The notes beneath the pieces are model-generated. The model worked only from the letters and a program-made list of their open reading frames with translations, searched no databases and was not told where the DNA came from. Positions 1 to 64,000 of a stretch of 64,000 bases of DNA are shown here, in pieces. The stretch is from Balneolaceae bacterium (GTDB lineage Bacteria; Bacteroidota; Rhodothermia; Balneolales; Balneolaceae), in contig JAEPNO010000003.1 of the NCBI GenBank assembly GCA_017643365.1, positions 62,001 to 126,000 on the forward strand, given 5' to 3'. Position 1 is the first letter of the stretch. The number at the start of each line of letters is the position of its first letter. The position numbers and the translations under genes were made by a program.

Positions 1-3000
1 CCGCTGGCAAGAGCACTTGCATCGAACTGCACAGAGTGGTTCGCTGCCGGCATTTCGCTGCCATTCAACAAGGTTGCCACTTTACGGCCAAGCATGTCAT
101 ATACAGTTAATGTCACTTTACTTGATTGAGGTAAAGCAAAATTAATGTTTGTGCTTGGGTTAAATGGGTTTGGATAGTTTTGCTTTAGGGCAAATTCACT
201 TGGAATACCGAACTCATTTTCGTTGCTAGTAGATAAGCCACGAGTAAGTGTTAGCTCATTGTAAGTAGTAACAAAAGTGTTCGATTCGATATCGTAACTA
301 TCAGCTGCAGCTAAAGTATCGCCACCAGCATTTACCATTACAGTCCAAATGAAGTCAGCACTTTGTCCAACTTCTAGATCTGCTGAAGCAAGTAATGCGT
401 CAACTGTTTCGAGGGTAAGCGTAAGAACTGCATCTTCGCCTTCGCTATTTGAAGGAACAGCTACTACCTCGGTAGTATCAGCTGCATTAAACAATACCCA
501 TGTATAGGTAATTGCATTGCCGTCGAAGTCTGAAGTAGAAGTCCATTCTACAGATAGATCGCCAGTTACTTCAATAGAAGCGTCGTTATCAGGCTTGTCT
601 AGTGTAAAACGAGGATCCGGGTAAGTGAAATTTTCACCTTGGAAGAAATCAGGATTTCCACCAATCAGTTTTGCATTTCCAAAAGAGAAGTTAACAACAC
701 CAGTAATTGACGTCATTGTCGCACCAATTTTCATGGTTTCATTTACAGTACCATTTAGCCTTCTTGACTGATCATCGTAACGTAAGCCTTCTCCGGCTTC
801 AAGTGTATCAACAGCAACATCGCCACCTTGGCGAGAACCAAATTCGAATTCACCAAAGTCTCTGGTTCCATCAGCTTGGTTAGTAGTAATTTTTACATCA
901 CTAAATGTTACAAGTACACCTTCGTATGGTTCGTAGTTTGCTGTAACGTCTTGTGTTAACACACCAGTTAATGCAAGTGTATCCATCTCAGCGTTAGTAC
1001 CAACTTTTGTGAATGAACCGATATTCATTGTTGAGATACCGAAGTTTTCGGTGATTTCGAAGCTCGTGATGTTGATCATGTCGCCTTCAACTAAAGCGTC
1101 AGCATCTCCACCGGTTGCTACAAAAATACCAGACCACATTGCTGCTCTATCCTGAATAGTAATAAAACCATCAGTTACGGCGCTAGTTACTACCGTTGCA
1201 GTAATATCTGCAGGTACAGATCCGGCACCGGCTAGTGGGCTGTCTCCTTCTTCTCCATCATCGGATTTTTGTACAAACTCGATGGTAGTGATTTGGGTAT
1301 TTGTTACGAAGAAGCTGTATTCGCCAGCTGCAGGTGCACTACCTACAAAACCACTGTCGTCGGTTGCTTCAATTTTGAAACTAACCGTAGTTAAATCCGG
1401 GAATCCAGGCATTTCTACCGAGTACTCAGTACCAGCTGTGTTTGTCATAGCTAAGGTATCAGCTTCGCCGGCAACCGTGTAAATCAATTCAACTTTTGCT
1501 AAAGTACCTTCTGCTGCTTCTGCATTCGCAGTAACAGTTATAGTTTGATTAGCTTCGATGGTAGAATCAGACAAAGCAACGTTAGATACAACCGGAGGAA
1601 GACCTAAAATCTCAAGGTCATTAATCCACTCAAATGTTCCACCTTCAGGCTCGCAGAATTCGCCATTTATACAATAGAAAGGATCGCCATTATCGTCGGT
1701 TAACCAACGGCCACCATCTTCAAATGGGTTAATACTAAGTGGCGCTTCATTGCCATAAATACCATCAGGGTCATTACCACCATTAACGATCAAGAAACCG
1801 TTAACGTTTACAAGAGCACCTGCCGGTGGGGCTACGAAATCACCTTCAACATCAGGGCGACGGAAGTTCCAGCCAGGTAAGTATCCTGAATCCATACGAT
1901 CGTTTCTAAAACGAAGCGATAAATCATAGGTGTAAATTCGGCTACCATTTTCGTTTACTGCCCAATCAACACGACGACCATCAAAAGCGATGTTACTTGC
2001 TACTGTGTTTGTTAGGCGAACATAAGCACCAATATACTTAACGTAACTTGCTGCGTTAATGGTAAGCTCACCACCGTCGAAATTATTCAATTCATCAACA
2101 GTTACGTCGATCGGATCGAGTAAAGGCAGTAATTCCGGGAAGTTGATGTAGGTAGAACCTAAGAATTCTGGTTCTTCAGATAAATCAAACTGTGCAGTTG
2201 AAAAGAAGAACGTTAATGCCCCTTTAATTTTCAGTACGTCACCAATTTCGCGATCTGCTAACCACTCATAATTTGGCACCTCTACAATTTGCATCGACAT
2301 ACCTTCACGGCCACGTGAAATTGCCGCTGTATCAGTTACGAATACATGAATTCGGCTAATACCGTCTAACTCACCGTCATCGTCATTATCGCGAGGTGTA
2401 GAGTTACCGGAGCTTTTAGGGTTAGAAGTAATTACCACGGTAAGTTCAACTTCTTCACCTGCTAACGGATGTGCAGTAAGCGCGTTCTCATCAAGCACAG
2501 AAAGGTCGCGGTAACGGTTTAGTTCGCGAATGCTAAACTCAACACCAGCAGTGTGAGAACCTATGAATGTGAAATTATTTTGTTCGTAAACCATCCACTC
2601 AGAGGTGTACGCATCTACCCCAAAAGAGGCAAGTGCTGCGGCATTACCAGAAGTAAAATCCGGCTTTCTCACTAGTGTGAATTCTTTTGTACCAACAGCT
2701 TGTGCACCAACATCCCATCCGCTGCCAGGATCTTCACCTAGACGTCCGAACATATCGATTAGCACGGTATCAGAAGCAGACACTTTGAACAAGCCAATTG
2801 CATCATCTCCATTATAAAATGTCATTGAATGCGTAGTATCGGCTTCTGCTAAGATTAGTGTATCTGCTTGCGAATTTGCAATTACAAATACTTCTCCTGC
2901 GGCAAGCATCCCTTCCATGCGAAGAGTGTCAGAAACCCATGCTTCAGCGCCATTATTTGAACGAAGCATTATATAGTCTGCAAGATTAATTTCTGCGTCA

Positions 3001-3143
3001 GAGCCGTTGTATAGCTCGATAGCTTTATTATTAGCTGAACCTTCGATGTACTCAGAAATGAATAGATCGCCAGATTGAGCAAATGCTGCACCTGATGATA
3101 ATATCAGAGTGAGAACAGCAATACATTGTATCAGTCTTTTCAT
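1..3143 (-). CDS. Secreted lamin-tail-domain protein with C-terminal sorting module (partial)
   Basis: The open frame starts at the ATG at 3141-3143 and stays open for 1047 codons to the window edge, so only its last few codons should be missing. Residues 1-22 form a signal peptide ending AFA-Q. The next hundred residues carry a lamin-tail-like motif ([13 protein letters not shown]...IELYN) typical of extracellular nuclease-associated and surface proteins. The middle is a series of Ig/OB-like beta domains. The visible C-terminus has [11 protein letters not shown] followed by a [10 protein letters not shown] stretch, the type A sorting module of type IX secretion or its Rhodothermia counterpart. 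It is probably exported to the surface or medium; the catalytic role, if any, is unknown. It starts 10 bp after the 715-aa exported protein's stop on the same strand, so the two genes may be co-transcribed with this one upstream-distal. Confidence 0.8.
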
Positions 3144-3153
3144 ATTGATTGTG

Positions 3154-5301
3154 TTATTTAATGATTACGATTTTACCTGTTTGAACCTCTCCTGATGCCA
3201 TATCCTTTACGGTGTACAGGTATAACCCCGTAGTTAGGATTTGGTTGGCATTCGATTGCAAATCCCATGCATGCTCGCCACCGGCAAGTACGCGAGGATC
3301 ATCACTGTAATTGGAAAACCATCCAATGTCACCATTGTACGTATCCGAATCGTGAGTAAATTCTCCAACAATATCGCCGGCTACGGTATAAATTCGCACT
3401 TCTGCACGCGCCGGTAGATTATAAAAATATAGCTTCCGCTCGTTTTCTAAAGATCCATCCCAAGCGGCATTTACGCGATATGGATTAGGATATACGCCCA
3501 CTTGATATTCTTTAGCTGAACTTGTGAAATTCTCGTTAGCTGGTGTTCCGGGAAATACTCGAACCGCATTCACATTCGGGCTTGTCTCTAACCCTTCAAT
3601 CTCAAAAGTATCGCTGCCACGATCGAAAGCTGTAACCGACAGTTCGTATTGCCAACCACTTAACAGATCGTTAATCTCAAAGGCATAATAATAGGTAGTA
3701 GTATCTCCCTCGAATGTAACCGGCTCATCTAATTCAATTTCATCGAAACCGGTGTTAAATGCTTCTTGATTGCCCGGTACATCAAATTCGCGAATCATGC
3801 GAACCTGAGGATTCAAATCTTCGCCTAGCTCCGATCTATATACCCGATACCCTTCAAAATCTTGCTCACCCGAAACTCGATCAACCGAGGCCTCCGCACT
3901 TTTATCCCAATAGAGCGTAACTTTTCCCGCGTCTAACACAACACGCATATTGGGGTCATCAGGAGGCGTTGGAAACAAGTATCGCGTTAATTCCCCGTTT
4001 TCATCGGTATCTTCACCCGGATCTAGCCGGCCATTACTATTTCGATCTTCGCCTTGAAATACCCGATTAATCGACTCAATGGTTCGAGTTAGGTTTGCAC
4101 GCGATTCTTCGTTATCAACTTTTTTGTTTGATTGTCCTTGAAATTCTTCCGGTTTTAGTGCCGCTGAGAATGCAAAATATACCGAGATGGTTTCTCCCGG
4201 CTCAACGGTTGGAAAAGGCCCGATCGACATCATTGAAATGTAATTACCATTTCCATTTTGTCCGTCGGTACGTAATTGCTCTCGAACAGATTGCCCTGCA
4301 ATTACCGAATCCAACGGAAATTTAGTAGCCATTCTATCATAGCGTTCTTGATCATCATTAGGCCGTACATACAAACCTGTTCCCTGGCTAAACAACCAAT
4401 AACTCGGATCGATAAATGGCACATTATAACCGGATTGCTGAAAGGTGGTGCGCCCGCTTAGTTCATCCCGCACGGTATCAGGATTAGATGGGTGAAAAAA
4501 CTCTCCTCGGTAATCAGCACCGATAATCGACATTGCACCATACGTATTAATTGCAGGGTTATCGGGAGATCCGGCATCAAATACATACGCCGTATACAAA
4601 GAATCTAAATAGCCGAGGCCATTTTTGTTGAAAAACTCACCACCAGTTTCTGTGGTGGTATTTACATTACGCACAACTAAATCTGCGTACATCCCAATAA
4701 AAACACTATCCCAAGTAGAAGCTGAGGAATGGATGGTTGAGTTGTTTGTGATATCGTATCGAACAATGGTAAAATTTTCAGTAAACGGGAAACTCCAGTT
4801 ATAACTTTCTAAGCGCACGTCGGCATAAAGAGGAGTGTCATGGTTGCCGATTGGTGTGCCATTCACATCTCTACGGCGATCTGTGAATTCTGTTATAATA
4901 TCTTCTTGGCCAACTGAGAACGGCGAGAAAAACTCGTTATCAGGATCGGTGCTTCTTTTTGTGATTGGAGCATTGGCGGTAAACTCAAACCCGGCTGCAC
5001 CACGAGCATATCCACCCCCGGTAGTTACCGATGCGGTAGAAACTCGGATTGCCGCATTGTTATATTTGGCGCCAATCCAGATGCCGCCTTCGAACAAATG
5101 CTCAGTTCCTGTATCGATAGGATATCGCATACTTGGCCCACCTTCAGGGTTATTTCTAACATCAGGCTTACCTAGTGTACCAAAGTTTGTAATTGACAGC
5201 CCAAAAATACCGGCGCTGGTTTCTTCTCTTTCGAAAGGAGCTTGTGCTTGTGCTCCATTTGTTGCTAATACGAGTACAACAATTGATAATATATACTTCA
5301 A
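3154..5301 (-). CDS. Large exported protein with C-terminal sorting-like module
   Basis: A 715-residue protein with a clear signal peptide ([20 protein letters not shown]). It has no enzyme motif that I recognise. Asp/Asn-rich calcium-type loops occur near residues 440-470 ([18 protein letters not shown]), followed by a fibronectin-like segment. The C-terminus has [14 protein letters not shown], a [11 protein letters not shown] strand and a GLYLYTVKD...GKIVIIK ending, which matches the layout of secretion sorting modules. Such proteins are common in Rhodothermia and Balneolota and sit at the cell surface or are released. The gene lies immediately upstream of the lamin-tail protein (10 bp gap), suggesting one transcription unit of surface proteins. 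Function is not known. Confidence 0.8.
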
Positions 5302-5394
5302 AAAAACAGGCTTTATATTGAGCGTTAAAGATAGTGAGTAATTCGACCTTACCCAACCTTATTGAGGTCATTTTTACAATAGCATAACATTCGA

Positions 5395-6072
5395 TTATTG
5401 AATGCGTGCGAAATAAAAGTCTACAATTTTTTGCTGATCAATTCCCAAGTAATACATAGTAAGTACAACTGTAAATATTAATTGTAGCTTATAAACGCCA
5501 ACCTTCCTGTACTTACGTGCTGATGTAGTTACTTTCGAATTTAAAATAACAAAGGCGCCGGACTTTTTCAGCGTCTTTACGAATTCTTGATCTTCCATTA
5601 CAATCAGTTTTTCGTCAAAGCCATGCGTTTTCCTAAATAGTTTCCGGGTAACAAACAGGCTTTGATCACCAAATCTAAACATGTCGACATCGAAACGGGT
5701 AAACCATGCATAAAATTTTAATGCAGGGTGATTGTAATCAAATGAAAGTTGGCAACAACCGGCATCGAAGCCTTTTTCTACTGCATTCATTATATCTGAG
5801 TACCAGGTTTCGGGTGGGATGGTATCGGCATGTAAGAAATACAAAATTTCTCCATTTGCCGCTTTTGCTCCATTATTCATTTGTTTTGCACGTCCCTTGG
5901 GCGACTCGATAACCCTGGCAGCTTCAGCAATTGCCAATTCATGGGTTTGATCGGTGCTGCCGCCATTAACTACCAATAACTCAACATCGTTACCAGCAGT
6001 TTTTTTCAAATATTGAAGCTGCTTCACAATACCATCAGCTTCGTTTAAAACGGGAATGATTACACTTATCAT
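5395..6072 (-). CDS. Family 2 glycosyltransferase, TIGR04283 type
   Basis: A 225-residue GT-A fold protein. The N-terminus ISVIIPVLNEADGI, the NGGSTDQT nucleotide-binding segment and the FLHADTIPP metal-binding equivalent are those of family 2 transferases of the TIGR04283 group. The group is named for arsenosugar biosynthesis because it pairs with TIGR04282. The start overlaps the stop of the partner gene by four bases (ATGA), which implies translational coupling. No arsenic methylase or radical SAM gene is adjacent in this window, so the real acceptor sugar or lipid is uncertain. A short hydrophobic stretch near the C-terminus (LIFTVVLTMYYLGI) may associate with the membrane. Confidence 0.85.
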   Translation of the reverse strand: MISVIIPVLNEADGIVKQLQYLKKTAGNDVELLVVNGGSTDQTHELAIAEAARVIESPKGRAKQMNNGAKAANGEILYFLHADTIPPETWYSDIMNAVEKGFDAGCCQLSFDYNHPALKFYAWFTRFDVDMFRFGDQSLFVTRKLFRKTHGFDEKLIVMEDQEFVKTLKKSGAFVILNSKVTTSARKYRKVGVYKLQLIFTVVLTMYYLGIDQQKIVDFYFARIQ

Positions 6073-6674
6073 AAATTCGGCAACCGATGTTTAACCTGCT
6101 TCCAATCTTCAACGGTATCCACATCGTTTAGCTCTTCTAACAGCTGATAAGACAAACCGAGTTTATTAACTATTTCAATTGTTTGTTCAGCAACCGATGA
6201 CGTACTCCATGAAATAGATTCAAATAGTTGAGGATGGAACTTGCTCATTCCCAATAAATAATAGCCACCATCTCTAGCCGGACCGATTACTACATCTGAA
6301 TTTAAGAGCTCCTCAAATGCTTGTTTTATGTGATTGGGCTCCAGTTCGGCACAATCACTACCAATAATCACAACCGCCGATGAGTTCTGTTCTTCAAAAG
6401 TTTTACGAAAGGCATTTTTCATCTTTTCTCCCAAATCATCGCCAAATTGTAGTCTTTTTGTGAAATCTTCATTGGTCCACATATCATTTTTATCAATGTT
6501 CGAAGAATACCAAACGCTTCTATTTACATCTATGGATAAAGCCACATCTTTGGTATACGCCAATAGCTGAAGATAGACTACCAAAGCGGCTTCATTACCA
6601 ATGCTAACGGCTAAACGTGTTTTCGCTGTTCCCAGCACCGGGTTTTTTACAAAAATGATGAGATCGTTTTGCAT
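6069..6674 (-). CDS. DUF2064/TIGR04282 glycosyltransferase-like protein
   Basis: A 201-residue nucleotidyl-/glycosyltransferase-fold protein. It has the family opening (IIFVKNPVLGTAKTRLA), the IGSDCAEL motif and the GPARDGGYYLLG signature, all as expected for the TIGR04282 (DUF2064) family. The family is the usual partner of TIGR04283 transferases and is thought to supply or transfer an activated sugar. It is first in a two-gene operon with the family 2 transferase, overlapping it by four bases. Nothing near it shows what product the pair makes. Confidence 0.85.
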   Translation of the reverse strand: MQNDLIIFVKNPVLGTAKTRLAVSIGNEAALVVYLQLLAYTKDVALSIDVNRSVWYSSNIDKNDMWTNEDFTKRLQFGDDLGEKMKNAFRKTFEEQNSSAVVIIGSDCAELEPNHIKQAFEELLNSDVVIGPARDGGYYLLGMSKFHPQLFESISWSTSSVAEQTIEIVNKLGLSYQLLEELNDVDTVEDWKQVKHRLPNL

Positions 6675-6749
6675 AATTAATATGAATTGGAACTAAATAA
6701 GCTTAGTGTGCTATAAGACATTGAAAAATAACATAAAACAAATGTAACA

Positions 6750-7217
6750 ATGAAGCTTTTAAAACAAACATTATCTCTGTTAACTGTACTTATAATCACC
6801 AGCTTTATGAGCCTTTCTTATGCTCAATCTGATGGCAAAGACACCGGTTTAGGTGTGATGATTGGTGAACCCACAGGTATTTCGCTTAAGCTTTGGAAAA
6901 ACAATGCTACCGCATACAGCTTTGGACTTGCGTGGAGCCTGGAAGGCGCTGATGCCGTTTATGTGCATGGTGATCACCTATGGCATACACCGTTAGACAC
7001 CGATACTGAACATTTCGCGTTTTCGTATGGTTTAGGTGCACGTGCTATTTTTACTGATAACGACACCGATTTTGGCGTTCGCTTACCTTTAGGATTAAAC
7101 TTCTATCCGGAAAAAGCACCAATGGATATTTTCGTAGAAATTGCGCCTACCATTAACTTAATTCCGAATACCGACGGAGATGTATCCGGTGTATTTGGTA
7201 CGAGATTTTATTTCTGA
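6750..7217 (+). CDS. Small exported protein, probable beta-barrel or periplasmic
   Basis: A 155-residue protein with a signal peptide (MKLLKQTLSLLTVLIITSFMSLSYAQ). The mature part contains GVMIGEPTGISLKLW and then alternating hydrophobic/polar strands ending in an aromatic residue (TRFYF), the usual end of small outer-membrane barrels. It resembles short exported proteins of the DUF3996 kind, but I cannot name a family with certainty. It is transcribed divergently from the glycosyltransferase pair, with 75 bp between them, and convergently with the MBL hydrolase. Confidence 0.7.
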   Translation: MKLLKQTLSLLTVLIITSFMSLSYAQSDGKDTGLGVMIGEPTGISLKLWKNNATAYSFGLAWSLEGADAVYVHGDHLWHTPLDTDTEHFAFSYGLGARAIFTDNDTDFGVRLPLGLNFYPEKAPMDIFVEIAPTINLIPNTDGDVSGVFGTRFYF

Positions 7218-7226
7218 TAATCTGAA

Positions 7227-8084
7227 TTAAAGAATGATACTTTGCCCTTCTTTGGCAAAACCGACAGATTCATAATACTGGCTGTGAGAAGCTTTTATTT
7301 TACTGTCAAGATTAGTTAAATAATCATCGTCGCTGTCAGGGTCGTGATGAGTAAGCACCATATGCTTAACATTGCACCCTGCAGTTATTTCTAACACCTT
7401 CTCGTACGACGAATGCCCCCATCCTTCGCGCTCTTTGTATTGTTTATTATCGAATTGCGCATCGTGAATCAACACATCAGCCCCATCAACAAAAGCACAG
7501 AATTCTTTAATGAAATCTTTAGAATCCTGAGAATTATCATGGGGAAGTTCATTATCAGGGGCGATAATTATGGTTTTCCCATTAATAGTAAAGCGAAAAA
7601 TTGCAGTCTGCACGGTATGCTTAGCCCACATATAATCCACCGAATACCCTTCCATATTTAATTTACCGGGTTGAAAGGTCTCACAATCCATATCAGCATC
7701 CAGCATATCCATGGTTACCGGAAAGAATGTGTTGGACATATGACCTTGTAAAATCTCCTTACATCCGGATTGATCTTGTGGAGGCAAATACACCCTAAAC
7801 CAAGAATTTTCTTTATAAAACGGTTTAAAAAACGGAAAGCCTTGTAAGTGATCCCAGTGTGGATGTGTGATAAATATTCTGCCACATATTTTTGAATCCC
7901 CATTAAGTAAGTGATTCCCGAGGTTTCTGATACCCGTACCACAATCAATAATCAGTAACTCACTTAATGAATCTGACTCGATTTGAAAACACGTTGTATT
8001 CCCCCCGAAAATCATGTTTTCAGAGTTCGCACAAGGTGTAGAACCCCTTACACCCCAAAATTTTATTTTTACTGATTCCGCCAC
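7227..8084 (-). CDS. MBL-fold metallo-hydrolase
   Basis: A 285-residue metallo-beta-lactamase-fold protein. The opening KIKFWGVRGSTPCANSEN is typical of the cyclic-phosphate/phosphonate diesterase-like subgroup. The metal-binding motif THPHWDHLQG lies near residue 75. Further likely ligands are HT near residue 136, the Asp in IIAPDNE, and the late LTHHDPDSDDDY histidines. It probably hydrolyses a cyclic phosphodiester or related ester in the cytoplasm, as there is no signal peptide. It is convergent with the small exported protein (9 bp apart) and stands alone, so the substrate cannot be deduced from context. Confidence 0.8.
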   Translation of the reverse strand: MAESVKIKFWGVRGSTPCANSENMIFGGNTTCFQIESDSLSELLIIDCGTGIRNLGNHLLNGDSKICGRIFITHPHWDHLQGFPFFKPFYKENSWFRVYLPPQDQSGCKEILQGHMSNTFFPVTMDMLDADMDCETFQPGKLNMEGYSVDYMWAKHTVQTAIFRFTINGKTIIIAPDNELPHDNSQDSKDFIKEFCAFVDGADVLIHDAQFDNKQYKEREGWGHSSYEKVLEITAGCNVKHMVLTHHDPDSDDDYLTNLDSKIKASHSQYYESVGFAKEGQSIIL

Positions 8085-8246
8085 AAATGCATGTGTTATT
8101 TAATGGTCATAGCCTTGGCGCCAAAATGATTAACTTTTGATAAAAGAAAAATTATGACGTTCTAATGCTTGATGATTTTTAAATCAAAGTACAGAACCAA
8201 ATCGATGTAAAAAAGTAACCAGCCAGAATTTACCGTTCCCTATACA

Positions 8247-10259
8247 CTACTGGCTTGAGTCCTCCTTTAAATCATTGATTTTTCGAACTAACTCTGAAAT
8301 TTTTAGTTTCTTTGCTGCAATTTTCTCGGCAGCATCGTCTACCTTGCTTTGTAATTCGTCGCGCAACTTATTGCCCTTGTTAGTTGGCTTAAAATATGTT
8401 TTTGCCTCTTCGAATTGAATCATCTCAGATTCAAGTTTCGATACATCTTTTCTAAACTGCTCTAACTGCTTTTGGTACTGAATAATCTCTTTGCGCGCTT
8501 CCGGCTCAATGCCTTCGCTTGCAAGTCGCCGCTCCATACCAAGATCAGCCCCTGATGAACGGAAATTGTCGTAAATAGCGTCGCACACTTCACGATATTC
8601 CTTCCACACCTTATTTTTGAATTTAAGCGGTACGTGGCCAATATTTTTAAATTGTGCCTGCAGTTTTTTGGCTTCTTCAACTGCTTTTGCCGGGTCGTCA
8701 GCTTCGCCTATTTCTTTAAGCTTGCTGATAATATCTTTCTTCTCGTTATAATTCTGCTTTTGATCTTTTCGAACGCTTTTATAGTGCTCTCGGCGATGAT
8801 TATAAAATGCATCCATCGCTTCTTTAAACTGCTTCCAGATTTTTGAGGATTTCTTTCGCGGAACCGGCCCAATGGCTTTCCATTCGTCCATCAATTGCTG
8901 CAGTTTTTTGTGCCCTTCGTCGTAATTTTCGAGATCCTGCACGTCTTTAGCGCGCTGAATAAGAACTAACTTAGCGTCGTAATTCTTTTGTTCCTCTTCG
9001 CGTAATCGATCTAAGTTTTCAGCTTTCTTCTCATTAAAAGCATCGGTTGCTGCCTTGAACCTATCCCAAAGTTCATTTTCTTCTTTTTGAGGAAGATTGC
9101 CAGTTTTTTTCCAGGCTTTGTGCAATTTGTTTACACGGCGGGCCGCATCAGCAATACTATCATCATCGATCAACGATTCTGCTTCGGCAATTAATTTCTT
9201 TTTCTTTTCAAGGGCTCGCTCAACACTCTGGCGATATTTTTTATCGTTCTTAAATCGAAGTGCGTTAAAAGTGTCTTGAGCGTTGTTGAAATGATCCCAG
9301 GTTTGCTGATTTTTCTCAGCCGGAACGCGTCCAATTTTTCTCCATTGAATTAACAGATCCTGAAATTTGTGATTGAGATCTTCAAAATCTACTTCAGCCG
9401 ACTCAGCTTTTGCGTTCAGCGCATCCATTTTTTCGAGGATGACCAGTTTAAGCGTGAAGTTCTCTTCTTCTTTTTCCAGCTTTTTAACTAGCCGATCTAC
9501 TTTATGGCTTTCAAACTCGTTTAATAGTTGCTCAAATTTTTCGTTTAAAGCATCAATTTCGCCATGTGGAAGCAATTTTATTGATTCCCACTTTCCTTTA
9601 ATTTGGCTTACCTGTTTCGTTTCGGTCCACTTTTCTTCCGAAATGATTGCATTTAATTGCTGCAACAATTCTTTTTTTGCCGCCAAGTTTGCTTCTTTTC
9701 GTTTGTTTAACTCTTCGTAATGGGCTCTTTTTCTAGCCTCAAAATCATCTCGAAGTGAATTAAACTTTGCAATCGCTTCTTTTGCCTTCTCATCATTAGA
9801 ATCAGGCCCGTCGGATAGGTGCAGTGCTAGATTCGCAAATTCGTTACTTACGAACGCCCAATCATCATTATTAGCAAAAGACTCTGCTTTAGTAGCAATA
9901 TCTTCGTAGAAAGCAACTGCATCAACTTCTTCTTCCTCATCATCATTAGATTCTACTTCTTCAGCTTCTACTGATGACTCTTCATTTTCAACTACTTCAC
10001 TTTCCGCTTGGTCTACTGTATCGGAATCACTTTCAGCATCAACAGTGTTAGTCTCTACTTCCTCTTTTGACGCTTCCTCCGCTTCTGTATCAGATGATGC
10101 TACGTCGGTTTGAGATGAGCTTGAATCAGCACTTGTAGTTTCCTCGGTTGTGGGTTCTGAAACTTCAGGGGTTTTACTTTCTTCGGGTTCCTGTTTAAGT
10201 TCTGATTCTTTGGGTGTATCGTTTTGCTCCAGGTTAGTCACTGCTACCTTCCTTTCCAC
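8247..10259 (-). CDS. DUF349 repeat protein
   Basis: A 670-residue soluble protein. Residues 1-115 are extremely acidic and Ser/Thr/Glu rich (low complexity). The rest is helical, with at least five DUF349 units marked by W-K-x-I/T-G-x-[VL]-P followed by W-x-x-F (for example WRKIGRVPAEKNQQTWDHF, WKAIGPVPRKKSSKIWKQF). A C-terminal coiled coil follows the repeats. The family is widespread in Bacteroidota, and its molecular role is not settled. The initiation codon lies directly before the acidic tract, and the gene appears to be monocistronic. Confidence 0.85.
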   Translation of the reverse strand: MERKVAVTNLEQNDTPKESELKQEPEESKTPEVSEPTTEETTSADSSSSQTDVASSDTEAEEASKEEVETNTVDAESDSDTVDQAESEVVENEESSVEAEEVESNDDEEEEVDAVAFYEDIATKAESFANNDDWAFVSNEFANLALHLSDGPDSNDEKAKEAIAKFNSLRDDFEARKRAHYEELNKRKEANLAAKKELLQQLNAIISEEKWTETKQVSQIKGKWESIKLLPHGEIDALNEKFEQLLNEFESHKVDRLVKKLEKEEENFTLKLVILEKMDALNAKAESAEVDFEDLNHKFQDLLIQWRKIGRVPAEKNQQTWDHFNNAQDTFNALRFKNDKKYRQSVERALEKKKKLIAEAESLIDDDSIADAARRVNKLHKAWKKTGNLPQKEENELWDRFKAATDAFNEKKAENLDRLREEEQKNYDAKLVLIQRAKDVQDLENYDEGHKKLQQLMDEWKAIGPVPRKKSSKIWKQFKEAMDAFYNHRREHYKSVRKDQKQNYNEKKDIISKLKEIGEADDPAKAVEEAKKLQAQFKNIGHVPLKFKNKVWKEYREVCDAIYDNFRSSGADLGMERRLASEGIEPEARKEIIQYQKQLEQFRKDVSKLESEMIQFEEAKTYFKPTNKGNKLRDELQSKVDDAAEKIAAKKLKISELVRKINDLKEDSSQ

Positions 10260-10363
10260 TTGGTTCGTTAATTGTACGGCTGATGCCTACTAAATAATAT
10301 CATGCCAAGATAAGAGAACTAGATTGGTTTAAGCAACTTAACATCACTCCTACCCCAAAAAAG

Positions 10364-10390
10364 AAAAAGCCGGCAAAAAACCGGCTTTTT
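10364..10390 (-). terminator. Rho-independent terminator of the MscS gene
   Basis: A 10-bp perfect stem (aaaaagccgg / ccggcttttt) with a 7-base loop lies 27 bp beyond the stop of the MscS-type gene. The A-run on the plus strand gives a U-run on the minus transcript. The symmetric A/T tails mean it could work in both directions. Confidence 0.85.
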
Positions 10391-10416
10391 GATGTCGAAA
10401 AAAGTGAACGCTTTAT

Positions 10417-11235
10417 TTAATCTTCTTTGATAATATGAATATCGCGTTGCGGATAAGGCATCTCTATATCGTTTTCATCCAAGGCTTCTTTTATTGCCTC
10501 CAAATTTTCGAAAAAATAATTCCAGTAATCGCCGGAGTTCGTCCATGCCCTCACAGAAAGATTTAATGAACTATCTCCCAATCCTGTTAATACAACAGCC
10601 GGAGCAGGATCTTCCAGCGTGCGTTCATCTTTATTGATAACTCCTAAAATTACTTCGCGTGCTTTTTTGATGTCATCATTGTAACTGATACCAACTTCAA
10701 ACACTGCACGACGTGTTTCTTTAACTGAGTAATTCGTAATTGATGCATTTGAAAGATCACCATTTGGTATTACAACGGTTTGATTATTCGCTGTTTTAAG
10801 AATGGTATATAGAATATCAATCTTCTCAACAGTACCTGAACCAGATCCCGTTTCTACAAAGTCACCCACTTTAAATGGCTTGAAGAATAATATGAGCACG
10901 CCACCTGCAAAATTTGAAAGGCTACCTTGTAGAGCAAATCCTACTGCTAATCCGGCCGCACCTAAAATAGCAATGAAAGAGGTCATTTCTACACCAAGCA
11001 TACCTAATGCTGTAATGTATACTAATATCTTAAGTAGAATGGATGCGATTCCTTTTAGGAAACCTGCCAATGAAGCGTCTACATGGCTTTTATTCAATAC
11101 TCGCTTTATGACTCCAGCGATAATTTTTACTGCCCACAATCCTATTACAAGAACCAGAATTGCTTTTACCAGATTCGGACCATAGGTGAGCACTATGTCT
11201 AGTAGCATCTCTGTGTTAAATTCGAAATTTTCCAT
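10417..11235 (-). CDS. Small-conductance mechanosensitive channel, MscS family
   Basis: A 272-residue protein close to the E. coli MscS length. Three N-terminal membrane helices lead into the pore-lining helix GAAGLAVGFALQGSLSNFAGGVLIL, with the Gly/Ala pattern of MscS TM3. The beta domain follows (PFKVGDFVE, VVIPNGDLSNASITNYS), then the C-terminal alpha/beta domain. It should open under hypo-osmotic shock to release solutes. The gene is followed by a strong terminator and preceded by a 118-bp gap before the CsbD gene on the same strand. CsbD is often a stress protein, so osmotic-stress co-expression is plausible. Confidence 0.92.
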   Translation of the reverse strand: MENFEFNTEMLLDIVLTYGPNLVKAILVLVIGLWAVKIIAGVIKRVLNKSHVDASLAGFLKGIASILLKILVYITALGMLGVEMTSFIAILGAAGLAVGFALQGSLSNFAGGVLILFFKPFKVGDFVETGSGSGTVEKIDILYTILKTANNQTVVIPNGDLSNASITNYSVKETRRAVFEVGISYNDDIKKAREVILGVINKDERTLEDPAPAVVLTGLGDSSLNLSVRAWTNSGDYWNYFFENLEAIKEALDENDIEMPYPQRDIHIIKED

Positions 11236-11354
11236 AGTTAGTTTTTAAAATTAAAAAGAGCGCTCCAATGATAGGGTCTCATTGGTGTAAAGTCATTTTT
11301 TTATAGCTTTATTACGACGATCTAATTCACATTAACATCGCTTAATCGTTTCTG

Positions 11355-11540
11355 CTATAAGTTTTTTAGTTCGTTAATAATTTCTTCTTTTGTTTTACCC
11401 AGTTTTTTCTGAAGTCTTCCGAATAATTCATCTTCTTTTCCCTCAACCATTGTAACATCGTCTTCGGTTAACTGGGAATACTCTTGCTTTAATTTACCTT
11501 TTAGCTCGTTCCAGTTTCCTTTTATCTGTAGGTCGTTCAT
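11355..11540 (-). CDS. CsbD family stress protein
   Basis: A 61-residue protein with the family pattern: IKGNWNELKGKLKQEY near the start, then a LTEDDVTMVEGKEDELFGRLQKKLGKT stretch. CsbD-like proteins are short, acidic, helical and usually stress or stationary-phase induced; their biochemical role is unknown. Length and motif order are complete. Confidence 0.9.
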   Translation of the reverse strand: MNDLQIKGNWNELKGKLKQEYSQLTEDDVTMVEGKEDELFGRLQKKLGKTKEEIINELKNL

Positions 11541-11612
11541 TTTATCTAATAGTTTATGTTAATCTTTTGTTTATATTATTAACTATACTAGACATAATAA
11601 GTTCCAAGAAAA

Positions 11613-11652
11613 TAAAAAAGCCTGACTCTTTCTGAAGAGACAGGCTAAATAA
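11613..11652 (-). terminator. Terminator of the 115-aa gene
   Basis: The arms agcctg (11619-11624) and caggct (11641-11646), extended by a mismatched ctctt/aagag inner stem, form a hairpin. An A-run at 11613-11618 becomes a U-run on the minus strand just after the hypothetical gene ending at 11674. Confidence 0.75.
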
Positions 11653-11673
11653 ATGAAAAATGTACGGTCGTAT

Positions 11674-12021
11674 TTAATCGATATCGTACACTTCTTTTAA
11701 TATGGCTTTTGCATTGGCATCTTTGCCTTGCATCACTCGATGCTGCAAATTAGTAACTATTTCAGCTTGAGCTTTTTCGTAGGCTTCTTCTTTTGCTTTC
11801 TTCTCATTCGAAGTTCGAACTAACTCGTAAATATCATCAGCCCGAACAACGCTGTAAATGTTGTCGCTATTGAACGCATGAGAGCGTAATTCTTCGAATT
11901 TTTTGAACACCCGTGGAAAGTCTTCGCTGTTTTCGGCTTTTGTAATAATTTCCACATCTGAAGGACCTTCTGCACTAAGTGGAGTTTTGCAGAGATAAAA
12001 CTGATTAAATGTATAATTCAT
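11674..12021 (-). CDS. Hypothetical protein, 115 aa
   Basis: I do not recognise this protein. It has 115 residues, no signal peptide and no membrane segment. It begins MNYTFNQFYLCKTPLSAEGPSD, and the second half is charged and helical (SNEKKAKEEAYEKAQAEIVTNL). It has a hairpin terminator and is divergent from the S46-like lipoprotein, with 88 bp between the two starts. The codon use resembles that of its neighbours, which supports a real gene. Confidence 0.65.
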   Translation of the reverse strand: MNYTFNQFYLCKTPLSAEGPSDVEIITKAENSEDFPRVFKKFEELRSHAFNSDNIYSVVRADDIYELVRTSNEKKAKEEAYEKAQAEIVTNLQHRVMQGKDANAKAILKEVYDID

Positions 12022-12109
12022 GAACTGTTTTTTATCTGATTGAATTAGTTCGCATCTTTTGCCCCAATATACACAAACCCGTCATACAATTTCATTCGGT
12101 GAATACGCA

Positions 12110-14080
12110 ATGCGAATATTTTGGTTTTTATTTGGTTTTATACTGCTTCTCTCGGCATGCATCAGCAGGCAAAACTTTACTTCAGATTTAGTTAAAAACG
12201 ATTTTGTACATCAAGGGTTTCCTCTCACCATCCACACAACTCCTTTCGATAGTGCGTACACAGGTGCAGTAGCAAAATTGTATCGCGGAAATTCTTTTGT
12301 AGCATCGGGGGCTTTTATTTCTGAAAGCGGCCTTTTTCTTACTACCTACGACCCGGTGCTAAATTTGATTGCTAACGAGCCAGCCAGAAACGAAATAATG
12401 ACCGGCTTTTCTGCCGAAAGTAATACCGACGAAATCCCAATTCCCGGAATGTCCCTGTTAGTTTTAATCGAAGAAAAAGAAGTAACGGAGCTTTATAGCG
12501 AACAAATACCGGACAGCATACGCAACAATCAAATCAACAGTATTAAACAACAAATAACACAGCGCTTAATCGAAGAAGCAAAAGGCGGTCGTGCTGATGT
12601 TCTTGCACAGGTTTCAGAATTATTAGCCGGTAATCGTCAGATACTAAGTGTGTATAAAATCATTAACGATCTGCGCCTGGTGTGGTCCGATTCGATAACC
12701 GACTCCGTTTCACCCTTCGCAAAAAGCAATGAACTTCGGGATGTTGCGGCAAGTAAAACGAGTATAATTAGAGCATACATTCCTGAAAACGGAGTTTCTG
12801 TAGGGTACAACCAAAGCAACCAACCATACAAAGTAAGCACACATTTTGACCTTCCTTCAATGGAACAACCCGATCAAAATGTGTACATGTTTGGGTTTCC
12901 AAATCGCACTTTTCGTAACGACTCATACCGAGCATTTAAGTTTTACAATACTATTGTAAATCCCGCGATAATCAATTCATATTCAGCGTATCAAAAGGGT
13001 TTAGATGAAGCCGCTGAAACCAATGCCAACTTTTCCTATCAAACCATATACGATCGCTTTAATGTGGCATTACAGGTGCAGCTTTACGAAGAAATTCAGG
13101 ATGAATTCAAAACGAAAAACATTCTTGAATTAAAAAATGATACTGAATTTGATCTCAGACTATGGGCCACAACCGATACTACCATTGAGCCTAAATTCAG
13201 AGATATTTTTTCGTACATCGATCAAGCTTTTGACATAGCCGAGCAAAATGGCGCCAGCTTTTATATAACCAGTTATTCACTACAATTTGGCAAGCTTGAT
13301 GATTTAGCTAACCTAATCAAAAATTATAACGAAGAAACACTGCTACCAAAATCCGACGCCGAAATTGAAACCTTGCGCGCTCAGATTGCTGAAAATCAGC
13401 GACAATTATTAGGTGTAATTGACCTTCAATCCGAAATTAGTTTTTTAAGCGACGTTCTTATCACTATAAACTCGCTTCCAGAAGCACAGAGCATCCCAAG
13501 CGTTCAGCAATTGTTTATGGATGTTGATGAAAACAACTACTACGATGCGGCGAAAAATTTTCTGGAGCGTCAGACTTCTGCATCGTTTTTGTTTGATGTG
13601 GAAGAAACCCAGCAAGCCATCGCCAACGATGTTTTTTATCAAGATTCACTATTTACATTGCTTGATGAAATTCTATTTGTGAACGACATGAATAGAAACA
13701 ATCATGCTATATATCTGGCATACAATCGCCCTGCCCAACAAGTATTTTTGCAAGCTAAAGCTGCTAAATATGGGCATGTTTTCCCCGATGCAAATGGCAC
13801 TCTAAGGTACAACAAAGGCTATTTTAGAGCTGCGTTGAACAAATCTGATTCAGAATATTTACTTACTTACAACGATTTCCGAGCCAGATCGCCGGGAAGT
13901 ATCATCTTTAACAAACAAGGCGAAATTTTAGGGCTTACCGATCACACTGTACCCGAAAACTTAATTCCGAACTATCTCTTTAATAAAGAAAATGCCTATT
14001 ACTATAGTCTGGATGTTCGAAAGATTGCAGAGTTACTTAAAGAGGAACAGGTTGCTTTTACCTCTGAATTATTTGAGTAG
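12110..14080 (+). CDS. S46 peptidase-like lipoprotein, probably inactive
   Basis: I chose the ATG at 12110 because it gives a clean lipoprotein signal (MRIFWFLFGFILLLSAC). A TTG at 12059 would only add 17 polar residues. The 656-residue product follows the S46 dipeptidyl-peptidase layout: a SGAFISESGLFLT segment, a MFGFPNRTFR strand, the hallmark FPDANGTLRY and a late GSIIFNKQGEILGLT strand. In active S46 enzymes the first site reads TNHHC and the last GNSGSP. Here residues 78-81 are TTYD, and the last site is RSPGSI, so both the catalytic His and the nucleophile Ser seem replaced. It is probably a membrane-anchored binding or scaffold relative. Confidence 0.75.
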   Translation: MRIFWFLFGFILLLSACISRQNFTSDLVKNDFVHQGFPLTIHTTPFDSAYTGAVAKLYRGNSFVASGAFISESGLFLTTYDPVLNLIANEPARNEIMTGFSAESNTDEIPIPGMSLLVLIEEKEVTELYSEQIPDSIRNNQINSIKQQITQRLIEEAKGGRADVLAQVSELLAGNRQILSVYKIINDLRLVWSDSITDSVSPFAKSNELRDVAASKTSIIRAYIPENGVSVGYNQSNQPYKVSTHFDLPSMEQPDQNVYMFGFPNRTFRNDSYRAFKFYNTIVNPAIINSYSAYQKGLDEAAETNANFSYQTIYDRFNVALQVQLYEEIQDEFKTKNILELKNDTEFDLRLWATTDTTIEPKFRDIFSYIDQAFDIAEQNGASFYITSYSLQFGKLDDLANLIKNYNEETLLPKSDAEIETLRAQIAENQRQLLGVIDLQSEISFLSDVLITINSLPEAQSIPSVQQLFMDVDENNYYDAAKNFLERQTSASFLFDVEETQQAIANDVFYQDSLFTLLDEILFVNDMNRNNHAIYLAYNRPAQQVFLQAKAAKYGHVFPDANGTLRYNKGYFRAALNKSDSEYLLTYNDFRARSPGSIIFNKQGEILGLTDHTVPENLIPNYLFNKENAYYYSLDVRKIAELLKEEQVAFTSELFE

Positions 14081-14082
14081 AA

Positions 14083-14598
14083 TCAGTCGATAATTTCGCG
14101 AAGTAACTTGGGTATCATCATCCATTTAATCTGGCACGTGCCGGGATTAATGTCACCCCAACGAACAGCGTAACTTTCGAGGCATACCAAACCCGCTGTA
14201 GGAACACGAACGGCGGTTTTATCTCGCCCACCACTTAATAAAGTAGCCGTGGCTTCAATTAATGGATTATGTCCTACTAGCATGATCGTTTCGGATTTTT
14301 CGGGTGCATTTTGGATGGCTTCGAGATATTTACCCACCGATTCGAAATATAGATCGCTATCCCAGCGCACAATGCTTTCGTCTCTTTTCATCCCCTCTAC
14401 ACAAAGCTTTGTTGTTTGGCGCGCTCGCTGTGCAGTTGACGACACAATATATTCCGGCCGATATCCTGTTTTCTTTAAAAATCTCCCCATCCTTGGCGCA
14501 TCGTTCAACCCCCGCCCTGAAAGTGGTCGATCGAAATCTTCCAGTTCCGGATTATCCCAACTTGATTTTGCATGTCGAAGCAACAGTATAAATTTCAT
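14083..14598 (-). CDS. SixA-type histidine phosphatase family protein
   Basis: The start at 14598 is chosen because it places the family start MKFILLLRHAKSSWDNP at the N-terminus and avoids overlap with the MATE gene. The 171-residue protein has the RHAKSSW phosphohistidine loop, the FDRPLSGRG segment and the second catalytic histidine in MLVGHNPLIE. SixA removes phosphate from phospho-histidine in signalling proteins; related enzymes act on small phosphoesters. It lies 13 bp after the MATE gene on the same strand and converges with the S46-like gene (2 bp apart). Confidence 0.88.
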   Translation of the reverse strand: MKFILLLRHAKSSWDNPELEDFDRPLSGRGLNDAPRMGRFLKKTGYRPEYIVSSTAQRARQTTKLCVEGMKRDESIVRWDSDLYFESVGKYLEAIQNAPEKSETIMLVGHNPLIEATATLLSGGRDKTAVRVPTAGLVCLESYAVRWGDINPGTCQIKWMMIPKLLREIID

Positions 14599-14611
14599 TC
14601 GATTTGTTCCG

Positions 14612-15913
14612 TTATTTTGATGGTAGAATGATATGCCTCTTGGCCAACAACGTGAGAAGGACACCCCGGGCAAGCATAAATGTGATCATTGCCAGCCAGA
14701 TTGCGTGTACTCCTATTATATTTTGTGTTAAATAGTATACAGGAATAAAAATCAACAATGTAGCAACCAACATAGAGTTGCGCATAGGCGGTGTTGCTGT
14801 TGCGCCAATGTAAACACCATCCCAAATAAAACTTACACTGTTCACAATGGGTGCGAACACGGTCCAAATCAATACTATTTTTATGGCGTCAAGTACCACC
14901 GTTTGATCTGTAAAAATAGCTACAATTTGCGCTCCGAAAATTGCATAAATAGCACTTCCTGCAACGCCAATCCCCAAGCCCCAAACCATGCAGCCTTTAA
15001 TTGCTTTTAGTAATTGTTCGCGATCTTTTGCCCCAAAATATTTACCAACCAGACTCTCGGCTGCAAAGGCAAAACCATCAATTCCATACGCGCTTATGTA
15101 CCAAAGTTGAAGCAAAATTGTGTTCGCTGCAAGAACAACATCACCCGTTTCAGCCGATTTTGCCGTAAAAAAAGCATAGGATGTAACCAGACATAATGTT
15201 CTGATAAATATGTCGGAGTTTACTGAGAAGAATTTTTTCAGTGCATCTAATTGAATAAGCTCTTCGAAGCTAATATCACCCAAAGGTTGATGATACCTAC
15301 GCATGTACAACCAGATTGCAAAACCAACCGCCACATAACTGGCAATTAAACTGCCCCAAGCAACACCAGCTACGTTCATATCATAGATTAATACGAACAC
15401 CAGATTAAGAACAATATTAAGTGCATTCAGCAAAATGGTGACATACATGGGGAATCGAGCATTTTGCATGCCCAAAAACCAGCCATTAAGGCCAAACAGT
15501 GCTAGGGTTGCGGGCGCGGCAAAAATGCGGATCGAAAAATAAACCTGCACATAGCGTTCTACTTCGGGCGATGCATTTACCAACCACAACGACATTTTTA
15601 AAACCGGAATCTGCACAAGCACGATTAGCACGCTGAATGAAAGTGCAACCAAAAGCACTCTTGCCAAAATAATTCTAGTCTCTTTTAATTGGTTTGCCCC
15701 AAATGCCTGAGCTACTAAACCGGTAGTTCCCATTCGCAGGAAACCAAATCCCCAGAAAATAAAATCAAAGATGATGCTGCCTACCGCTATGGCCCCTAAA
15801 TAGTAAACGGCATCTAAATGCCCAATTACAGCGGTATCAACCGCACCCAATAATGGAACCGACAAATTGCTAATAATATTAGGAATTGCCAGTCGCAAGA
15901 TTCTTCGGTTCAA
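14612..15913 (-). CDS. MATE family efflux transporter
   Basis: A 433-residue polytopic membrane protein with twelve predicted helices. It opens RLAIPNIISNLSVPLLGAVDTAVIGHL, the NorM/DinF signature in which Pro and Asp are conserved. Such transporters exchange Na+ or H+ for cationic drugs or metabolites. Residues typical of the DinF-like branch (GFGFLRMGTTGLVAQAFGA) are present. The gene is followed by the SixA-like phosphatase with a 13-bp gap and may share its transcript. Confidence 0.9.
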   Translation of the reverse strand: MNRRILRLAIPNIISNLSVPLLGAVDTAVIGHLDAVYYLGAIAVGSIIFDFIFWGFGFLRMGTTGLVAQAFGANQLKETRIILARVLLVALSFSVLIVLVQIPVLKMSLWLVNASPEVERYVQVYFSIRIFAAPATLALFGLNGWFLGMQNARFPMYVTILLNALNIVLNLVFVLIYDMNVAGVAWGSLIASYVAVGFAIWLYMRRYHQPLGDISFEELIQLDALKKFFSVNSDIFIRTLCLVTSYAFFTAKSAETGDVVLAANTILLQLWYISAYGIDGFAFAAESLVGKYFGAKDREQLLKAIKGCMVWGLGIGVAGSAIYAIFGAQIVAIFTDQTVVLDAIKIVLIWTVFAPIVNSVSFIWDGVYIGATATPPMRNSMLVATLLIFIPVYYLTQNIIGVHAIWLAMITFMLARGVLLTLLAKRHIILPSK

Positions 15914-16081
15914 AATTTACTCATCATTTTTTGCCTTTAAGTTAGCTTGTACAAACTTTCCCATTAATTTAATATAGTGTTACTTTTTGGTTGATGGTGT
16001 AGGTTGCATCTATAAAGGGGTGCGTGTATTTTCATGCCACTAAATCAAAGCATACAATTTAACTAATAATCTGCTTCTCAA

Positions 16082-16558
16082 ATGGATATCGATACCCGTA
16101 ATAAAATTTTAAGTGTGGTTCTTGGAATTGTAATTATTGCACTTTCGTGGTTACTATACGATTCAATTGTAACTCCTTACCAGGAAGTTAAGGAAAGAGA
16201 AGCGGAAACGGAGCGGGTTCGTACGCGCATGCTTACCCTTAAAGATGCGCTCGTACAATACGACAGCCGTTTCGGGCATTTCCCACCAACCGAAGGCGGA
16301 TTAGACAGCATCGTTGTTTACTTGCAAACCGATTCTATGATGGTTGCTATGGGCGACACCTTATTCCGTCAAGCTCCACCACTTGAGTATTCACCGGAGA
16401 CTATGATTGTTACTCCTCGAGCATCAGGTGCACGTTTTATTTACACCCACGTAGATTCAACGCGACCTCCGCTTTACTTGCTCGAAGATCCTGACACTGA
16501 TGATGCTATTGGTAGTTTGAGCAGAACTACGATGCGTAACGCGCCCAACTGGAATTAA
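16082..16558 (+). CDS. Membrane-anchored protein with pseudopilin-like globular domain
   Basis: A 158-residue protein with one N-terminal membrane helix (residues 8-27), a short coiled segment, then LKDALVQYDSRFGHFPPTEGGLD. That spacing (a helix, then R/F-x-G-x-[YF]-P-x-T-E-x-G-L) recalls the globular part of GspG-like type II pseudopilins. However, there is no prepilin peptidase site with the usual Gly-Phe-Thr-Leu-Ile-Glu. The stop overlaps the start of the DUF3822 gene (TAATG), so the two are translationally coupled. The function is unknown; I would call it a pseudopilin-like anchor rather than a pilin. Confidence 0.65.
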   Translation: MDIDTRNKILSVVLGIVIIALSWLLYDSIVTPYQEVKEREAETERVRTRMLTLKDALVQYDSRFGHFPPTEGGLDSIVVYLQTDSMMVAMGDTLFRQAPPLEYSPETMIVTPRASGARFIYTHVDSTRPPLYLLEDPDTDDAIGSLSRTTMRNAPNWN

Positions 16559-17418
16559 TGAATGAGTCTGCCCCTAATTTAGGAGTCTCATTTTTTTCCG
16601 ACCGGCTGTATTACGCCATCAATGATCCTTCGGGGGATGCTGTTTTAACTGAGATTGGGAGTTTTAACTTCAATTTCAACATCGCAAGCGCAATCCGTAC
16701 GCAGCATCCCGATCAATACCCTCATATCCAAAATACGATTGAGGGTTTGGTTAAAGAACACTCGATTGGATCGGTGCATGCGCTCACTATTCCCAGCGAC
16801 GAATGCTGGACCGCCCTCCCCAAGGTTGTTTACGATAATGCAGATGAACGTGAGGATCATTTGGCAATAATCATGAAAGGGGTATCTCGGGAAGAAATTG
16901 AACCTACCTGGCACACCGTTTCAAAAAGCCAGCGTAAGTTTTTGTGTATTCGAAGAGCTTCCATCATGGAAGGATATTCTCATCTCTCGAAAAAAGTTGG
17001 ACTCACTGAATTTTCAAGCGATTTCGAAATCGCTGCGCAATGGTCGGCTTTTCATAAACCCGGCGGCTCTTTTTTGATGATCGGTTGCCACAAAAACGTG
17101 ATTTCAATCACTTCTTTTATGCTTGGCAGATTTAGAGCCGCAACGTACATCAAATACGATCAAGTTCAGGACTTACCGTATCATTGGTTGCAGCAATCCG
17201 CACATTCTAAATGGCTGAAAGGCTTACACGAGCATACCTACTTGTTTGGGAAAAACTGCCATGAAATTGTAAAAGTGCTTGCTCATTTCTGGGATAAATC
17301 TACCGAAATCTCGACGCTAAATACCCTCGATCAAATGGGAGTAATGGCCGAAGAAACCACTTATGGTTTTGATCTGGCAGAAGCTTTTCCAGCGATTTTG
17401 CTGAGCTTAGATCAGTAA
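16558..17418 (+). CDS. DUF3822 family protein
   Basis: A 286-residue protein of the DUF3822 family, which in Bacteroidota regularly precedes rsmD as it does here. It has an actin-like fold pattern (LGVSFFSDRLYYAIND, SFLMIGCHKNVISI, TYLFGKN). The fold suggests a PilM/FtsA-like nucleotide-binding role, which fits the pseudopilin-like protein just upstream, but no activity has been shown to my knowledge. It shares one base with the upstream gene. rsmD follows after 77 bp. Confidence 0.8.
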   Translation: MNESAPNLGVSFFSDRLYYAINDPSGDAVLTEIGSFNFNFNIASAIRTQHPDQYPHIQNTIEGLVKEHSIGSVHALTIPSDECWTALPKVVYDNADEREDHLAIIMKGVSREEIEPTWHTVSKSQRKFLCIRRASIMEGYSHLSKKVGLTEFSSDFEIAAQWSAFHKPGGSFLMIGCHKNVISITSFMLGRFRAATYIKYDQVQDLPYHWLQQSAHSKWLKGLHEHTYLFGKNCHEIVKVLAHFWDKSTEISTLNTLDQMGVMAEETTYGFDLAEAFPAILLSLDQ

Positions 17419-17495
17419 TCGTTTCTCAATTTAAAAAAGCTCGTTTCAAACCCTTACCTTTGGGCTTTAATCCATTTAACTGAATAGTCACCGCC

Positions 17496-18056
17496 ATGCG
17501 GATCATCACCGGAAAATTAAAAGGTCGCAGAATCACTATCCCAAAAGGATTGGATGTACGCCCCACCACCGATCGTACCAAAGAGAGCATTTTCAACAAA
17601 ATTGAAGTGTATAAATATTTGGATGGAGCTACTGTTTTGGATCTTTTTGGGGGATCAGGAAATCTGGGCTTTGAGGCAATTTCACGAGGCGTTAAAAATG
17701 TGACTTTCGTTGAGATTGATTCTAAAAATGTGGCTTTGATCGAGAAAACGGCCAAAGAGTTTGGAGTTGATGCACAAGTTCGTCCTATTGTTTCGGATGT
17801 ACAGCGTTTTCTAAGTGGCATGCCCATTCCTTACGATTTCATCTTCTGCGATCCACCGTACAATTACGAATGGATGGAGGAAATGATCGCTCAGATTTTG
17901 GAAAACAACTGGCTGAAAGAAGATGGCTGGTTCATCCTCGAACACGATAAATATCACAACTACAAAGAGCATCCACATTGCTTTTTTAGCAAAGCTTATG
18001 GTCGTACCACTGTTAGTATTTTTGAAAAGCATCCGGTAGATTCCAACAACAATTAA
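17496..18056 (+). CDS. rsmD: 16S rRNA (guanine(966)-N2)-methyltransferase
   Basis: A 186-residue SAM-dependent methyltransferase. The N-terminus MRIITGKLKGRRI, the PTTDRTKESIFNKI motif, the SAM loop VLDLFGGSGNLGFEA and the catalytic FCDPPYNYEW are all those of RsmD. It methylates G966 of 16S rRNA in the assembling 30S subunit. It sits in the order DUF3822-rsmD-coaD common in Bacteroidota. A TACCTTTG hexamer-like element 34 bp upstream of the start may be a -7 promoter box, though I see no good -33 element. Confidence 0.93.
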   Translation: MRIITGKLKGRRITIPKGLDVRPTTDRTKESIFNKIEVYKYLDGATVLDLFGGSGNLGFEAISRGVKNVTFVEIDSKNVALIEKTAKEFGVDAQVRPIVSDVQRFLSGMPIPYDFIFCDPPYNYEWMEEMIAQILENNWLKEDGWFILEHDKYHNYKEHPHCFFSKAYGRTTVSIFEKHPVDSNNN

Positions 18057-18065
18057 CAATTTTTC

Positions 18066-18109
18066 AATGATCAATTAACAATTAGTTGAATCATTAATAA
18101 TTGATCATT
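18066..18109. repeat. 12-bp inverted repeat between rsmD and coaD
   Basis: aatgatcaatta (18066-18077) is repeated in inverse at 18098-18109 with a 20-base spacer. It is AT-only in character with no U-run, so it is not a classical terminator. It may be an intergenic repeat or a weak hairpin before coaD. Confidence 0.6.
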
Positions 18110-18121
18110 CTTAATTGAGAT

Positions 18122-18613
18122 ATGAACACATTAGCGCTTTATCCCGGGTCTTTCGATCCAATCACTTTCGGCCACCTAGATATTTTAGAACGGGCCGCCA
18201 ATTTGTTTGAACGAGTAGTGGTAACCGTGGCTGTAAACAAAGAAAAAAGCGGTGTATTTACCGGCGATGAGCGAGTGGCGTTAATCAACGAGTGTTTAGA
18301 GGGAAAAGAATGGGCTAAAAGCATCGAAGTGGATCAGTTTACCGGGCTGCTGGTAAATCACGCAAAAAAACTGAAGGCAAAAACATTGGTGCGTGGCGTC
18401 CGCCAAATCTCAGATTTTGAGTACGAATTCCGAATGGCGCTCACCAACAAACGCCTCGCCCCCGAAGTGGATACTATCTTTTTAATGCCTGATGAGGAAT
18501 ACACCTTCATCTCGGCTTCTTTGGTAAAAGAAATCGCTTATTGGGGTAGTGATTTGTCCTCGTTTGTTCCGGAAAATGTAGCCGTGGCTCTGCGCGAAAA
18601 GTACGCGAAATAA
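18122..18613 (+). CDS. coaD: Phosphopantetheine adenylyltransferase
   Basis: A 163-residue cytoplasmic enzyme of coenzyme A synthesis that adenylylates 4'-phosphopantetheine. The nucleotidyltransferase motif YPGSFDPITFGHLDI (T/HxGH), the RGVRQISDFEYEF segment and the ISASLVKEIA motif are intact. Length is normal for the family. It is the third gene of the rsmD cluster. Confidence 0.95.
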   Translation: MNTLALYPGSFDPITFGHLDILERAANLFERVVVTVAVNKEKSGVFTGDERVALINECLEGKEWAKSIEVDQFTGLLVNHAKKLKAKTLVRGVRQISDFEYEFRMALTNKRLAPEVDTIFLMPDEEYTFISASLVKEIAYWGSDLSSFVPENVAVALREKYAK

Positions 18614-18700
18614 ACTTCTACGACTGCGTCTTAAATCTTGTTCCTTAGCCCTATTTATCCGAATTTCCCGATTCACTCATTCCAACATTTTTTTGAATCC

Positions 18701-19894
18701 ATGATTTCACAACGCGCACAAAACGTACAACCCTCTGCCACTTTAAAAGTTACCGGGCGAGCAAAAGAATTAAAAAGAGAAGGCAAATCCATCGTTTCGC
18801 TAAGCGCCGGTGAACCGGATTTTAAAACGCCCGGCTATATCTGTAAAGCGGCTATTGAAGCCATCAATAACGGGCAACATGGTTACACCATGAATCCGGG
18901 CACACCTGAACTTAGAGAAGCTATTTCGGCAAAATTGCAGCGCGAAAACAGCCTGAACTACGACCCGTCGCAAATCATTTGTTCAAACGGAGCCAAGCAA
19001 TCAGTAGGTTTTGCACTTTTGGCAACAGTAGATCCGGGCGACGAAGTAATTATCCCTGCACCATATTGGGTTTCTTATCCAGAGATGACACGCTTAGCAG
19101 AGGGAACTCCGATTACGGTTCGCACTTCTTTCGAGAACAACTTTCGACTCACAGCCGATCAACTTGAGGAAGCAATCACCCCCAAAACGAAAGTGCTGAT
19201 TCTCTGTTCTCCGTCAAATCCAACCGGTTCTTGTTATAGTGAATCTGACTTGAAAGCATTAGCCGAAGTATTGAGAAAATACCCGGATATTTTGGTGATT
19301 TCGGATGAAATTTACGAGTACATAGTTTTTGAAGAAGAGCATGTGAGTTTGATTAATTCTGCTCCGGATTTAAAAGATCGAGTGATATTGATCAACGGAT
19401 TCTCAAAAGGATTTGCCATGACCGGCTGGAGACTTGGTTACTTAGCGGCCCATCCTGACATCGTGAAAGCCGTGAGTAAAATTCAAAGTCAGGAAACTTC
19501 GGCACCATCCTCGATTTCGCAAGCTGCCGGACTTGCCGCCTACACGAACGATTTGAGTGAAGTTCACGCGATGCGAGATGAGTTTAAAAAGCGTCGCGAT
19601 TATATGGTGGAAAGCCTGAACGCCATCGATGGAGTTGATTGCTTCACACCCGGTGGTGCTTTTTATGTATTCCCGGATATTTCAGCACATTTGGGTAAGA
19701 CAACGCCGGATGGAAATAAGCTCGAAACTTCTACCGATCTTTGCCTTTATTTACTAGATGAATTCGGCTTGGCGGTTGTTCCGGGCGATGCCTTTGGTGA
19801 GCCCAACGGTTTACGCATGAGCTACGCTGCCGGCATGAAAGATCTTGAAGAGGCGATGGATCGTTTTCGGAAGGGTATTGGGTGTCTTCTTTGA
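18701..19894 (+). CDS. Class I pyridoxal-phosphate aminotransferase, aspartate-type
   Basis: I use the ATG at 18701 because it starts at the conserved MISQRAQNVQPSATL; a TTG at 18638 would add 21 unlike residues. The 397-residue protein has SLSAGEPDF, the PSNPTGS loop, the PLP-phosphate-contacting SDEIYEY and the Schiff-base lysine in NGFSKGFAMTGWRLGY. It most likely interconverts aspartate/oxaloacetate with glutamate/2-oxoglutarate; an aromatic substrate is possible. It converges with the propeller lipoprotein gene. Confidence 0.9.
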   Translation: MISQRAQNVQPSATLKVTGRAKELKREGKSIVSLSAGEPDFKTPGYICKAAIEAINNGQHGYTMNPGTPELREAISAKLQRENSLNYDPSQIICSNGAKQSVGFALLATVDPGDEVIIPAPYWVSYPEMTRLAEGTPITVRTSFENNFRLTADQLEEAITPKTKVLILCSPSNPTGSCYSESDLKALAEVLRKYPDILVISDEIYEYIVFEEEHVSLINSAPDLKDRVILINGFSKGFAMTGWRLGYLAAHPDIVKAVSKIQSQETSAPSSISQAAGLAAYTNDLSEVHAMRDEFKKRRDYMVESLNAIDGVDCFTPGGAFYVFPDISAHLGKTTPDGNKLETSTDLCLYLLDEFGLAVVPGDAFGEPNGLRMSYAAGMKDLEEAMDRFRKGIGCLL

Positions 19895-19918
19895 TCTTAA
19901 TCAAATTCGACATTGCAA

Positions 19919-21112
19919 TCATTCCTGAATTACATACTTAACAATAACCGGATTACCATCTTGATTTTTTGCCTTTGCAAATTCGACAAACTTTTTAGTT
20001 TGCTCATTAAAATTTTCCATTGATAAATCTAGCTCCTGTGCATGTTGAATTAATGTATTTTCATCAATTATCGTGAATAAATCAGTGTCGGAACTTAGGT
20101 AAATGAAAGGTGAAGGACCTTTATCTATATCATTGATAAATCTAGCATTACCAACTTGAACTTCATTTGTAGCCCTGTTATAAACTGCTAAATGCTGGCT
20201 ATAACGATTACCAACTTTTAGGAATAAAAACTCATCGGTGAATTCATAGAATGTAATGTTTGATATTAGTCCATTATTCAGAATTTCTGATTCCCAAAAA
20301 TCTCGCCAATCCCAAATTATTTCGCTGTAAGAATCTCTTTTAGCGAGCACATCATCAGTGACTTTAAACTCTTTAAAATCTAATGAATAGTATGGTACAA
20401 ATTGACCATCCTCGAATTTGTAAATCGTATCGTCTAAATGAGGAGAAAAGAATGTATCACCATTAAACTCCGAAAAGTAATTTGGAATATTATATCTGAT
20501 ACCTTCCGAACCTTTTCGAATTGTTATGTCTTTTTCGAAAATTTCCCCTTTATTATCGAAATATAGTACGTGCGAGTCTTTGTATTTATCGTCAATTCGG
20601 GAATTTAACATTGTAGCTGCGTAACCACCGTATAACTGCAAATCTTCAAGATAGAAAATATTGAATGGATTAAAATCAAGGCTAATATTGCGAAGAAAAT
20701 TCCCTTTGACGTCATAAACTACAATTTTAAATTGCCCCAACGCATGTATTTCTTCCGAATCGGTAATATAAATATCCGTTAAATGTTCCAGATCAGCTGG
20801 GCCCCTGCCAACCGGAATTTGTATGTCGTTTAGATAATACCCTTCTTCATTAAAAACCCATACGTTGTTATTCGATCTATCATAAAGAAAGAGTTTCTCA
20901 TTCTTGTTTATAATCTTAAATACATTTCCAACAAACTTATTCGGTGGTGTAACTAATTCAATATATTCGATGTCTGAAAAAAATTCTGACATCTTTAAAT
21001 TTGAGGTGGATTCAACATCAATAGATATTGAAATCGGTTTATAAATTAATCCTTCTTCTTTAATTTCACATGATACAAAAAGAAGAAGGATTACAATAAA
21101 GAACAATCTCAT
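19919..21112 (-). CDS. Six-bladed beta-propeller lipoprotein
   Basis: A 397-residue lipoprotein with the signal MRLFFIVILLLFVSC. The mature protein is a run of beta strands with blade-like repeats (GNVFKIINKNEKLFLYDRSNN; a later GYAATMLNS and a HLDDTIYKFEDG segment), as in six-bladed propeller proteins of Bacteroidota. Such proteins are commonly found beside NVEALA-type peptides, and one lies directly upstream here, separated by 15 bp. The gene is much richer in AT than the flanking genes, which suggests lateral acquisition of the pair. It is probably a surface-exposed or periplasmic binding partner of the peptide. Confidence 0.75.
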   Translation of the reverse strand: MRLFFIVILLLFVSCEIKEEGLIYKPISISIDVESTSNLKMSEFFSDIEYIELVTPPNKFVGNVFKIINKNEKLFLYDRSNNNVWVFNEEGYYLNDIQIPVGRGPADLEHLTDIYITDSEEIHALGQFKIVVYDVKGNFLRNISLDFNPFNIFYLEDLQLYGGYAATMLNSRIDDKYKDSHVLYFDNKGEIFEKDITIRKGSEGIRYNIPNYFSEFNGDTFFSPHLDDTIYKFEDGQFVPYYSLDFKEFKVTDDVLAKRDSYSEIIWDWRDFWESEILNNGLISNITFYEFTDEFLFLKVGNRYSQHLAVYNRATNEVQVGNARFINDIDKGPSPFIYLSSDTDLFTIIDENTLIQHAQELDLSMENFNEQTKKFVEFAKAKNQDGNPVIVKYVIQE

Positions 21113-21127
21113 TATGGATAAATAAGG

Positions 21128-21373
21128 TTACAGATCATTACCACTGCATGAATCCTGTGATGAAATTACACAATACCAATCAGGCGTAGATCTACAAATT
21201 AGCATTGGCCTTCCTGTTACCCAACAAGTCTCTTCAACCATTGTAAAATCCTTAGCAGACCATTGCCGTGCTTCAGCTTCATTTATAATAGTTACATTTT
21301 TGTCATTGGATAGTAAGTTTACATTCATTAAGAGAATGGAAAGAAATCCAATTTTCAGAATTTTGTTCATCAT
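21128..21373 (-). CDS. Small Cys-rich exported peptide, NVEALA-like
   Basis: An 81-residue protein with an N-terminal hydrophobic segment (KILKIGFLSILLMNVNLL). A short INEAEARQW motif like the NVEALA signature follows. The C-terminal part is about 35 residues and carries four cysteines (TCWV, ICRS, YCVI, SCSG). NVEALA proteins in Bacteroides are paired with six-bladed propeller lipoproteins, exactly as here. The layout suggests a leader followed by a cleaved, disulphide-bonded or modified core. Neither processing nor modification enzymes are visible in the window. Family membership is by motif and context only. Confidence 0.6.
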   Translation of the reverse strand: MMNKILKIGFLSILLMNVNLLSNDKNVTIINEAEARQWSAKDFTMVEETCWVTGRPMLICRSTPDWYCVISSQDSCSGNDL

Positions 21374-21639
21374 GACAATTCGAATTAGTTAGTATTTAAT
21401 ATGCTAATATTTAGAACTATAACTATAAACTACTTTTTATTGTTGAAATAAAAAAATTCTTTTCAAATTGTAGATATTAAATTCGGTTTCTTTTCACTGG
21501 ATATACAGTTACTTCTATTCGGCTAGATAATTTTCTTTTGATTGAATGTTTAATTGTCCTATTTCTAAAAACGAAACCAAAGAGATAGTGTTAGAAATCA
21601 ATTTTAAGAACACATCAGATTATAACCAGCAGTTTTAAT

Positions 21640-22155
21640 ATGCTAATCGAAACTAGAATTCTGAGTATTACCGAACTAACACTTCGAGATATCTCCTTCA
21701 TTCGTGCATTAACCAACTCTCCCGGATGGCTTGAATTTATTGGCGATCGGAATATTCATTCGGATCAGGATGCCATCAAATATCTCGAAACAGGACCAAT
21801 GTCGAGTTATAAAATTCATGGATTTGGGCTGTTTCGGGTGGCTTTGAAAGAAACCAACGAGCCTATTGGAATGTGCGGATTTCTTAAACGAGATATGCTG
21901 CCCTACCCTGATTTGGGTTTCGCATTTCTTCCGGAGTATCAGGGCCAAGGATACGCCTATGAAGCAGCGAGTGTGATTCTTAATTGGGCTGAAAGGAACC
22001 TGACAAGCAACTATGTGCTTGCCCTCACTAAGTCAGAAAACGAGCGTTCTATCAAACACATTCAGAAATTGGGCTTCGAAGAAATCTCCCCAATCCCAAT
22101 GAATAACGAGCTACTTTCGCAGTTCCAATATCGTTTAGATCAAGCTAAGACCTAA
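21640..22155 (+). CDS. GNAT family acetyltransferase, RimJ/RimL-like
   Basis: A 171-residue acetyl-CoA-dependent N-acetyltransferase. It has the RILSITELTLRDISF start of the RimL-like subgroup and a FLPEYQGQGYAYEA acetyl-CoA pyrophosphate loop. LTKSENERSIKHIQKLGF follows, a helix and strand typical of the family. The substrate may be a ribosomal protein N-terminus or a small amine. It converges with sulP, overlapping it by four bases. Confidence 0.88.
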   Translation: MLIETRILSITELTLRDISFIRALTNSPGWLEFIGDRNIHSDQDAIKYLETGPMSSYKIHGFGLFRVALKETNEPIGMCGFLKRDMLPYPDLGFAFLPEYQGQGYAYEAASVILNWAERNLTSNYVLALTKSENERSIKHIQKLGFEEISPIPMNNELLSQFQYRLDQAKT

Positions 22156-23681
22156 ACCTTATCTACTACCAATTTGTAAGTTGGATCTTCCATCACGTTG
22201 ATGTCGATAATTTCATTGGCATTTTTGAGCAATCGAACGCAATCTTTACTAAGGTGACGTAAATGCACTTTCTTACCAACTTTTTGATACCGCTCGGTGA
22301 TTTTATTTAAGGCTTCGATGGCCGACATATCCACCACGCGGCTCTCAGCAAAGTCGATAATGATTTCTTCCGGATCGTTCTGAACATCAAATTTAGAATT
22401 GAACATGCTTACCGAACCAAAGAAAAGCGGACCGTAAATTTCGTAGTGCTTAATTCCATTTTCATCGATGTGCTTTCGGGCACGAATTCGTTTTGCGTTA
22501 TCCCAAGCAAAAACTAGCGCTGCGATAATCACACCAATCATCACGGCAAGAGCCAAATTGTGCAAAACTGCTGTAACTAAGGTTACCAGTACCATCACAA
22601 AAATATCGGAAACAGGCATTTTATTGAAAGTTCTCAAACTCGCCCATTCGAAGGTACCGATGGCAACCATGATCATAAGTCCGGTAAGCGCAGCCATTGG
22701 CATTCGCTCTATGAGTGAGGCTCCAAACATGATAAAGACAAGCAACATAACTGCGGCAACAATTCCGGATAAACGCGCTCGGGCACCGGCAGAAACGTTG
22801 ATCAAACTTTGACCGATCATCGCGCAACCACCCATCCCGGAAAAGAATCCTGAAAGGATATTCGCGATACCCTGAGCTGCAGCTTCTTGATTACCGCTCC
22901 CTCGTGTTTCTGTAATCTCATCGATGATATTCAACGTTAACAAACTTTCGATCAAACCAACGCCGGCCATGATAGAAGCGTAAGGCAGAATCAACATCAA
23001 AGTTTCCATTGTGAAAGGAACTTGCGGAATATGGAATGGAGGAAATCCACCTGAAATAGAAGCGATATCGCCCACTGTTTTGGTATCGATTCCGAAAGCA
23101 ACAACAATCCCAAACACACTCAAAATAGCCACTAACGACGCTGGAATGGCTTTACTGATTTTAGGTAATCCCCAAATGATGAGCATGGTTAGTGATACTA
23201 AGCCAACCAACATGTACAACGGCTCGCCGGACAACCAATTTCCGTCAGCGCCCTTAAACTGGTCTAACTGCGACATGAAAATGATAATCGCCAGTCCGTT
23301 TACAAATCCGAAAATCACCGGATGTGGCACCAATCGCATCAATTTACCAAGTTTTAGCGCTCCGGCGGTTACTTGCATCAGCCCTGCCAACACAACGGTT
23401 GCGAAGATGTATTCAACCCCATGCGATTTAGCTAAAACCACCAAAACCACAGCTACAGCACCTGTTGCGCCGGAAATCATACCCGGGCGACCGCCGATTA
23501 ACGAAGTAACTAAGCCCATCATAAAAGCGGCGTACAAACCGGTTAGCGGAGATAATCCTGCGATGAGGGCGAAGGCCACAGCCTCCGGAATTAACGCCAT
23601 CGCCACGGTTAAGCCCGACAGGATTTCGGTCTTATAATTGATGGGTTGTGAAAAGTCGAAGAGATTAAGAATACGATCCAT
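22152..23681 (-). CDS. SulP family anion transporter with STAS domain
   Basis: A 509-residue transporter. Ten or more membrane helices carry the SulP family core (LSGLTVAMALIPEAVAFALIAGL, GRPGMISGATGAVAVV). Residues about 420-509 form a STAS domain (EEIIIDFAESRVVDMSAIEALNKI). SulP proteins move sulfate, bicarbonate or related anions; sequence alone does not fix the ion. It is divergent from the FmdB-like gene, with 338 bp between them. Confidence 0.92.
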   Translation of the reverse strand: MDRILNLFDFSQPINYKTEILSGLTVAMALIPEAVAFALIAGLSPLTGLYAAFMMGLVTSLIGGRPGMISGATGAVAVVLVVLAKSHGVEYIFATVVLAGLMQVTAGALKLGKLMRLVPHPVIFGFVNGLAIIIFMSQLDQFKGADGNWLSGEPLYMLVGLVSLTMLIIWGLPKISKAIPASLVAILSVFGIVVAFGIDTKTVGDIASISGGFPPFHIPQVPFTMETLMLILPYASIMAGVGLIESLLTLNIIDEITETRGSGNQEAAAQGIANILSGFFSGMGGCAMIGQSLINVSAGARARLSGIVAAVMLLVFIMFGASLIERMPMAALTGLMIMVAIGTFEWASLRTFNKMPVSDIFVMVLVTLVTAVLHNLALAVMIGVIIAALVFAWDNAKRIRARKHIDENGIKHYEIYGPLFFGSVSMFNSKFDVQNDPEEIIIDFAESRVVDMSAIEALNKITERYQKVGKKVHLRHLSKDCVRLLKNANEIIDINVMEDPTYKLVVDKV

Positions 23682-24019
23682 TAAAGCGTCTGCTCTTGAA
23701 TGTTTTGTGTAATGAAATTTTGCAAAGCCCTAAAAATACGCATTCCAAAATGGGTTTATGACTTTTTTGGCAGATAAATATCTGCTTACCTAAAAGATTA
23801 CAACTCTATCTATGTAAGCGTTTTTCTACGCATAGACATCCCAAAATCGATGTAATAAAATTCGTCAGCCCTACGAAATGATTGAATAACTTGAATTAGT
23901 TTTGGCTAATTTGTGCCGAAATTGTGCTTGTAAATATTTCAGGACCGGGATTAAAAAAACTCTATTGGCACATAAATTGTTAGGTAACTGCACATCAACA
24001 AAAGGAAAAAAGTAAAATT
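23682..24019. other. Intergenic region between sulP and the FmdB-like gene
   Basis: A 338-bp region between two divergent genes, so it should hold both promoters. I found no open frame with coding character, no RNA gene and no clear palindrome. A purine-rich aaaaggaaaaaag sits just before the FmdB-like start and can serve as its ribosome-binding site. Confidence 0.5.
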
Positions 24020-24316
24020 ATGCCTACGTACGAGTATAAAAGAGAAGACGGAAGTACCTTCGAGATCATCCAAAAAATGAGTGAAAATCCGCTAACTGAA
24101 TGCCCAACCACCGGGCAAAAAGTTCGGCGTGTTGTTTCAGGCGGCGGCGGCGTGGTTTACAAAGGCGAAGGCTGGTACGTTACCGATTACAAAAACGGCG
24201 GGAAAAATTCTGAGAAGACCAAAGCGAAAGAAAATTCAGGAGATTCGAGCTCAAAAGATTCAGCTCCTAAAGCTGAACAAAAATCGGCTAAAGAGACGCC
24301 TGTTTCGACGGATTAA
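24020..24316 (+). CDS. FmdB-like small protein without zinc-ribbon cysteines
   Basis: A 98-residue protein. The family layout PTYEY, SENPLTECP, VRRVVSGGGGVVYKGEGWYVTDY matches FmdB putative regulators. Normal members carry two CxxC knuckles; here the first is absent (YEYKREDG) and the second is reduced to ECPTTG with a single Cys. The C-terminus is a Lys/Ser-rich tail. A fold kept without zinc is the likely outcome. A terminator-like hairpin follows at 24460-24492. Confidence 0.8.
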   Translation: MPTYEYKREDGSTFEIIQKMSENPLTECPTTGQKVRRVVSGGGGVVYKGEGWYVTDYKNGGKNSEKTKAKENSGDSSSKDSAPKAEQKSAKETPVSTD

Positions 24317-24459
24317 TTTCGAATTATTCGTTCATTTTTCACAAAGAAAATTTGTATCAGTACTCAAATCCTAACATCGAGTACGATAGTCTATTGCTGT
24401 ACTTAGAGTTATAATGGTGAACTTTGCTCAACAAATAAAGATTAAATCTTAGGAATCAT

Positions 24460-24496
24460 AGCCCATATAAATCATGATAATTCAATTGGGCTTTTA
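24460..24496 (+). terminator. Possible terminator after the FmdB-like gene
   Basis: agccca (24460-24465) can pair with tgggct (24487-24492) around a long 21-base loop, followed by tttat. The long loop makes it weak. Confidence 0.4.
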
Positions 24497-24534
24497 TATA
24501 TATTAATCCACACTATTCAACATATTTCTCCCTC

Positions 24535-26271
24535 ATGAAAAAGGCACTTTACTTTTTAGGATTGTTACTGATTTTCACTCAATGTAAATCATCTACCAAT
24601 GGGCCCGGTGAGATAGACGACACAGATCTAAACGGTTATAACGAAACTACTTTTTTTAAAACTGATGGCACTGAAATTTTAAACCGACAAGGTGATCCTG
24701 TTGTTATTCGGGGATTTGGTTTAGGCGGTTGGTTAATGCCCGAAGGTTACATGTTTAATATGCCCGGCGACTTCGGCCCAACTAAACTTCAAAATGCGAT
24801 TGAGGATTTAATTGGGGCATCTGAAACCGAACGTTGGTTCGAAGAATTCAGAACAAATTATGTGCAAGAAGCAGATATCATTGCCATGAAGGAATGGGGT
24901 GCCGATCACATCCGAATCCCATTCAATCACAAAGTGTTTTATGATATTGACACTCAGGAATTTAATGAGCGAGAATTTGATAGGCTGGATCAAGTACTGA
25001 TTTGGTGCAAACGTCATCGAATGGATGTGATTTTGGGTATGCATGGCGCTCCCGGTGGGCAAAGTAATAAAGAAATTGCCGATAGCGATGGCGAAGCTCG
25101 ACTTTGGACGGAGTACGAAACTTATATGCCCATCACCATCAAAATCTGGAAAGAAATTGCCCGCCGTTATAAAGATGAGACCATCATTATCGGCTACGAT
25201 CTACTAAATGAGCCGGTTACTCCTGATGGATATGGCGCTGCAGATGTATTGCGATTCCACACTGATATCATCCCCGAAATTCGTGAAGTAGATCAGAATC
25301 ATATTCTTTTCATTAACGGAAATTACTTCTCTACTACTTTCGATATGCTGGATCAAATTCCATCGCAAGTAGATAATGTTGCATACTCGTTTCATAAATA
25401 CTGGAACGAAACAGATCAGGGTACCATCAACTATTTACTAGATCTAAGGAATCGGACTCAAACTCCTTTATGGCTGGGTGAATCAGGTGAAAATTCGAAT
25501 CCTTGGTTTTACGAGGCAACCAAATTAGTTGAGGATAACAACATAGGCTGGAATTGGTGGACGCATAAGAAACTTGGCACAATTACCTCTCCGTTGTCAG
25601 CAAAGGGCAATGCTAATTATTACAAAGTGGTAGATTTTTGGAAAGGTAATGGTCCCCGCCCCTCTGCTGATGATGCTAAAGATGGGTTATTCCAAATGGC
25701 TGCAGATTTAGCCATCGAAAAAACGGAATTACGACCAGATGTTGTTGCCGCCTTATTTTCTCCTGATTTCGGTTCACGAAATCAACCTTACACCGAGTTA
25801 ACCATTCCGGGTACTATTGCGGCTGTACATTATGACATTGGAAACAACGGGGTTTCGTATTACGATACCGAGTACAAACGTGTGAGTAGCGACGACAACC
25901 AAAACAATGGTAATAATGGCTGGTCGATGCGAAATGATGGTGTGGATATTGAAGAAAGTGCAGCAAACCCATCGGGCTATAATATCGGCTGGATTGAAAC
26001 CGGCGAATGGTTAGAATACACTGCCGAAGTGACCGCCTCGGGTGAGTACACGGTAAAAGCACGCGTTTCTTCCGGAAATTCTGATGGTCGTTTTAGAGTG
26101 CGAGTAAATGACAAACCGGTTGGCCCAGATGCACGAATTCCTAACACCGGCGGTTTTCAAAATTGGCAAGAAATCACTTTAGGCACCGACGACTTCGAAG
26201 CAGGCACGGTGTTAATTCGAGTTGAAATTCTTTCGGGCGGATTTAATTTTAGCCAACTTACTTTCGAATAA
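24535..26271 (+). CDS. GH5 glycoside hydrolase with C-terminal CBM6, lipoprotein
   Basis: A 578-residue lipoprotein (MKKALYFLGLLLIFTQC). The GH5 (beta-1,3- or mixed beta-glucanase) domain spans about residues 40-400: an IRGFGLGGWLMPEGY start, acid/base Glu226 in LLNEP and nucleophile Glu316 in WLGESGEN. From about residue 425 a CBM6-like beta-sandwich follows (HYDIGNNGVSYYD, NIGWIETGEWLEYT). CBM6 domains bind beta-1,3-glucan, agarose or xylan. Together these suggest a surface exo-beta-glucanase acting on algal or fungal glucan. A GbsR/MarR regulator begins 18 bp later, so both may be one unit. Confidence 0.88.
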   Translation: MKKALYFLGLLLIFTQCKSSTNGPGEIDDTDLNGYNETTFFKTDGTEILNRQGDPVVIRGFGLGGWLMPEGYMFNMPGDFGPTKLQNAIEDLIGASETERWFEEFRTNYVQEADIIAMKEWGADHIRIPFNHKVFYDIDTQEFNEREFDRLDQVLIWCKRHRMDVILGMHGAPGGQSNKEIADSDGEARLWTEYETYMPITIKIWKEIARRYKDETIIIGYDLLNEPVTPDGYGAADVLRFHTDIIPEIREVDQNHILFINGNYFSTTFDMLDQIPSQVDNVAYSFHKYWNETDQGTINYLLDLRNRTQTPLWLGESGENSNPWFYEATKLVEDNNIGWNWWTHKKLGTITSPLSAKGNANYYKVVDFWKGNGPRPSADDAKDGLFQMAADLAIEKTELRPDVVAALFSPDFGSRNQPYTELTIPGTIAAVHYDIGNNGVSYYDTEYKRVSSDDNQNNGNNGWSMRNDGVDIEESAANPSGYNIGWIETGEWLEYTAEVTASGEYTVKARVSSGNSDGRFRVRVNDKPVGPDARIPNTGGFQNWQEITLGTDDFEAGTVLIRVEILSGGFNFSQLTFE

Positions 26272-26289
26272 ACTCATTACTATGCAGGC

Positions 26290-26856
26290 ATGAGTACTTC
26301 TTACCAACAGGCCGTAGATCAGTTCGTTGAGCTTTGGGGCGAAATGGCTTCCTCGTGGGGCATCAATAAAACGATGTCGCAAATCCACGCATTGCTTTAT
26401 GCTGAGTCGCACCCGATGGACACCGATGCCATTATGGACAAGTTGGATATCAGCCGCGGTAACGCGAACATGAATCTGCACCGATTGCTGGAATGGGAAC
26501 TCATCAAAAAAGTAAACTACCCTCGCGATCGCAAAGATTATTACTCGGCAGAAACTGACATCTGGAAAATTGTATCAACCATAATCAGGGAACGCCAGCA
26601 ACGCGAAATTGCACCCATCAGAGATGAGTTACTCGAGTGTATAAAAACACTGGAAAAAGATGGTCTTCAGGATCAGGAAAGCAAAGATTTTAAGCAACGC
26701 ATCGAAAACTACTACGACTTTCTAGAGATGTTTGAACGCTTTACCGACGCTTTGCTTCCTTACATAAACAAGAAAAATCTGGGCTTTCTAAAACAGTTGA
26801 TAAAGCTGGTTGAAGTGAAAGAATCTCTAAAAGATAGTTTCAAAAGTGGCAACTAA
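26290..26856 (+). CDS. GbsR/MarR family transcriptional regulator
   Basis: A 188-residue DNA-binding protein. The N-terminal WGEMASSWGINKTMSQIHALLYAESHPMD and the winged helix LDISRGNANMNLHRLLEWELIKKV match the GbsR subgroup, which in other bacteria controls osmoprotectant genes. A helical C-terminal dimerisation region follows. It lies between the glucanase and yraN and overlaps yraN by eleven bases. Its targets are not evident here. Confidence 0.88.
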   Translation: MSTSYQQAVDQFVELWGEMASSWGINKTMSQIHALLYAESHPMDTDAIMDKLDISRGNANMNLHRLLEWELIKKVNYPRDRKDYYSAETDIWKIVSTIIRERQQREIAPIRDELLECIKTLEKDGLQDQESKDFKQRIENYYDFLEMFERFTDALLPYINKKNLGFLKQLIKLVEVKESLKDSFKSGN

Positions 26857-27211
26857 ATCAAAACGGGCTCTAGGCAACGAGGCTGAAGATCTGGCCTGTG
26901 AGTTTCTTATCGAAAAGGGGTTTACTATTCTGGAGCGCAATTATTACGCCGGCCATTCCGAAATTGATATCATTGCTGAAGACGGCGAAATCGTAGTTTT
27001 TATCGAAGTTAAGATGCGATCTAGTAAGGCGTTTGGATCACCTATCGAGTTTGTAAACGAAGCTAAAGTTGAACATGTGTACAACGCAGCCGAGCATTGG
27101 GTGCAACAAACCCAATCCTATAATCGAACTTTACGATTTGATGTAATCGGCATCCTCAACAAAAAAGGAAAGCAACCTGAAATTACACATTTGTTGGATG
27201 CGTACCGATAA
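26846..27211 (+). CDS. YraN/UPF0102 family putative endonuclease
   Basis: A 121-residue protein of the UPF0102 family. GNEAEDLACEFLIEKGFTILERNY is followed by the nuclease-like core EIDIIAEDGEIVVFIEVKMRS, an E-x-D...E-V-K arrangement of the PD-(D/E)XK fold. It starts at GTG, 11 bases inside the preceding GbsR/MarR gene, which suggests coupled translation. The physiological role of the family is unsettled. Confidence 0.9.
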   Translation: MATKSKRALGNEAEDLACEFLIEKGFTILERNYYAGHSEIDIIAEDGEIVVFIEVKMRSSKAFGSPIEFVNEAKVEHVYNAAEHWVQQTQSYNRTLRFDVIGILNKKGKQPEITHLLDAYR

Positions 27212-27249
27212 AATTACCGGTAGCAAATCTTTCAAATATCCTCGACTTT

Positions 27250-28035
27250 ATGCCGATGTCTGAACCAATGACTTTTATTGATTATTCGCGAAGCACTCTG
27301 GGATTACTCCTCTTCGTGATCTTATTTATTATTGCTATCCCACTTATTCTCGTAATTATCATTCTATCGTTCGGCAATGCCACCGATTTTGTAATCCGAA
27401 CATTTGCACCCGGAATTGCTCGCCCCGTTCTTTGGGTAAGCGGCATTAATTTTAAAGTAAAACAACACGGTAAACGCTACGATGGCCCGGCAGTGGTAAT
27501 AATAAACCATTCTTCCACGCTCGATATTCTAACCATGATGGCAATAGGGATGGATAAAATTCGACTTGTGGCAAAATGGGAGCTCCAATATTTCCCATTC
27601 TTCTTTATTGTTGGCCGACTAACCGGACAGGTTTTCATTAAGCGCCAAAAAAGGGAACAAGCGATTAATACGCTTAAAAACACTTACGAACGCTTGCAAA
27701 AACAACGCCTTTCGGTGATGGTTGCCCCCGAAGGATCTCGTAAGCACGAAGGAATTATTGGTCCATTTAAAAAAGGGGCGTTTCGCATGGCCATCGATTT
27801 GGGTTATCCAATTGTGCCCATCTATTTTGAAGGAAATCGAGCGTTAAGTTTTGGTGGATCAATGATGACCCGAGGTGGCAACCTTACCGCACACATTCAC
27901 CCTCCCATCGATACTTCCGATTGGAGCCTGGATACCATAAATGATCACATCAAAGAAGTCCGCGATCTTTATTTGGGCTGGACCGGGGTTACCGACGAAT
28001 CAAATTCTGGGCACGAGGTATTGAACGCTAAATAG
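27250..28035 (+). CDS. plsC: 1-acyl-sn-glycerol-3-phosphate acyltransferase-like (PlsC)
   Basis: A 261-residue membrane-bound acyltransferase. An N-terminal hydrophobic helix (LGLLLFVILFIIAIPLILVI) precedes the catalytic NHSSTLD (NHX4D) and the substrate-binding VAPEGSRK motif. It esterifies lysophosphatidic acid in phospholipid synthesis, or a related lysolipid. Its last 36 bases overlap the end of egtD, which runs on the other strand. Confidence 0.88.
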   Translation: MPMSEPMTFIDYSRSTLGLLLFVILFIIAIPLILVIIILSFGNATDFVIRTFAPGIARPVLWVSGINFKVKQHGKRYDGPAVVIINHSSTLDILTMMAIGMDKIRLVAKWELQYFPFFFIVGRLTGQVFIKRQKREQAINTLKNTYERLQKQRLSVMVAPEGSRKHEGIIGPFKKGAFRMAIDLGYPIVPIYFEGNRALSFGGSMMTRGGNLTAHIHPPIDTSDWSLDTINDHIKEVRDLYLGWTGVTDESNSGHEVLNAK

Positions 28036-28941
28036 CTTGTTTGTGTCGGTCCATACTTGTTGAACATCAAACCAAGGCGATACGATTCCGGAGAACTCTT
28101 CGAGCGTATATTTATGCGAATTTTCGGTGTGGATATATTCGCCCTTTTCAACCGTAAAGGTGTGATCATCAATCTTAACCTGATGCGTCGTTTTTGCATA
28201 CAATCGCATTTCGATTCGACCTCTTTCCTCTACCCATAGCGCTTTATGCTCGAATAGATCCGGATTGAAATCCGCCCCAATTTTACGATTCAAATGGATC
28301 AACAAATTCTTGTTGAAGGCAGCAGTAATTCCTTTCGAATCGTTATAGGCAGCTTCAAGAATTTCGATGTCTTTTTTTAGATCAACACCAATCAGCACTC
28401 CTCCTTTTTTCCCAACGATATCGGCGATCACCGAAAAAAAGCGTTGTACGGTATTGAGTTTAAAATTCCCGATGGTCGACCCCGGAAAGAATACAATTCG
28501 GCGAGCATCCGGGTGAGTGTCAGGCAACTCAAACGGACGAGTGTAATCCGTTGCCAATGGTTCAATGTCGATGTTCGGATATTCCTCTCGCAACTGATCA
28601 GCCACCTTAAACAAGTAATCTCCTGAGATGTCGATAGGCACATAGCATTTTATCGAATCCATCCTGTCGAGCAGAATTCGGGTTTTCTCACTGCTACCGC
28701 TGCCCGGCTCAATCAATTCGACATTAGCACCGAGCTTGTCGGCCATGTCCTCTAAATTCGATTCCAGAATCTTACGTTCTGTTCGGGTAGGATAATATTC
28801 CTCCAGCCGCGTGATCTCATCAAAAAGCTGAGAGCCTTTTTCGTCGTAGAAATATTTACTCGGTAACTGCTTGGGGGTGCTCTTCATCCCCGTTACAATT
28901 TCTTCGATGATGGTATTCGTTTTCGTCAAAGTTTCTTCCAT
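28000..28941 (-). CDS. egtD: L-histidine N-alpha-methyltransferase
   Basis: A 313-residue SAM-dependent methyltransferase of ergothioneine synthesis that trimethylates histidine to hercynine. The opening PKQLPSKYFYDEKGSQLFDEITRLEEYYPTR, the SAM loop LIEPGSGSSEKTR and the RIVFFPGSTIGNF motif match EgtD. It follows egtB on the same strand with a 2-bp gap, so the two form an operon. Its 3' end overlaps plsC by 36 bases. No egtC or egtE is present nearby. Confidence 0.93.
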   Translation of the reverse strand: MEETLTKTNTIIEEIVTGMKSTPKQLPSKYFYDEKGSQLFDEITRLEEYYPTRTERKILESNLEDMADKLGANVELIEPGSGSSEKTRILLDRMDSIKCYVPIDISGDYLFKVADQLREEYPNIDIEPLATDYTRPFELPDTHPDARRIVFFPGSTIGNFKLNTVQRFFSVIADIVGKKGGVLIGVDLKKDIEILEAAYNDSKGITAAFNKNLLIHLNRKIGADFNPDLFEHKALWVEERGRIEMRLYAKTTHQVKIDDHTFTVEKGEYIHTENSHKYTLEEFSGIVSPWFDVQQVWTDTNKLFSVQYLVPRI

Positions 28942-28943
28942 AT

Positions 28944-30224
28944 TTATCGTGCCAGGCGAATACCACTAAATTGCCACCGTGCATTGGCATGGAAGAAATT
29001 GCGATAAGTTTTTCTGATGTGAGATTTCGATGTGGCGCATGATCCACCACGCAGTACATATTGATTGGCCATAAATTTCCCGTTGTACTCGCCCAAAGCA
29101 CCGGGTAACGGTTTATAGTTTGGATAGGGAGAATAGCTGCTCATCGTCCATTCCCAAACATCGCCGTACATTTGTGCTAAATTCCCCTTTGAAGCTTCCA
29201 GCGAAACAGGATGAAATTGATCGTTATCTACAAAATTGCCTTCAATCTTCTGATCTCCACATGCGTGCTCCCACTCCTGCTCGGTGGGTAATCGGCATCC
29301 TTTCCATCTGACAAAGGCATCCGCTTCAAAATAACTAACATGCGTTACCGGTTCGTTTTCATTCACTTTTTTGGAACCCGCTAGCGTGAAATTAATCCAT
29401 TCCCCATCACGCTTAAACCAATATAAAGGTGCTTTCCATTCCTCTTGCTGCACCGTCGACCAACCCTCATCCAGCCAAAGCTCCGATCGCTCGTAACCGC
29501 CGTCGTTCATGAATTCCAGATATTCGCCATTTGTAATGAGGCGATTAGCCAGCTCAAATTGCTGCACAAAGGTTTGATGCTGCGGATGCTCATTATCATA
29601 AGTAAACTCTTCGCCGGTATTCCCGATCTCGACAATGCCTTCATCAAACGAAATCCAATCTAACGCTGAAGGCAATACCTTTTCGGAATCGCTAATTTCG
29701 CGATAAGTGGGCAGTAACGGATTTTGAGCTAGCAAGTACTTGATATCGGTAAGAATCAGTTCCTGATGTTGTTGCTCGTGATGGTTCCCGATTTCGAGCA
29801 CTTTCGCAGCTTCCACCCACACGGCTTCATCGCAATTTTCGATGAAATTCTGAACTTGATCGTTTACATATGATCGATATTCAAATACTTCAGCAACGGT
29901 GGGTCGGGATAACATTCCCCGTTTTTCCCGACTAAATGGCACTCCTGTTTGCAAATAATAAGAGTTAAAAAAATACGCATACTGGGGATGCATGCTTTCG
30001 AAGGATGGATCAAATTTGCCCAGAACAAAAGTCTCGAAAAACCAGCTGGTATGTGCCAAATGCCACTTTGCCGGGCTTGCACTTTCCATAGGTTGAATTA
30101 CGAAATCCTCCGTTTCGAGGGGCTCGACCAAACAATGGGTGAAGGAACGGATTTTCAGAAATTGTTCGAGTATATACTCTCTGCTCAGTCTTTTTGAACT
30201 AACACTCTCGGCAATAGAATTCAT
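28944..30224 (-). CDS. egtB: Ergothioneine biosynthesis protein EgtB
   Basis: A 426-residue non-haem iron sulfoxide synthase that couples hercynine to a thiol donor with oxygen. The N-terminal DinB-like half carries the metal-binding histidines in HHEQQHQE and an upstream WHLAHTSWFFETF. The C-terminal half is formylglycine-generating-enzyme-like (RLPTEQEWEHAC, WEWTMSSY, LRGGSCATSKSHIRKTYRNFF). It uses cysteine or gamma-glutamylcysteine depending on the class; the sequence alone does not tell. It is the first gene of the egtBD pair. Confidence 0.93.
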   Translation of the reverse strand: MNSIAESVSSKRLSREYILEQFLKIRSFTHCLVEPLETEDFVIQPMESASPAKWHLAHTSWFFETFVLGKFDPSFESMHPQYAYFFNSYYLQTGVPFSREKRGMLSRPTVAEVFEYRSYVNDQVQNFIENCDEAVWVEAAKVLEIGNHHEQQHQELILTDIKYLLAQNPLLPTYREISDSEKVLPSALDWISFDEGIVEIGNTGEEFTYDNEHPQHQTFVQQFELANRLITNGEYLEFMNDGGYERSELWLDEGWSTVQQEEWKAPLYWFKRDGEWINFTLAGSKKVNENEPVTHVSYFEADAFVRWKGCRLPTEQEWEHACGDQKIEGNFVDNDQFHPVSLEASKGNLAQMYGDVWEWTMSSYSPYPNYKPLPGALGEYNGKFMANQYVLRGGSCATSKSHIRKTYRNFFHANARWQFSGIRLAR

Positions 30225-30327
30225 CGGTCGGTAGGTTTAGAAATAATATCTGCGCCAATGTACCGAAACCAAATCAAAGGAAAAAAATAAAGGGCTAAGA
30301 AATAATCGCCACTTTAATACCGGCTAA

Positions 30328-30576
30328 TTACTCGCGGTAAAAATAGATTTTTTTATTGGCACTATCCCTTCTGCTTTTAACGGTAAAATCTTTTTGTCTA
30401 CAAAATTGATACACCGCTGTGCGCATTGAGTTTACACCTTTTTCATTAGTGTATGCTACCTCAATTGCCTGACCGTTAGGTTTTAGTTTTTCAATAGCTT
30501 CTAGTAAAGGCCTGAATTTAGATGACCGCTTTTTAGAAGACTTTATATTTGATCGCTTAACAAATTTTATTTCCAC
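30328..30576 (-). CDS. Small basic protein, unknown
   Basis: An 82-residue, strongly basic protein (many Lys/Arg; ends NKKIYFYRE). It has no signal peptide or membrane segment. The charge and the YTNEKGVNSMRTAVYQFCRQKDF region suggest nucleic-acid binding, but I recognise no family. It sits in an AT-rich stretch next to the restriction-methylation gene and may belong to that accessory island. Confidence 0.5.
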   Translation of the reverse strand: MEIKFVKRSNIKSSKKRSSKFRPLLEAIEKLKPNGQAIEVAYTNEKGVNSMRTAVYQFCRQKDFTVKSRRDSANKKIYFYRE

Positions 30577-31074
30577 AATACTGTACTCTAGAGTTATTAC
30601 TCCAAATCTATACTTTTTTTATAAATAACAGTACAAACTTAAAAAATATTAATGTACGATTGGATATACGATTGCATACAAAAAAATATGAATTCGAATA
30701 ATCTACGTTCAATAATTGGTTTAATATTGTTTAGAATATTAATGCATACGACTTCTAAATCTTAGCCTTATCTTTTAAAATGGGAACATCTTTTGACTGA
30801 TTTCTTCAGTATTTGGAGAACGAAAATGAATCCAAATTTAGAATCAATCAACATCGTTTGGGCAGCCATTGAATTGTTACGAGACCATATTCACTCATCG
30901 GTCAGACGAGTAATTCGTAAGACAGATTATCTAAGTACTCACTATGCAATTTCTGTTCAGTTGATACATGAATTGGTCCCGACGCTATCCATTAAAACTG
31001 TAAAAAAATTATCTTGCGTTGAAATAAACTAGATTCTACTATAAACTCTGATAAATCAGATCATTAGATAGAAC
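30577..31074. other. AT-rich gap before the restriction-methylation gene
   Basis: A 498-bp AT-rich stretch. It holds the promoters of the divergent small basic gene and the type IIG gene and one short open frame (see the following entry). I see no tRNA or clear palindrome. Confidence 0.4.
30826..31032 (+). pseudogene. Possible short remnant resembling an HsdM N-terminus
   Basis: A 68-codon frame from an ATG at 30826 (or 79 codons from a TTG at 30793). The segment INIVWAAIELLRDHI followed by charged residues resembles the start of type I methylase subunits (N-terminal helix with W-x-x-A/I-x-x-LR). It ends abruptly, so if real it is a relic. The evidence is thin, and it could be chance. Confidence 0.25.
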
Positions 31075-34000
31075 ATGGCTTTATTTCAGAATTCGGTTTT
31101 AAAAAAATACTTAGCAGGGGTAAATGAAAATGAACTTAATGCTGCCTGGGAGGTCTTTACCAGCCATTTTCATAACCCTGAGATTCAAGCCAATATCAGA
31201 GAAGCAAAGGAAGAATCTTATCAAGAAGGATTTTTGGATGACTTGTTTGTAAAGGTTTTAGGATACACCAAAAACCCGAATCCCAACTATAATTTAGTTG
31301 TAGAGCAAAAGAACCTTACGGATTCTAAAAAAGCCGATGGCGCTATGCTCGATAATGATAAAGTACGTGGCGTCATCGAATTAAAGGGCACAGAAACCAC
31401 CGATTTATCGAAAGTGGAGACGCAAGCATTTGGTTATAAAAACAAGCAACCGGATGCCGTTTATGTAATCATTTCTAATTTCGAGAAGCTTCGATTCTAC
31501 ATCGATAATGCCGTTGATTTCGTTGAGTTCAACTTATTCACTTTAACAATTGAAGAATTTAAAGTTCTCTGGCTTTGCCTAGGCTATCCGAATTTTATTA
31601 AAGGTTTACCAAAAAAGATTAAAGAAGCTTCGCTTACCGAAGAAGAAAACGTCACCAAGAAACTTTACAAAGATTACTCAGCCTTTAAAAACGACATCTT
31701 CGAAAGCGTAAAGAAGCACAATCCTACCCACGACAAGCTTCTTTTGTTCAAAAAAACACAGAAACTGTTAGACCGATTTCTGTTCATATTCTTTGCCGAA
31801 GATCGAAACCTGCTCCCACCCAATTCCATCAAAAAAATTATTCAACAATGGCACAAACTTAAAGAACTGGATGAGTACAGACCTCTGTACGATCGTTTTG
31901 TAAAGTATTTCGGATACTTAAACCAAGGCAGAAACCTACCCGGTAAAGACGAGATTTTTGCCTACAACGGTGGTTTATTCGCTGAAGATGAATTGTTGAA
32001 TTCCCTCAAAATTTCAGATGATCTCCTTTACAAACACACTTTACAGCTCAGCAAATACGATTTTGAAAGTGAAGTAGATGTAAACATTCTCGGGCATATT
32101 TTTGAGCATTCCCTTAATGAAATCGAGGAAATCAGTGCCGAGTTAAAAGGCGAAAAAATTGATACTTCAAAAACTCGCCGAAAGAAAGACGGAGTATTCT
32201 ATACGCCCAAGTACATCACCAAGTACATTGTTGAACATACGGTTGGGAAGCTTTGCGAAGAAAAAAAGGAAGCACTGGGACTGAAAGAAGATGAATATGT
32301 TCCAAATCGCCACAAGAAAACAAAACAGACGCTACTCGACACCTTAGATACTTACCGGGAATATCTGTTCTCGTTAACCATTTGTGATCCGGCGTGTGGA
32401 AGTGGAGCTTTTCTCAATCAGGCATTAGAGTTTTTGATAGAAGAACATCGATTTGTGAGTGAATTGGAAGCAAAGTTGCTGAACCGACCATATGCCGTGT
32501 TTGATGTAGAATCTCAAATTCTAGAGAGAAACCTGTTTGGCGTTGATATCAATGAAGAATCGGTTGAGATTGCCAAACTAAGCCTGTGGCTGCGAACCGC
32601 ACAAAAAGGGCGCAAACTCACCTCGCTGAATAACCATATCAAATGTGGAAACTCGCTGATTGACGATCCCGAAGTGGCGGGCGACAATGCTTTTAAATGG
32701 GAAAAAGAGTTCCCCAATGTGTTCCGCCAAAAAGAAAAGCAAGCCTTCCATGTTACTTGGGTAACGCATAATGCGCGCACTTCGCAACGGATGATAGAGT
32801 ACAAGGTGAAGAAGGGCGAAGCTATCTGGCTGGATAAAGAACTGGAAATGGTGGTAGCCAAAGAGCTGGCAACGATTATCGCTGAAGATAAACTGAATGT
32901 GTTGAATTGGAATATCTGCGGTGATCATGTGCATATGTTATTGGCCTGCGAGCCTGATGAGCTGGCAAATATTGTGCGGAAGCTGAAAGGACGAAGTGCT
33001 CAAAAAACGAAGGAATATCTAAAGGTCCCTAAGGAGGAGGTCTTTCATTTATGGGCACAGAAATTCAATCGCAAACCTGTTGATGATGAAGACGGACTTT
33101 CGAATGTGTACAATTACATTCAGCATAACCGCGATAAGCACAACCTACCCCTCAACAAGGAGTTGCAACTCCTTGTCTCGGAGGTGTGTGTTAGCTACGA
33201 AAAAGCCTTCCAGCCGGAATATTCCGGCGGTTTTGATGTGGTGATTGGGAATCCGCCTTATGTGAGACAGGAGTTATTTGGGGATATGAAACCCTATTTT
33301 GAAAGTACTTTTAATGTTTATGAAGGTACTTCTGATCTGTTTGCCTATTTCTATGAACAATCCCTTCTACTTCTCAAAGATCAGGGAGTTTTGGGGTTTA
33401 TTTCTAACACATTTGATAAAACTAAAGCAGCGATTAAACTCAGGAAATACCTTTCTGAACAAACGACTTTTGAAAAATATGTGGATTTCACTGAAGTTCA
33501 AATATTTGAAGGAGCAACAACTTATCCAATCATAATAACAGCTTCAAATAAAACGACTAATAACAACCTGTTCGATTATGTTAAAATCCCAAAGAGTAGC
33601 CAATCAAAAGTTATTGACATTGAATCTCAAGTACACTCAACGGTAGATCAAAGCTCATTGAATCATAAAAACTGGGATTTTAACTCAGTTGAAGAAATAG
33701 AAATCATTAAGAAGCTTAAGTCACACTCTGAAATTGTAAAGCTTTTTGGGAAGAGCTATAGAGGGATTGTCACTGGGTTTAACGAAGCATTTATAATTGA
33801 TCGTGAAACCAAAGTGAAGCTTGAAAATGAGCATATAAGTTCTAAAGAACTAATAAAGCCCTTGTTTGAAGGAAAAGATTTAAGCAAGTGGAATACTCCA
33901 AATACTGATAAGTATATTATTTTCACCAGAAGAGGGACGATTATTGATGATTATCCCGCGATAAAAAGGTATTTGGAACAATATAGAGAAAGGTTAACGC

Positions 34001-34713
34001 CTAGAAACTCACCAGAAATTAAGGTTGGGAGAAAATCTGGCCCTTATAAATGGTACGAAATACAAGATGCTGTGGACTATTATGAAAAATTTGAAATGCC
34101 AAAAATTACTTGGCCAAACCTTCAGTCTGAAAGCAAATTTTCCATTGATCAAAAAGGATATTACATCAATGCACCGTCAGTAATTTTACCCGTTGGAAGT
34201 AAAACAATACTTTGCATTATCAATTCTAAGCTTATATGGTTTTTTCTAAAATCAATTTGCGTAGTTAGAAGTGGCGGTTACATTGAAGTTAAGCCACAAT
34301 ATTTCGAACAGATCCCAATTCCTGAGTTAAGAAATGAAGAAGAATTTGAGAAGCTTGCCACTCAAATAATTAATCTAACATCAGAGATTCAAAATGTTCA
34401 AGGAAATTTCCGCCAGTTACTCCAATCCAAATTCGACATCGAGAAACTCAGTAGGAAACTCGAAAACTGGCATGAGCTTTCGTTCAAGCAATTTTTGGTG
34501 GAGCTAGAAAAAGCACGAAAGAAGGCAACAAAAGCTTATGAGCCTTTGCCATTACAAGAACAAGCCGAATGGATGGACTATTTCAACCAACAAAAAGCCA
34601 AAGCCGACGAACTCAAGGCTCAAATCACCCAAACCGACAAAGAGATTGATGCGATGGTGTATGAGCTATACGGCTTGACGGAAGAAGAAGTCAAGATTGT
34701 GGAGCAGTCGTGA
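31075..34713 (+). CDS. Type IIG restriction-methylation enzyme with inserted Y1 transposase domain
   Basis: A 1212-residue enzyme. The nuclease part has Asp88 and Glu102-x-Lys104 (GVIELKG), a PD-(D/E)XK arrangement. The adenine methyltransferase core follows, with motif I DPACGSGAF from residue 438 and catalytic NPPY at 726-729. C-terminal regions form the target-recognition domain and coiled coil. Between motif I and NPPY lies an additional domain (about residues 557-710) with a His618-Val-His620 pair in GDHVHMLL, an LKGRSAQKTKEYL helix and Tyr681 in NYIQHN. This is the HUH/Y1 transposase fold. Cutting and methylating the same site in one polypeptide is typical of Eco57I relatives. The recognition region (33300-34400) is more AT-rich than the rest. 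Confidence 0.88.
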   Translation: MALFQNSVLKKYLAGVNENELNAAWEVFTSHFHNPEIQANIREAKEESYQEGFLDDLFVKVLGYTKNPNPNYNLVVEQKNLTDSKKADGAMLDNDKVRGVIELKGTETTDLSKVETQAFGYKNKQPDAVYVIISNFEKLRFYIDNAVDFVEFNLFTLTIEEFKVLWLCLGYPNFIKGLPKKIKEASLTEEENVTKKLYKDYSAFKNDIFESVKKHNPTHDKLLLFKKTQKLLDRFLFIFFAEDRNLLPPNSIKKIIQQWHKLKELDEYRPLYDRFVKYFGYLNQGRNLPGKDEIFAYNGGLFAEDELLNSLKISDDLLYKHTLQLSKYDFESEVDVNILGHIFEHSLNEIEEISAELKGEKIDTSKTRRKKDGVFYTPKYITKYIVEHTVGKLCEEKKEALGLKEDEYVPNRHKKTKQTLLDTLDTYREYLFSLTICDPACGSGAFLNQALEFLIEEHRFVSELEAKLLNRPYAVFDVESQILERNLFGVDINEESVEIAKLSLWLRTAQKGRKLTSLNNHIKCGNSLIDDPEVAGDNAFKWEKEFPNVFRQKEKQAFHVTWVTHNARTSQRMIEYKVKKGEAIWLDKELEMVVAKELATIIAEDKLNVLNWNICGDHVHMLLACEPDELANIVRKLKGRSAQKTKEYLKVPKEEVFHLWAQKFNRKPVDDEDGLSNVYNYIQHNRDKHNLPLNKELQLLVSEVCVSYEKAFQPEYSGGFDVVIGNPPYVRQELFGDMKPYFESTFNVYEGTSDLFAYFYEQSLLLLKDQGVLGFISNTFDKTKAAIKLRKYLSEQTTFEKYVDFTEVQIFEGATTYPIIITASNKTTNNNLFDYVKIPKSSQSKVIDIESQVHSTVDQSSLNHKNWDFNSVEEIEIIKKLKSHSEIVKLFGKSYRGIVTGFNEAFIIDRETKVKLENEHISSKELIKPLFEGKDLSKWNTPNTDKYIIFTRRGTIIDDYPAIKRYLEQYRERLTPRNSPEIKVGRKSGPYKWYEIQDAVDYYEKFEMPKITWPNLQSESKFSIDQKGYYINAPSVILPVGSKTILCIINSKLIWFFLKSICVVRSGGYIEVKPQYFEQIPIPELRNEEEFEKLATQIINLTSEIQNVQGNFRQLLQSKFDIEKLSRKLENWHELSFKQFLVELEKARKKATKAYEPLPLQEQAEWMDYFNQQKAKADELKAQITQTDKEIDAMVYELYGLTEEEVKIVEQS
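32741..33212 (+). mobile_element. In-frame Y1/HUH transposase-like insert within the type IIG gene
   Basis: The 10-bp AAGCCTTCCA occurs at 32741-32750 and again at 33203-33212, exactly 462 bp (154 codons) apart. It flanks a segment coding for a HUH-type transposase domain (FHVTWVTHN start, HVH, Tyr681). Removing the segment would join NVFRQKEKQAF to QPEYSGGFDVVIGNPPY, the usual spacing of Eco57I relatives. The reading frame is kept and catalytic residues look intact, so it is either a domesticated or a still active element. Confidence 0.75.
33155..33176. repeat. Perfect 22-bp palindrome inside the insert's coding region
   Basis: acaaggagttg is followed by its exact complement caactccttgt. 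It lies at the 3' end of the transposase-like insert and codes for part of NKELQLLV. Its design matches the intergenic palindromes at 34752 and 34872. Confidence 0.85.
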
Positions 34714-34751
34714 CAAGGGCGATTAGGCAAGGGCTGAACCCGCTGGATTTG

Positions 34752-34773
34752 ACAAGGGCTTACAAGCCCTTGT
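34752..34773. repeat. REP-like palindrome 1
   Basis: acaagggctt (34752-34761) and aagcccttgt (34764-34773) are perfect inverse arms around ac. The centre and outer bases agree with the palindrome in the insert (33155), while one inner pair differs on both arms together. Confidence 0.85.
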
Positions 34774-34810
34774 TGGTATAGGTTCTTTGTGGGAATTTGG
34801 GTTGGGTAAG

Positions 34811-34876
34811 GCTTATCGAGGAAGATAACTAGTGGTGACTAGGGCTTATCGAGGCAGATGACCAGTCGTGGCAAGG
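34811..34876. repeat. 33-bp tandem direct repeat
   Basis: gcttatcgag occurs at 34811 and 34844, and gctt again at 34877, giving a period of 33 bp over about two and a third units with a few substitutions. The unit ends in a YagtSgtgRc motif that also ends the type IIG gene. Period 33 is eleven codons, but stops interrupt it. Confidence 0.7.
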
Positions 34877-34891
34877 GCTTGCAAGCCCTTG
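34872..34891. repeat. REP-like palindrome 2
   Basis: A perfect 20-bp palindrome: caagggcttg (34872-34881) is followed by its own complement. It shares the CAAGG..TTGCAA..CCTTG plan with the palindrome in the insert. Confidence 0.85.
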
Positions 34892-34913
34892 TCCATCTAT
34901 CATGTTCCCAAAA

Positions 34914-34948
34914 CAAAAAAAGCTCCCCAAGAAATCTTGAGAAGCTTT
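34914..34948 (-). terminator. Terminator after tRNA-Val
   Basis: aaagct (34919-34924) pairs with agcttt (34943-34948), with an inner caag/cttg stem. The A-run at 34914-34920 gives a U-run on the minus transcript, ten bases past the tRNA end. Confidence 0.75.
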
Positions 34949-34958
34949 GCAATTTATG

Positions 34959-35033
34959 TGGGCGATGAGGGACTCGAACCCCCGACCCCCTCGGTGTAAA
35001 CGAGGTGCTCTAAACCAACTGAGCTAATCGCCC
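34959..35033 (-). tRNA. tRNA-Val (anticodon TAC)
   Basis: The minus-strand sequence folds as a tRNA. The 7-bp acceptor stem is GGGCGAT/ATCGCCC. The D arm starts at AGCTCAG. The anticodon arm is CCTCG-TTTACAC-CGAGG, with TAC reading valine codons. The T arm is GGGGG-TTCGAGT-CCCTC, and the discriminator is A. CCA is not encoded. Terminator at 34914-34948. Confidence 0.95.
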
Positions 35034-35109
35034 CATTGTTGAAGGGAGGCAAATATACGAGTATTTCAACCTCATCAAAAGAAAAAATTCTCTAGTTATT
35101 GATTATTTG

Positions 35110-35124
35110 GTTAACACTGTTAAC
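35110..35124. promoter_or_regulatory. Palindrome upstream of fadI, possible operator
   Basis: GTTAACA and TGTTAAC are perfect inverse arms around a single C, 25 bp before the fadI start. Size and symmetry suit a TetR- or FadR-type repressor site. No candidate repressor is adjacent; this is inferred. Confidence 0.45.
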
Positions 35125-35148
35125 TTACGCCCACACTAAATCAACACT

Positions 35149-36456
35149 ATGGGCACGAACAACAATAATGCAGGCACTCCGGTTTTGGTGGATGGCGTGC
35201 GGATTCCTTTTCTAAAATCTTCTACCCAATACAAACACTTGATGGCTTACGACCTTGGTCGACTTGCAATATCCGGTTTATTGGCGCGAAACGATCTTGA
35301 TCCGGCTACCATCGATCAGGTAATAATGGGTACGGTAATTCAGGAAGTGAAAACCAGTAATGTTGCTCGCGAAAGCGCTCTTGGAGCCGGAATTCCAAAT
35401 ACGGTTCCAGCTCACACGGTATCGATGGCGTGTATTTCGTCGAATCAGGCGATAACTTCGGGCTTGGAAATGATTCGCTCGGGTCAGGCTAAAATAGTAT
35501 TGGCCGGCGGCACCGAAACGATGTCGGATATTCCCGTTCGCTTCAAAAAGAAATTCCGCCAAAAGGTGTTGGATGCTCGAAAGTATAAGTCGCCCGTCGA
35601 GTTTCTGAAGTTTTTTAAGGGATTGGGGATTAAAGATTTTCTGCCCGAACTCCCGGCGATCGCCGAATTTTCTACCGGCGAAACCATGGGAAAATCAGCC
35701 GATCGAATGGCCGCTCGATTTGGAGTTTCTCGCACCGATCAGGATGAATTTGCGATGCGTTCGCATCACATGGCCGCGAAAGCAACCGAAGAAGGATTCC
35801 TCAAAGAAGAAGTGCTCGAAGTGCCCATCCCGCCTAAATTCGATTTAGTAAAAACAGACAACGGTTTCCGGGCCGACACCACCATGGAGAAACTCGGGAA
35901 ACTTCGTCCGGCTTTCATCAAACCACATGGAACCATTACTGCAGGAAACGCCTCTTTTCTCACGGATGGCGCTTCAGCCTCGTTGATTATGGATGAACAA
36001 ACTGCGCTCGATCTGGGATTGAAACCCAAAGCTTACCTTCGTGAATATGTGTATGTGAGCCAGGATCCCGGCGACGAGTTACTCTTGGGCCCGGCTTATG
36101 CCACCCCAAAAGTGTTGGATCGAATGGAACTGTTGCTGGATGATATTGACGTGTTTGAAGTGCATGAAGCCTTTGCCGGACAAGTTCTCGCGGTGTTGAA
36201 TGCATTGGATTCGGATGAGTTTGCCAAAAAATCGTTGGGCAAAACCCAGAAAGTCGGGCAAATCCCAATGGACAAAATGAACACCTTAGGTGGCTCACTA
36301 TCTTTAGGGCATCCGTTTGGAGCCACCGGTGTTCGTTTGGTTACTACCGCGGCAAACCGGTTAATTCGTGAAGATGGAAAGTACGCGCTCGTCACCGCTT
36401 GCGCTGCCGGCGGCCAAGGCCACGCAATTGTTTTGGAGAGATATGGATCGCAATAA
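35149..36456 (+). CDS. fadI: Acetyl-CoA C-acyltransferase (3-ketoacyl-CoA thiolase, FadI-like)
   Basis: A 435-residue thiolase that cleaves 3-ketoacyl-CoA in beta-oxidation. The nucleophile cysteine is in VSMACISSNQAI, the catalytic His in HEAFAGQ and GHPFGATG, and the second Cys in CAAGGQGHA. Length and an inserted segment near 160-180 fit the FadI branch of trifunctional complexes. It is followed, after a 246-bp repeat-rich gap, by fadJ. A palindrome 25 bp upstream may be its operator. Confidence 0.92.
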   Translation: MGTNNNNAGTPVLVDGVRIPFLKSSTQYKHLMAYDLGRLAISGLLARNDLDPATIDQVIMGTVIQEVKTSNVARESALGAGIPNTVPAHTVSMACISSNQAITSGLEMIRSGQAKIVLAGGTETMSDIPVRFKKKFRQKVLDARKYKSPVEFLKFFKGLGIKDFLPELPAIAEFSTGETMGKSADRMAARFGVSRTDQDEFAMRSHHMAAKATEEGFLKEEVLEVPIPPKFDLVKTDNGFRADTTMEKLGKLRPAFIKPHGTITAGNASFLTDGASASLIMDEQTALDLGLKPKAYLREYVYVSQDPGDELLLGPAYATPKVLDRMELLLDDIDVFEVHEAFAGQVLAVLNALDSDEFAKKSLGKTQKVGQIPMDKMNTLGGSLSLGHPFGATGVRLVTTAANRLIREDGKYALVTACAAGGQGHAIVLERYGSQ

Positions 36457-36476
36457 AATACGACCTCTTCTGCCTA

Positions 36477-36588
36477 CAGACCGAACTGCGTTAAAGCAGG
36501 CAGGTCTGTCTTCTCCTTATCAAGGAGAAGGACTCGTTGTTATAGTGATGAATAAAATAATTAAGCTCCTTCTCCTTGCGAAGGAGAG
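36477..36588. repeat. Cluster of palindromic elements between fadI and fadJ
   Basis: There are three hairpins. The first pairs cagacc (36477-36482) with ggtctg (36503-36508), with an inner ctgc/gcag stem. The second is cttctcctt/aaggagaag (36510-36530), perfect with a 3-base spacer. The third is tctcctt/aaggaga (36571-36587), spacer gcg. The last two share the ctccttNNNaaggag core, so this is a dispersed intergenic repeat. Confidence 0.7.
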
Positions 36589-36702
36589 GATCTCCTACGC
36601 TTTCAGCTTTGGTGATGGGCGCCGGGGTGAGGTCGACATCAAAAAATTCATTCAACTTTTAACCAGATTCTGCATCAAATGCAGAATAACCAGCTTTCAA
36701 CC

Positions 36703-38814
36703 ATGAGTTACATCCAGCAAGAAATAAAAGATTCCGTGGCCATCCTGAGCCTCGATAAACCCGGCGAAAAAGTAAACACGCTGGATGAAGCCATGATGCA
36801 GCAATTCAGTGAGCTGCTTGATTCTGTTGAGCAGAATGACGCTGTTTCCGGGATCGTTCTAATCAGCAAGAAAAAGGACAATTTTATTGCTGGTGCTGAT
36901 ATTGAAATGTTTAAAACACGAGATACTGCAGAGGAACTAGAGCAGCTGAGTTTGGATGGGCACACCATTCTAAATCGCATCGCCGATTTCAAAAAACCGG
37001 TAGTTGTGGTTATTCACGGTAGTTGTATGGGCGGTGGTTTGGAGCTCTCGCTGGCATGTCATTATCGGATTGCATCTAATCACAAAAAAACGGTGTTGGC
37101 TCTACCGGAAGTGAAACTCGGCGTGATTCCCGGCACCGGAGGAACGCAACGACTCCCGCGATTAGTCGGCATCCAAAAAGCGCTTGGGTACATGCTTACC
37201 GGAAGGAATATCTACTCCTACAGTGCCAAGAAAATTGGTTTGGTTGATGAGCTCATCCACAAAGATGCACTCGAAGATGTGGCGATCAAAGCGGTAAAGA
37301 AATTGTCGAAATCCGGAAAGACCGAGCCAAAAGATCGTCGTTCTTTTGTTGAGAAAATATTGGAGGGAAATCCTATTGGTCGGAGTATCATTTTTTCTCA
37401 GGCTCGCAAAAAAACACTCGGGCAAACGAAAGGGAATTATCCGGCGCCGATGTTCATCATCGATTCGGTGGAGTACGGATACAAAAACGGACTTAAAAAA
37501 GGGCTGGAAAACGAGGCTAAACTTTTTGGTGAAGCCGGTGCAACTCCGGAGTCACGTGCGTTAGTAAATCTGTTTTTCGGGATGACCGACGCCAAGAAAA
37601 ACCCGCTCGAATCAGAGATCAAGCCCGTGAAAACCATCGGGATTTTAGGTGCCGGGCTGATGGGTTCAGGCATCGCAGATGTGAGCATCAATAAAGGAAA
37701 ATACTCGGTGCTGCTAAAAGATCGCACTATGGAAGATGCCGCAAAAGGCGAGAAAGTCATTTGGGAGGATCTCAACAAAAAGACCAAAAAACGCATACTC
37801 ACCGACTTCGAACGAGATCAAATATTCAGTCGAGTTAACGGAACTGATTCGTACGATACTTTTGGTAAAGCAGATGTGGTTATCGAAGCTGTTTTTGAAG
37901 ATCTGGACTTGAAGCGACGCATCGTAGCTGAAGTAGAAGCTAACACCGGTGACGATTGCATTTTTGCGTCTAACACTTCCTCCTTACCAATTTCGGAAAT
38001 TGCAAAAGGGGCTAAACGTCCTGAGAATATCATAGGGATGCACTACTTCTCTCCTGTTCAAAAAATGCCTCTTCTTGAAATAATTACGAGCGATCAAACG
38101 GCCGATTGGGTGACAGCTACCGCCTACGACATTGGCGTAAAGCAAGGCAAAACGGTGATTGTAGTGGGTGACGGTCCCGGTTTTTACACTACTAGAATCC
38201 TGGCTCCATATATGAATGAAGCACTGTTATTGTTAGAAGAAGGTGCTTCGATCGAGTTTTTGGATTCTGTGATGAAGAAATTTGGATATCCTGTTGGCCC
38301 AATGGCATTACTTGATGAAGTGGGCATGGATGTAGGCGCACATGTAGGCGAAACGATGGCTCCGATGTTCGATGCTCGTGGCGGGAAGTCATCCACCAAA
38401 GCAAAAGAGTTGATGGATGCTGGCTATCTGGGACGAAAAAATAAAAAAGGATTGTACACTTACGAATCGAAAAAGAAGCAGGTTAATTCTGATATTTACA
38501 AACACTTTGGAGGCTCAAATCGTACTAACCCCGATGCCGATTACACCCAGCTTCGTATGGCATTAATGATGGTGAACGAAGCGGCTTATTGCTTACAAGA
38601 AGGTATTCTCAAATCACCAACCGACGGCGACTTAGGCGCGATTTTGGGCTTGGGATTCCCTCCTTTCACCGGTGGACCGTTTCGCTACGTAGATTATGCC
38701 GGCATTGAGAATGTGGTAGACAGGATGCATCAATTCACCGATCGATTTGGTGTGCGATTTACTCCTGCTCCTATTCTGGTGGATATGGCGAAAGAGGGAA
38801 AGACTTTTTATTGA
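36703..38814 (+). CDS. fadJ: Bifunctional enoyl-CoA hydratase/3-hydroxyacyl-CoA dehydrogenase (FadJ-like)
   Basis: About 703 residues from the ATG at 36703 (family start MSYIQQEI; an ATG at 36679 would add eight residues). The N-terminal crotonase domain has IAGADIEMF, HGSCMGGGLELSLA (oxyanion hole) and PEVKLGVIPGTGGTQRLPRL with its catalytic Glu. Then comes the NAD domain GILGAGLMGSGIADV and the dehydrogenase core with MHYFSPVQKMPLLEI, where His is catalytic. The C-terminus includes LGLGFPPFTGGPFRYVDY. It hydrates and oxidises acyl-CoA intermediates and should work with the FadI thiolase just upstream. Confidence 0.93.
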   Translation: MSYIQQEIKDSVAILSLDKPGEKVNTLDEAMMQQFSELLDSVEQNDAVSGIVLISKKKDNFIAGADIEMFKTRDTAEELEQLSLDGHTILNRIADFKKPVVVVIHGSCMGGGLELSLACHYRIASNHKKTVLALPEVKLGVIPGTGGTQRLPRLVGIQKALGYMLTGRNIYSYSAKKIGLVDELIHKDALEDVAIKAVKKLSKSGKTEPKDRRSFVEKILEGNPIGRSIIFSQARKKTLGQTKGNYPAPMFIIDSVEYGYKNGLKKGLENEAKLFGEAGATPESRALVNLFFGMTDAKKNPLESEIKPVKTIGILGAGLMGSGIADVSINKGKYSVLLKDRTMEDAAKGEKVIWEDLNKKTKKRILTDFERDQIFSRVNGTDSYDTFGKADVVIEAVFEDLDLKRRIVAEVEANTGDDCIFASNTSSLPISEIAKGAKRPENIIGMHYFSPVQKMPLLEIITSDQTADWVTATAYDIGVKQGKTVIVVGDGPGFYTTRILAPYMNEALLLLEEGASIEFLDSVMKKFGYPVGPMALLDEVGMDVGAHVGETMAPMFDARGGKSSTKAKELMDAGYLGRKNKKGLYTYESKKKQVNSDIYKHFGGSNRTNPDADYTQLRMALMMVNEAAYCLQEGILKSPTDGDLGAILGLGFPPFTGGPFRYVDYAGIENVVDRMHQFTDRFGVRFTPAPILVDMAKEGKTFY

Positions 38815-39336
38815 TAGATAGAAAATCATTGTATTCAAATGAGCGGAGTGATGTGACCACTCCGTCCAATGGAGGGGAATTGGTTAATTTGAAATTCGTA
38901 AATGCTATATCGCATATTCGTAATTCTTACCGGTCCCGAACCCCCCTCCCCATCCGCCGGTTGGCGGACGGTACTCCCCTCAAGGTGAGACTAATTATAA
39001 ATCGTACACCGTAATTTTTTTATCGAAGTCTGATCTGCAGATCTATTCGAGTAAAGCACCGGCTCAAAGCCATATTTAGAATTTCGTTAACACTGCGCTT
39101 TCACTGAGTGTGATTTGGGGTAGAAAACTCGTAATTCCTATTTCATTATTCGCTTATTCGTACTTCTCCCGAGTTCGAAGTTTTATTGTTTTTAATCAAC
39201 GAAGCTAATCTATGCTAAAGCTTCGATTAGTAAACTTTAGCGTAGTTGATCGATGTTCAACTGTTCGATTGTTCAATTTTTCGTAACTATTTTTTGATAT
39301 GCCCTTTGTCCAAATGCTTCTATCTTTGAAGTGTTT
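38815..39336. other. Repeat-rich intergenic region
   Basis: 522 bp without a convincing gene. It contains a cggagtg/cactccg hairpin at 38844-38864 and a tccgcc-ggtt-ggcgga hairpin at 38953-38968 in a C-rich context. A further hairpin pairs ctatgctaaag (39210-39220) with ctttagcgtag (39235-39245) with one mismatch. The promoter of the following operon is at its right end. Confidence 0.6.
39295..39328 (+). promoter_or_regulatory. Bacteroidota-type promoter before the TonB operon
   Basis: TATCTTTG at 39321-39328 fits the -7 consensus TAnnTTTG; TTG at 39295-39297 is 23 bp upstream, at the loose end of the allowed spacing. The start codon is so close that the transcript would be nearly leaderless. 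Confidence 0.5.
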
Positions 39337-40065
39337 ATGCTTGCCCGAACAAAATATCTATTCATCACTTTCTTAATGATGTTGCCCGCCGGTGCAATTG
39401 CTCAATCCATTCAGGTTAAGGGCATCGAGATATATGGGCAAGAATTAAGTGGAATGGAAGATTTAGGTAGTTTAGAATCGTCAATCTCGAATACTCGAAA
39501 TCCATTATTATTTAAAACAAAGGGACTTGCTGAAACTGAAGAGAAATCGCAGCAATACTCAACGGGTTTCTCGATCGATTTCCATCTTATCAACCCTAAA
39601 AAGCAAACGCATGAGTATATACTTGGTATCCAAGCCGGGCAAATTGAATCGTATTTCACCTCAGCTGCTCTCATAGAGTATGATTCTTTAGCTGCCAATA
39701 CCAGTATCCGTAATGTTAGCGAATTCTTTAATCTCAAAGCCGGCTATCAACGGGTTTTCAGATCGGAAAAGAAATTAAAACTCACTGCCGGAGGAGTAAT
39801 CACTCTTGGCTTTCCGGTTTCATCTACAACATATCAAACTATTAATACGGAATTGTACTCCGATACCTTTCAATTTTTTGGAAAACAATCAGCTTCTATC
39901 GGGCTTTCCGTTCCGCTTTCGGCGCGGTTAAAAGTAGTTCGAAATGTTTCGATTGCACTTACAAGTCGGCCAACGTTTATGCTCCACAATGCGGATGGAA
40001 ACCTGTCCACCACTTTGTTTCGTGGAACCACTTTAAGCCTTCACTTTAAGCTGCGCGATCAATGA
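39337..40065 (+). CDS. Exported protein upstream of a TonB receptor
   Basis: A 242-residue protein from the ATG at 39337 (a GTG at 39331 would add two residues). It has a signal peptide ending GAIAQ and then beta-rich segments (STGFSIDFHLINPKKQ, LGIQAGQIESYF) and a final TTLSLHFKLRD strand, consistent with an outer-membrane barrel or periplasmic partner. I recognise no named family. Its stop overlaps the receptor's start by four bases (ATGA). Confidence 0.7.
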   Translation: MLARTKYLFITFLMMLPAGAIAQSIQVKGIEIYGQELSGMEDLGSLESSISNTRNPLLFKTKGLAETEEKSQQYSTGFSIDFHLINPKKQTHEYILGIQAGQIESYFTSAALIEYDSLAANTSIRNVSEFFNLKAGYQRVFRSEKKLKLTAGGVITLGFPVSSTTYQTINTELYSDTFQFFGKQSASIGLSVPLSARLKVVRNVSIALTSRPTFMLHNADGNLSTTLFRGTTLSLHFKLRDQ

Positions 40066-42350
40066 AAAAACTGCTGTCTTTTACGTTATTTTTGTTGATT
40101 GGAAGCGTGCACGCGCAATACACGCTCAGTGGACATGTGTACGATAAATCGGATGGGGAATCGTTACCCGGTGCAACGCTTTACCTCCCCGAAATCAAAT
40201 CCGGAACGGCTACCAATTCTTACGGCTTTTATTCTGTTTCGCCGGCAACAAATCGATTCCGGGTACAGGTTTCTTATCTGGGTTACCAAACCATCGACAC
40301 ACTCATCGTTTTATCCGAAAATAAAACCGTGAATTTCTATCTTTTCGAAGACGTTGGTCAGCTCGAAGAGATTGAAGTGACCGCTACGCCCATCGAATTG
40401 CAGGAGCAAGTGAACTCTACCCGAATGGGAACCATCAAGCTTCAACCGCGTGAAATCAGTTCAATTCCTACCCTCGGTGGGGAATCGGATCTAATCAAAG
40501 TTGCTCAACTTTTGCCCGGGGTTACCAGCGGAAATGAAGGTACAACCGGTATGTTTGTTCGGGGCGGAACCGATGATCAAAACCTGGTGGTTCTGGATGA
40601 TGCTGTGGTGTATAACATCGGGCATTTATTTGGGTTTTTCTCGGTCTTTAACTCGGATGCCATCAAAAATGTGGAGTTGGTAAAAGGCGCTTTTCCTGCG
40701 GATGTTGGCGGTCGCCTTTCTTCGGTGATGGATGTGCGTATGAACGAGGGAAGCTCGCAGCGCTATAATGTTCGCGGTGGAATTGGCTTGCTAACCTCCC
40801 GCCTAACGATCGATGGCCCCGTCATCCCCGAAAAAATGAGTTTTATGGTGGCCGCTCGTCGCACCTATATCGATAAAGTGTTTCAAGCTGTAGGAGTACC
40901 TCTACCCTACTATTTTTATGATTACAATGCCAAACTGAATTATAAAATCAGTGAAAACGACCGAATTTATGTTAGTACTTATTTTGGGGATGATGTACTT
41001 GAGTTTGATGAGACCTCAGACACAGACGAGGGCAACGAAGACTTGGGTTTTGGATTTAACCTGGGGAATTTTACCTCTACTGTTCGGTGGAATCACATCT
41101 ACAAAAACAAAAAGACCTTTAGCAATGTCACCCTGCATCAAACGCGCTTTAAGTACGATATAGCCGGGAATTTTATCAATAACGACATTCTTATTCGATC
41201 TCAAATTCAGGATGTGGGCCTCACCGGCGATTGGGAATATTTCGAAAGTCCGGACAACAAGTTCGTATTTGGAGCGCAAGCTGTGGGGCATTTCTTTCGC
41301 CCAAATGTAATCTCCACTTCCGGTGAAATCGGCGACTTTATAGAAAACCGCAAAGGACAACTAATCCAGAATTTGGAAGGTGCTTTTTATGGAGGCAACG
41401 AGCGGGATCTCTCCGATCAGCTAAAAATCAATATTGGTCTTCGTTATTCCTATACGATCACTAAAAACAAAGTGTATTCAGGTCCTGAGCCGCGAATTGC
41501 AGCCCGATATAAATTTAACGATCGCCATTCGGTAAAAGCCAGTTACAGCTTGATGAGGCAATACATGCATCGGGTGTCATCGTCGAGCATTGCCTTACCC
41601 ACCGATTTATGGTATCCGGTTACAGAATCCATCAGGCCGCAATATTCTCATCAAATAAGTACGGGTTACACACGGATTTTTCCGGATGAACAGGTAAGCA
41701 TAACGATTGAAACCTATTATAAATCGCTCGCAAACCTGATTGAATATCGGGAAGGGGCCTCTCTGATTTTAAACGATAATTTCGAAAATGAGCTTCTGGC
41801 AGGGGCCGGAGAATCTTTTGGCTTAGAGCTTCTGATCAGAAAAAATAGTGGTCGCTTTTCCGGTTGGGCAAGCTATTCGATTTCCAAAACCTCACGTCAG
41901 TTCGATGAACTAAATCGAGGCCAAATATATCCTTCAAAATATGATCGGCGACATGTTGCCAATCTTGTCTCATTATTTGAGTTCAACGATCGGGTGGCGT
42001 TTTCGGCGGTTTGGACCTACCAATCAGGCGCAAATTTCACTCCTTTAACCGGGCAATTTTTAATGCCAAATTCTTCGCTCACTGCTGTTGAATTAATCCC
42101 CATTTACGACGACCGAAATGGTACTACGCTCGGGGCTTCGCATCGCCTCGATATTAACTTTATCCTCAAGCCACGTGGGAAGCGCAGATTTGGAGGAGAA
42201 TGGCATATCGGAGCCTACAATTTCTACAACCGAGCAGCTCCTTTTCGGGTAGATGTGCAAAACAATGGAACAGCGTACGAGTACGTGCAACAAGGCTTGT
42301 TTGGGTTCATCCCCAGTATCGCTTATAACTTTAATTTTTCATCGAAATGA
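40062..42350 (+). CDS. TonB-dependent receptor with carboxypeptidase-like regulatory domain
   Basis: A 762-residue outer-membrane receptor. Residues 1-19 are a signal peptide (SVHAQ). Residues 20-110 form the carboxypeptidase-D-regulatory-like domain (LSGHVYDKSDGESLPGATLYL). The plug follows (RGGTDDQNLVVLDDAVVYN), then a 22-strand barrel ending ...IPSIAYNFNFSSK. It should import a large ligand across the outer membrane. A DUF4249-like lipoprotein overlaps its end, the usual pairing in Bacteroidota. Confidence 0.88.
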   Translation: MKKLLSFTLFLLIGSVHAQYTLSGHVYDKSDGESLPGATLYLPEIKSGTATNSYGFYSVSPATNRFRVQVSYLGYQTIDTLIVLSENKTVNFYLFEDVGQLEEIEVTATPIELQEQVNSTRMGTIKLQPREISSIPTLGGESDLIKVAQLLPGVTSGNEGTTGMFVRGGTDDQNLVVLDDAVVYNIGHLFGFFSVFNSDAIKNVELVKGAFPADVGGRLSSVMDVRMNEGSSQRYNVRGGIGLLTSRLTIDGPVIPEKMSFMVAARRTYIDKVFQAVGVPLPYYFYDYNAKLNYKISENDRIYVSTYFGDDVLEFDETSDTDEGNEDLGFGFNLGNFTSTVRWNHIYKNKKTFSNVTLHQTRFKYDIAGNFINNDILIRSQIQDVGLTGDWEYFESPDNKFVFGAQAVGHFFRPNVISTSGEIGDFIENRKGQLIQNLEGAFYGGNERDLSDQLKINIGLRYSYTITKNKVYSGPEPRIAARYKFNDRHSVKASYSLMRQYMHRVSSSSIALPTDLWYPVTESIRPQYSHQISTGYTRIFPDEQVSITIETYYKSLANLIEYREGASLILNDNFENELLAGAGESFGLELLIRKNSGRFSGWASYSISKTSRQFDELNRGQIYPSKYDRRHVANLVSLFEFNDRVAFSAVWTYQSGANFTPLTGQFLMPNSSLTAVELIPIYDDRNGTTLGASHRLDINFILKPRGKRRFGGEWHIGAYNFYNRAAPFRVDVQNNGTAYEYVQQGLFGFIPSIAYNFNFSSK

Positions 42351-43432
42351 TGATTTTGAGCAATATATTGTCAACCATTACTGAGTTCGTTTATCGGATT
42401 TCTGAGTTTGCTTCTCCCTACAAGTCGGGATCGCAAAAGAATCCTCTCTTAAAAAAGATATCCCAAATCAAGTGGTCTTTCGATCCTGAGATTGCTTCGC
42501 TCCGCTCGCAAAAGTCTCTATTTCATGAGGTTGCTTCGCCTGTTAAAACCTCGTCTTTTTTGATCTCCCTAATATTGCTTACAATCACCGCCTGTTTACC
42601 ACAAAACCTTCCAATTTCTGTTCAACCGGATGACTCAAAAGTGGCCGTTGCTTCTCTTGTTGGTCCTGAAGAAATCATGTTAGTGTCGCTCTCAAAAAGT
42701 TTTTCAGCACTTTCAGCCGAAGACATCAACGATATTTCTGAAGATTTTGCAGAGCGTTTACTCTTAGACAGAGCCCTAGTTACTTTAAACTATCAGGGAA
42801 TAACTGATACGCTGGAAACCATTGGTGACATTAAAGGTCTGTACGCATCACAGCTTGAGATTTTTGAGGATTATCAATTGATGGAGCTTACCGTTTTCGA
42901 TTCTACTACTTCCTCCAGAATTTCTGCGCAAAGCGTATTGCAACCAGCTGTTGAAATTGATTCAATAGCCATTAACCGCATCGATTCGGTGTTCACTTCA
43001 TTCATCGAAGTAGAAATGGCTTTTGATGATCCGCCGAACATCGATAATTATTACGTTCTACATATTTATCAATTCACCCCTCCCGATACAACCTCTCGGG
43101 ATTCTACCACTTCAAATAGTTTGTTTTTCCAGAATAATAACTTTCTGATTTTCGAACGTATTTTCACCGATCGTGGGGCTGATGATGCCGGTCGAATTCG
43201 ACGTTCTGATCAAATAATTTTTACGTCTCAAGTCGATTCTGCTCTTGTGGTGTTAACCAACATAGAAGAAGGCTATTACAACTTTCTGGAGGCCCGTGGT
43301 CGCTCAGGAAGTTTCATTTCATCAATTGCTAACGAACCGGTAAATCATCCTACAAATGTTGACAATGGCGTGGGTTACTTTTCGGCGCATCAACCAAGAG
43401 CAACACTTGTAATTGTTGAAGACATGGAATAG
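42347..43432 (+). CDS. DUF4249-like lipoprotein with odd N-terminal extension
   Basis: A 361-residue frame that begins inside the last codons of the receptor gene. The lipobox LILLTITAC places Cys at residue 83, so an unusually long 68-residue extension precedes the signal. A TTG at 42560 (residue 72) would give a normal short lipoprotein signal. The extension's DNA holds two copies of a short element (GAGATTGCTTCGC, GAGGTTGCTTCGC), so it looks like intergenic repeat sequence read as protein. The mature part resembles DUF4249 (SLSKSFSALS, LYHI...QFTP). Such proteins pair with TonB receptors. Confidence 0.7.
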   Translation: MMILSNILSTITEFVYRISEFASPYKSGSQKNPLLKKISQIKWSFDPEIASLRSQKSLFHEVASPVKTSSFLISLILLTITACLPQNLPISVQPDDSKVAVASLVGPEEIMLVSLSKSFSALSAEDINDISEDFAERLLLDRALVTLNYQGITDTLETIGDIKGLYASQLEIFEDYQLMELTVFDSTTSSRISAQSVLQPAVEIDSIAINRIDSVFTSFIEVEMAFDDPPNIDNYYVLHIYQFTPPDTTSRDSTTSNSLFFQNNNFLIFERIFTDRGADDAGRIRRSDQIIFTSQVDSALVVLTNIEEGYYNFLEARGRSGSFISSIANEPVNHPTNVDNGVGYFSAHQPRATLVIVEDME

Positions 43433-43565
43433 GAATTACGAATTAGGAATAGGATAATTAGGAATATGAATGTCGAATTGTAAGATTATTCCAAATTCTT
43501 TATTCCCAATTATTAATTGAAATACTGCTATCTTTGAAGCCAATTCTGAATCTTAAATAATCAAC

Positions 43566-43886
43566 ATGCAATCTGTTTTTATGTTTATGGGCAACCCAAA
43601 CGATCCTAATGGTGGGATCATCAACTTGGTATTTTTGGGTGCCATTTTTCTTGTATTCTACTTTTTCATTATTCGCCCACAAAGCCAACGCCAGAAAGAA
43701 ATTCAACGCAAAGTTGACGGCATGAAGAAAGGCGACAAAGTAGTTACCTCCTCAGGATTAATCGGTGTATTGAACTCTATCGATGATGACTCTGTTCTTA
43801 TCGAAGTTGGCGGTGGAACAAAGCTGAGATATCTCAAATCAGCGATCACCGACGTGAATCCAAACAAACAAGAAAAGAAAGACTAG
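43566..43886 (+). CDS. yajC: Preprotein translocase subunit YajC
   Basis: A 106-residue inner-membrane accessory subunit of the SecDF complex. One membrane helix (NLVFLGAIFLVFYFFIIRPQSQRQKE) is followed by GDKVVTSSGLIGVL and a conserved ILIEVGGGTKLRYLKSAI segment. A TATCTTTG element 37 bp upstream may be its -7 box. The ribBA-like gene follows after 4 bp. Confidence 0.93.
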   Translation: MQSVFMFMGNPNDPNGGIINLVFLGAIFLVFYFFIIRPQSQRQKEIQRKVDGMKKGDKVVTSSGLIGVLNSIDDDSVLIEVGGGTKLRYLKSAITDVNPNKQEKKD

Positions 43887-43890
43887 TAAG

Positions 43891-45078
43891 TTGGATAATA
43901 TCCGGTTTAATACTATTCCCGAGGCTATTGAGGACATCAAAGCCGGTAAAATGATCATCGTTGTTGACGATGAGGATCGGGAAAACGAAGGCGATTTTTT
44001 AATGGCCGCTGAAAATGTAAGCACCGAAGCCATCAACTTTATGGTGAAGGAAGGACGCGGACTTGTGTGCGCCCCGGTTACAAAAGCGGTAGCTGAGCGA
44101 TTTAAGCTCAATAACATGGTGATGGAAGGCGCCGATCCGGATGAGGCGAACTTCACCATTTCCATCGATCATAAACGCCTTACAACCACAGGTATTTCTG
44201 CTGCCGATCGAGCGAATACCATTCGAGAACTAACCAATCCTGATGCTAAACCGAGCGACTTCCGCCGACCCGGCCATGTATTTCCATTGATTGGAGTTGA
44301 AGGAGGAGTTTTAAGACGTGCCGGCCACACCGAAGCAGCTCTGGATCTGGCTCGGCTTGCAGGTCTACAGCCTGTTGGAATCATCTGCGAAATTATGCGC
44401 GAAGATGGTGAGATGGCTCGTGTGCCTGAACTTGCAGTAATGGCGAAGAAATTCGACATGAAGTTCATCACCATCAAAGATCTGATTGCTTACCGAAACG
44501 AAACCGAAAGCTTGGTTAAAGAAGTGATGGAAATCAATATGCCAACTATGTATGGCGATTTCAGACTTCACGCTTTTGAGGAAACTACCACAGGTGATGT
44601 GCACCTTGCCCTCACTAAAGGTCGTTGGACCAAAGAAGACGCCGTGCTTACTCGTGTGCATTCTTCTGATTTGATTGGTGATATTTTTGGAGCCAGAAAT
44701 GCGGATACCAGCGAGTTACTACACCAGGCAATGTTGCAAGTTGAGCGCGAAGGTGCCGGCGTTGTGTTATACATGAATCGAAACCAGCGTGGTTCTGTGT
44801 TGGTTAATCAACTTCGCACGCTAAAGTACATGCAAGAGGGAAGTTCTGATCAGCCTGAAGAAGAGAATAACAATCCAAAAAAGAGCGATTCTCGTGATTA
44901 CGGAGTTGGTGCGCAAATCCTAAAAGCACTTGGAATTCGAAAGCTAAAGCTTCTCACCAATAATCCCGTAAAACGAATCGGAATTAAAAGCTTTGGATTG
45001 GAAATCGTAGATCAAGTTACCTTCGAAGACGATCTCGATATCTTTTCAGCTAAGAAAAACACCTCTCTGGAAGAGTAA
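43891..45078 (+). CDS. RibB with degenerate GTP cyclohydrolase II half (RibBX-like)
   Basis: A 395-residue protein from a TTG four bases after yajC. The first half, with VVDDEDRENEGDFL and the catalytic HTEA region (RAGHTEAALDLARL), is a good DHBP synthase (RibB). The second half is homologous to GTP cyclohydrolase II but lacks the three zinc cysteines: the VHSECLTGD site is VHSSDLIGD and the RCDCG site is RNADT. The RQEGRG motif is also changed to RNQRGS. It should therefore act only as RibB, like RibBX proteins described in Shewanella. Confidence 0.88.
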   Translation: MDNIRFNTIPEAIEDIKAGKMIIVVDDEDRENEGDFLMAAENVSTEAINFMVKEGRGLVCAPVTKAVAERFKLNNMVMEGADPDEANFTISIDHKRLTTTGISAADRANTIRELTNPDAKPSDFRRPGHVFPLIGVEGGVLRRAGHTEAALDLARLAGLQPVGIICEIMREDGEMARVPELAVMAKKFDMKFITIKDLIAYRNETESLVKEVMEINMPTMYGDFRLHAFEETTTGDVHLALTKGRWTKEDAVLTRVHSSDLIGDIFGARNADTSELLHQAMLQVEREGAGVVLYMNRNQRGSVLVNQLRTLKYMQEGSSDQPEEENNNPKKSDSRDYGVGAQILKALGIRKLKLLTNNPVKRIGIKSFGLEIVDQVTFEDDLDIFSAKKNTSLEE

Positions 45079-45126
45079 TTTACTCATAGAGTTTGCTATC
45101 TAAATAGCCATTCGATCACTTAAATA

Positions 45127-45154
45127 GGGTAAGTTAAACAACTCACCTTTTTTT
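45127..45154 (+). terminator. Terminator after the RibBX-like gene
   Basis: ggtaagtt and aactcacc pair with one mismatch around aaac, followed by seven T. Confidence 0.75.
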
Positions 45155-45170
45155 ATTATTTAACAGGCAT

Positions 45171-45204
45171 AAAAAAACCCGGTACTCGTTAAAGAGCCCG
45201 GGTT
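45171..45204 (-). terminator. Terminator after the cold-shock gene
   Basis: aacccgg (45176-45182) pairs with ccgggtt (45198-45204). The A-run at 45171-45175 makes a U-run on the minus transcript, 23 bp after the stop. Confidence 0.85.
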
Positions 45205-45226
45205 GCAATTTCAGGAGTGAAACAAA

Positions 45227-45436
45227 TCACTCAAGCACATAAACTTCAACTGCATTCAAGCCTTTAGGAGTTTCTGCGATGCTGTATTCAACCTCGTCGC
45301 CATCCTTTAAGCTTTCGTTGCTTGCTAAATTTTCTACATTATTGCGGTGTACAAAAATATCTTTGCCACCAGTTTCAGGGGTTATAAATCCGAAACCTTT
45401 TTCGTCATTAAACCACTTTACTTTACCGTTTTCCAT
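45227..45436 (-). CDS. cspA: Cold-shock domain protein, CspA family
   Basis: A 69-residue single OB-fold nucleic-acid-binding protein. The RNP1-like KGFGFITP and RNP2-like DIFVHRN motifs are complete. It acts as an RNA chaperone. A 276-bp gap upstream to lspA should contain its long leader, as is usual for cold-shock genes. Confidence 0.95.
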   Translation of the reverse strand: MENGKVKWFNDEKGFGFITPETGGKDIFVHRNNVENLASNESLKDGDEVEYSIAETPKGLNAVEVYVLE

Positions 45437-45712
45437 TATTTATAAATCTTTGCTATCACAGGTACAGTTGTATCACATAGTTAAACATGTGATTTGCGTT
45501 CTTATCGGCTGCGTTATTGTTATTAAGTACAAACTAGAGAAGGGAAACAAAATACTGTACTATATACCGAGTCCTGGCCTTTAACTTGTAGATTCCTAAT
45601 ATCGTGCTATTTTTACCTTGAACCTAATTATGTTTAAGTAATATTGAAGGAAAGTTTTTCTATTCTCCAGCGATAATTACAGCAAGGGGCAATGCATGAA
45701 TTGCCCTACACT

Positions 45713-46318
45713 TTATTTCTCGGAATCCGGCGTTTCCGGGGACTGTGGCACAGCATCAGCAACAGGTGCGGCTGGTGATTCTTCTTCTGTCGCCGATTCT
45801 TCATCGTCGTTTGGGAAGAATTTTTTATTGAAAATCAGCAACGAAACAATGGAAACCGAGATGGCAATATCGGCCACATTAAAAATATAAGGGAACACCG
45901 TTCGGTCGAACAATTCCAGGTTAAAAAAGATGAAATCAACTACATGACCATCCAGCAAACCGCCGTAACCACCTACATATGCCATGGTTAAACGATCGAT
46001 GATATTACCCAGTGCTCCGCCAATCACTAAGCCCATCAACACCAGATAACTCACGGGCGATTGCTTCATCGTGAACAAAATATAGGCGATAATACCAATG
46101 GTGGCAGTGATGGAAATCAAGCTAACCACATAGGTATCAAAAATATCAATACCCAGCGCCATGCCATCGTTTTTGGTATAGTAAAACATCAACCATCCTT
46201 CGATGATATCAAAACGATGAAGCTCGGGCGTGGTTCGAATTACCCATTTCGACCACTGATCGAGGACAATAACAATTACCGCCGGCGTAAAGAGGGCTAG
46301 AAGTTTATTTCGAGTCAA
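45713..46318 (-). CDS. lspA: Signal peptidase II with acidic C-terminal tail
   Basis: A 201-residue inner-membrane aspartic protease that cleaves prolipoprotein signals. Four membrane helices and both catalytic motifs are present: GGALGNIIDRL (Asp) and FNVADIAIS (Asp). The family is about 160 residues; here a Glu/Pro/Ala-rich tail of about 40 residues follows. It lies 10 bp after a DksA-like gene. Confidence 0.92.
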   Translation of the reverse strand: MTRNKLLALFTPAVIVIVLDQWSKWVIRTTPELHRFDIIEGWLMFYYTKNDGMALGIDIFDTYVVSLISITATIGIIAYILFTMKQSPVSYLVLMGLVIGGALGNIIDRLTMAYVGGYGGLLDGHVVDFIFFNLELFDRTVFPYIFNVADIAISVSIVSLLIFNKKFFPNDDEESATEEESPAAPVADAVPQSPETPDSEK

Positions 46319-46328
46319 AGACTTTGGA

Positions 46329-46730
46329 TTAACGACGTTTCAGTTTCGCTTCGATACTCAATTGTGTATGTGGCACGGCTTCCAATCTCCCTTTCGAGAT
46401 TTTTTTGCCCGTAACCTTACAAACACCGTAGGTTTTGTTGTCGATACGTTTGATAGCGTCGTCGAGGTATTTTACGAATTTGCGGGTGCGATTGAACAGC
46501 ATGTACGTTTTTTCGCGCTCTTGTGCGTCGGTTCCTGCATCAGCCATATGAAACGAGTATGCAGATTCATCGGAGGAATTTTCCATGCTTTCGCGCAAAC
46601 TGCGTTGCAAGGTTTCTAATTCTTCTTCAGCTGCATCACGTTTTTTAATGATAATCTGACGGAAGTACTCCAGCTCCTCATCATTATACGGGGAGACTCT
46701 TGTGTTTTCTTCTGCTGGTTTGTCTGCCAT
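46329..46730 (-). CDS. DksA/TraR-like protein without the zinc finger cysteines
   Basis: A 133-residue protein. The coiled-coil part carries the DAGTDAQEREK segment (the DKSA-type D-A-x-D tip). The C-terminal region ends ICK/VCKVTGKKISKGRLEAVPHTQLSIEAKLKRR-like; the DksA zinc finger is reduced to one Cys. The Bacteroidota relatives often look like this. It sits between ileS and lspA (11 bp and 10 bp gaps), so the three genes probably form one operon. Confidence 0.82.
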   Translation of the reverse strand: MADKPAEENTRVSPYNDEELEYFRQIIIKKRDAAEEELETLQRSLRESMENSSDESAYSFHMADAGTDAQEREKTYMLFNRTRKFVKYLDDAIKRIDNKTYGVCKVTGKKISKGRLEAVPHTQLSIEAKLKRR

Positions 46731-46741
46731 CGTTCTAATAC

Positions 46742-49700
46742 TTACGAGTTAATGTTTCTTCGAACAGAAATGGTGCACTCTCCGTCACCAATTTCCCAGG
46801 TTTTCACAAAGTCGGATACTTCCAGCTCTGTTAATTGAATTTCTTCTGCTAACGTCTCTTCTTTGATGTAATCACTCATAGAAACCACCGCTTCTTTAAG
46901 AGTTTCATCGCCGCTGAATCCAATAGAGATGCGATCAACCACATCAAAATCAGCCTCTTTACGCATAGATTGTACCCGGTTTACAAATTCGCGGGTAATT
47001 CCTTCTATTCGAAGTTCATGCGAAATTTCCATATCCACAGCCACGCTTAAACCGCGTTCTGTTTCTACTTGCCAGCCTTCTAAGCCGGTGCGGATGATAT
47101 CCAATTCATTAGCATCTAGCCGAATCGACTCGCCATCTTCGAGGTCTAAATCGATATAACCTTGACGCTCGAAATTAGTAATTGTTTCCGTATCAAACTG
47201 ATTTACTTTTACCGCAACTGCTTTCATCTTTGGTCCAAGACGTTTACCAAGTAGCGGATAATTTGGCTTAGCGGTTTTATGTACGATTCCTGAGTCGTCG
47301 TCCACAAACTGAATTTCTTTCACATTCACCTCATCCAGGATAATATCTTTTACGGATAAGATAGCCTGGCGCTCAGCTTCATCTTTGATCGGAAGAATGA
47401 TACGTGCCAGTGGCTGGCGAACATTCACGTCGATTTGATTTCGGATACGTAGCACGATCGAAGAAATGAGGCGTGCCATATCCATTTTATGTTCCAGCGT
47501 TTTGATGATCGCCGTTTCTTCCACCGTTGGATAGAACGACAAATGCACAGATTGCTCGTCTAATTTCGAAACTTCATTCAAGCGCTGATAAATCCACTCA
47601 CCCATGTAAGGAGCTATTGGGCTCATCATTCGGCTCACATTTTTCAAGCACTCGTACAAGGTTTGGTAAGCCGCAGTTTTGTCGATGGTGTTTCCGGATT
47701 TCCAGAAACGACGGCGATTACGGCGAACATACCAGTTACTTAGTTCTTCGGTAAACTGCTCCATTTCACGAGCGGCTTTGGTGGGTTCGTATTCCTCGAA
47801 ATACTCCTCCATCATTTTTACCGTGGTATTTAATCGGGAGATAATCCACTGATCAATTTCTGGGCGATCACTAACCGGAATCTGGGCTCCTGAATAAGTA
47901 AAACCGTCAATGTTTGCATACATCGCGAAAAACGAATACGTATTTACGATGGTGTTGAAAAACTTACGCTGTACTTCTTTCAGGCCATCGATGCTGAATT
48001 TGAGATTTTCCCACGGAGCGGAATTACTCATCATGTACCAACGCACGGTATCGGCACCATATTGATTAATCACCTCAAATGGATCAACAGTATTGCCTTT
48101 CGATTTACTCATCTTCTCGCCTTTTTCATCGAGGACAAGTCCGTTTGAAACCACATTTTTGAAGGCTACATCATCAAATAACATTGTGCCTAAGGCATGC
48201 AAAGTGTAGAACCAACCACGTGTTTGATCCACGCCTTCGGCAATAAAATCCGCCGGAAAGCTGTAACTAAATTCATGCTCGTTTTCGAACGGATGGTGCC
48301 ATTGTGCAAACGGCATGGAACCCGAATCGAACCAAACATCCAATAAATCGGGAATTCGACGCATCGTGCCGCCATCGGGTGCCGGCCATGTAATTTCATC
48401 GATATATGGACGATGTAAATCTAGCTCCTGATCTTCCGAAATACCGGCTTTCTTGCGCAATTCAGCAATACTCCCTATGCATTCTACATACTCAGGATCT
48501 TTATCACTTTGCCAAATCGGAAGCGGTGTTCCCCAGTAACGCTGACGAGAAATCGCCCAATCCACGTTGTTTTCGAGCCAAGTTCCAAATCGTCCGGTAC
48601 CGGTTGCTTCCGGCTTCCAATTGATGGTTTTATTCAACTCTACCATGCGGTCTTTCACATCGGTAGTTTTGATAAACCACGATTCCACCGGATAACTCAT
48701 CAACGGCGTTCCTTTTCGCCAATCGAACGGATAATTGTGAACGTAAGTCTCGTGGCGGAACATCAAGCCTTTATCTTTGATGGCGCGTGCAATTTCTTTG
48801 TCGGCTTCTTTAAACCACAAACCTGCAAACTCGGGAACCTGATCGGTGAACTTTCCGTCTTTATCGATCGGGTTAAACATCGGGATGTTATACTTCTGTC
48901 CGGCATCGTAATCATCGGCACCAAAAGCCGGTGCAGTGTGCACAATTCCGGTTCCATCTTCGGTAGTTACATAATCTGCAGCGATTACTTTCCATGCTTT
49001 TGAAGCATCAATTTCTCGCTGTGCGTAATCGAAGATTGGTTCGTAAGTGCGCCCCAGTAAACTCTCACCCGAATACTCTTCTAAAAACTCAGTTTCATCC
49101 CCAAAAACTCTTGCAATGGCATCCTTCGCTACGATGTACTGCTCATCCTCAAATCGGATTTTAGCATAGGTAAGTTTCGGATTGATGGTTAACGCCATGT
49201 TCGAAATGGTAGTCCAAGGCGTGGTTGTCCATGCAAGAAAAAAGGTGTTTTCTTCGCCATGAACCGGGAACTTCACATAAATCGAAGGATCCTGCGTTTC
49301 CTTGTAACCCAAACTCACTTCATGCGACGAGAGCACTGTTCCGTTACCCGGCGAGTACCACTGAATCTTATAGCCTTTGTACAACAAACCTTTTTCAAAA
49401 AGTCTGTTTAACGCCCACCAAACCGATTCGATGTAATTATTTTCGAAAGTAACGTATGGGTTTTCCTGATCCACCCAATATCCCATGCGGTCGGTGAGAT
49501 CATCCCACAAATTCTTGTATTTGAGAACACTTTCGCGGCAACGAGCATTGTATTCGGCAATTCCATACTCCTCAACCTGATGCCGTCCTTCAAGACCTAA
49601 CTCTTTCTCAACTTCTATTTCAACCGGTAAACCGTGCGTATCCCATCCGGCTTTTCTATCAACTCGAAAGCCTTTCAATGTTTTATATCTACAGAAAAGA

Positions 49701-49903
49701 TCTTTAACTGTACGGGCCATCACATGATGAATACCCGGCTTTCCATTAGCTGTAGGCGGACCTTCAAAAAAAGTAAAAGGAATGCCATCCTCTCTGCTCT
49801 CAAGGCTCTTTTTAAAAATTTCGTTATCCTTCCACCACCCAAGAATCTCAACTTCAGTTTTAGGATAATTGAGTTGCTTTATTTCCTTAAATTTTTTTGC
49901 CAT
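46742..49903 (-). CDS. ileS: Isoleucyl-tRNA synthetase
   Basis: A 1053-residue class I synthetase that charges tRNA-Ile. The HIGH-type motif is PGIHHVMAR and the KMSKS motif is GEKMSKSKG; the editing domain and anticodon-binding region follow in order. It is longer than the E. coli type (about 938) and appears to end without the C-terminal zinc domain. This suggests the eukaryote-like type seen in many Bacteroidota, a class linked to mupirocin tolerance; that last point is inference. lspA and the DksA-like gene follow downstream. Confidence 0.94.
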   Translation of the reverse strand: MAKKFKEIKQLNYPKTEVEILGWWKDNEIFKKSLESREDGIPFTFFEGPPTANGKPGIHHVMARTVKDLFCRYKTLKGFRVDRKAGWDTHGLPVEIEVEKELGLEGRHQVEEYGIAEYNARCRESVLKYKNLWDDLTDRMGYWVDQENPYVTFENNYIESVWWALNRLFEKGLLYKGYKIQWYSPGNGTVLSSHEVSLGYKETQDPSIYVKFPVHGEENTFFLAWTTTPWTTISNMALTINPKLTYAKIRFEDEQYIVAKDAIARVFGDETEFLEEYSGESLLGRTYEPIFDYAQREIDASKAWKVIAADYVTTEDGTGIVHTAPAFGADDYDAGQKYNIPMFNPIDKDGKFTDQVPEFAGLWFKEADKEIARAIKDKGLMFRHETYVHNYPFDWRKGTPLMSYPVESWFIKTTDVKDRMVELNKTINWKPEATGTGRFGTWLENNVDWAISRQRYWGTPLPIWQSDKDPEYVECIGSIAELRKKAGISEDQELDLHRPYIDEITWPAPDGGTMRRIPDLLDVWFDSGSMPFAQWHHPFENEHEFSYSFPADFIAEGVDQTRGWFYTLHALGTMLFDDVAFKNVVSNGLVLDEKGEKMSKSKGNTVDPFEVINQYGADTVRWYMMSNSAPWENLKFSIDGLKEVQRKFFNTIVNTYSFFAMYANIDGFTYSGAQIPVSDRPEIDQWIISRLNTTVKMMEEYFEEYEPTKAAREMEQFTEELSNWYVRRNRRRFWKSGNTIDKTAAYQTLYECLKNVSRMMSPIAPYMGEWIYQRLNEVSKLDEQSVHLSFYPTVEETAIIKTLEHKMDMARLISSIVLRIRNQIDVNVRQPLARIILPIKDEAERQAILSVKDIILDEVNVKEIQFVDDDSGIVHKTAKPNYPLLGKRLGPKMKAVAVKVNQFDTETITNFERQGYIDLDLEDGESIRLDANELDIIRTGLEGWQVETERGLSVAVDMEISHELRIEGITREFVNRVQSMRKEADFDVVDRISIGFSGDETLKEAVVSMSDYIKEETLAEEIQLTELEVSDFVKTWEIGDGECTISVRRNINS

Positions 49904-50040
49904 AAATGCGGATTATCCGGCCTATTAAATTAAAGCTCGAAATATAATCAAACTTTCGGAAAGCTAGAGATTTGTTAGCCAAAAAAATAAATGATGAGTC
50001 GAACATCGATCTTTCGCTTTAATCAAGAGTATCCAACTAA

Positions 50041-50556
50041 ATGAATAAAACATATCACCGAGAAATCACTACCGAAAACCCTTACAAACTCGTTTTTGTG
50101 TGTTTAGGCAATATATGTAGAAGTCCAACTGCCGAGGGATTGTTTATCCACCACGTAAAAGAAGCTCAGCTTCAGAGTTATTTTTATATCGATTCGGCAG
50201 GCACCGCGGCGTATCATGTAGGGGAACCGGCGAACAGCAAAAGCCAGTTTACAGCAAATCAGCATGGCGTAAATTTACCTTCGAGAGCGCGTCGATTTGA
50301 GTACGCCGACTTCGAAGAATTTGATCTCATTCTACCGATGGACTCCTCGAACTATCGAAATTTGAAAGAACTTGATCGCAATAATCGTTTTGCTGATAAG
50401 ATTGTTATGATGCGAGATTTCGATCCACAACCGGGCGATGGCAACGTTCCCGACCCCTACTACGGAGGTATGCAAGGTTTCGAAAATGTCTATCAAATAT
50501 TGGATCGCTCAAGCAAAGCGTTACTGGAAGAACTAAAACCACTGATCAAAGATTAA
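50041..50556 (+). CDS. Low molecular weight protein-tyrosine phosphatase
   Basis: A 171-residue phosphatase. The P-loop VCLGNICRSP places Cys21 and Arg27 in a CX5R arrangement, and the general acid is the Asp in PDPYYGG. It removes phosphate from tyrosine (or arginine) residues in cytoplasmic proteins. It is followed by a TetR regulator after a promoter region. Confidence 0.93.
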   Translation: MNKTYHREITTENPYKLVFVCLGNICRSPTAEGLFIHHVKEAQLQSYFYIDSAGTAAYHVGEPANSKSQFTANQHGVNLPSRARRFEYADFEEFDLILPMDSSNYRNLKELDRNNRFADKIVMMRDFDPQPGDGNVPDPYYGGMQGFENVYQILDRSSKALLEELKPLIKD

Positions 50557-50557
50557 G

Positions 50558-50605
50558 TTGATTACCTACTTATCAGTCAGTACCTTTGCTTATTCATTGA
50601 TAAGT
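50558..50605 (+). promoter_or_regulatory. Promoter and inverted-repeat operator of the TetR gene
   Basis: TTG (50558-50560), then 20 bases, then TACCTTTG (50581-50588), is an excellent Bacteroidota promoter. ACTTATCA (50568-50575) and TGATAAGT (50598-50605) are perfect inverse arms that straddle the -7 box, as expected for autorepression by the TetR-like protein starting at 50608. Confidence 0.7.
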
Positions 50606-50607
50606 TT

Positions 50608-51162
50608 ATGAGCTCAACAAAAGATCAAATTATCGTACTCGCCGACGAGCTGATGCGCTCGAAAGGTTATAACGCTTTCAGTTATTCCGACATCTCCAAA
50701 CCTATGGGGATAAAGAACGCAGCCGTTCATTATCACTTTCCCACAAAACCGGATCTTGCGCTGGCAATAGTGAAGTATCACTCCGACAGTTTCGACCGAT
50801 TTACTGAAAGAGTTGCCGAAAAAGAAGCGTTATCTAAGATTAAGTTTTTTCTCAATTTTTATACTTCTATACAACTAACCGGAAGAATTTGCGTAATCGG
50901 CGCCTTCGCAACTGATTGGAACGCCATGAATGAGGAAATCCAGGAAGCAATGTCGGCCTTTACCGACAACGTAATTAAATGGTTAACTACCACATTAAAC
51001 GAAGGAAACAGCAGTGGAACCATCCATTTATCCGATTCTGCTGAATCAGAAGCATTGAGTATATTAACGAACATATTTGCCGCAACTCAATTAAGCAGAA
51101 TTACCGGTAGCGATCACTTTGCGGCCATTAAACAAAATATTCTTACAAGAATCACACACTAA
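50608..51162 (+). CDS. TetR/AcrR family transcriptional regulator
   Basis: A 184-residue repressor-type protein. The N-terminal helix-turn-helix is YNAFSYSDISKPMGIKNAAVHYHFPTKPDLALAIV. The ligand-binding half is helical. Its promoter contains an inverted repeat that probably binds it. fabF begins 20 bp after its stop, so it may also regulate fatty acid elongation genes; that is inference. Confidence 0.9.
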   Translation: MSSTKDQIIVLADELMRSKGYNAFSYSDISKPMGIKNAAVHYHFPTKPDLALAIVKYHSDSFDRFTERVAEKEALSKIKFFLNFYTSIQLTGRICVIGAFATDWNAMNEEIQEAMSAFTDNVIKWLTTTLNEGNSSGTIHLSDSAESEALSILTNIFAATQLSRITGSDHFAAIKQNILTRITH

Positions 51163-51182
51163 CTTACCTATAACTAAGTACT

Positions 51183-52424
51183 ATGAAAAGAGTAGTTGTA
51201 ACAGGCATCGGAGCGTTAACCCCCATTGGAAATGATGTAGAATCATTCTGGGAATCACTTATAAAAGGTGTAAGCGGAGCGGGGCCAATCACAAAATTCG
51301 AAGCAGAGAAATTTAAAACCCGTTTTGCCTGCGAACTCAAAGATTTCAAACCGGAAGAAACTTTAGATCGAAAAGAAGTTCGCAAAAACGACTCATATGT
51401 AGTGTATGCGCTAGCGAGTACTTTACAAGCAATCGAGCATTCAGGCTTAGATCTTGACTCCATCAACAAAGAAAGAACCGGTGTTATTTGGGCTACCGGC
51501 GTTGGCGGTTTTGAGACCTTCGAAGAAGAATTACTAGATTTCGCCGATCGTGGACGTGTTCCTAGGTTTTCACCGTATTACACGCCTAAAACCATTCCAA
51601 ATATGGCGTCAGGTATCGTGGCCATTAAGTTCGGTTTCATGGGCATTAACCAAACGGTAACTTCTGCTTGTGCGTCATCTAACAACGCGATTATGGATGC
51701 CTTTAATTACATCCGTCTTGGCAAAGCCGATATCATCGTAACCGGTGGATCGGAAGCCGCGATTACGAATGCTTCGGTTGGTGGGTTTTCCGCCATGCGA
51801 GCACTATCAACCAACAACGACAATCCAAAAGCAGCCTCTCGTCCGTTTGATGTAGATCGCGATGGATTTGTGATGGGTGAAGGTGCCGGAGCTTTGATTT
51901 TGGAAGATTATGATCACGCCAAAGCCCGTGGAGCTAACATCATTTGCGAAGTTTTAGGTGCCGCGAGTACAGCAGATGCTTATCACCTTTCCGCTACTCA
52001 TCCGGAAGGATTGGGGGCAAAAAATGCGATCAACCTTGCTCTTGAAGAGGCTAATCTTACTATTTCTGATATTGATTACATCAATGCGCATGCAACCAGT
52101 ACTCCTGTTGGCGACATCAGTGAATTGAAAGCTATTCGTGCCGTTATTGGTGATTCAGGAGCAAGCCCAAGTATCAGTGGTACCAAATCGATGACCGGAC
52201 ATTTGCTCGGCGCAGCTGGTGCAATTGAAGCAATTGCAGGAATTAAAGCGATGGAACATAACCTCGTTCCTCCAACAATAAACGTTGACAATCTTGATCC
52301 GGCTACCGAAGGATTAGACATCGTGATTAACGAACCGAAAGAACGTGAAATCAATTACGTAATGAGCGACACCTTCGGATTTGGAGGACATAATACCATC
52401 GTAATTTTGGGCAAGGTGAAATAA
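51183..52424 (+). CDS. fabF: Beta-ketoacyl-ACP synthase II
   Basis: A 413-residue condensing enzyme of fatty acid synthesis. The nucleophile Cys is in TSACASSNNAI, and the two catalytic His are in NAHATSTPVGD and GHLLGAAGAIE. N-terminus MKRVVVTGIGALTPIG is typical. No acyl carrier gene is adjacent. It may be regulated by the upstream TetR gene. A fructosamine kinase-like gene starts one base past its stop. Confidence 0.94.
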   Translation: MKRVVVTGIGALTPIGNDVESFWESLIKGVSGAGPITKFEAEKFKTRFACELKDFKPEETLDRKEVRKNDSYVVYALASTLQAIEHSGLDLDSINKERTGVIWATGVGGFETFEEELLDFADRGRVPRFSPYYTPKTIPNMASGIVAIKFGFMGINQTVTSACASSNNAIMDAFNYIRLGKADIIVTGGSEAAITNASVGGFSAMRALSTNNDNPKAASRPFDVDRDGFVMGEGAGALILEDYDHAKARGANIICEVLGAASTADAYHLSATHPEGLGAKNAINLALEEANLTISDIDYINAHATSTPVGDISELKAIRAVIGDSGASPSISGTKSMTGHLLGAAGAIEAIAGIKAMEHNLVPPTINVDNLDPATEGLDIVINEPKEREINYVMSDTFGFGGHNTIVILGKVK

Positions 52425-52425
52425 C

Positions 52426-53277
52426 ATGCTGCCCGAAGCCATCAAAACTTCGATTGAACATGGGCTTGACGCTCAAATCATCAATCAAGTAGCAATTACC
52501 GGTGGCGATATTAATTATAGCGCTCGTTTGGACATAGATTCCGGCGAGCGCTTTTTTGTTAAATGGAACCTCCGTACACCGGAGAATATGTTTCAAACTG
52601 AAGCACAAGGACTGAACCTTCTTTCTAGTGCAGAGAGTGGCTTGGTTATCCCCGAAGTTCGTTTAGTAGGCGATAATTTTCTTTTGATGGAATTCATTGA
52701 AGAAAGCAGTTATGGCAATGCTTACTTATTTGGTAGTCAGTTAGCAAAGCTACATAGAAAGTCGAACGAATTATTCGGACTGGAAACTTCGAATTACATA
52801 GGTCGGCTCCCACAATCGAACCGATATCATGCCGATTGGCTAGAGTTTTTTATGCGGGAGCGTATCGAACCACAAGTAAAAATGGCAATCGATTCAGGGA
52901 AACTTCCCAATAACTTTCATTCCATTTTTGAACGCGCTTTTAACTACACCTACGTGATTTTCCCGGAGGAACCGCCAGCCTTGTTACACGGTGATCTCTG
53001 GAACGGGAATTATATGTGGACATCAGGTGGAGACACCGCCATATACGACCCTGCGGTGTATTTTGGTCATAGAGAAATGGATCTTGCCATGACTCGTTTA
53101 TTTGGAGGATTCAGCGAGGAATTCTACCACAGTTATAACGATATCTACCCCCTCGAAAAAGGGTATGAAGAGCGGTTCAAACTCTGCAATCTTTACCCGA
53201 TTTTAGTACACGCCAATCTTTTCGGCGGTGGGTATGTGAGTCAGGCGAAACAACTACTTAAAAGATTTTTTGGTTAA
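52426..53277 (+). CDS. Fructosamine kinase family protein
   Basis: A 283-residue kinase of the fructosamine-3-kinase family, which phosphorylates glycated amines so that they detach from proteins. ITGGDINYSARLDIDSGERFFVKWN is the nucleotide-binding start, and LLHGDLWNGNYMW is the catalytic HGDLWxGN motif. It starts one base after fabF's stop. Confidence 0.9.
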   Translation: MLPEAIKTSIEHGLDAQIINQVAITGGDINYSARLDIDSGERFFVKWNLRTPENMFQTEAQGLNLLSSAESGLVIPEVRLVGDNFLLMEFIEESSYGNAYLFGSQLAKLHRKSNELFGLETSNYIGRLPQSNRYHADWLEFFMRERIEPQVKMAIDSGKLPNNFHSIFERAFNYTYVIFPEEPPALLHGDLWNGNYMWTSGGDTAIYDPAVYFGHREMDLAMTRLFGGFSEEFYHSYNDIYPLEKGYEERFKLCNLYPILVHANLFGGGYVSQAKQLLKRFFG

Positions 53278-53297
53278 TTTGTTCGAACTTGATTCAT

Positions 53298-53324
53298 GGT
53301 CGTACGGCTTTAGTCCGTCCGACC
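53298..53324. repeat. Palindrome upstream of the RAYT gene
   Basis: ggtcgtacgg (53298-53307) pairs with ccgtccgacc (53315-53324), nine of ten positions, around a 7-base loop. REP-like hairpins usually accompany RAYT genes. Confidence 0.6.
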
Positions 53325-53367
53325 AATAGTTTCACATCCTAAATCAATATTAACACTACTTGGTAAA

Positions 53368-53961
53368 ATGATATTTTTGCCATCTCACATCTATCATTTG
53401 TACAATCAGGGTAACAATAGGCAAACCCTTTTTAGTAGTAGAGAGAATTACCTCTTTTTCATAAGCAAGATTAGGAAACTAATCTTACCACATGCACATA
53501 TTTTAGCATGGTGTTTAATGCCAAATCACTATCACATACTTTTGAAAGTGCATGATAAATATCCAATTAAAAGTGAATCGAAAGTTGGTAAGTTAAATAA
53601 GGCTATTGGTACCATTCAAAGCTCTTATACTCGTGCAATAAATAAAAAATCGAATCGATCGGGCTCATTATTTAGACAACGAGCCAAAGCTAAATCTCTT
53701 GATGAGAACCACTTAATTAATGATAATTACCTCATTAATTGCTTTCTATACATTCATCAAAATCCTTTGCGAGCTGGTTTGGTAGATCGTCTCGAATCTT
53801 GGACTTATTCATCGTATCTAGATTATGCCGGATTAAGAAATGGTGATTTGTGTAATAAAGAACTCGCATTAGAACTTATGGCATTAAATACAAACCTTAT
53901 AGATTTTAAGCTCTTTTCTCAAAGAACTATTCCTGCCCAGTTCTACCAAAACTTTGAATAG
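53368..53961 (+). mobile_element. REP-associated tyrosine transposase (RAYT)
   Basis: A 197-residue HUH/Y1 transposase. His54-Tyr-His56 in MPNHYHILLK is the HUH pair and Tyr128 in LYIHQNPLRAGLV is the catalytic tyrosine. The gene is distinctly AT-rich compared with its neighbours and lies between a fructosamine kinase and an LLM oxidoreductase. Imperfect palindromes lie on each side. RAYT proteins mobilise or maintain REP elements in the genome. Confidence 0.88.
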
Positions 53962-53967
53962 CAACTT

Positions 53968-53998
53968 ATTCATCAGACGAGTTATTCGTCGGATAAAT
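53968..53998. repeat. Palindrome downstream of the RAYT gene
   Basis: attcatcagacga (53968-53980) and tcgtcggataaat (53986-53998) pair at eleven of thirteen positions around a 5-base loop, just past the transposase stop. Confidence 0.6.
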
Positions 53999-54002
53999 GA
54001 AG

Positions 54003-55028
54003 TCACGAGTTTAATTCCTGCCTTATAACTGGCGCAACTTTGGTAGCAAACAACTCAATCGATTTCAGCATCACATCTTGCGGAACGCTTCCCACACTCA
54101 TCTGCATCAGAAAACGATCATGTCCAAAAATTTCGTGCTGATACATGATCTTGTCGATGATCTCCTGCGGGCTCCCGATAAAATTCGCTCCTTCTAATTC
54201 GGTGGAGGCGTCAAACTGCGCACGACTCATTGGAGGCCATCCTCGTTCGCTTCCGATTTTATCCATCATTCGTTTAAAAGATGGAAACGCGATGTCTCTT
54301 GCCGATTGGGAATCCTCGGTGATTAAACCATGAGAATTAATACTCAACTTTGGTACCGGTTGATCGTGATCATTCGCGCCTTGTCTGTGAATATCTGCCA
54401 TTTGTTTAAACTGCTTCGGATAACCTCCGATTATAGCCAAAGCCATCGGTATACCTAAAGCACCGGTGATATACGCTGATTTCGGAGTTCCACCAACCGC
54501 TCGCCAAATGGGTAACTTTGGCTGATGTGCCCGTGGAAACACCGGTAAATCGTTGATAGCAGGCCGATGTTTCCCCTCCCACTTCACTCGTTCATTTTCA
54601 TTGATTTGTAGCAATAAACCCAGCTTTTCTTCAAACAGAGTCTCATAATCAGCAAGATCATATCCGAACAATGGAAAAGATTCGATAAAAGAACCCCGCC
54701 CTACGGTAATTTCTGCTCGTCCTTTAGATATCAAATCCACCGAAGAAAATTGCTGATATACGCGAACGGGGTCATCGCTCCCCAACACAGTTACTGTGCT
54801 GGTTAGCTTTATATTTTTAGTAATTGCCGCTGTGGCAGCCAATAAAGTTGCCGGACTTGAGGCCACATATTCTTCTCGATGATGCTCACCAATCCCATAT
54901 ACATCCAAGCCCAGTTCGTCTGCAAGTTTTGCCTCTTCCAGCAAATCATGAATTCGCTCGGTCGGGCTTCGTTTGATGCCCGCATCATTAACTGTGTTTT
55001 CTACAAAGGAGAAGATTCCTAATTCCAT
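54003..55028 (-). CDS. LLM class flavin-dependent oxidoreductase
   Basis: A 341-residue (beta/alpha)8 barrel flavoenzyme related to bacterial luciferase. The N-terminal LGIFSFVENTVNDAG, the GIGEHHREEYVASSPA segment and the ITVGRGSFIESFPLFGYD motif match LLM monooxygenases. The substrate is unknown. It is divergent from the BtuF-like gene. Confidence 0.88.
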   Translation of the reverse strand: MELGIFSFVENTVNDAGIKRSPTERIHDLLEEAKLADELGLDVYGIGEHHREEYVASSPATLLAATAAITKNIKLTSTVTVLGSDDPVRVYQQFSSVDLISKGRAEITVGRGSFIESFPLFGYDLADYETLFEEKLGLLLQINENERVKWEGKHRPAINDLPVFPRAHQPKLPIWRAVGGTPKSAYITGALGIPMALAIIGGYPKQFKQMADIHRQGANDHDQPVPKLSINSHGLITEDSQSARDIAFPSFKRMMDKIGSERGWPPMSRAQFDASTELEGANFIGSPQEIIDKIMYQHEIFGHDRFLMQMSVGSVPQDVMLKSIELFATKVAPVIRQELNS

Positions 55029-55102
55029 AAATTTTTCTTTTTTGAACGGAGTTCAAACAATGTATCATTCCTTAGAATTGGAATCGTAATACTTTTACCT
55101 AA

Positions 55103-55840
55103 ATGCCGAAACGGATTATTTCACTTGTTCCAAGCTTAACAGAGCTACTTTTTGATTTAGGACTTATGGATGGTGTGATTGGGAGAACCCGTTTTTGTAT
55201 TCATCCAGCTGAAAAAGTACAAAACGTTGACATTATTGGGGGCACGAAAAATCCTAGGATCGATAAAATTCGTGATTTGAAACCTGATCTTGTAATCGCA
55301 AACAAAGAGGAAAACCGTAAAGAAGATGTGGAAGCTATTCAGGAGTTTAGCGAGGTAATAGTAACCGATATCAGTACGATTGAAGATGCGCTTTTTGCGA
55401 TGCATCACATTGCAAATAGGGTAAATGCTGATGAAAAAGGAACCAAACTCATTGAGCAGATTCTTTCCATTCTACCTGAACCGAATCGCTTCTCTGAAAT
55501 CAATGCCGCTTATTTTATGTGGAAAGATCCATGGATGAGTGTGGGTGGTGATACATACATCCACGATGTAATGCAGACGTTCGGACTTCGGAATGTTTTT
55601 CAGGATTCTGAACGATATCCAACCATCACCTTAGATCAACTTAAATCGGCTAATCCCGAATTGATTCTGTTGAGCAGCGAACCTTATCCTTTCAAAGAAA
55701 AACATATCGCTGAACTCAAGGAAATTCTACCTAATTCAAACATTCAACTTGTTGATGGCGAGTGGTTCAGTTGGTATGGAAGCCGGATGTTGCCTTCGTT
55801 TAAAGAACTGAGTAAATGGCGAAATCAACTATCGATTTGA
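55103..55840 (+). CDS. Cobalamin-binding BtuF-like protein (helical-backbone metal receptor)
   Basis: A 245-residue protein of the helical-backbone metal receptor superfamily. The start MPKRIISLVPSLTELLFDLGL has no signal peptide, so it is cytoplasmic or uses another route, unlike periplasmic BtuF. Motifs include IIGGTKNPRIDKI, DLVIANKEEN and FMWKDPWMSVGGDTYIHDVM. No transporter genes are adjacent. Confidence 0.82.
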   Translation: MPKRIISLVPSLTELLFDLGLMDGVIGRTRFCIHPAEKVQNVDIIGGTKNPRIDKIRDLKPDLVIANKEENRKEDVEAIQEFSEVIVTDISTIEDALFAMHHIANRVNADEKGTKLIEQILSILPEPNRFSEINAAYFMWKDPWMSVGGDTYIHDVMQTFGLRNVFQDSERYPTITLDQLKSANPELILLSSEPYPFKEKHIAELKEILPNSNIQLVDGEWFSWYGSRMLPSFKELSKWRNQLSI

Positions 55841-55857
55841 TTTCAATCTTATCACAT

Positions 55858-57162
55858 TCATTCCGAGAAAACATCTAATACTTTTTCCATCCTCTCTTTA
55901 ATCATCTCATTCCCCAAGTTTCCAATACTACCAAGATGGGTGTGATTCAGTTCTTTAGGTGGCTCAAAAGTTCCTTCATCAATTTGCTTAGCTACTGATA
56001 AGTAGGCGTCCCGAAAAGGCATTCCATCCAAAACTAATTGATTCACAGCTTCTACCGAAAAGATCAAATCGTATTTCGGGTCTTTAAGCACTTCCTTGTT
56101 TACCTGGATTTTTGAAATCGCATATTCCGTCATTTCGAGGCAGGCTTTCATTTCAGATATCGCAGGGAATAACTGCTCTTTCAAAATCTGGAAATCTCGG
56201 TGATAGCCGGACGTTAGATTCGACATCAACATCGAAATGGAATTGGGGAGGGCCAGCAGGGTATTCGTTTTTGCGCGGATTAACTCGAATACATCCGGAT
56301 TTTTTTTGTGCGGCATAATACTTGATCCGGTAGTGAGTTCATCCGGCAGCTTGATGAAAGCAAAATTCTGGCTGTTGTACAAACAAATATCGGAAGCCAG
56401 CTTATTTAAAGTGCCTGCCAGTGCGGCTAAACCAAAGGCAAAAATCTGCTCGGTTTTTCCACGCCCCATTTGGGCAAAGCCAACATTTACCGCTGGAGAA
56501 TCGAAGTTTAGAAGCTTTGTAGTCAACTCACGATCAAGTGGAAACGAAGAACCATACCCGGCCGCAGACCCTAGAGGATTACGATTGACAATAGTATGCA
56601 CTGATTGCATCAGTACGAGGTCATCCACCAAGCTTTCTGCATACATGGCAAACCAAATCCCAAAACTGGAAGGCATGGCGGCCTGGGTATGAGTATATCC
56701 AGGAATCAATACTTGTTTATGCTCTTCGCTCCGTAATAGTATTGAATCAAACAATTTTTTTACCAAAGAAACAAGCGTAAAAAGCTCCGATCGCAAAAAT
56801 AATTTAAGGTCGACCAACACTTGGTCGTTTCGGGAACGCCCGGCATGCACTTTCTTTCCAACATCGCCTAACGCTCGAACCAACATTAATTCAATTTGGG
56901 AATGCACATCCTCTACTCCGTCTTCGATTTCAAACAGTTGGGATGCAATAACTTCTTCCAAAATTCGATGCAATTCTTTCGCTAACAAATCATATTCGCC
57001 ACTGGTAAGAAGCCCAACTTTTTGCAGCATTTCGATATGAGCAAGGGTACCCTGCACATCGAATTCTGCCAACAATAAATCAAATTCTTTATCCCGTCCT
57101 ACCGTAAATTTCTCAATGAATTCATCGGTGTTAATTCCCTTTTCCCACAGTTTTTTTGACAT
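55858..57162 (-). CDS. argH: Argininosuccinate lyase
   Basis: About 434 residues starting at the ATG at 57162 (MSKKLWEKGI); a TTG at 57216 would overlap argE but adds unlike residues. It splits argininosuccinate to arginine and fumarate. The GSSIMPHKKNPD signature holds the catalytic Ser, and HTHLQ-type TQAAMPSSFG and the HAGRSRNDQV loop are present. It is the last gene of the arginine operon here. Confidence 0.94.
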   Translation of the reverse strand: MSKKLWEKGINTDEFIEKFTVGRDKEFDLLLAEFDVQGTLAHIEMLQKVGLLTSGEYDLLAKELHRILEEVIASQLFEIEDGVEDVHSQIELMLVRALGDVGKKVHAGRSRNDQVLVDLKLFLRSELFTLVSLVKKLFDSILLRSEEHKQVLIPGYTHTQAAMPSSFGIWFAMYAESLVDDLVLMQSVHTIVNRNPLGSAAGYGSSFPLDRELTTKLLNFDSPAVNVGFAQMGRGKTEQIFAFGLAALAGTLNKLASDICLYNSQNFAFIKLPDELTTGSSIMPHKKNPDVFELIRAKTNTLLALPNSISMLMSNLTSGYHRDFQILKEQLFPAISEMKACLEMTEYAISKIQVNKEVLKDPKYDLIFSVEAVNQLVLDGMPFRDAYLSVAKQIDEGTFEPPKELNHTHLGSIGNLGNEMIKERMEKVLDVFSE

Positions 57163-57212
57163 GGTCTTTAAAATATTATTCAAATTAATAGTCCCTCGAG
57201 CGAAGGACAGGG

Positions 57213-58277
57213 TCAAATCTCCAGCCCATCCAGCAATTCAAGGTAAATCCGTATTCCATCTCGAATTTCATCCAGATAAATATACTCATCGGCGGTGTGA
57301 GATCGTCGAGTATCACCCGGTCCCATTTTAATACATGGAAACGGCATATGTACCTGATCGCTCATCGTTTGAGATCCATACTGTCGAATTCCCAGTGCTT
57401 TGCCTTTTTGTACAATAGGATGATTTACATCAATTCCCGAGGCATTCAGATTTAATGATCTCGGCTTCACCTCACTTTTCACATTCTTTCTGATTACCTC
57501 AACAACCTCAGAATTGCTGTAATGCTCATTCGGACGAACATCCACCACAAATGAGCATGTATCAGGAACAACATTGTGCAAACTGCCCGCTTCGATTTGA
57601 GTTACCGTCATGTTGATCGAGCCCAAAACGTCCGATGTTTTTTCAAACTGGAAGCTCTGAAACCACTCAATGTCTTTAATGGCTTTATAAATTGCATTAT
57701 CTCCTTCACCACGTGCAGCATGACCGCTTTTCCCTTTTGCAGTGCAATCCAGCACAATTAAGCCTCGTTCCGCAATTGCCATATCCATCGATGTCGGTTC
57801 TCCAACCACACCCACATCAATGGGTCCAATTTCATCCAAAACAATAGGAACTCCATTTTTTCCGGATGATTCTTCTTCTGCGCTCGCCAAAAACACAAGA
57901 TTATAATTCTGAGGCTTTTCCTGCAATGCAACGAACACATGCAACAAGCTTACCAAAGGGCCACCGGCATCATTGCTTCCTAAACCAATCAACTTACCTT
58001 TAGATAAGCTCGCTTTGAATGGATCAAATGTCCACGAATCAGTAGCTTTCACCGTGTCGTGATGAGAATTCAATAACAGCGTTGGTTTTGATGAATCAAA
58101 CTCTTGTGAGAAAGCCCACACATTATTTTTTTTACGATGCACCTCAAAACCATAACTTACTAATGCATCAGTCAGTAATTGAGCGGTCTCATTTTCTTCT
58201 CCACTGTAAGAAGGAGTTTCGATTAACCGCTTCAACAATTCGATCGCACTTTCATTGTATTTTTCCAGATTAATCAT
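57213..58277 (-). CDS. argE: M20 family N-acyl amino acid deacylase (ArgE-like)
   Basis: A 354-residue zinc peptidase-fold hydrolase. Metal ligands are the His/Asp in LLNSHHDTV, the Asp in GLGSNDAGGPL and Glu pairs in SAEEESSGKNG. In this operon it should remove the acyl group from N-acylcitrulline (made by the carbamoyltransferase) or N-acylornithine. Its start overlaps argB's stop by four bases. Confidence 0.9.
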   Translation of the reverse strand: MINLEKYNESAIELLKRLIETPSYSGEENETAQLLTDALVSYGFEVHRKKNNVWAFSQEFDSSKPTLLLNSHHDTVKATDSWTFDPFKASLSKGKLIGLGSNDAGGPLVSLLHVFVALQEKPQNYNLVFLASAEEESSGKNGVPIVLDEIGPIDVGVVGEPTSMDMAIAERGLIVLDCTAKGKSGHAARGEGDNAIYKAIKDIEWFQSFQFEKTSDVLGSINMTVTQIEAGSLHNVVPDTCSFVVDVRPNEHYSNSEVVEVIRKNVKSEVKPRSLNLNASGIDVNHPIVQKGKALGIRQYGSQTMSDQVHMPFPCIKMGPGDTRRSHTADEYIYLDEIRDGIRIYLELLDGLEI

Positions 58278-59035
58278 AGTACTAAGTCCGTTCCTTCTTT
58301 TTGTAAAAGCAAGTCGCTAAAGTGAGACACTCTTACCTTTTTCACCTCATTTTGAAGTGCGTAAAACCCTAAATCCAGTTTGGGAATCATCCCATCAACA
58401 ATTACATCATCTTGCTTAAATTGATCATATTCCTCAAAAGTTAGCATGGTTAGTAAGTCTTCGTTGTACATCACACCTGGGCGATCAAAACAGAAGGTTA
58501 ACTCCACATCGTAGCGTTTTGCTAATTCAATGGCCAAATATCCGGCGATATTATCTGCATTGGTGTTCAGCAAATCACCTTGTTTGTTATGTGTGAGTGG
58601 GGCAATAACGGGTACTACGCCATGCTCCATAAAAGTTTTGAGCCAATCCACATCCACTGTGTTGATGTCACCCACCCAACCGAAATCAACAGGAAACGGA
58701 TTTCTTTTATCGGATTGAATGATGTTTAAATCAGCGCCGGTCAGCCCGATGGCATCTTGCCCTATTGCCTGTAATCTTGCAACCAGTTTTTTGTTGATGA
58801 GTCCACCATACACCATCGTAACAACATCCAGCGTGTCGCTATCTGTAATTCTTCTGCCTTCCAGCATTTGAGTTTGGATGCCTAGCTTTTCCGATATTTT
58901 CGAAGCCAAAACGCCCCCACCATGTACCAGAATTTTCGAGCCTTTAAGCTGGTGAAAGGCATTTAGAAACTCAGCTAACCACTCTTCATTCTCTGCAATT
59001 TTACCGCCAATTTTAACCACATTAATCGTGCTCAT
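58274..59035 (-). CDS. argB: N-acetylglutamate kinase (possibly N-succinyl-specific)
   Basis: A 253-residue amino acid kinase of arginine synthesis. Motifs VVKIGGKIAE, LVHGGGVLA, LTGADLNII and NTNADNIAG match ArgB. It overlaps argE and the carbamoyltransferase gene by four bases each (ATGA), indicating coupled translation. In Bacteroides the pathway uses succinylated intermediates, so the acyl group here is not certain. Confidence 0.92.
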   Translation of the reverse strand: MSTINVVKIGGKIAENEEWLAEFLNAFHQLKGSKILVHGGGVLASKISEKLGIQTQMLEGRRITDSDTLDVVTMVYGGLINKKLVARLQAIGQDAIGLTGADLNIIQSDKRNPFPVDFGWVGDINTVDVDWLKTFMEHGVVPVIAPLTHNKQGDLLNTNADNIAGYLAIELAKRYDVELTFCFDRPGVMYNEDLLTMLTFEEYDQFKQDDVIVDGMIPKLDLGFYALQNEVKKVRVSHFSDLLLQKEGTDLVL

Positions 59036-59982
59036 TTCAGTTCCTCCAACAAACTTTCAAGAACAGTTTGCATTGAAACAATTCGGTTTTCGGCTTGATC
59101 TAACACAATGCTCGATGTACTATCCAAGACCGCATCTTCTACCACCACATTCCTACGAACCGGTAAACAATGCAAAAATTTGGCGTTATTTGTGAGGTTC
59201 ATCTTCTCCTGGGTGATCATCCACGAAGAATCGCTACTTAACACTTTCCCATAATTCGTGTAACTGCTCCAGTTTTTTGCGTAGATGAAATCTGCATTAT
59301 CAAACGCTATGTTTTGATCGTATTCAACCGAAACTCCCTCCATGATGGTGTCAGCAAGCTCATATCCATTGGGATGTGTAACCATCAAGTCAACATTCGA
59401 GGCTTTCATCCATCGAACAAATGAATTGGCCACAGCTTGTGGCAACGCTTTGGGATGAGGCGCCCAGCTCAATACAACTTTTGGTCGGCTTTTTTTCTGA
59501 TGCTCTGTGATCGTAATCAAATCGGCAAATGCTTGCAGCGGATGACCGGTTGCAGATTCCATATTAATGATCGGTACGCCCGAGTATTCAGCGAAAGCAT
59601 TCAATACCGCATCTTCATAATCTTTTTCACGATCCTCCAAAGCTGCAAACGATCGGATTGCAAGCACATCAAAATATCTACCTAACACTCCGGCCGCTTC
59701 TTTCACATGTTCGGCAGAATCGCCATTCATGATCACTCCATCATCAAATTCCAGCTTCCACCCGCCTGAATTAACATCCAAAACAATGGCATCCATCCCC
59801 AAATTCAAAGCCGCTCGCTGCGAACTCAGTCGCGTTCGCAAACTTGGATTCAGAAAAATCAATCCTATCGATTTATGCTTTCCTAGTTCTCGCTTTCCAT
59901 TCAGATTCGCTTTAATGTTCAACGCTTTATCAAGCAAACCATTCAAGTCAGGGACATCATTAATGCTTAAAAATTGTTTCAT
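59032..59982 (-). CDS. argF': N-acylornithine carbamoyltransferase (AOTCase/SOTCase family)
   Basis: About 316 residues from the ATG at 59982. The carbamoyl-phosphate site is FLNPSLRTR and the GGWKLEFDDGVIMNGD loop is that of the acylornithine enzymes. In Xanthomonas the residue after GDA is Glu92 (acetyl), while in Bacteroides it is Pro90 (succinyl). Here residue 90 is Ala, in NGDSAEHV. A small residue is known to favour succinylornithine, so a succinyl pathway is likely. It overlaps argB and argD by four bases. Confidence 0.92.
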   Translation of the reverse strand: MKQFLSINDVPDLNGLLDKALNIKANLNGKRELGKHKSIGLIFLNPSLRTRLSSQRAALNLGMDAIVLDVNSGGWKLEFDDGVIMNGDSAEHVKEAAGVLGRYFDVLAIRSFAALEDREKDYEDAVLNAFAEYSGVPIINMESATGHPLQAFADLITITEHQKKSRPKVVLSWAPHPKALPQAVANSFVRWMKASNVDLMVTHPNGYELADTIMEGVSVEYDQNIAFDNADFIYAKNWSSYTNYGKVLSSDSSWMITQEKMNLTNNAKFLHCLPVRRNVVVEDAVLDSTSSIVLDQAENRIVSMQTVLESLLEELK

Positions 59983-61106
59983 TTTAGCGCCTGTTTTATC
60001 GCGTTGATACATTGATCTACTTCCTTCTCTCCAATATTCAATGGAGGCAATAAACGAAGGGTATTTTTATTTGATGACGATCCTGTGAACACTTTTTGCT
60101 CGTACAATATTTTCTTTCGTAGATCAGCCACGGCAAAATCGAATTCTGCACCAATCATTAATCCTTTTCCTCGCACTTCTTTTATTTCTGGGATTGCTTC
60201 AAGCTCAGCCATTAGCATTTTGCCCATGATGTCAGCGTTTTCAATGAGCTTTTCCTTTTCGATGACTTCCAGCACTGCTAAACCGGCAGCGCAGGCCAGA
60301 TGATTTCCACCAAAAGTGGTCCCGAGCATACCAAATGTGGGTTTTAATTCGGGGTGAATCAAAATCCCGCCGATCGGAAACCCGTTGCCCATTCCCTTTG
60401 CGATAGAAATTATATCCGGTTCTATTTCCGCATGTTGATGCGCAAAAAATCGACCTGAACGACCATAGCCGGATTGCACTTCATCTAAGATCAGTACGGT
60501 TCCTGTTTCATCACATTTAGACCTGAGGTGACGCAAAAACTCCGCCGAGGGCTCGCATACGCCTCCCACGCCTTGAATTCCTTCGATGATCACACAGCAA
60601 ACATCGCCTTGTTCTAAAGCCGTTTGTGTGCCTTCAAAATCTTCGAAAGCAAAGCGCAGGATTTCAGCGCCTTCGTTTACCGGAAACACAATATTTGGAT
60701 TATCCGTAGCTGCTACTGCGAGCGAAGTGCGGCCATGAAATCCACCGTTGAAGGTCATGATTTTCTTTCGGCCGTTGTGTGCTGAGGCGAGTTTCATCGC
60801 ATTTTCGTTAGCCTCTGCGCCGGAATTACATAAAAACAGATTCCAGCTAGCATAGCCACTAAGTTCTCCCAATTTGTGGGCTAAATCCTTTTGTATGCTG
60901 ATGGGAACCGAATTCGAGTAAAAGGCCAACTTACCAAGCTGTTTGGTGATCCGTTCTACAAAATGCGGATGACCATGACCAATCGAAATCACAGCGTGAC
61001 CACCATAAAAATCCAGGTATTTATTTCCTAGGCGATCGTACAGCAAAGCTCCATCTGCTTCAACGGGCTCTACATCGAATAAAGAATACACTTCAAAAAT
61101 CTTCAT
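59979..61106 (-). CDS. argD: Acylornithine aminotransferase
   Basis: A 375-residue PLP enzyme. The Schiff-base lysine lies in SIAKGMGNGFPIGG, and the substrate region NSGAEANENAMKLA and ILDEVQSGYGRSG are conserved. It transaminates N-acylglutamate semialdehyde. Stop overlaps argF' (ATGA) and start overlaps proC by four bases. Confidence 0.94.
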   Translation of the reverse strand: MKIFEVYSLFDVEPVEADGALLYDRLGNKYLDFYGGHAVISIGHGHPHFVERITKQLGKLAFYSNSVPISIQKDLAHKLGELSGYASWNLFLCNSGAEANENAMKLASAHNGRKKIMTFNGGFHGRTSLAVAATDNPNIVFPVNEGAEILRFAFEDFEGTQTALEQGDVCCVIIEGIQGVGGVCEPSAEFLRHLRSKCDETGTVLILDEVQSGYGRSGRFFAHQHAEIEPDIISIAKGMGNGFPIGGILIHPELKPTFGMLGTTFGGNHLACAAGLAVLEVIEKEKLIENADIMGKMLMAELEAIPEIKEVRGKGLMIGAEFDFAVADLRKKILYEQKVFTGSSSNKNTLRLLPPLNIGEKEVDQCINAIKQALK

Positions 61107-61903
61107 TCTGATATGGTATTGATTTTGTTGTAAGAAGCCACGATTCCTTTGATCAACGCTGAACTTAACCCTTGATGCTCCATTTCGTTTAAACCAGCGA
61201 TGGTACAGCCCATTGGCGTAGTAACTTTGTCGATTTCTCTTTCCGGATGAGCGGTCCCTTCAACCAGTAATGATGCTGCTCCGCGAGCTGTTTGCATGGC
61301 CAGTTTCTGAGCTTCTTCGGCTTCAAATCCCAATTCGATTCCACCCTGAGTTGCCGCTCGAATGTATCGTAAGAAAAAGGCGATTCCACTTGCTGCCAGC
61401 ACAGTTGCCGCTTTCATTAATCGCTCTTCGATAATCATTGTTTCTCCAATCGAGGTAAACAAAGTTTCCACTTTTTTGAGATGAGCATCGGCTAGCTCAT
61501 TCCCACAAATACACGTCATAGATTCCGAAATGGCTGCCGCTGTATTTGGCATCGCACGGATGATTGGCAACGACTGTGAACTCGCTTTTTGAAGTCGATC
61601 GAGTGAAACACCTGTTACTGTGGAAATGAGTACATGACTCATAATATCAATGCTGTGATCCAGCTCGCTAAGTACAGCCTCAACTTGTTTCGGTTGCACA
61701 CAAAGCACGATGAATTTAGCACGTTCCACGGCCGACACGTTGTCGTCGGTGGTTACAAAGCCTTCGTTTGCCAAGTGCTCAATTCTTGATAAATGTCTGC
61801 GCGTGAGTACAATTTTTTCTTTGGGGATATGCTTCGAAAATCCACGTGCAAGCGCAACGCCTAAGTTTCCGGCACCAATAATCGCAATTTCAAATTCTTT
61901 CAT
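61103..61903 (-). CDS. proC: Pyrroline-5-carboxylate reductase family protein
   Basis: A 266-residue NADP-binding enzyme. IIGAGNLGVALARGF is the Rossmann motif, and RAMPNTAAAISES and VTTPMGCTIAGL are ProC signatures. It makes proline from glutamate semialdehyde. Being inside the arginine operon links proline and arginine supply; it lies 2 bp after argC and overlaps argD by four bases. Confidence 0.9.
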   Translation of the reverse strand: MKEFEIAIIGAGNLGVALARGFSKHIPKEKIVLTRRHLSRIEHLANEGFVTTDDNVSAVERAKFIVLCVQPKQVEAVLSELDHSIDIMSHVLISTVTGVSLDRLQKASSQSLPIIRAMPNTAAAISESMTCICGNELADAHLKKVETLFTSIGETMIIEERLMKAATVLAASGIAFFLRYIRAATQGGIELGFEAEEAQKLAMQTARGAASLLVEGTAHPEREIDKVTTPMGCTIAGLNEMEHQGLSSALIKGIVASYNKINTISE

Positions 61904-61905
61904 AA

Positions 61906-62871
61906 CTAAAACGCACTGGGTTTAAGGAAAAGTCCGGTGGTTTCTTCCAAACCGAACATCAGATTCATGTTTTGCACCGCCTGTCCCGATGCTCCTTTTA
62001 GCAGATTGTCGATTACAGATGTCATCAACAATTGATTGCCCTCTTTCTTTATGTTGATCAAGGCTCGATTTGTGTTTACCACTTGCTTTATGTCCAATTC
62101 CTGATCAGCCACATCCACAAATGGATGCTCGAAGTAATAATCGCTGAATATGGAATTAGCATCTTTTGCGCTAATATCGGATTTGAGATATACCGCCGAT
62201 AAAATTCCACGAGTGAAAGCCCCTCGCATCGGGATGAAATGAATCGGTTCATTGAAACCTGCTTGAAGCTGCCCCATACTTTCTTTTATTTCCTTCAAAT
62301 GTTGATGGGTAAATGCTTTGTAAACCGAAGCATTATTGCTTCGCCAACTGAAATGTGTGGTTTCCGAAGGCTTTTGTCCGGCACCTGTACTCCCGGTAAT
62401 TGCTGAAATGTGAACCGGTTCTTGAATTAGCGATTGTGATGCCAGTGGAAGCAACGCTAGTTGAATACAAGTTGCAAAACAACCTGGATTGGCTACTTTT
62501 TTTGCCGGTTTGATGTAGGCCCTGTTCAACTCCGGTAAGCCATACACAAACTCATTCCCTTCGGCTTTATGCCTGAAATCGGAGCTTAAATCTATGAGTT
62601 TTGCTGATTCAGGAATCTCGTATTTCTTCAGTATTGTTTTCGAGTTTCCATGCCCGCTGCATAGAAAAACTACGTCGGAGTTGGGATGAACGGAATCTGT
62701 AAAATTAAATTCCAGCCAACCGGCTAAATCCGGATGGGCTTCAGAAACCGATTTGTTTGCATGTGATGAACTCACCACCGATGCAATTTCAACATCGGGA
62801 TGAAGCATCAGTAATCGAATGAGCTCTCCTGCAGTGTAGCCCGCTCCTCCAATTATGCTCGCTTTAATCAT
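61906..62871 (-). CDS. argC: N-acyl-gamma-glutamyl-phosphate reductase
   Basis: A 321-residue NADPH enzyme. ASIIGGAGYTAGELIRLL is the nucleotide-binding start, and the catalytic Cys is in NPGCFATC. It reduces acylglutamyl phosphate to the semialdehyde. It overlaps argG by eight bases at its start and precedes proC by 2 bp. Confidence 0.93.
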   Translation of the reverse strand: MIKASIIGGAGYTAGELIRLLMLHPDVEIASVVSSSHANKSVSEAHPDLAGWLEFNFTDSVHPNSDVVFLCSGHGNSKTILKKYEIPESAKLIDLSSDFRHKAEGNEFVYGLPELNRAYIKPAKKVANPGCFATCIQLALLPLASQSLIQEPVHISAITGSTGAGQKPSETTHFSWRSNNASVYKAFTHQHLKEIKESMGQLQAGFNEPIHFIPMRGAFTRGILSAVYLKSDISAKDANSIFSDYYFEHPFVDVADQELDIKQVVNTNRALINIKKEGNQLLMTSVIDNLLKGASGQAVQNMNLMFGLEETTGLFLKPSAF

Positions 62872-64000
62872 CCTGCACCCCTTGCTGAATCAACAACGAG
62901 TTACTTAGAATTTTCGTGAAGCCTTTAACGTCCTCTCCCGACCAGCCCGCGTTCATTTCGCCGTATTGACCGGCTTTAGATTGCATCAAATCGTATTTGG
63001 ATTCGATGCCTTGTAGTTCAAATCGTTTTGGTTCTAATTTTACGATTACTTTTCCTTCTACTCTCTTTTGTGCATGCTCTAAAAAGGATTCGATATCGCG
63101 CATAACCGGATCTAAAAACTGCCCCTCGTGCATCAGCATCCCGTAAAAATCGCCCAGTTGATCTTTCCAATACAACTGCCATTTACCAAGAACATGCTTT
63201 TCGAGTAAACGATGCGCTTCGATGATGATCAATGGAGCCGCAGCTTCGAATCCAACTCTGCCTTTAATCCCAATGATGGTGTCGCCTATATGTATGTCGC
63301 GACCGATTCCGTATGGTGCAGCCAACTCTTCCAATCGCTTAATGGTTGAGATTGCTCCCAGCTCTTCGCCATCAATTCCTACCGGTTCACCCTGCTTAAA
63401 ATTGATCTCGATTGTTTTTGGCTCAAGATTCTGCGCCGGAATTGGCCACGCTTCTTCAGGTAGATTTTTGTGTGATGTCAATGTTTCGGCACCACCCACC
63501 GAAGTGCCCCACAATCCTTGATTGATCGAGTATTTCGCCTTTTTCCAGTCCTTATCAATCCCGTGACTTTTTAGGTATTCTACTTCTTCTTCCCTACTCA
63601 GGCGCTGATCCCTAATCGGCGTGATGATTTCCATGTCGGGTGTCATCACATTAAATACCAGATCGAAACGCACTTGATCGTTACCCGCACCAGTGCTCCC
63701 ATGTGCTATGGCATCGGCACCGATCTCCTTTGCATACGAAGCAATGGCCATCGCTTGAAAAACGCGTTCAGCACTCACCGATAGTGGATAGGTGTGATTC
63801 TTAAGCACATTCCCGAAAATCAGATACTTGATGCCTTCCTCGTAAAATTGTTGCTCAACATCTAAACAAACATGGTTTTTGATGCCAAGTTCATCGGCTT
63901 TTCTGGCGAGTTCTTTTTGTTCGTCTGCATCAAAACCACCGGTATTAACGGCAGCTGAATACACTTCATAACCAAGATCTTTTGCCAAATGAATGGCGCA
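62864..64000 (-). CDS. argG: Argininosuccinate synthase (partial, start outside window)
   Basis: The frame is open to the right edge, so the N-terminal ATP-loop is missing. The remaining about 379 codons show HGSTGAGNDQVRFDL, the YSINQGLWG stretch and KGRVGFEAAAPLI, all of ArgG. It joins citrulline and aspartate. It is the first gene of the operon in this window. Confidence 0.92.
   Translation of the reverse strand, partial: CAIHLAKDLGYEVYSAAVNTGGFDADEQKELARKADELGIKNHVCLDVEQQFYEEGIKYLIFGNVLKNHTYPLSVSAERVFQAMAIASYAKEIGADAIAHGSTGAGNDQVRFDLVFNVMTPDMEIITPIRDQRLSREEEVEYLKSHGIDKDWKKAKYSINQGLWGTSVGGAETLTSHKNLPEEAWPIPAQNLEPKTIEINFKQGEPVGIDGEELGAISTIKRLEELAAPYGIGRDIHIGDTIIGIKGRVGFEAAAPLIIIEAHRLLEKHVLGKWQLYWKDQLGDFYGMLMHEGQFLDPVMRDIESFLEHAQKRVEGKVIVKLEPKRFELQGIESKYDLMQSKAGQYGEMNAGWSGEDVKGFTKILSNSLLIQQGVQDD

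Follow-up and report, generated by a model that had tools for sequence, protein, structure and literature searches.

An AT-rich two-gene cassette in a Balneolaceae genome encodes an exported four-cysteine peptide and a predicted six-bladed propeller lipoprotein

The locus described here lies in a window of 64,000 nucleotides, the whole stretch of DNA that was analysed, from the genome of a Balneolaceae bacterium, and consists of a gene for a small exported peptide followed directly by a gene for a beta-propeller lipoprotein, the two being read in the same frame and probably co-transcribed (Table 1). A preliminary description of this DNA had proposed an exported peptide of 81 residues with an INEAEA string and four cysteines, encoded 15 bp upstream of the start of a propeller lipoprotein in an AT-rich patch, and each of these features was recovered in our analysis. 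The peptide has a hydrophobic N-terminus of the Sec type (residues ~5-21) with no GG site, then a long spacer and an A-x-A-like site (INEAEA/R, with INEAEA at residues 30-35), and ends in an acidic core of ~45 aa, with cysteines at positions 50, 60, 68 and 76. It matched no family in Pfam, its sole NCBIfam match was LIC10965 at 17.1 bits against a cut-off of 130, and a search of the PDB with the peptide profile returned no match.

Table 1. Positions of the peptide/propeller pair and its surroundings in the window, and of related genes in other sequences (numbered within the sequence named)
Feature	Sequence	Position	Strand	Basis
Exported 4-Cys peptide, 81 aa	window	21128..21373	-	Open reading frame, family alignment A1, relatives adjoining propellers
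Predicted six-bladed propeller lipoprotein, DUF5128/DUF4934, 397 aa	window	19919..21112	-	PF17170, PF16288, clade-A tree, PDB 4raa by profile
Intergenic gap, 15 bp	window	21113..21127	-	Sequence; peptide and propeller genes in same frame
AT-rich cassette, read as inserted, only the pair inside	window	19895..21639	.	GC content and congener comparison
AT-rich region preceding the peptide gene, presumed promoter for both genes	window	21374..21639	-	No convincing motif
Type IIG restriction-methylase, 1212 aa	window	31075-34713	+	
Peptide, own-genome pair G000:C49	L175	6747-7052	-	
Propeller, own-genome pair G000:C49	L175	5556-6743	-	
Peptide, own-genome pair G000:C17	L174	ending 5899	+	
Propeller, own-genome pair G000:C17	L174	from 5904	+	
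S26 gene within peptide/propeller locus	L108	13838-14725	-	
S26 gene within peptide/propeller locus	L111	3296-4180	-	
S26 gene within peptide/propeller locus	L065	4343-4978	-	
Small HTH gene beside cassette, G081	L090	356-811	-	
Small HTH gene beside cassette, G081	L090	3584-3850	-	
Small HTH gene beside cassette, G081	L072	2855-3115	+	

The lipoprotein, whose lipobox cysteine is Cys15, is a profile member of the DUF5128/DUF4934 group: it matches PF17170 ('DUF5128, 6-bladed beta-propeller') at 3.8e-34 (118.8 bits vs a gathering cut-off of 22.9), covering profile positions 13-307 of 321, and PF16288 at 1.9e-6. A solved exported protein (PDB 4raa) was matched by the profile of its clade at 3.4e-11, and a single-sequence AlphaFold model of the propeller had a pLDDT of 36, too low for use. 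Propellers paired with the window type of peptide form a supported clade (99/97, clade A) inside DUF5128, and the window propeller differs from the family at large in belonging to this sub-clade with a peptide type of its own. Since three of the nine clade-A propellers (G051, G073 and G081b) have no upstream peptide, the propeller can act alone.

The two genes are the sole content of a 1745-bp cassette that is bounded by genes for an aminotransferase and a GNAT protein; its GC content is 30.8%, as against ~45% for the aminotransferase and SulP genes that flank it. Both congeners sampled for comparison lack the pair at this site; in one of them (G002) the orthologous flanking genes lie 8 bp apart, with the flanks 79% identical, and in the other (G001) a different gene follows ~30 bp after the aminotransferase. 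The simplest reading is that a two-gene cassette was inserted in the window lineage, the alternative being two losses. At the edges of the island a 6-bp match was the most that could be found as a target-site duplication, promoter and terminator scans of the pair gave no enrichment over shuffles, PADLOC had no match on the DNA, and a viral-contig scan confirmed no relatives. Another AT-rich stretch of the window, at 30-34 kb, carries an Eco57I/MmeI-like restriction-methylase. Within its methylase, at residues 585-685 and just ahead of where the Eco57I match resumes, lies a Y1 transposase domain of the IS200 type (PF01797, 5.4e-12).

The peptide had also been called NVEALA-like, with a propeller partner of the kind seen in Bacteroides, and of this proposal the architecture stood while the family membership did not. 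The NVEALA profile (PF14055, curated cut-off of 27 bits) finds nothing in the peptide's own genome even at E<=10, and among this and 392 further genomes of the phylum it scored above its cut-off in two Bacteroides-type genomes only. An hhalign comparison with the real NVEALA peptides of those genomes (G328 and G414) aligned just 22 columns, all in the signal peptide, at 31% probability, and left the mature parts without similarity. The N[VI]EALA motif is likewise not conserved, INEAEA occurring in the window peptide alone and giving way to NDAEA, VQAE or DADA in its relatives (alignment A1); what persists across the family is an A-x-A-like signal-peptidase site. In G328 and G414 the NVEALA peptides stand in arrays, each before a TolB_like (PF15869) or DUF5128 (PF17170) propeller, once with an intervening gene, and these pairs share with the window pair a small exported peptide with a long spacer, an A-x-A-like site and a Cys-containing tail, a propeller directly downstream, and the presence of several pairs per genome. 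NVEALA peptides combine a conserved leader with a variable tail, however, whereas the window family has a conserved tail and a variable leader. A true NVEALA member that has diverged beyond profile detection would account for these common traits, as well as for the equal length and the A-rich cleavage-like motif, but the silence of the profile, an alignment restricted to the signal peptide and the loss of the motif within the family make this improbable, and 'NVEALA-like' is best taken as a loose visual likeness.

True relatives of the peptide were found instead in a search of 147 related genomes, in G019, G062 (two), G037 and G081. Conserved pairing in relatives, on which the preliminary description had made its proposal depend, was found throughout, every relative having as its neighbour a propeller of the kind present in the window (with a contig break between the two in G081). 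In the family alignment of these five peptides and that of the window, four cysteines and one glutamine are invariant and the leader is unconserved, which defines an unnamed family with the pattern C-x-x-G..C-[RK]..C..Q..C. The profile made from these six sequences additionally finds G056 and G204, the latter in another family of the phylum, where the peptide has an ordinary signal peptide ahead of the same Cys pattern and is followed immediately by a DUF5128 propeller, among unrelated flanking genes. Across 394 genomes all seven matches with E<=1e-5 adjoin a propeller, directly upstream of it; matches with E>=5e-4, most of which have stops or no propeller near, were counted as chance. The genes around the cassettes vary from case to case. 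Because the relatives keep the four invariant cysteines, each beside a propeller of the same kind, the pair is more than a chance association.

The pairing extends beyond this one peptide family. Counting as a Cys peptide any short exported ORF that has three or more cysteines and lies no more than 300 bp upstream, we found one upstream of 43 of the 127 propellers in the fetched loci vs 16 of 605 other long ORFs (Fisher 3e-23), and upstream of 33 of 108 propellers vs 12 of 430 others (Fisher 5e-16) once the window and the loci fetched by peptide were dropped, these p-values being indicative, given a simple classifying rule and non-independent loci. Several of the 'other' genes with such a peptide are probable propellers overlooked by the model. 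The window's own genome contains three PF17170 places, one of them just under the curated cut-off; each is immediately preceded by a Cys peptide, and next to one of them lies a probable fourth pair. The peptides of two own-genome pairs (G000:C49 and G000:C17, Table 1) are Cys-rich and unrelated in sequence to that of the window. A functional propeller beside a hitch-hiking small ORF would be in keeping with the existence of orphan propellers, but the Cys spacing kept in distant genomes, the fixed gene order and the enrichment in the reduced set of loci make such a chance neighbourhood very improbable, and the conserved pairing largely refutes it.

The route of export differs by lineage, while the Cys core and the propeller are constant: NVEALA leaders occur in the Bacteroides-type loci, an ordinary signal peptide in G204 and double-glycine leaders in G293. 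The last of these genomes (contig C20, L180-L183) has a tandem array of ~7 double-glycine Cys peptides in which the leaders are near-identical and the cores differ; every peptide has a propeller-like lipoprotein of its own after it, often together with a C39-peptidase piece. The array resembles double-glycine precursors of the TIGR04149 type, with a best score of 21.5 bits vs the 25-bit cut-off, and the window peptide differs from these in its Sec-type N-terminus and in having neither a GG site nor a match to the leader profile. The C39 pieces are short and stand-alone, with no transporter visible.

Peptide cores and propellers diverge together. Identities of cores, taken pairwise, correlate with those of propellers, with r=0.62 in the window family (n=8, Mantel p=0.0009), r=0.68 in the G293 array (n=7, p=0.003) and r=0.56 in the NVEALA pairs of Bacteroides (n=10, p=0.005), the corresponding leader-to-propeller correlations being 0.05, 0.23 and -0.10. 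That the leaders track the propellers weakly or not at all argues for core and propeller forming a unit. Linked genes may co-diverge through co-inheritance alone, and the contrast with the leaders weakens this explanation without removing it, because leaders are saturated or homogenised. Even numbers of cysteines occur in 47 of the 54 tails (p=1e-8), which points to disulfides. Tail net charge is negative in 40 of the 49 peptides scored, zero in 7 and +1 in 2, and this predominance of acidic or neutral tails (47/49) speaks against a classical cationic membrane-active antimicrobial. Individual genomes collect several divergent pairs, as is expected of a self/non-self or a ligand-receptor system.

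Genes fitting export or disulfide handling are found next to a number of pairs, e.g. signal peptidase S26 (three), a C39 peptidase, MauE, AhpC-like proteins, DUF1573 and CxxC lipoproteins, the CxxC proteins having been identified by inspection and, for the most part, not by Pfam. An S26 gene lies near the NVEALA-leader pairs of Bacteroides-type loci, and the G056 cassettes also adjoin one; the S26 genes of the pair loci are possibly dedicated to long-spacer leaders. The window pair has none of these helpers beside it, so that in its case the general machinery of the cell would have to serve; a single S26 signal peptidase gene is present in the genome. The small HTH genes beside the G081 cassettes have the N-terminus MKNGDKQ in common and differ in HTH class (AraC- or LuxR-like).

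Our main reading, to which we give a probability of about one half, is that the pair comprises a secreted or periplasmic disulfide peptide and its cognate propeller binder. The peptide would be exported by Sec and then probably cleaved near EAEA/R, and its core, located in the periplasm or outside the cell, would fold round two disulfides. The propeller lipoprotein encoded alongside would recognise the core specifically, reading the core and not the leader, and would hold it, neutralise it or respond to it at the envelope, with the two genes travelling together as one unit.

As to what such a pair is used for, antagonism, signalling and a structural or redox complex rank close together. Bacteriocin-like antagonism, in which the released disulfide peptide would harm close relatives and the lipoprotein would be the immunity protein, is possible but doubtful. 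The strong peptide matches (7/7) always come with a propeller and orphan propellers exist, as with toxins and orphan immunity genes, a pattern of orphan propellers and no orphan peptides that favours a role in immunity or binding; the cassette is mobile, and tandem arrays combine conserved leaders with divergent cores, with C39 peptidase accompanying the double-glycine leaders. There is also a precedent in Tsi1, a partial beta-propeller and periplasmic immunity protein that binds the co-encoded Tse1 (PMC3391265), a likeness to the window pair in arrangement rather than in any demonstrated sequence relation, and limited by Tse1 being an enzymatic T6SS effector and Tsi1 a partial propeller. Against antagonism, a 2012 survey reported no immunity proteins of the beta-propeller type (PMC3482391). 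The tails are unlike those of membrane-active bacteriocins in being acidic or neutral, and the core of the window family is recognisably conserved across families rather than hypervariable, which together weigh against a fast-evolving killer peptide. Peptide signalling, with the propeller as receptor in a pheromone-like sensing at the envelope, seems unlikely: core and propeller co-diverge, and small LuxR- or AraC-type HTH genes lie directly upstream of several cassettes (GerE three times, AraC twice; G056, G081, G019 and G047), but the window pair has no regulator beside it, the propeller lacks any transmembrane or output domain, and there is no adjacent sigma/anti-sigma pair, one FecR-like gene excepted.

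In methylamine dehydrogenase a small subunit, MauA, is paired with the MauB propeller, accompanied by MauE and MauD, and by analogy the peptide could be a small subunit rich in disulfides within a complex with the propeller, its folding being aided by MauE and thioredoxin-like proteins. A Cys-rich small exported partner, strict adjacency to a propeller, even Cys counts, and MauE and CxxC lipoproteins adjoining pairs in several loci all agree with such a redox complex, which we nevertheless hold to be no less unlikely than signalling. No Trp pair or cofactor-forming residue is conserved in the window-type pairs, the G081 and G204 cores are without the CW motif (the core Trp, examined as a test of a methylamine-dehydrogenase-like small subunit, is off the common place in G081 and absent in G204), and neither MauG nor a cytochrome was seen among the neighbours. 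Furthermore, the propeller is six-bladed by its Pfam name rather than seven-bladed, and many divergent copies per genome would be odd for an enzyme; membership in the methylamine dehydrogenase system is not claimed.

Our main reading of the window pair can be widened, tentatively and with less confidence than for the pair itself, to a phylum-wide mobile class of two-gene cassettes, in which a disulfide peptide carrying its lineage's own leader and a co-evolving propeller lipoprotein may serve self/non-self recognition or antagonism at the envelope. Both the NVEALA peptides and the DUF5128 propellers have been catalogued as families, and our literature search on NVEALA, DUF5128, DUF4934 and their pairing found no description of them. 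The data lead to a testable statement, namely that each peptide core should bind the propeller encoded with it and none of its neighbours' propellers. If true, this would provide a function for a sizeable group of lipoproteins in Bacteroidota, and would bring to light small secreted proteins of a class that leader-based profile searches miss.

What the first reader, a model, noticed from the sequence alone, without database searches (positions are those of the whole stretch)
31075..34713. HUH/Y1 transposase domain embedded in a restriction-methylation enzyme
The sequence shows an in-frame 462-bp block between methyltransferase motif I and NPPY. It encodes a full Y1 domain with His618-x-His620 and Tyr681. 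Both flanks share the 10-bp AAGCCTTCCA. Deleting the block restores the usual Eco57I-type spacing. One interpretation is a nested mobile element using the restriction gene as host. Another is a domesticated module that adds single-strand DNA nicking or hairpin recognition to the methyltransferase. I cannot tell whether this architecture is already known.
Basis: partly seen in the sequence, partly recalled or inferred. Interest (0 to 1): 0.85.

Follow-up and report, generated by a model that had tools for sequence, protein, structure and literature searches.

The report
Transposase domain inside a restriction enzyme
A DNA-cutting transposase domain, together with the short mirror-image DNA repeat that always travels with it, sits in frame inside a bacterial restriction-modification enzyme, and relatives show that such units have entered several different restriction enzymes, so a mobile DNA handler is riding inside a phage-defence protein.

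Summary
The 1212-aa ORF at 31075-34713 is a type IIG restriction-modification enzyme. Its methyltransferase is interrupted, just before motif IV (NPPY), by a 167-aa HUH/Y1 transposase domain (window 32725-33225). The domain is Pfam Y1_Tnp, and its AlphaFold model matches IS200/IS605 and REP-associated transposases. Four homologues have only two residues at that spot.

The 10-bp 'target repeat' is chance-level and lies inside the unit, not at its edges. The palindrome is the real signature. All 13 related Y1 units examined carry near-perfect palindromes (about 0.01 expected each). In the window genome and four other carriers, true palindromes were found only in or beside the restriction gene. 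In two carriers they are dispersed, in one of them in frame inside unrelated genes. A free-standing relative is a palindrome-Y1-palindrome unit. In another carrier the unit, bracketed by palindrome pairs, sits at a different site in a different type IIG enzyme. Y1 and host trees conflict, and palindrome type follows the Y1 branch.

Best reading: a RAYT-like (REP-associated) transposase with cognate palindromes, inserted in frame as a nested mobile unit. In the window lineage it is kept under purifying selection (dN/dS about 0.06). No activity has been shown. I found no published description.

The parts
31075..34713 (+). Type IIG restriction-modification gene, 1212 aa, with an embedded Y1 domain
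   Evidence: ORF; Eco57I, MmeI_Mtase, TaqI_C and Y1_Tnp; PDLC03609 type IIG
31075..32724 (+). N-terminal nuclease, helical and first methyltransferase part (aa 1-550): nuclease-like D..x(n)..ELK (KADGAMLDNDKVRGVIELKG) and motif I DPACGSGAF
   Evidence: Translation; PDLC03609 matches 1-552 continuously; nuclease motif read by eye
32725..33225 (+). In-frame Y1 (HUH) insert, aa 551-717: DHVH (His618, His620), Tyr681
   Evidence: Boundaries from homologues without it; Pfam; AF2 pLDDT 89.1, pTM 0.85; Foldseek hits to ISDra2, IS608 and TnpA-REP 4er8
33155..33176 (.). 22-bp perfect palindrome ACAAGGAGTTGCAACTCCTTGT inside the insert, coding NKELQLLV; likely cognate site of the Y1 domain
33226..34713 (+). 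Motif IV (GGFDVVIGNPPY) and C-terminal target-recognition part; alignment to relatives breaks down directly after NPPYV
34752..34773 (.). Palindrome ACAAGGGCTTACAAGCCCTTGT 39 bp after the stop codon
34871..34892 (.). Palindrome GCAAGGGCTTGCAAGCCCTTGT 158 bp after the stop codon
30670..34943 (.). Variable island holding the R-M gene and both downstream palindromes; absent from same-genus genome G123, where other genes fill the interval
34958..35033 (-). tRNA-Val (tac) next to the island boundary

Best explanation
The gene encodes a type IIG restriction-modification enzyme that carries, in a loop of the methyltransferase just before motif IV, an autonomous HUH/Y1 transposase domain of REP-associated (TnpA_REP/RAYT-like) character. 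The domain came with its own short cognate palindrome (22-24 bp, free of stops in the frames seen) as an in-frame nested mobile unit. Inferred mechanism: the domain binds the hairpin that the palindrome forms when the DNA is single-stranded (for instance during replication), uses the HUH histidines and Tyr681 to cut and rejoin the strand, and so copies or moves its palindromes, and in some lineages the whole palindrome-Y1-palindrome unit. A unit of 24 nt adds eight codons without a stop, so insertions inside genes can be translated through. Riding inside a restriction gene gives the unit a carrier that is itself mobile and hard to lose. SHOWN by sequence: domain, fold, insertion, conserved catalytic residues, purifying selection, palindromes in every unit, near-exclusive co-occurrence in the genomes searched, dispersed in-frame palindromes in one carrier, different sites and hosts. 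INFERRED: hairpin recognition, nicking, current mobility, advantage of the carrier.
For: Domain and fold: Y1_Tnp; profile hits ISDra2 and IS608 transposases in the PDB; AF2 pLDDT 89 with Foldseek hits to ISDra2, IS608 and TnpA-REP 4er8. Insertion: homologues without it. Constraint: dN/dS about 0.06 for the insert against L004, palindrome codons without amino-acid change; catalytic residues invariant. Palindrome: in all 13 units, 0.00-0.02 expected each; L013 has changed both arms (AACAAGGGGTTGCAACCCCTTGTT) at the cost of E->G and L->P, so the palindrome rather than the peptide is kept. Co-occurrence: pattern searched in 14 genomes; near-perfect palindromes only in carriers of ACAAGG-type units; in G000, G026, G050, G395 and G417 they lie in or beside the R-M gene, in G832 and G866 they are dispersed. 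In G832, 10 large ORFs were found with a dispersed palindrome translated through: three adenylate cyclases, a glycosyltransferase, Por-tail proteins, a molybdopterin oxidoreductase, a DNA methylase. Mobility: free-standing palindrome-Y1-palindrome unit L090; L046 unit at a different site of a different type IIG enzyme, bracketed by two palindromes on each side; Y1 and host trees conflict, AU p 0.002, 0.006 and 7e-6, and palindrome type follows the Y1 clade.
Against: No biochemical data. In the window lineage the insert has diverged together with the host gene, so it has been resident for long and no recent movement is seen there. The genome holds no dispersed palindromes and no second copy of this Y1. 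The palindromes lack the GTAG-type foot of classical REPs as described in PMC6006769. The clades tested by AU were named after the trees were seen, and L046/L047 are long branches. G592 (L021) carries a different palindrome and none of the ACAAGG type, and G1118 carries ACAA-type and other palindromes in different genes, so one-to-one matching is not complete.
Confidence: 0.7

Rival explanations
1. Domesticated module: the Y1 domain no longer moves anything and serves the restriction enzyme, for example by nicking single-stranded or hairpin phage DNA or by helping target recognition; the palindromes are leftovers or regulatory hairpins.
For: Long residence, co-divergence with the host gene and dN/dS about 0.06; only local palindromes in the Balneola-type carriers; the domain sits next to motif IV and the target-recognition part.
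Against: Close homologues lack it at the same spot; free-standing and differently placed units exist; the palindrome is maintained even at the cost of amino-acid changes; palindromes are dispersed in two carriers.
Confidence: 0.35
2. The Y1 domain mobilises the whole restriction gene: palindromes outside the gene act as element ends, as in IS605-type elements with an accessory gene.
For: Palindromes flank the gene on both sides in L013/G395 (14367, 17761 and 19346 on one contig) and lie 3' of it in the window, L004 and L005; the gene and its palindromes form a variable island.
Against: No upstream palindrome in the window, L004 or L005; no second copy of the Y1 domain in the genome; the island lies beside a tRNA gene, a common integration site for other elements.
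Confidence: 0.15
3. Ordinary target-recognition or spacer insertion that merely resembles Y1, or an assembly artefact.
For: The site tolerates other inserts (72-aa coiled-coil-like insert in L009).
Against: Significant Y1 matches in sequence and fold, invariant HUH and Tyr residues, the same architecture in independent assemblies and isolates.
Confidence: 0.02

Closest known systems
TnpA_REP / RAYT (REP-associated tyrosine transposases), especially subclass 2.4 of Quentin et al. 2018 (PMC6006769)
   Same: Y1 HUH fold; one to two copies per genome; palindromes beside the gene and, as in subclass 2.4, in frame inside the transposase reading frame, often between HUH and Tyr; dispersed palindromes in some genomes.
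   Different: Embedded in frame in a restriction-modification enzyme; motif pattern DHVH / W[AT] / YIxxNRxKH instead of NH[IFV]H / WQ / YIxNNP; perfect palindromes without a GTAG foot; NCBIfam RAYT model only 44 bits against a cut-off of 80. That study discarded 'unexpectedly long proteins' as fusions or annotation errors.
IS200/IS605 TnpA (ISDra2, IS608)
   Same: Closest solved relatives by profile and fold; single Tyr, HUH.
   Different: No IS with defined ends in the window, no TnpB seen beside it, single copy; NCBIfam IS200 model 39 bits against cut-off 55.
Type IIG restriction-modification enzymes (Eco57I, MmeI)
   Same: Nuclease, helical spacer, N6-adenine methyltransferase and TaqI_C specificity domain in one chain.
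   Different: Extra 167-aa transposase domain before motif IV.
Rickettsia palindromic elements (RPE; reviewed in PMC10969869)
   Same: Palindromic units inserted in frame in unrelated protein genes, as in G832.
   Different: RPEs are about 150 bp; here 24 bp, with a candidate transposase identified.
Inteins (own knowledge)
   Same: In-frame genetic passenger inside an enzyme.
   Different: No splicing domain found; the domain would stay in the protein.

Membership tests
Y1 HUH transposase superfamily | HUH motif, downstream catalytic Tyr, Y1 fold | tested here: met
   Y1_Tnp above cut-off; invariant D-H-x-H and Tyr681; AF2/Foldseek
TnpA_REP / RAYT | Passes the curated family model | tested here: not met
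   NF047646 44.3 bits, cut-off 80
TnpA_REP / RAYT | Flanked by or associated with cognate palindromes | tested here: met
   13 of 13 units; co-occurrence by genome; flanked free-standing unit
TnpA_REP / RAYT | Palindromes dispersed in the host genome | tested here: inconclusive
   Yes in G832 and G866, no in the window genome, G026, G050, G395, G417
TnpA_REP / RAYT | GTAG/GTGG-type tetranucleotide at the hairpin foot | tested here: not met
   Flanks of dispersed copies show no constant foot beyond the palindrome (by eye)
TnpA_REP / RAYT | Binds and cuts palindrome hairpins | not testable with these tools
   Needs protein
IS200/IS605 insertion sequence | Passes the IS200 family model | tested here: not met
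   NF033573 38.9 bits, cut-off 55
IS200/IS605 insertion sequence | Multiple near-identical copies with defined ends | tested here: not met
   Single copy in the genome
Type IIG restriction-modification enzyme | Nuclease, N6 methyltransferase and specificity domains in one chain | tested here: met
   PDLC03609 1078 bits; Pfam; nuclease motif by eye
Type IIG restriction-modification enzyme | Cuts and methylates a defined site | not testable with these tools
   Needs protein or methylation data
Intein | Splicing (Hint) domain | tested here: not met
   No such Pfam or NCBIfam match

The most novel reading that the evidence does not exclude
A class of in-frame nested transposase units (Y1 domain plus 24-bp palindrome of eight readable codons) that live inside DNA methyltransferases of defence systems as non-spliced passengers, spread their palindromes in frame through host genes, and have done so repeatedly in different restriction enzymes and, with another RAYT type, in a DUF1156 methylase (L033).
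Probability: 0.45. Interest if true: 0.88.

Novelty: new variant of a known kind. Interest (0 to 1): 0.78.

Why it matters
How REP palindromes spread, and why single-copy RAYT genes persist for so long, are open questions. Here transposase and candidate sites are physically joined in one gene, in some genomes restricted to it, in others dispersed in frame, which makes hairpin recognition and in-frame palindrome insertion directly testable. It also shows a way for a transposase to be fixed: inside a restriction enzyme, next to the target-recognition part. If the domain is active, these restriction enzymes carry a strand-processing activity for which I found no published assay. It also offers a candidate mechanism for short palindromes inserted in frame in protein genes.

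Tried and rejected
10-bp target-site duplication: rejected. Viral contigs: no relatives. Plasmids and phages: only remote IS200-type hits for the Y1 domain; plasmid type IIG relatives match in two pieces covering 87% (absence of the insert not read base by base). Ordinary free-standing Y1 genes (L028-L043) carry none of these palindromes, so the palindrome belongs to this subfamily. 967-aa AlphaFold model: mean pLDDT 66, too weak to place the insert in the enzyme; its best PDB hits are BREX methyltransferases and MmeI. L007 (no Y1, but an in-frame palindrome) led to a check of its genome: it does carry two other Y1-bearing type IIG enzymes, but with palindromes of another sequence, so this is only partial support. 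Five insert-free rows as one clade: not rejected (p 0.085), so one gain or several within the window's enzyme family cannot be decided. Literature: searches for the architecture gave nothing relevant.

Full report
THE OBSERVATION. The ORF 31075-34713 encodes 1212 aa. Pfam finds Eco57I, MmeI_Mtase, TaqI_C and, between them, Y1_Tnp at 5e-12; PADLOC places it in a type IIG family with 1078 bits.

BOUNDARIES. Homologues L006, L007, L008 and L010 read VF-xx-GGFDVVIGNPPY (or close to it) where the window has 167 residues. The insert is therefore 32725-33225. The AAGCCTTCCA repeat lies inside it, is not a conserved repeat in L004 or L013, and repeats of that length are expected in shuffled sequence. 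It is not evidence of a target-site duplication. L009 has a different, 72-aa insert at the same place, so the loop tolerates inserts.

FOLD. AlphaFold2 on the eight-row alignment gives pLDDT 89.1 and pTM 0.85; the 30 PDB matches with E below 0.001 are all Y1 transposases, ISDra2, IS608 and the REP-associated 4er8 among them. A profile search of PDB sequences agrees.

THE PALINDROME. The insert contains ACAAGGAGTTGCAACTCCTTGT (33155). It is identical in L004 and L005, within a run of codons that shows no synonymous change in L004 although synonymous change is frequent around it. In L013 both arms have changed together, altering the peptide from NKELQLLV to NKGLQPLV. L020 holds two copies of AACAAGGGGTTTAAACCCCTTGTT. 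All 13 Y1 units examined carry one to five near-perfect palindromes, against 0.00-0.02 expected. In the whole window the only three with arms of at least 10 and loop of at most 2 are this one and two directly 3' of the gene.

GENOME-WIDE. The pattern ACAAKG-N10-CMTTGT was searched in 14 genomes. Genomes without the Y1 unit gave only non-palindromic chance hits. Window genome, G026, G050, G395 and G417: true palindromes only in or beside the restriction gene. G832 and G866: 23 and 34 hits, mostly near-perfect palindromes on many contigs. G592, whose unit has a different palindrome, has none. In G832, ten of the dispersed copies lie inside large reading frames (394-958 aa), nearly all of unrelated genes, and are translated through; in an adenylate cyclase the alignment with solved relatives has a nine-residue gap at or next to the palindrome peptide. 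In G866 most are intergenic or in short frames.

OTHER CARRIERS. Further embedded units: L020 and L021, L045, L046 and L047, L088, and L104 and L106, two in one genome. All but L046 are at the window's site. In L046, a different type IIG enzyme, the unit sits directly after motif I and is bracketed on each side by two AACAATGGAGCATGCTCCATTGTT palindromes 30 bp apart. L090 is a free-standing relative: palindrome, Y1 gene with an internal palindrome, palindrome. L048 and L091 are disrupted free-standing relatives.

TREES. In the host-enzyme tree L021 pairs with L045, and L046 with L047; in the Y1 tree L021 pairs with L047, and L045 and L046 fall with the ACAAGG-type units. Holding the host pairs together in the Y1 tree is rejected (AU p 0.002 and 0.006), as is the Y1 pair in the host tree (7e-6). 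Caveats: long branches, and clades named after the trees were seen. Within the window's own enzyme family the number of gains is undecided (p 0.085).

SELECTION AND RESIDENCE. Between the window and L004 the insert has pN 0.067 and pS 0.60, dN/dS about 0.06; it diverges roughly in step with the flanking enzyme. So it is old in this lineage and constrained, not a fresh insertion and not decaying.

LOCUS. Against same-genus genome G123, collinearity breaks at 30670 and resumes at 34944, beside tRNA-Val 34958-35033. The R-M gene and both 3' palindromes lie in this variable interval; G123 has other genes there, including a different free-standing RAYT-like gene.

LITERATURE. Quentin et al. 2018 (PMC6006769) describe in-frame palindromes inside tnpA_REP genes (subclass 2.4) and discarded unexpectedly long proteins as fusions or annotation errors. 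PMC10969869 reviews Rickettsia palindromic elements inserted in frame. No paper in the held library was found that describes a Y1 domain inside a type IIG enzyme; subscription papers are largely absent from it.

VERDICT. A RAYT-like Y1 transposase with its own palindrome, nested in frame in a restriction-modification enzyme. Works-like claim: strong by sequence. Membership: Y1 superfamily yes; RAYT family proper not met by the curated model and foot motif. Activity untested.

Noticed in passing
L033 1-2673 (-), G440: A second, different case: a classical RAYT (PNHVHVLIE...YIENNPVKAGLV) in the same reading frame as a DUF1156 methylase, with REP-like peptide repeats (GSAAFQAA...GKDAGAPS).
   Followed up: partly
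L049-L065 (genome G832): 24-bp palindromes inserted in frame in unrelated genes (adenylate cyclases, glycosyltransferase, Por-tail proteins, molybdopterin oxidoreductase, DNA methylase).
   Followed up: partly
L007 6088-6115: An enzyme without Y1 has an in-frame palindrome (AACAATGGGTTGCAACCCATTGTT, peptide NNGLQPIV) in the linker before RKKDGVFYTP; its genome has two other Y1-bearing type IIG enzymes with another palindrome type.
   Followed up: partly
window 33265-34500 against L004 and L005: Target-recognition part changes abruptly directly after NPPYV between otherwise similar enzymes (28% identity over the next codons), next to the Y1 insert and its palindrome.
   Followed up: no
L009 6163-6477: A 72-aa coiled-coil-like insert occupies the same spot as the Y1 domain.
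   Followed up: no
L005 about 7226-7277; L010 about 6239-6254; L013 about 7924-7943; L045 oriented about 2020: Reading frame of several relatives is split by a frameshift or stop; error, decay or programmed is not known.
   Followed up: no
L100 7268-7804 (G123): The same tRNA-Val interval in a same-genus genome holds a free-standing RAYT-like gene (YIHFNPVVRGF) instead of the R-M gene.
   Followed up: partly
window 28000-30224: Two adjacent minus-strand genes resemble EgtD and EgtB of ergothioneine synthesis (from memory, not tested).
   Followed up: no
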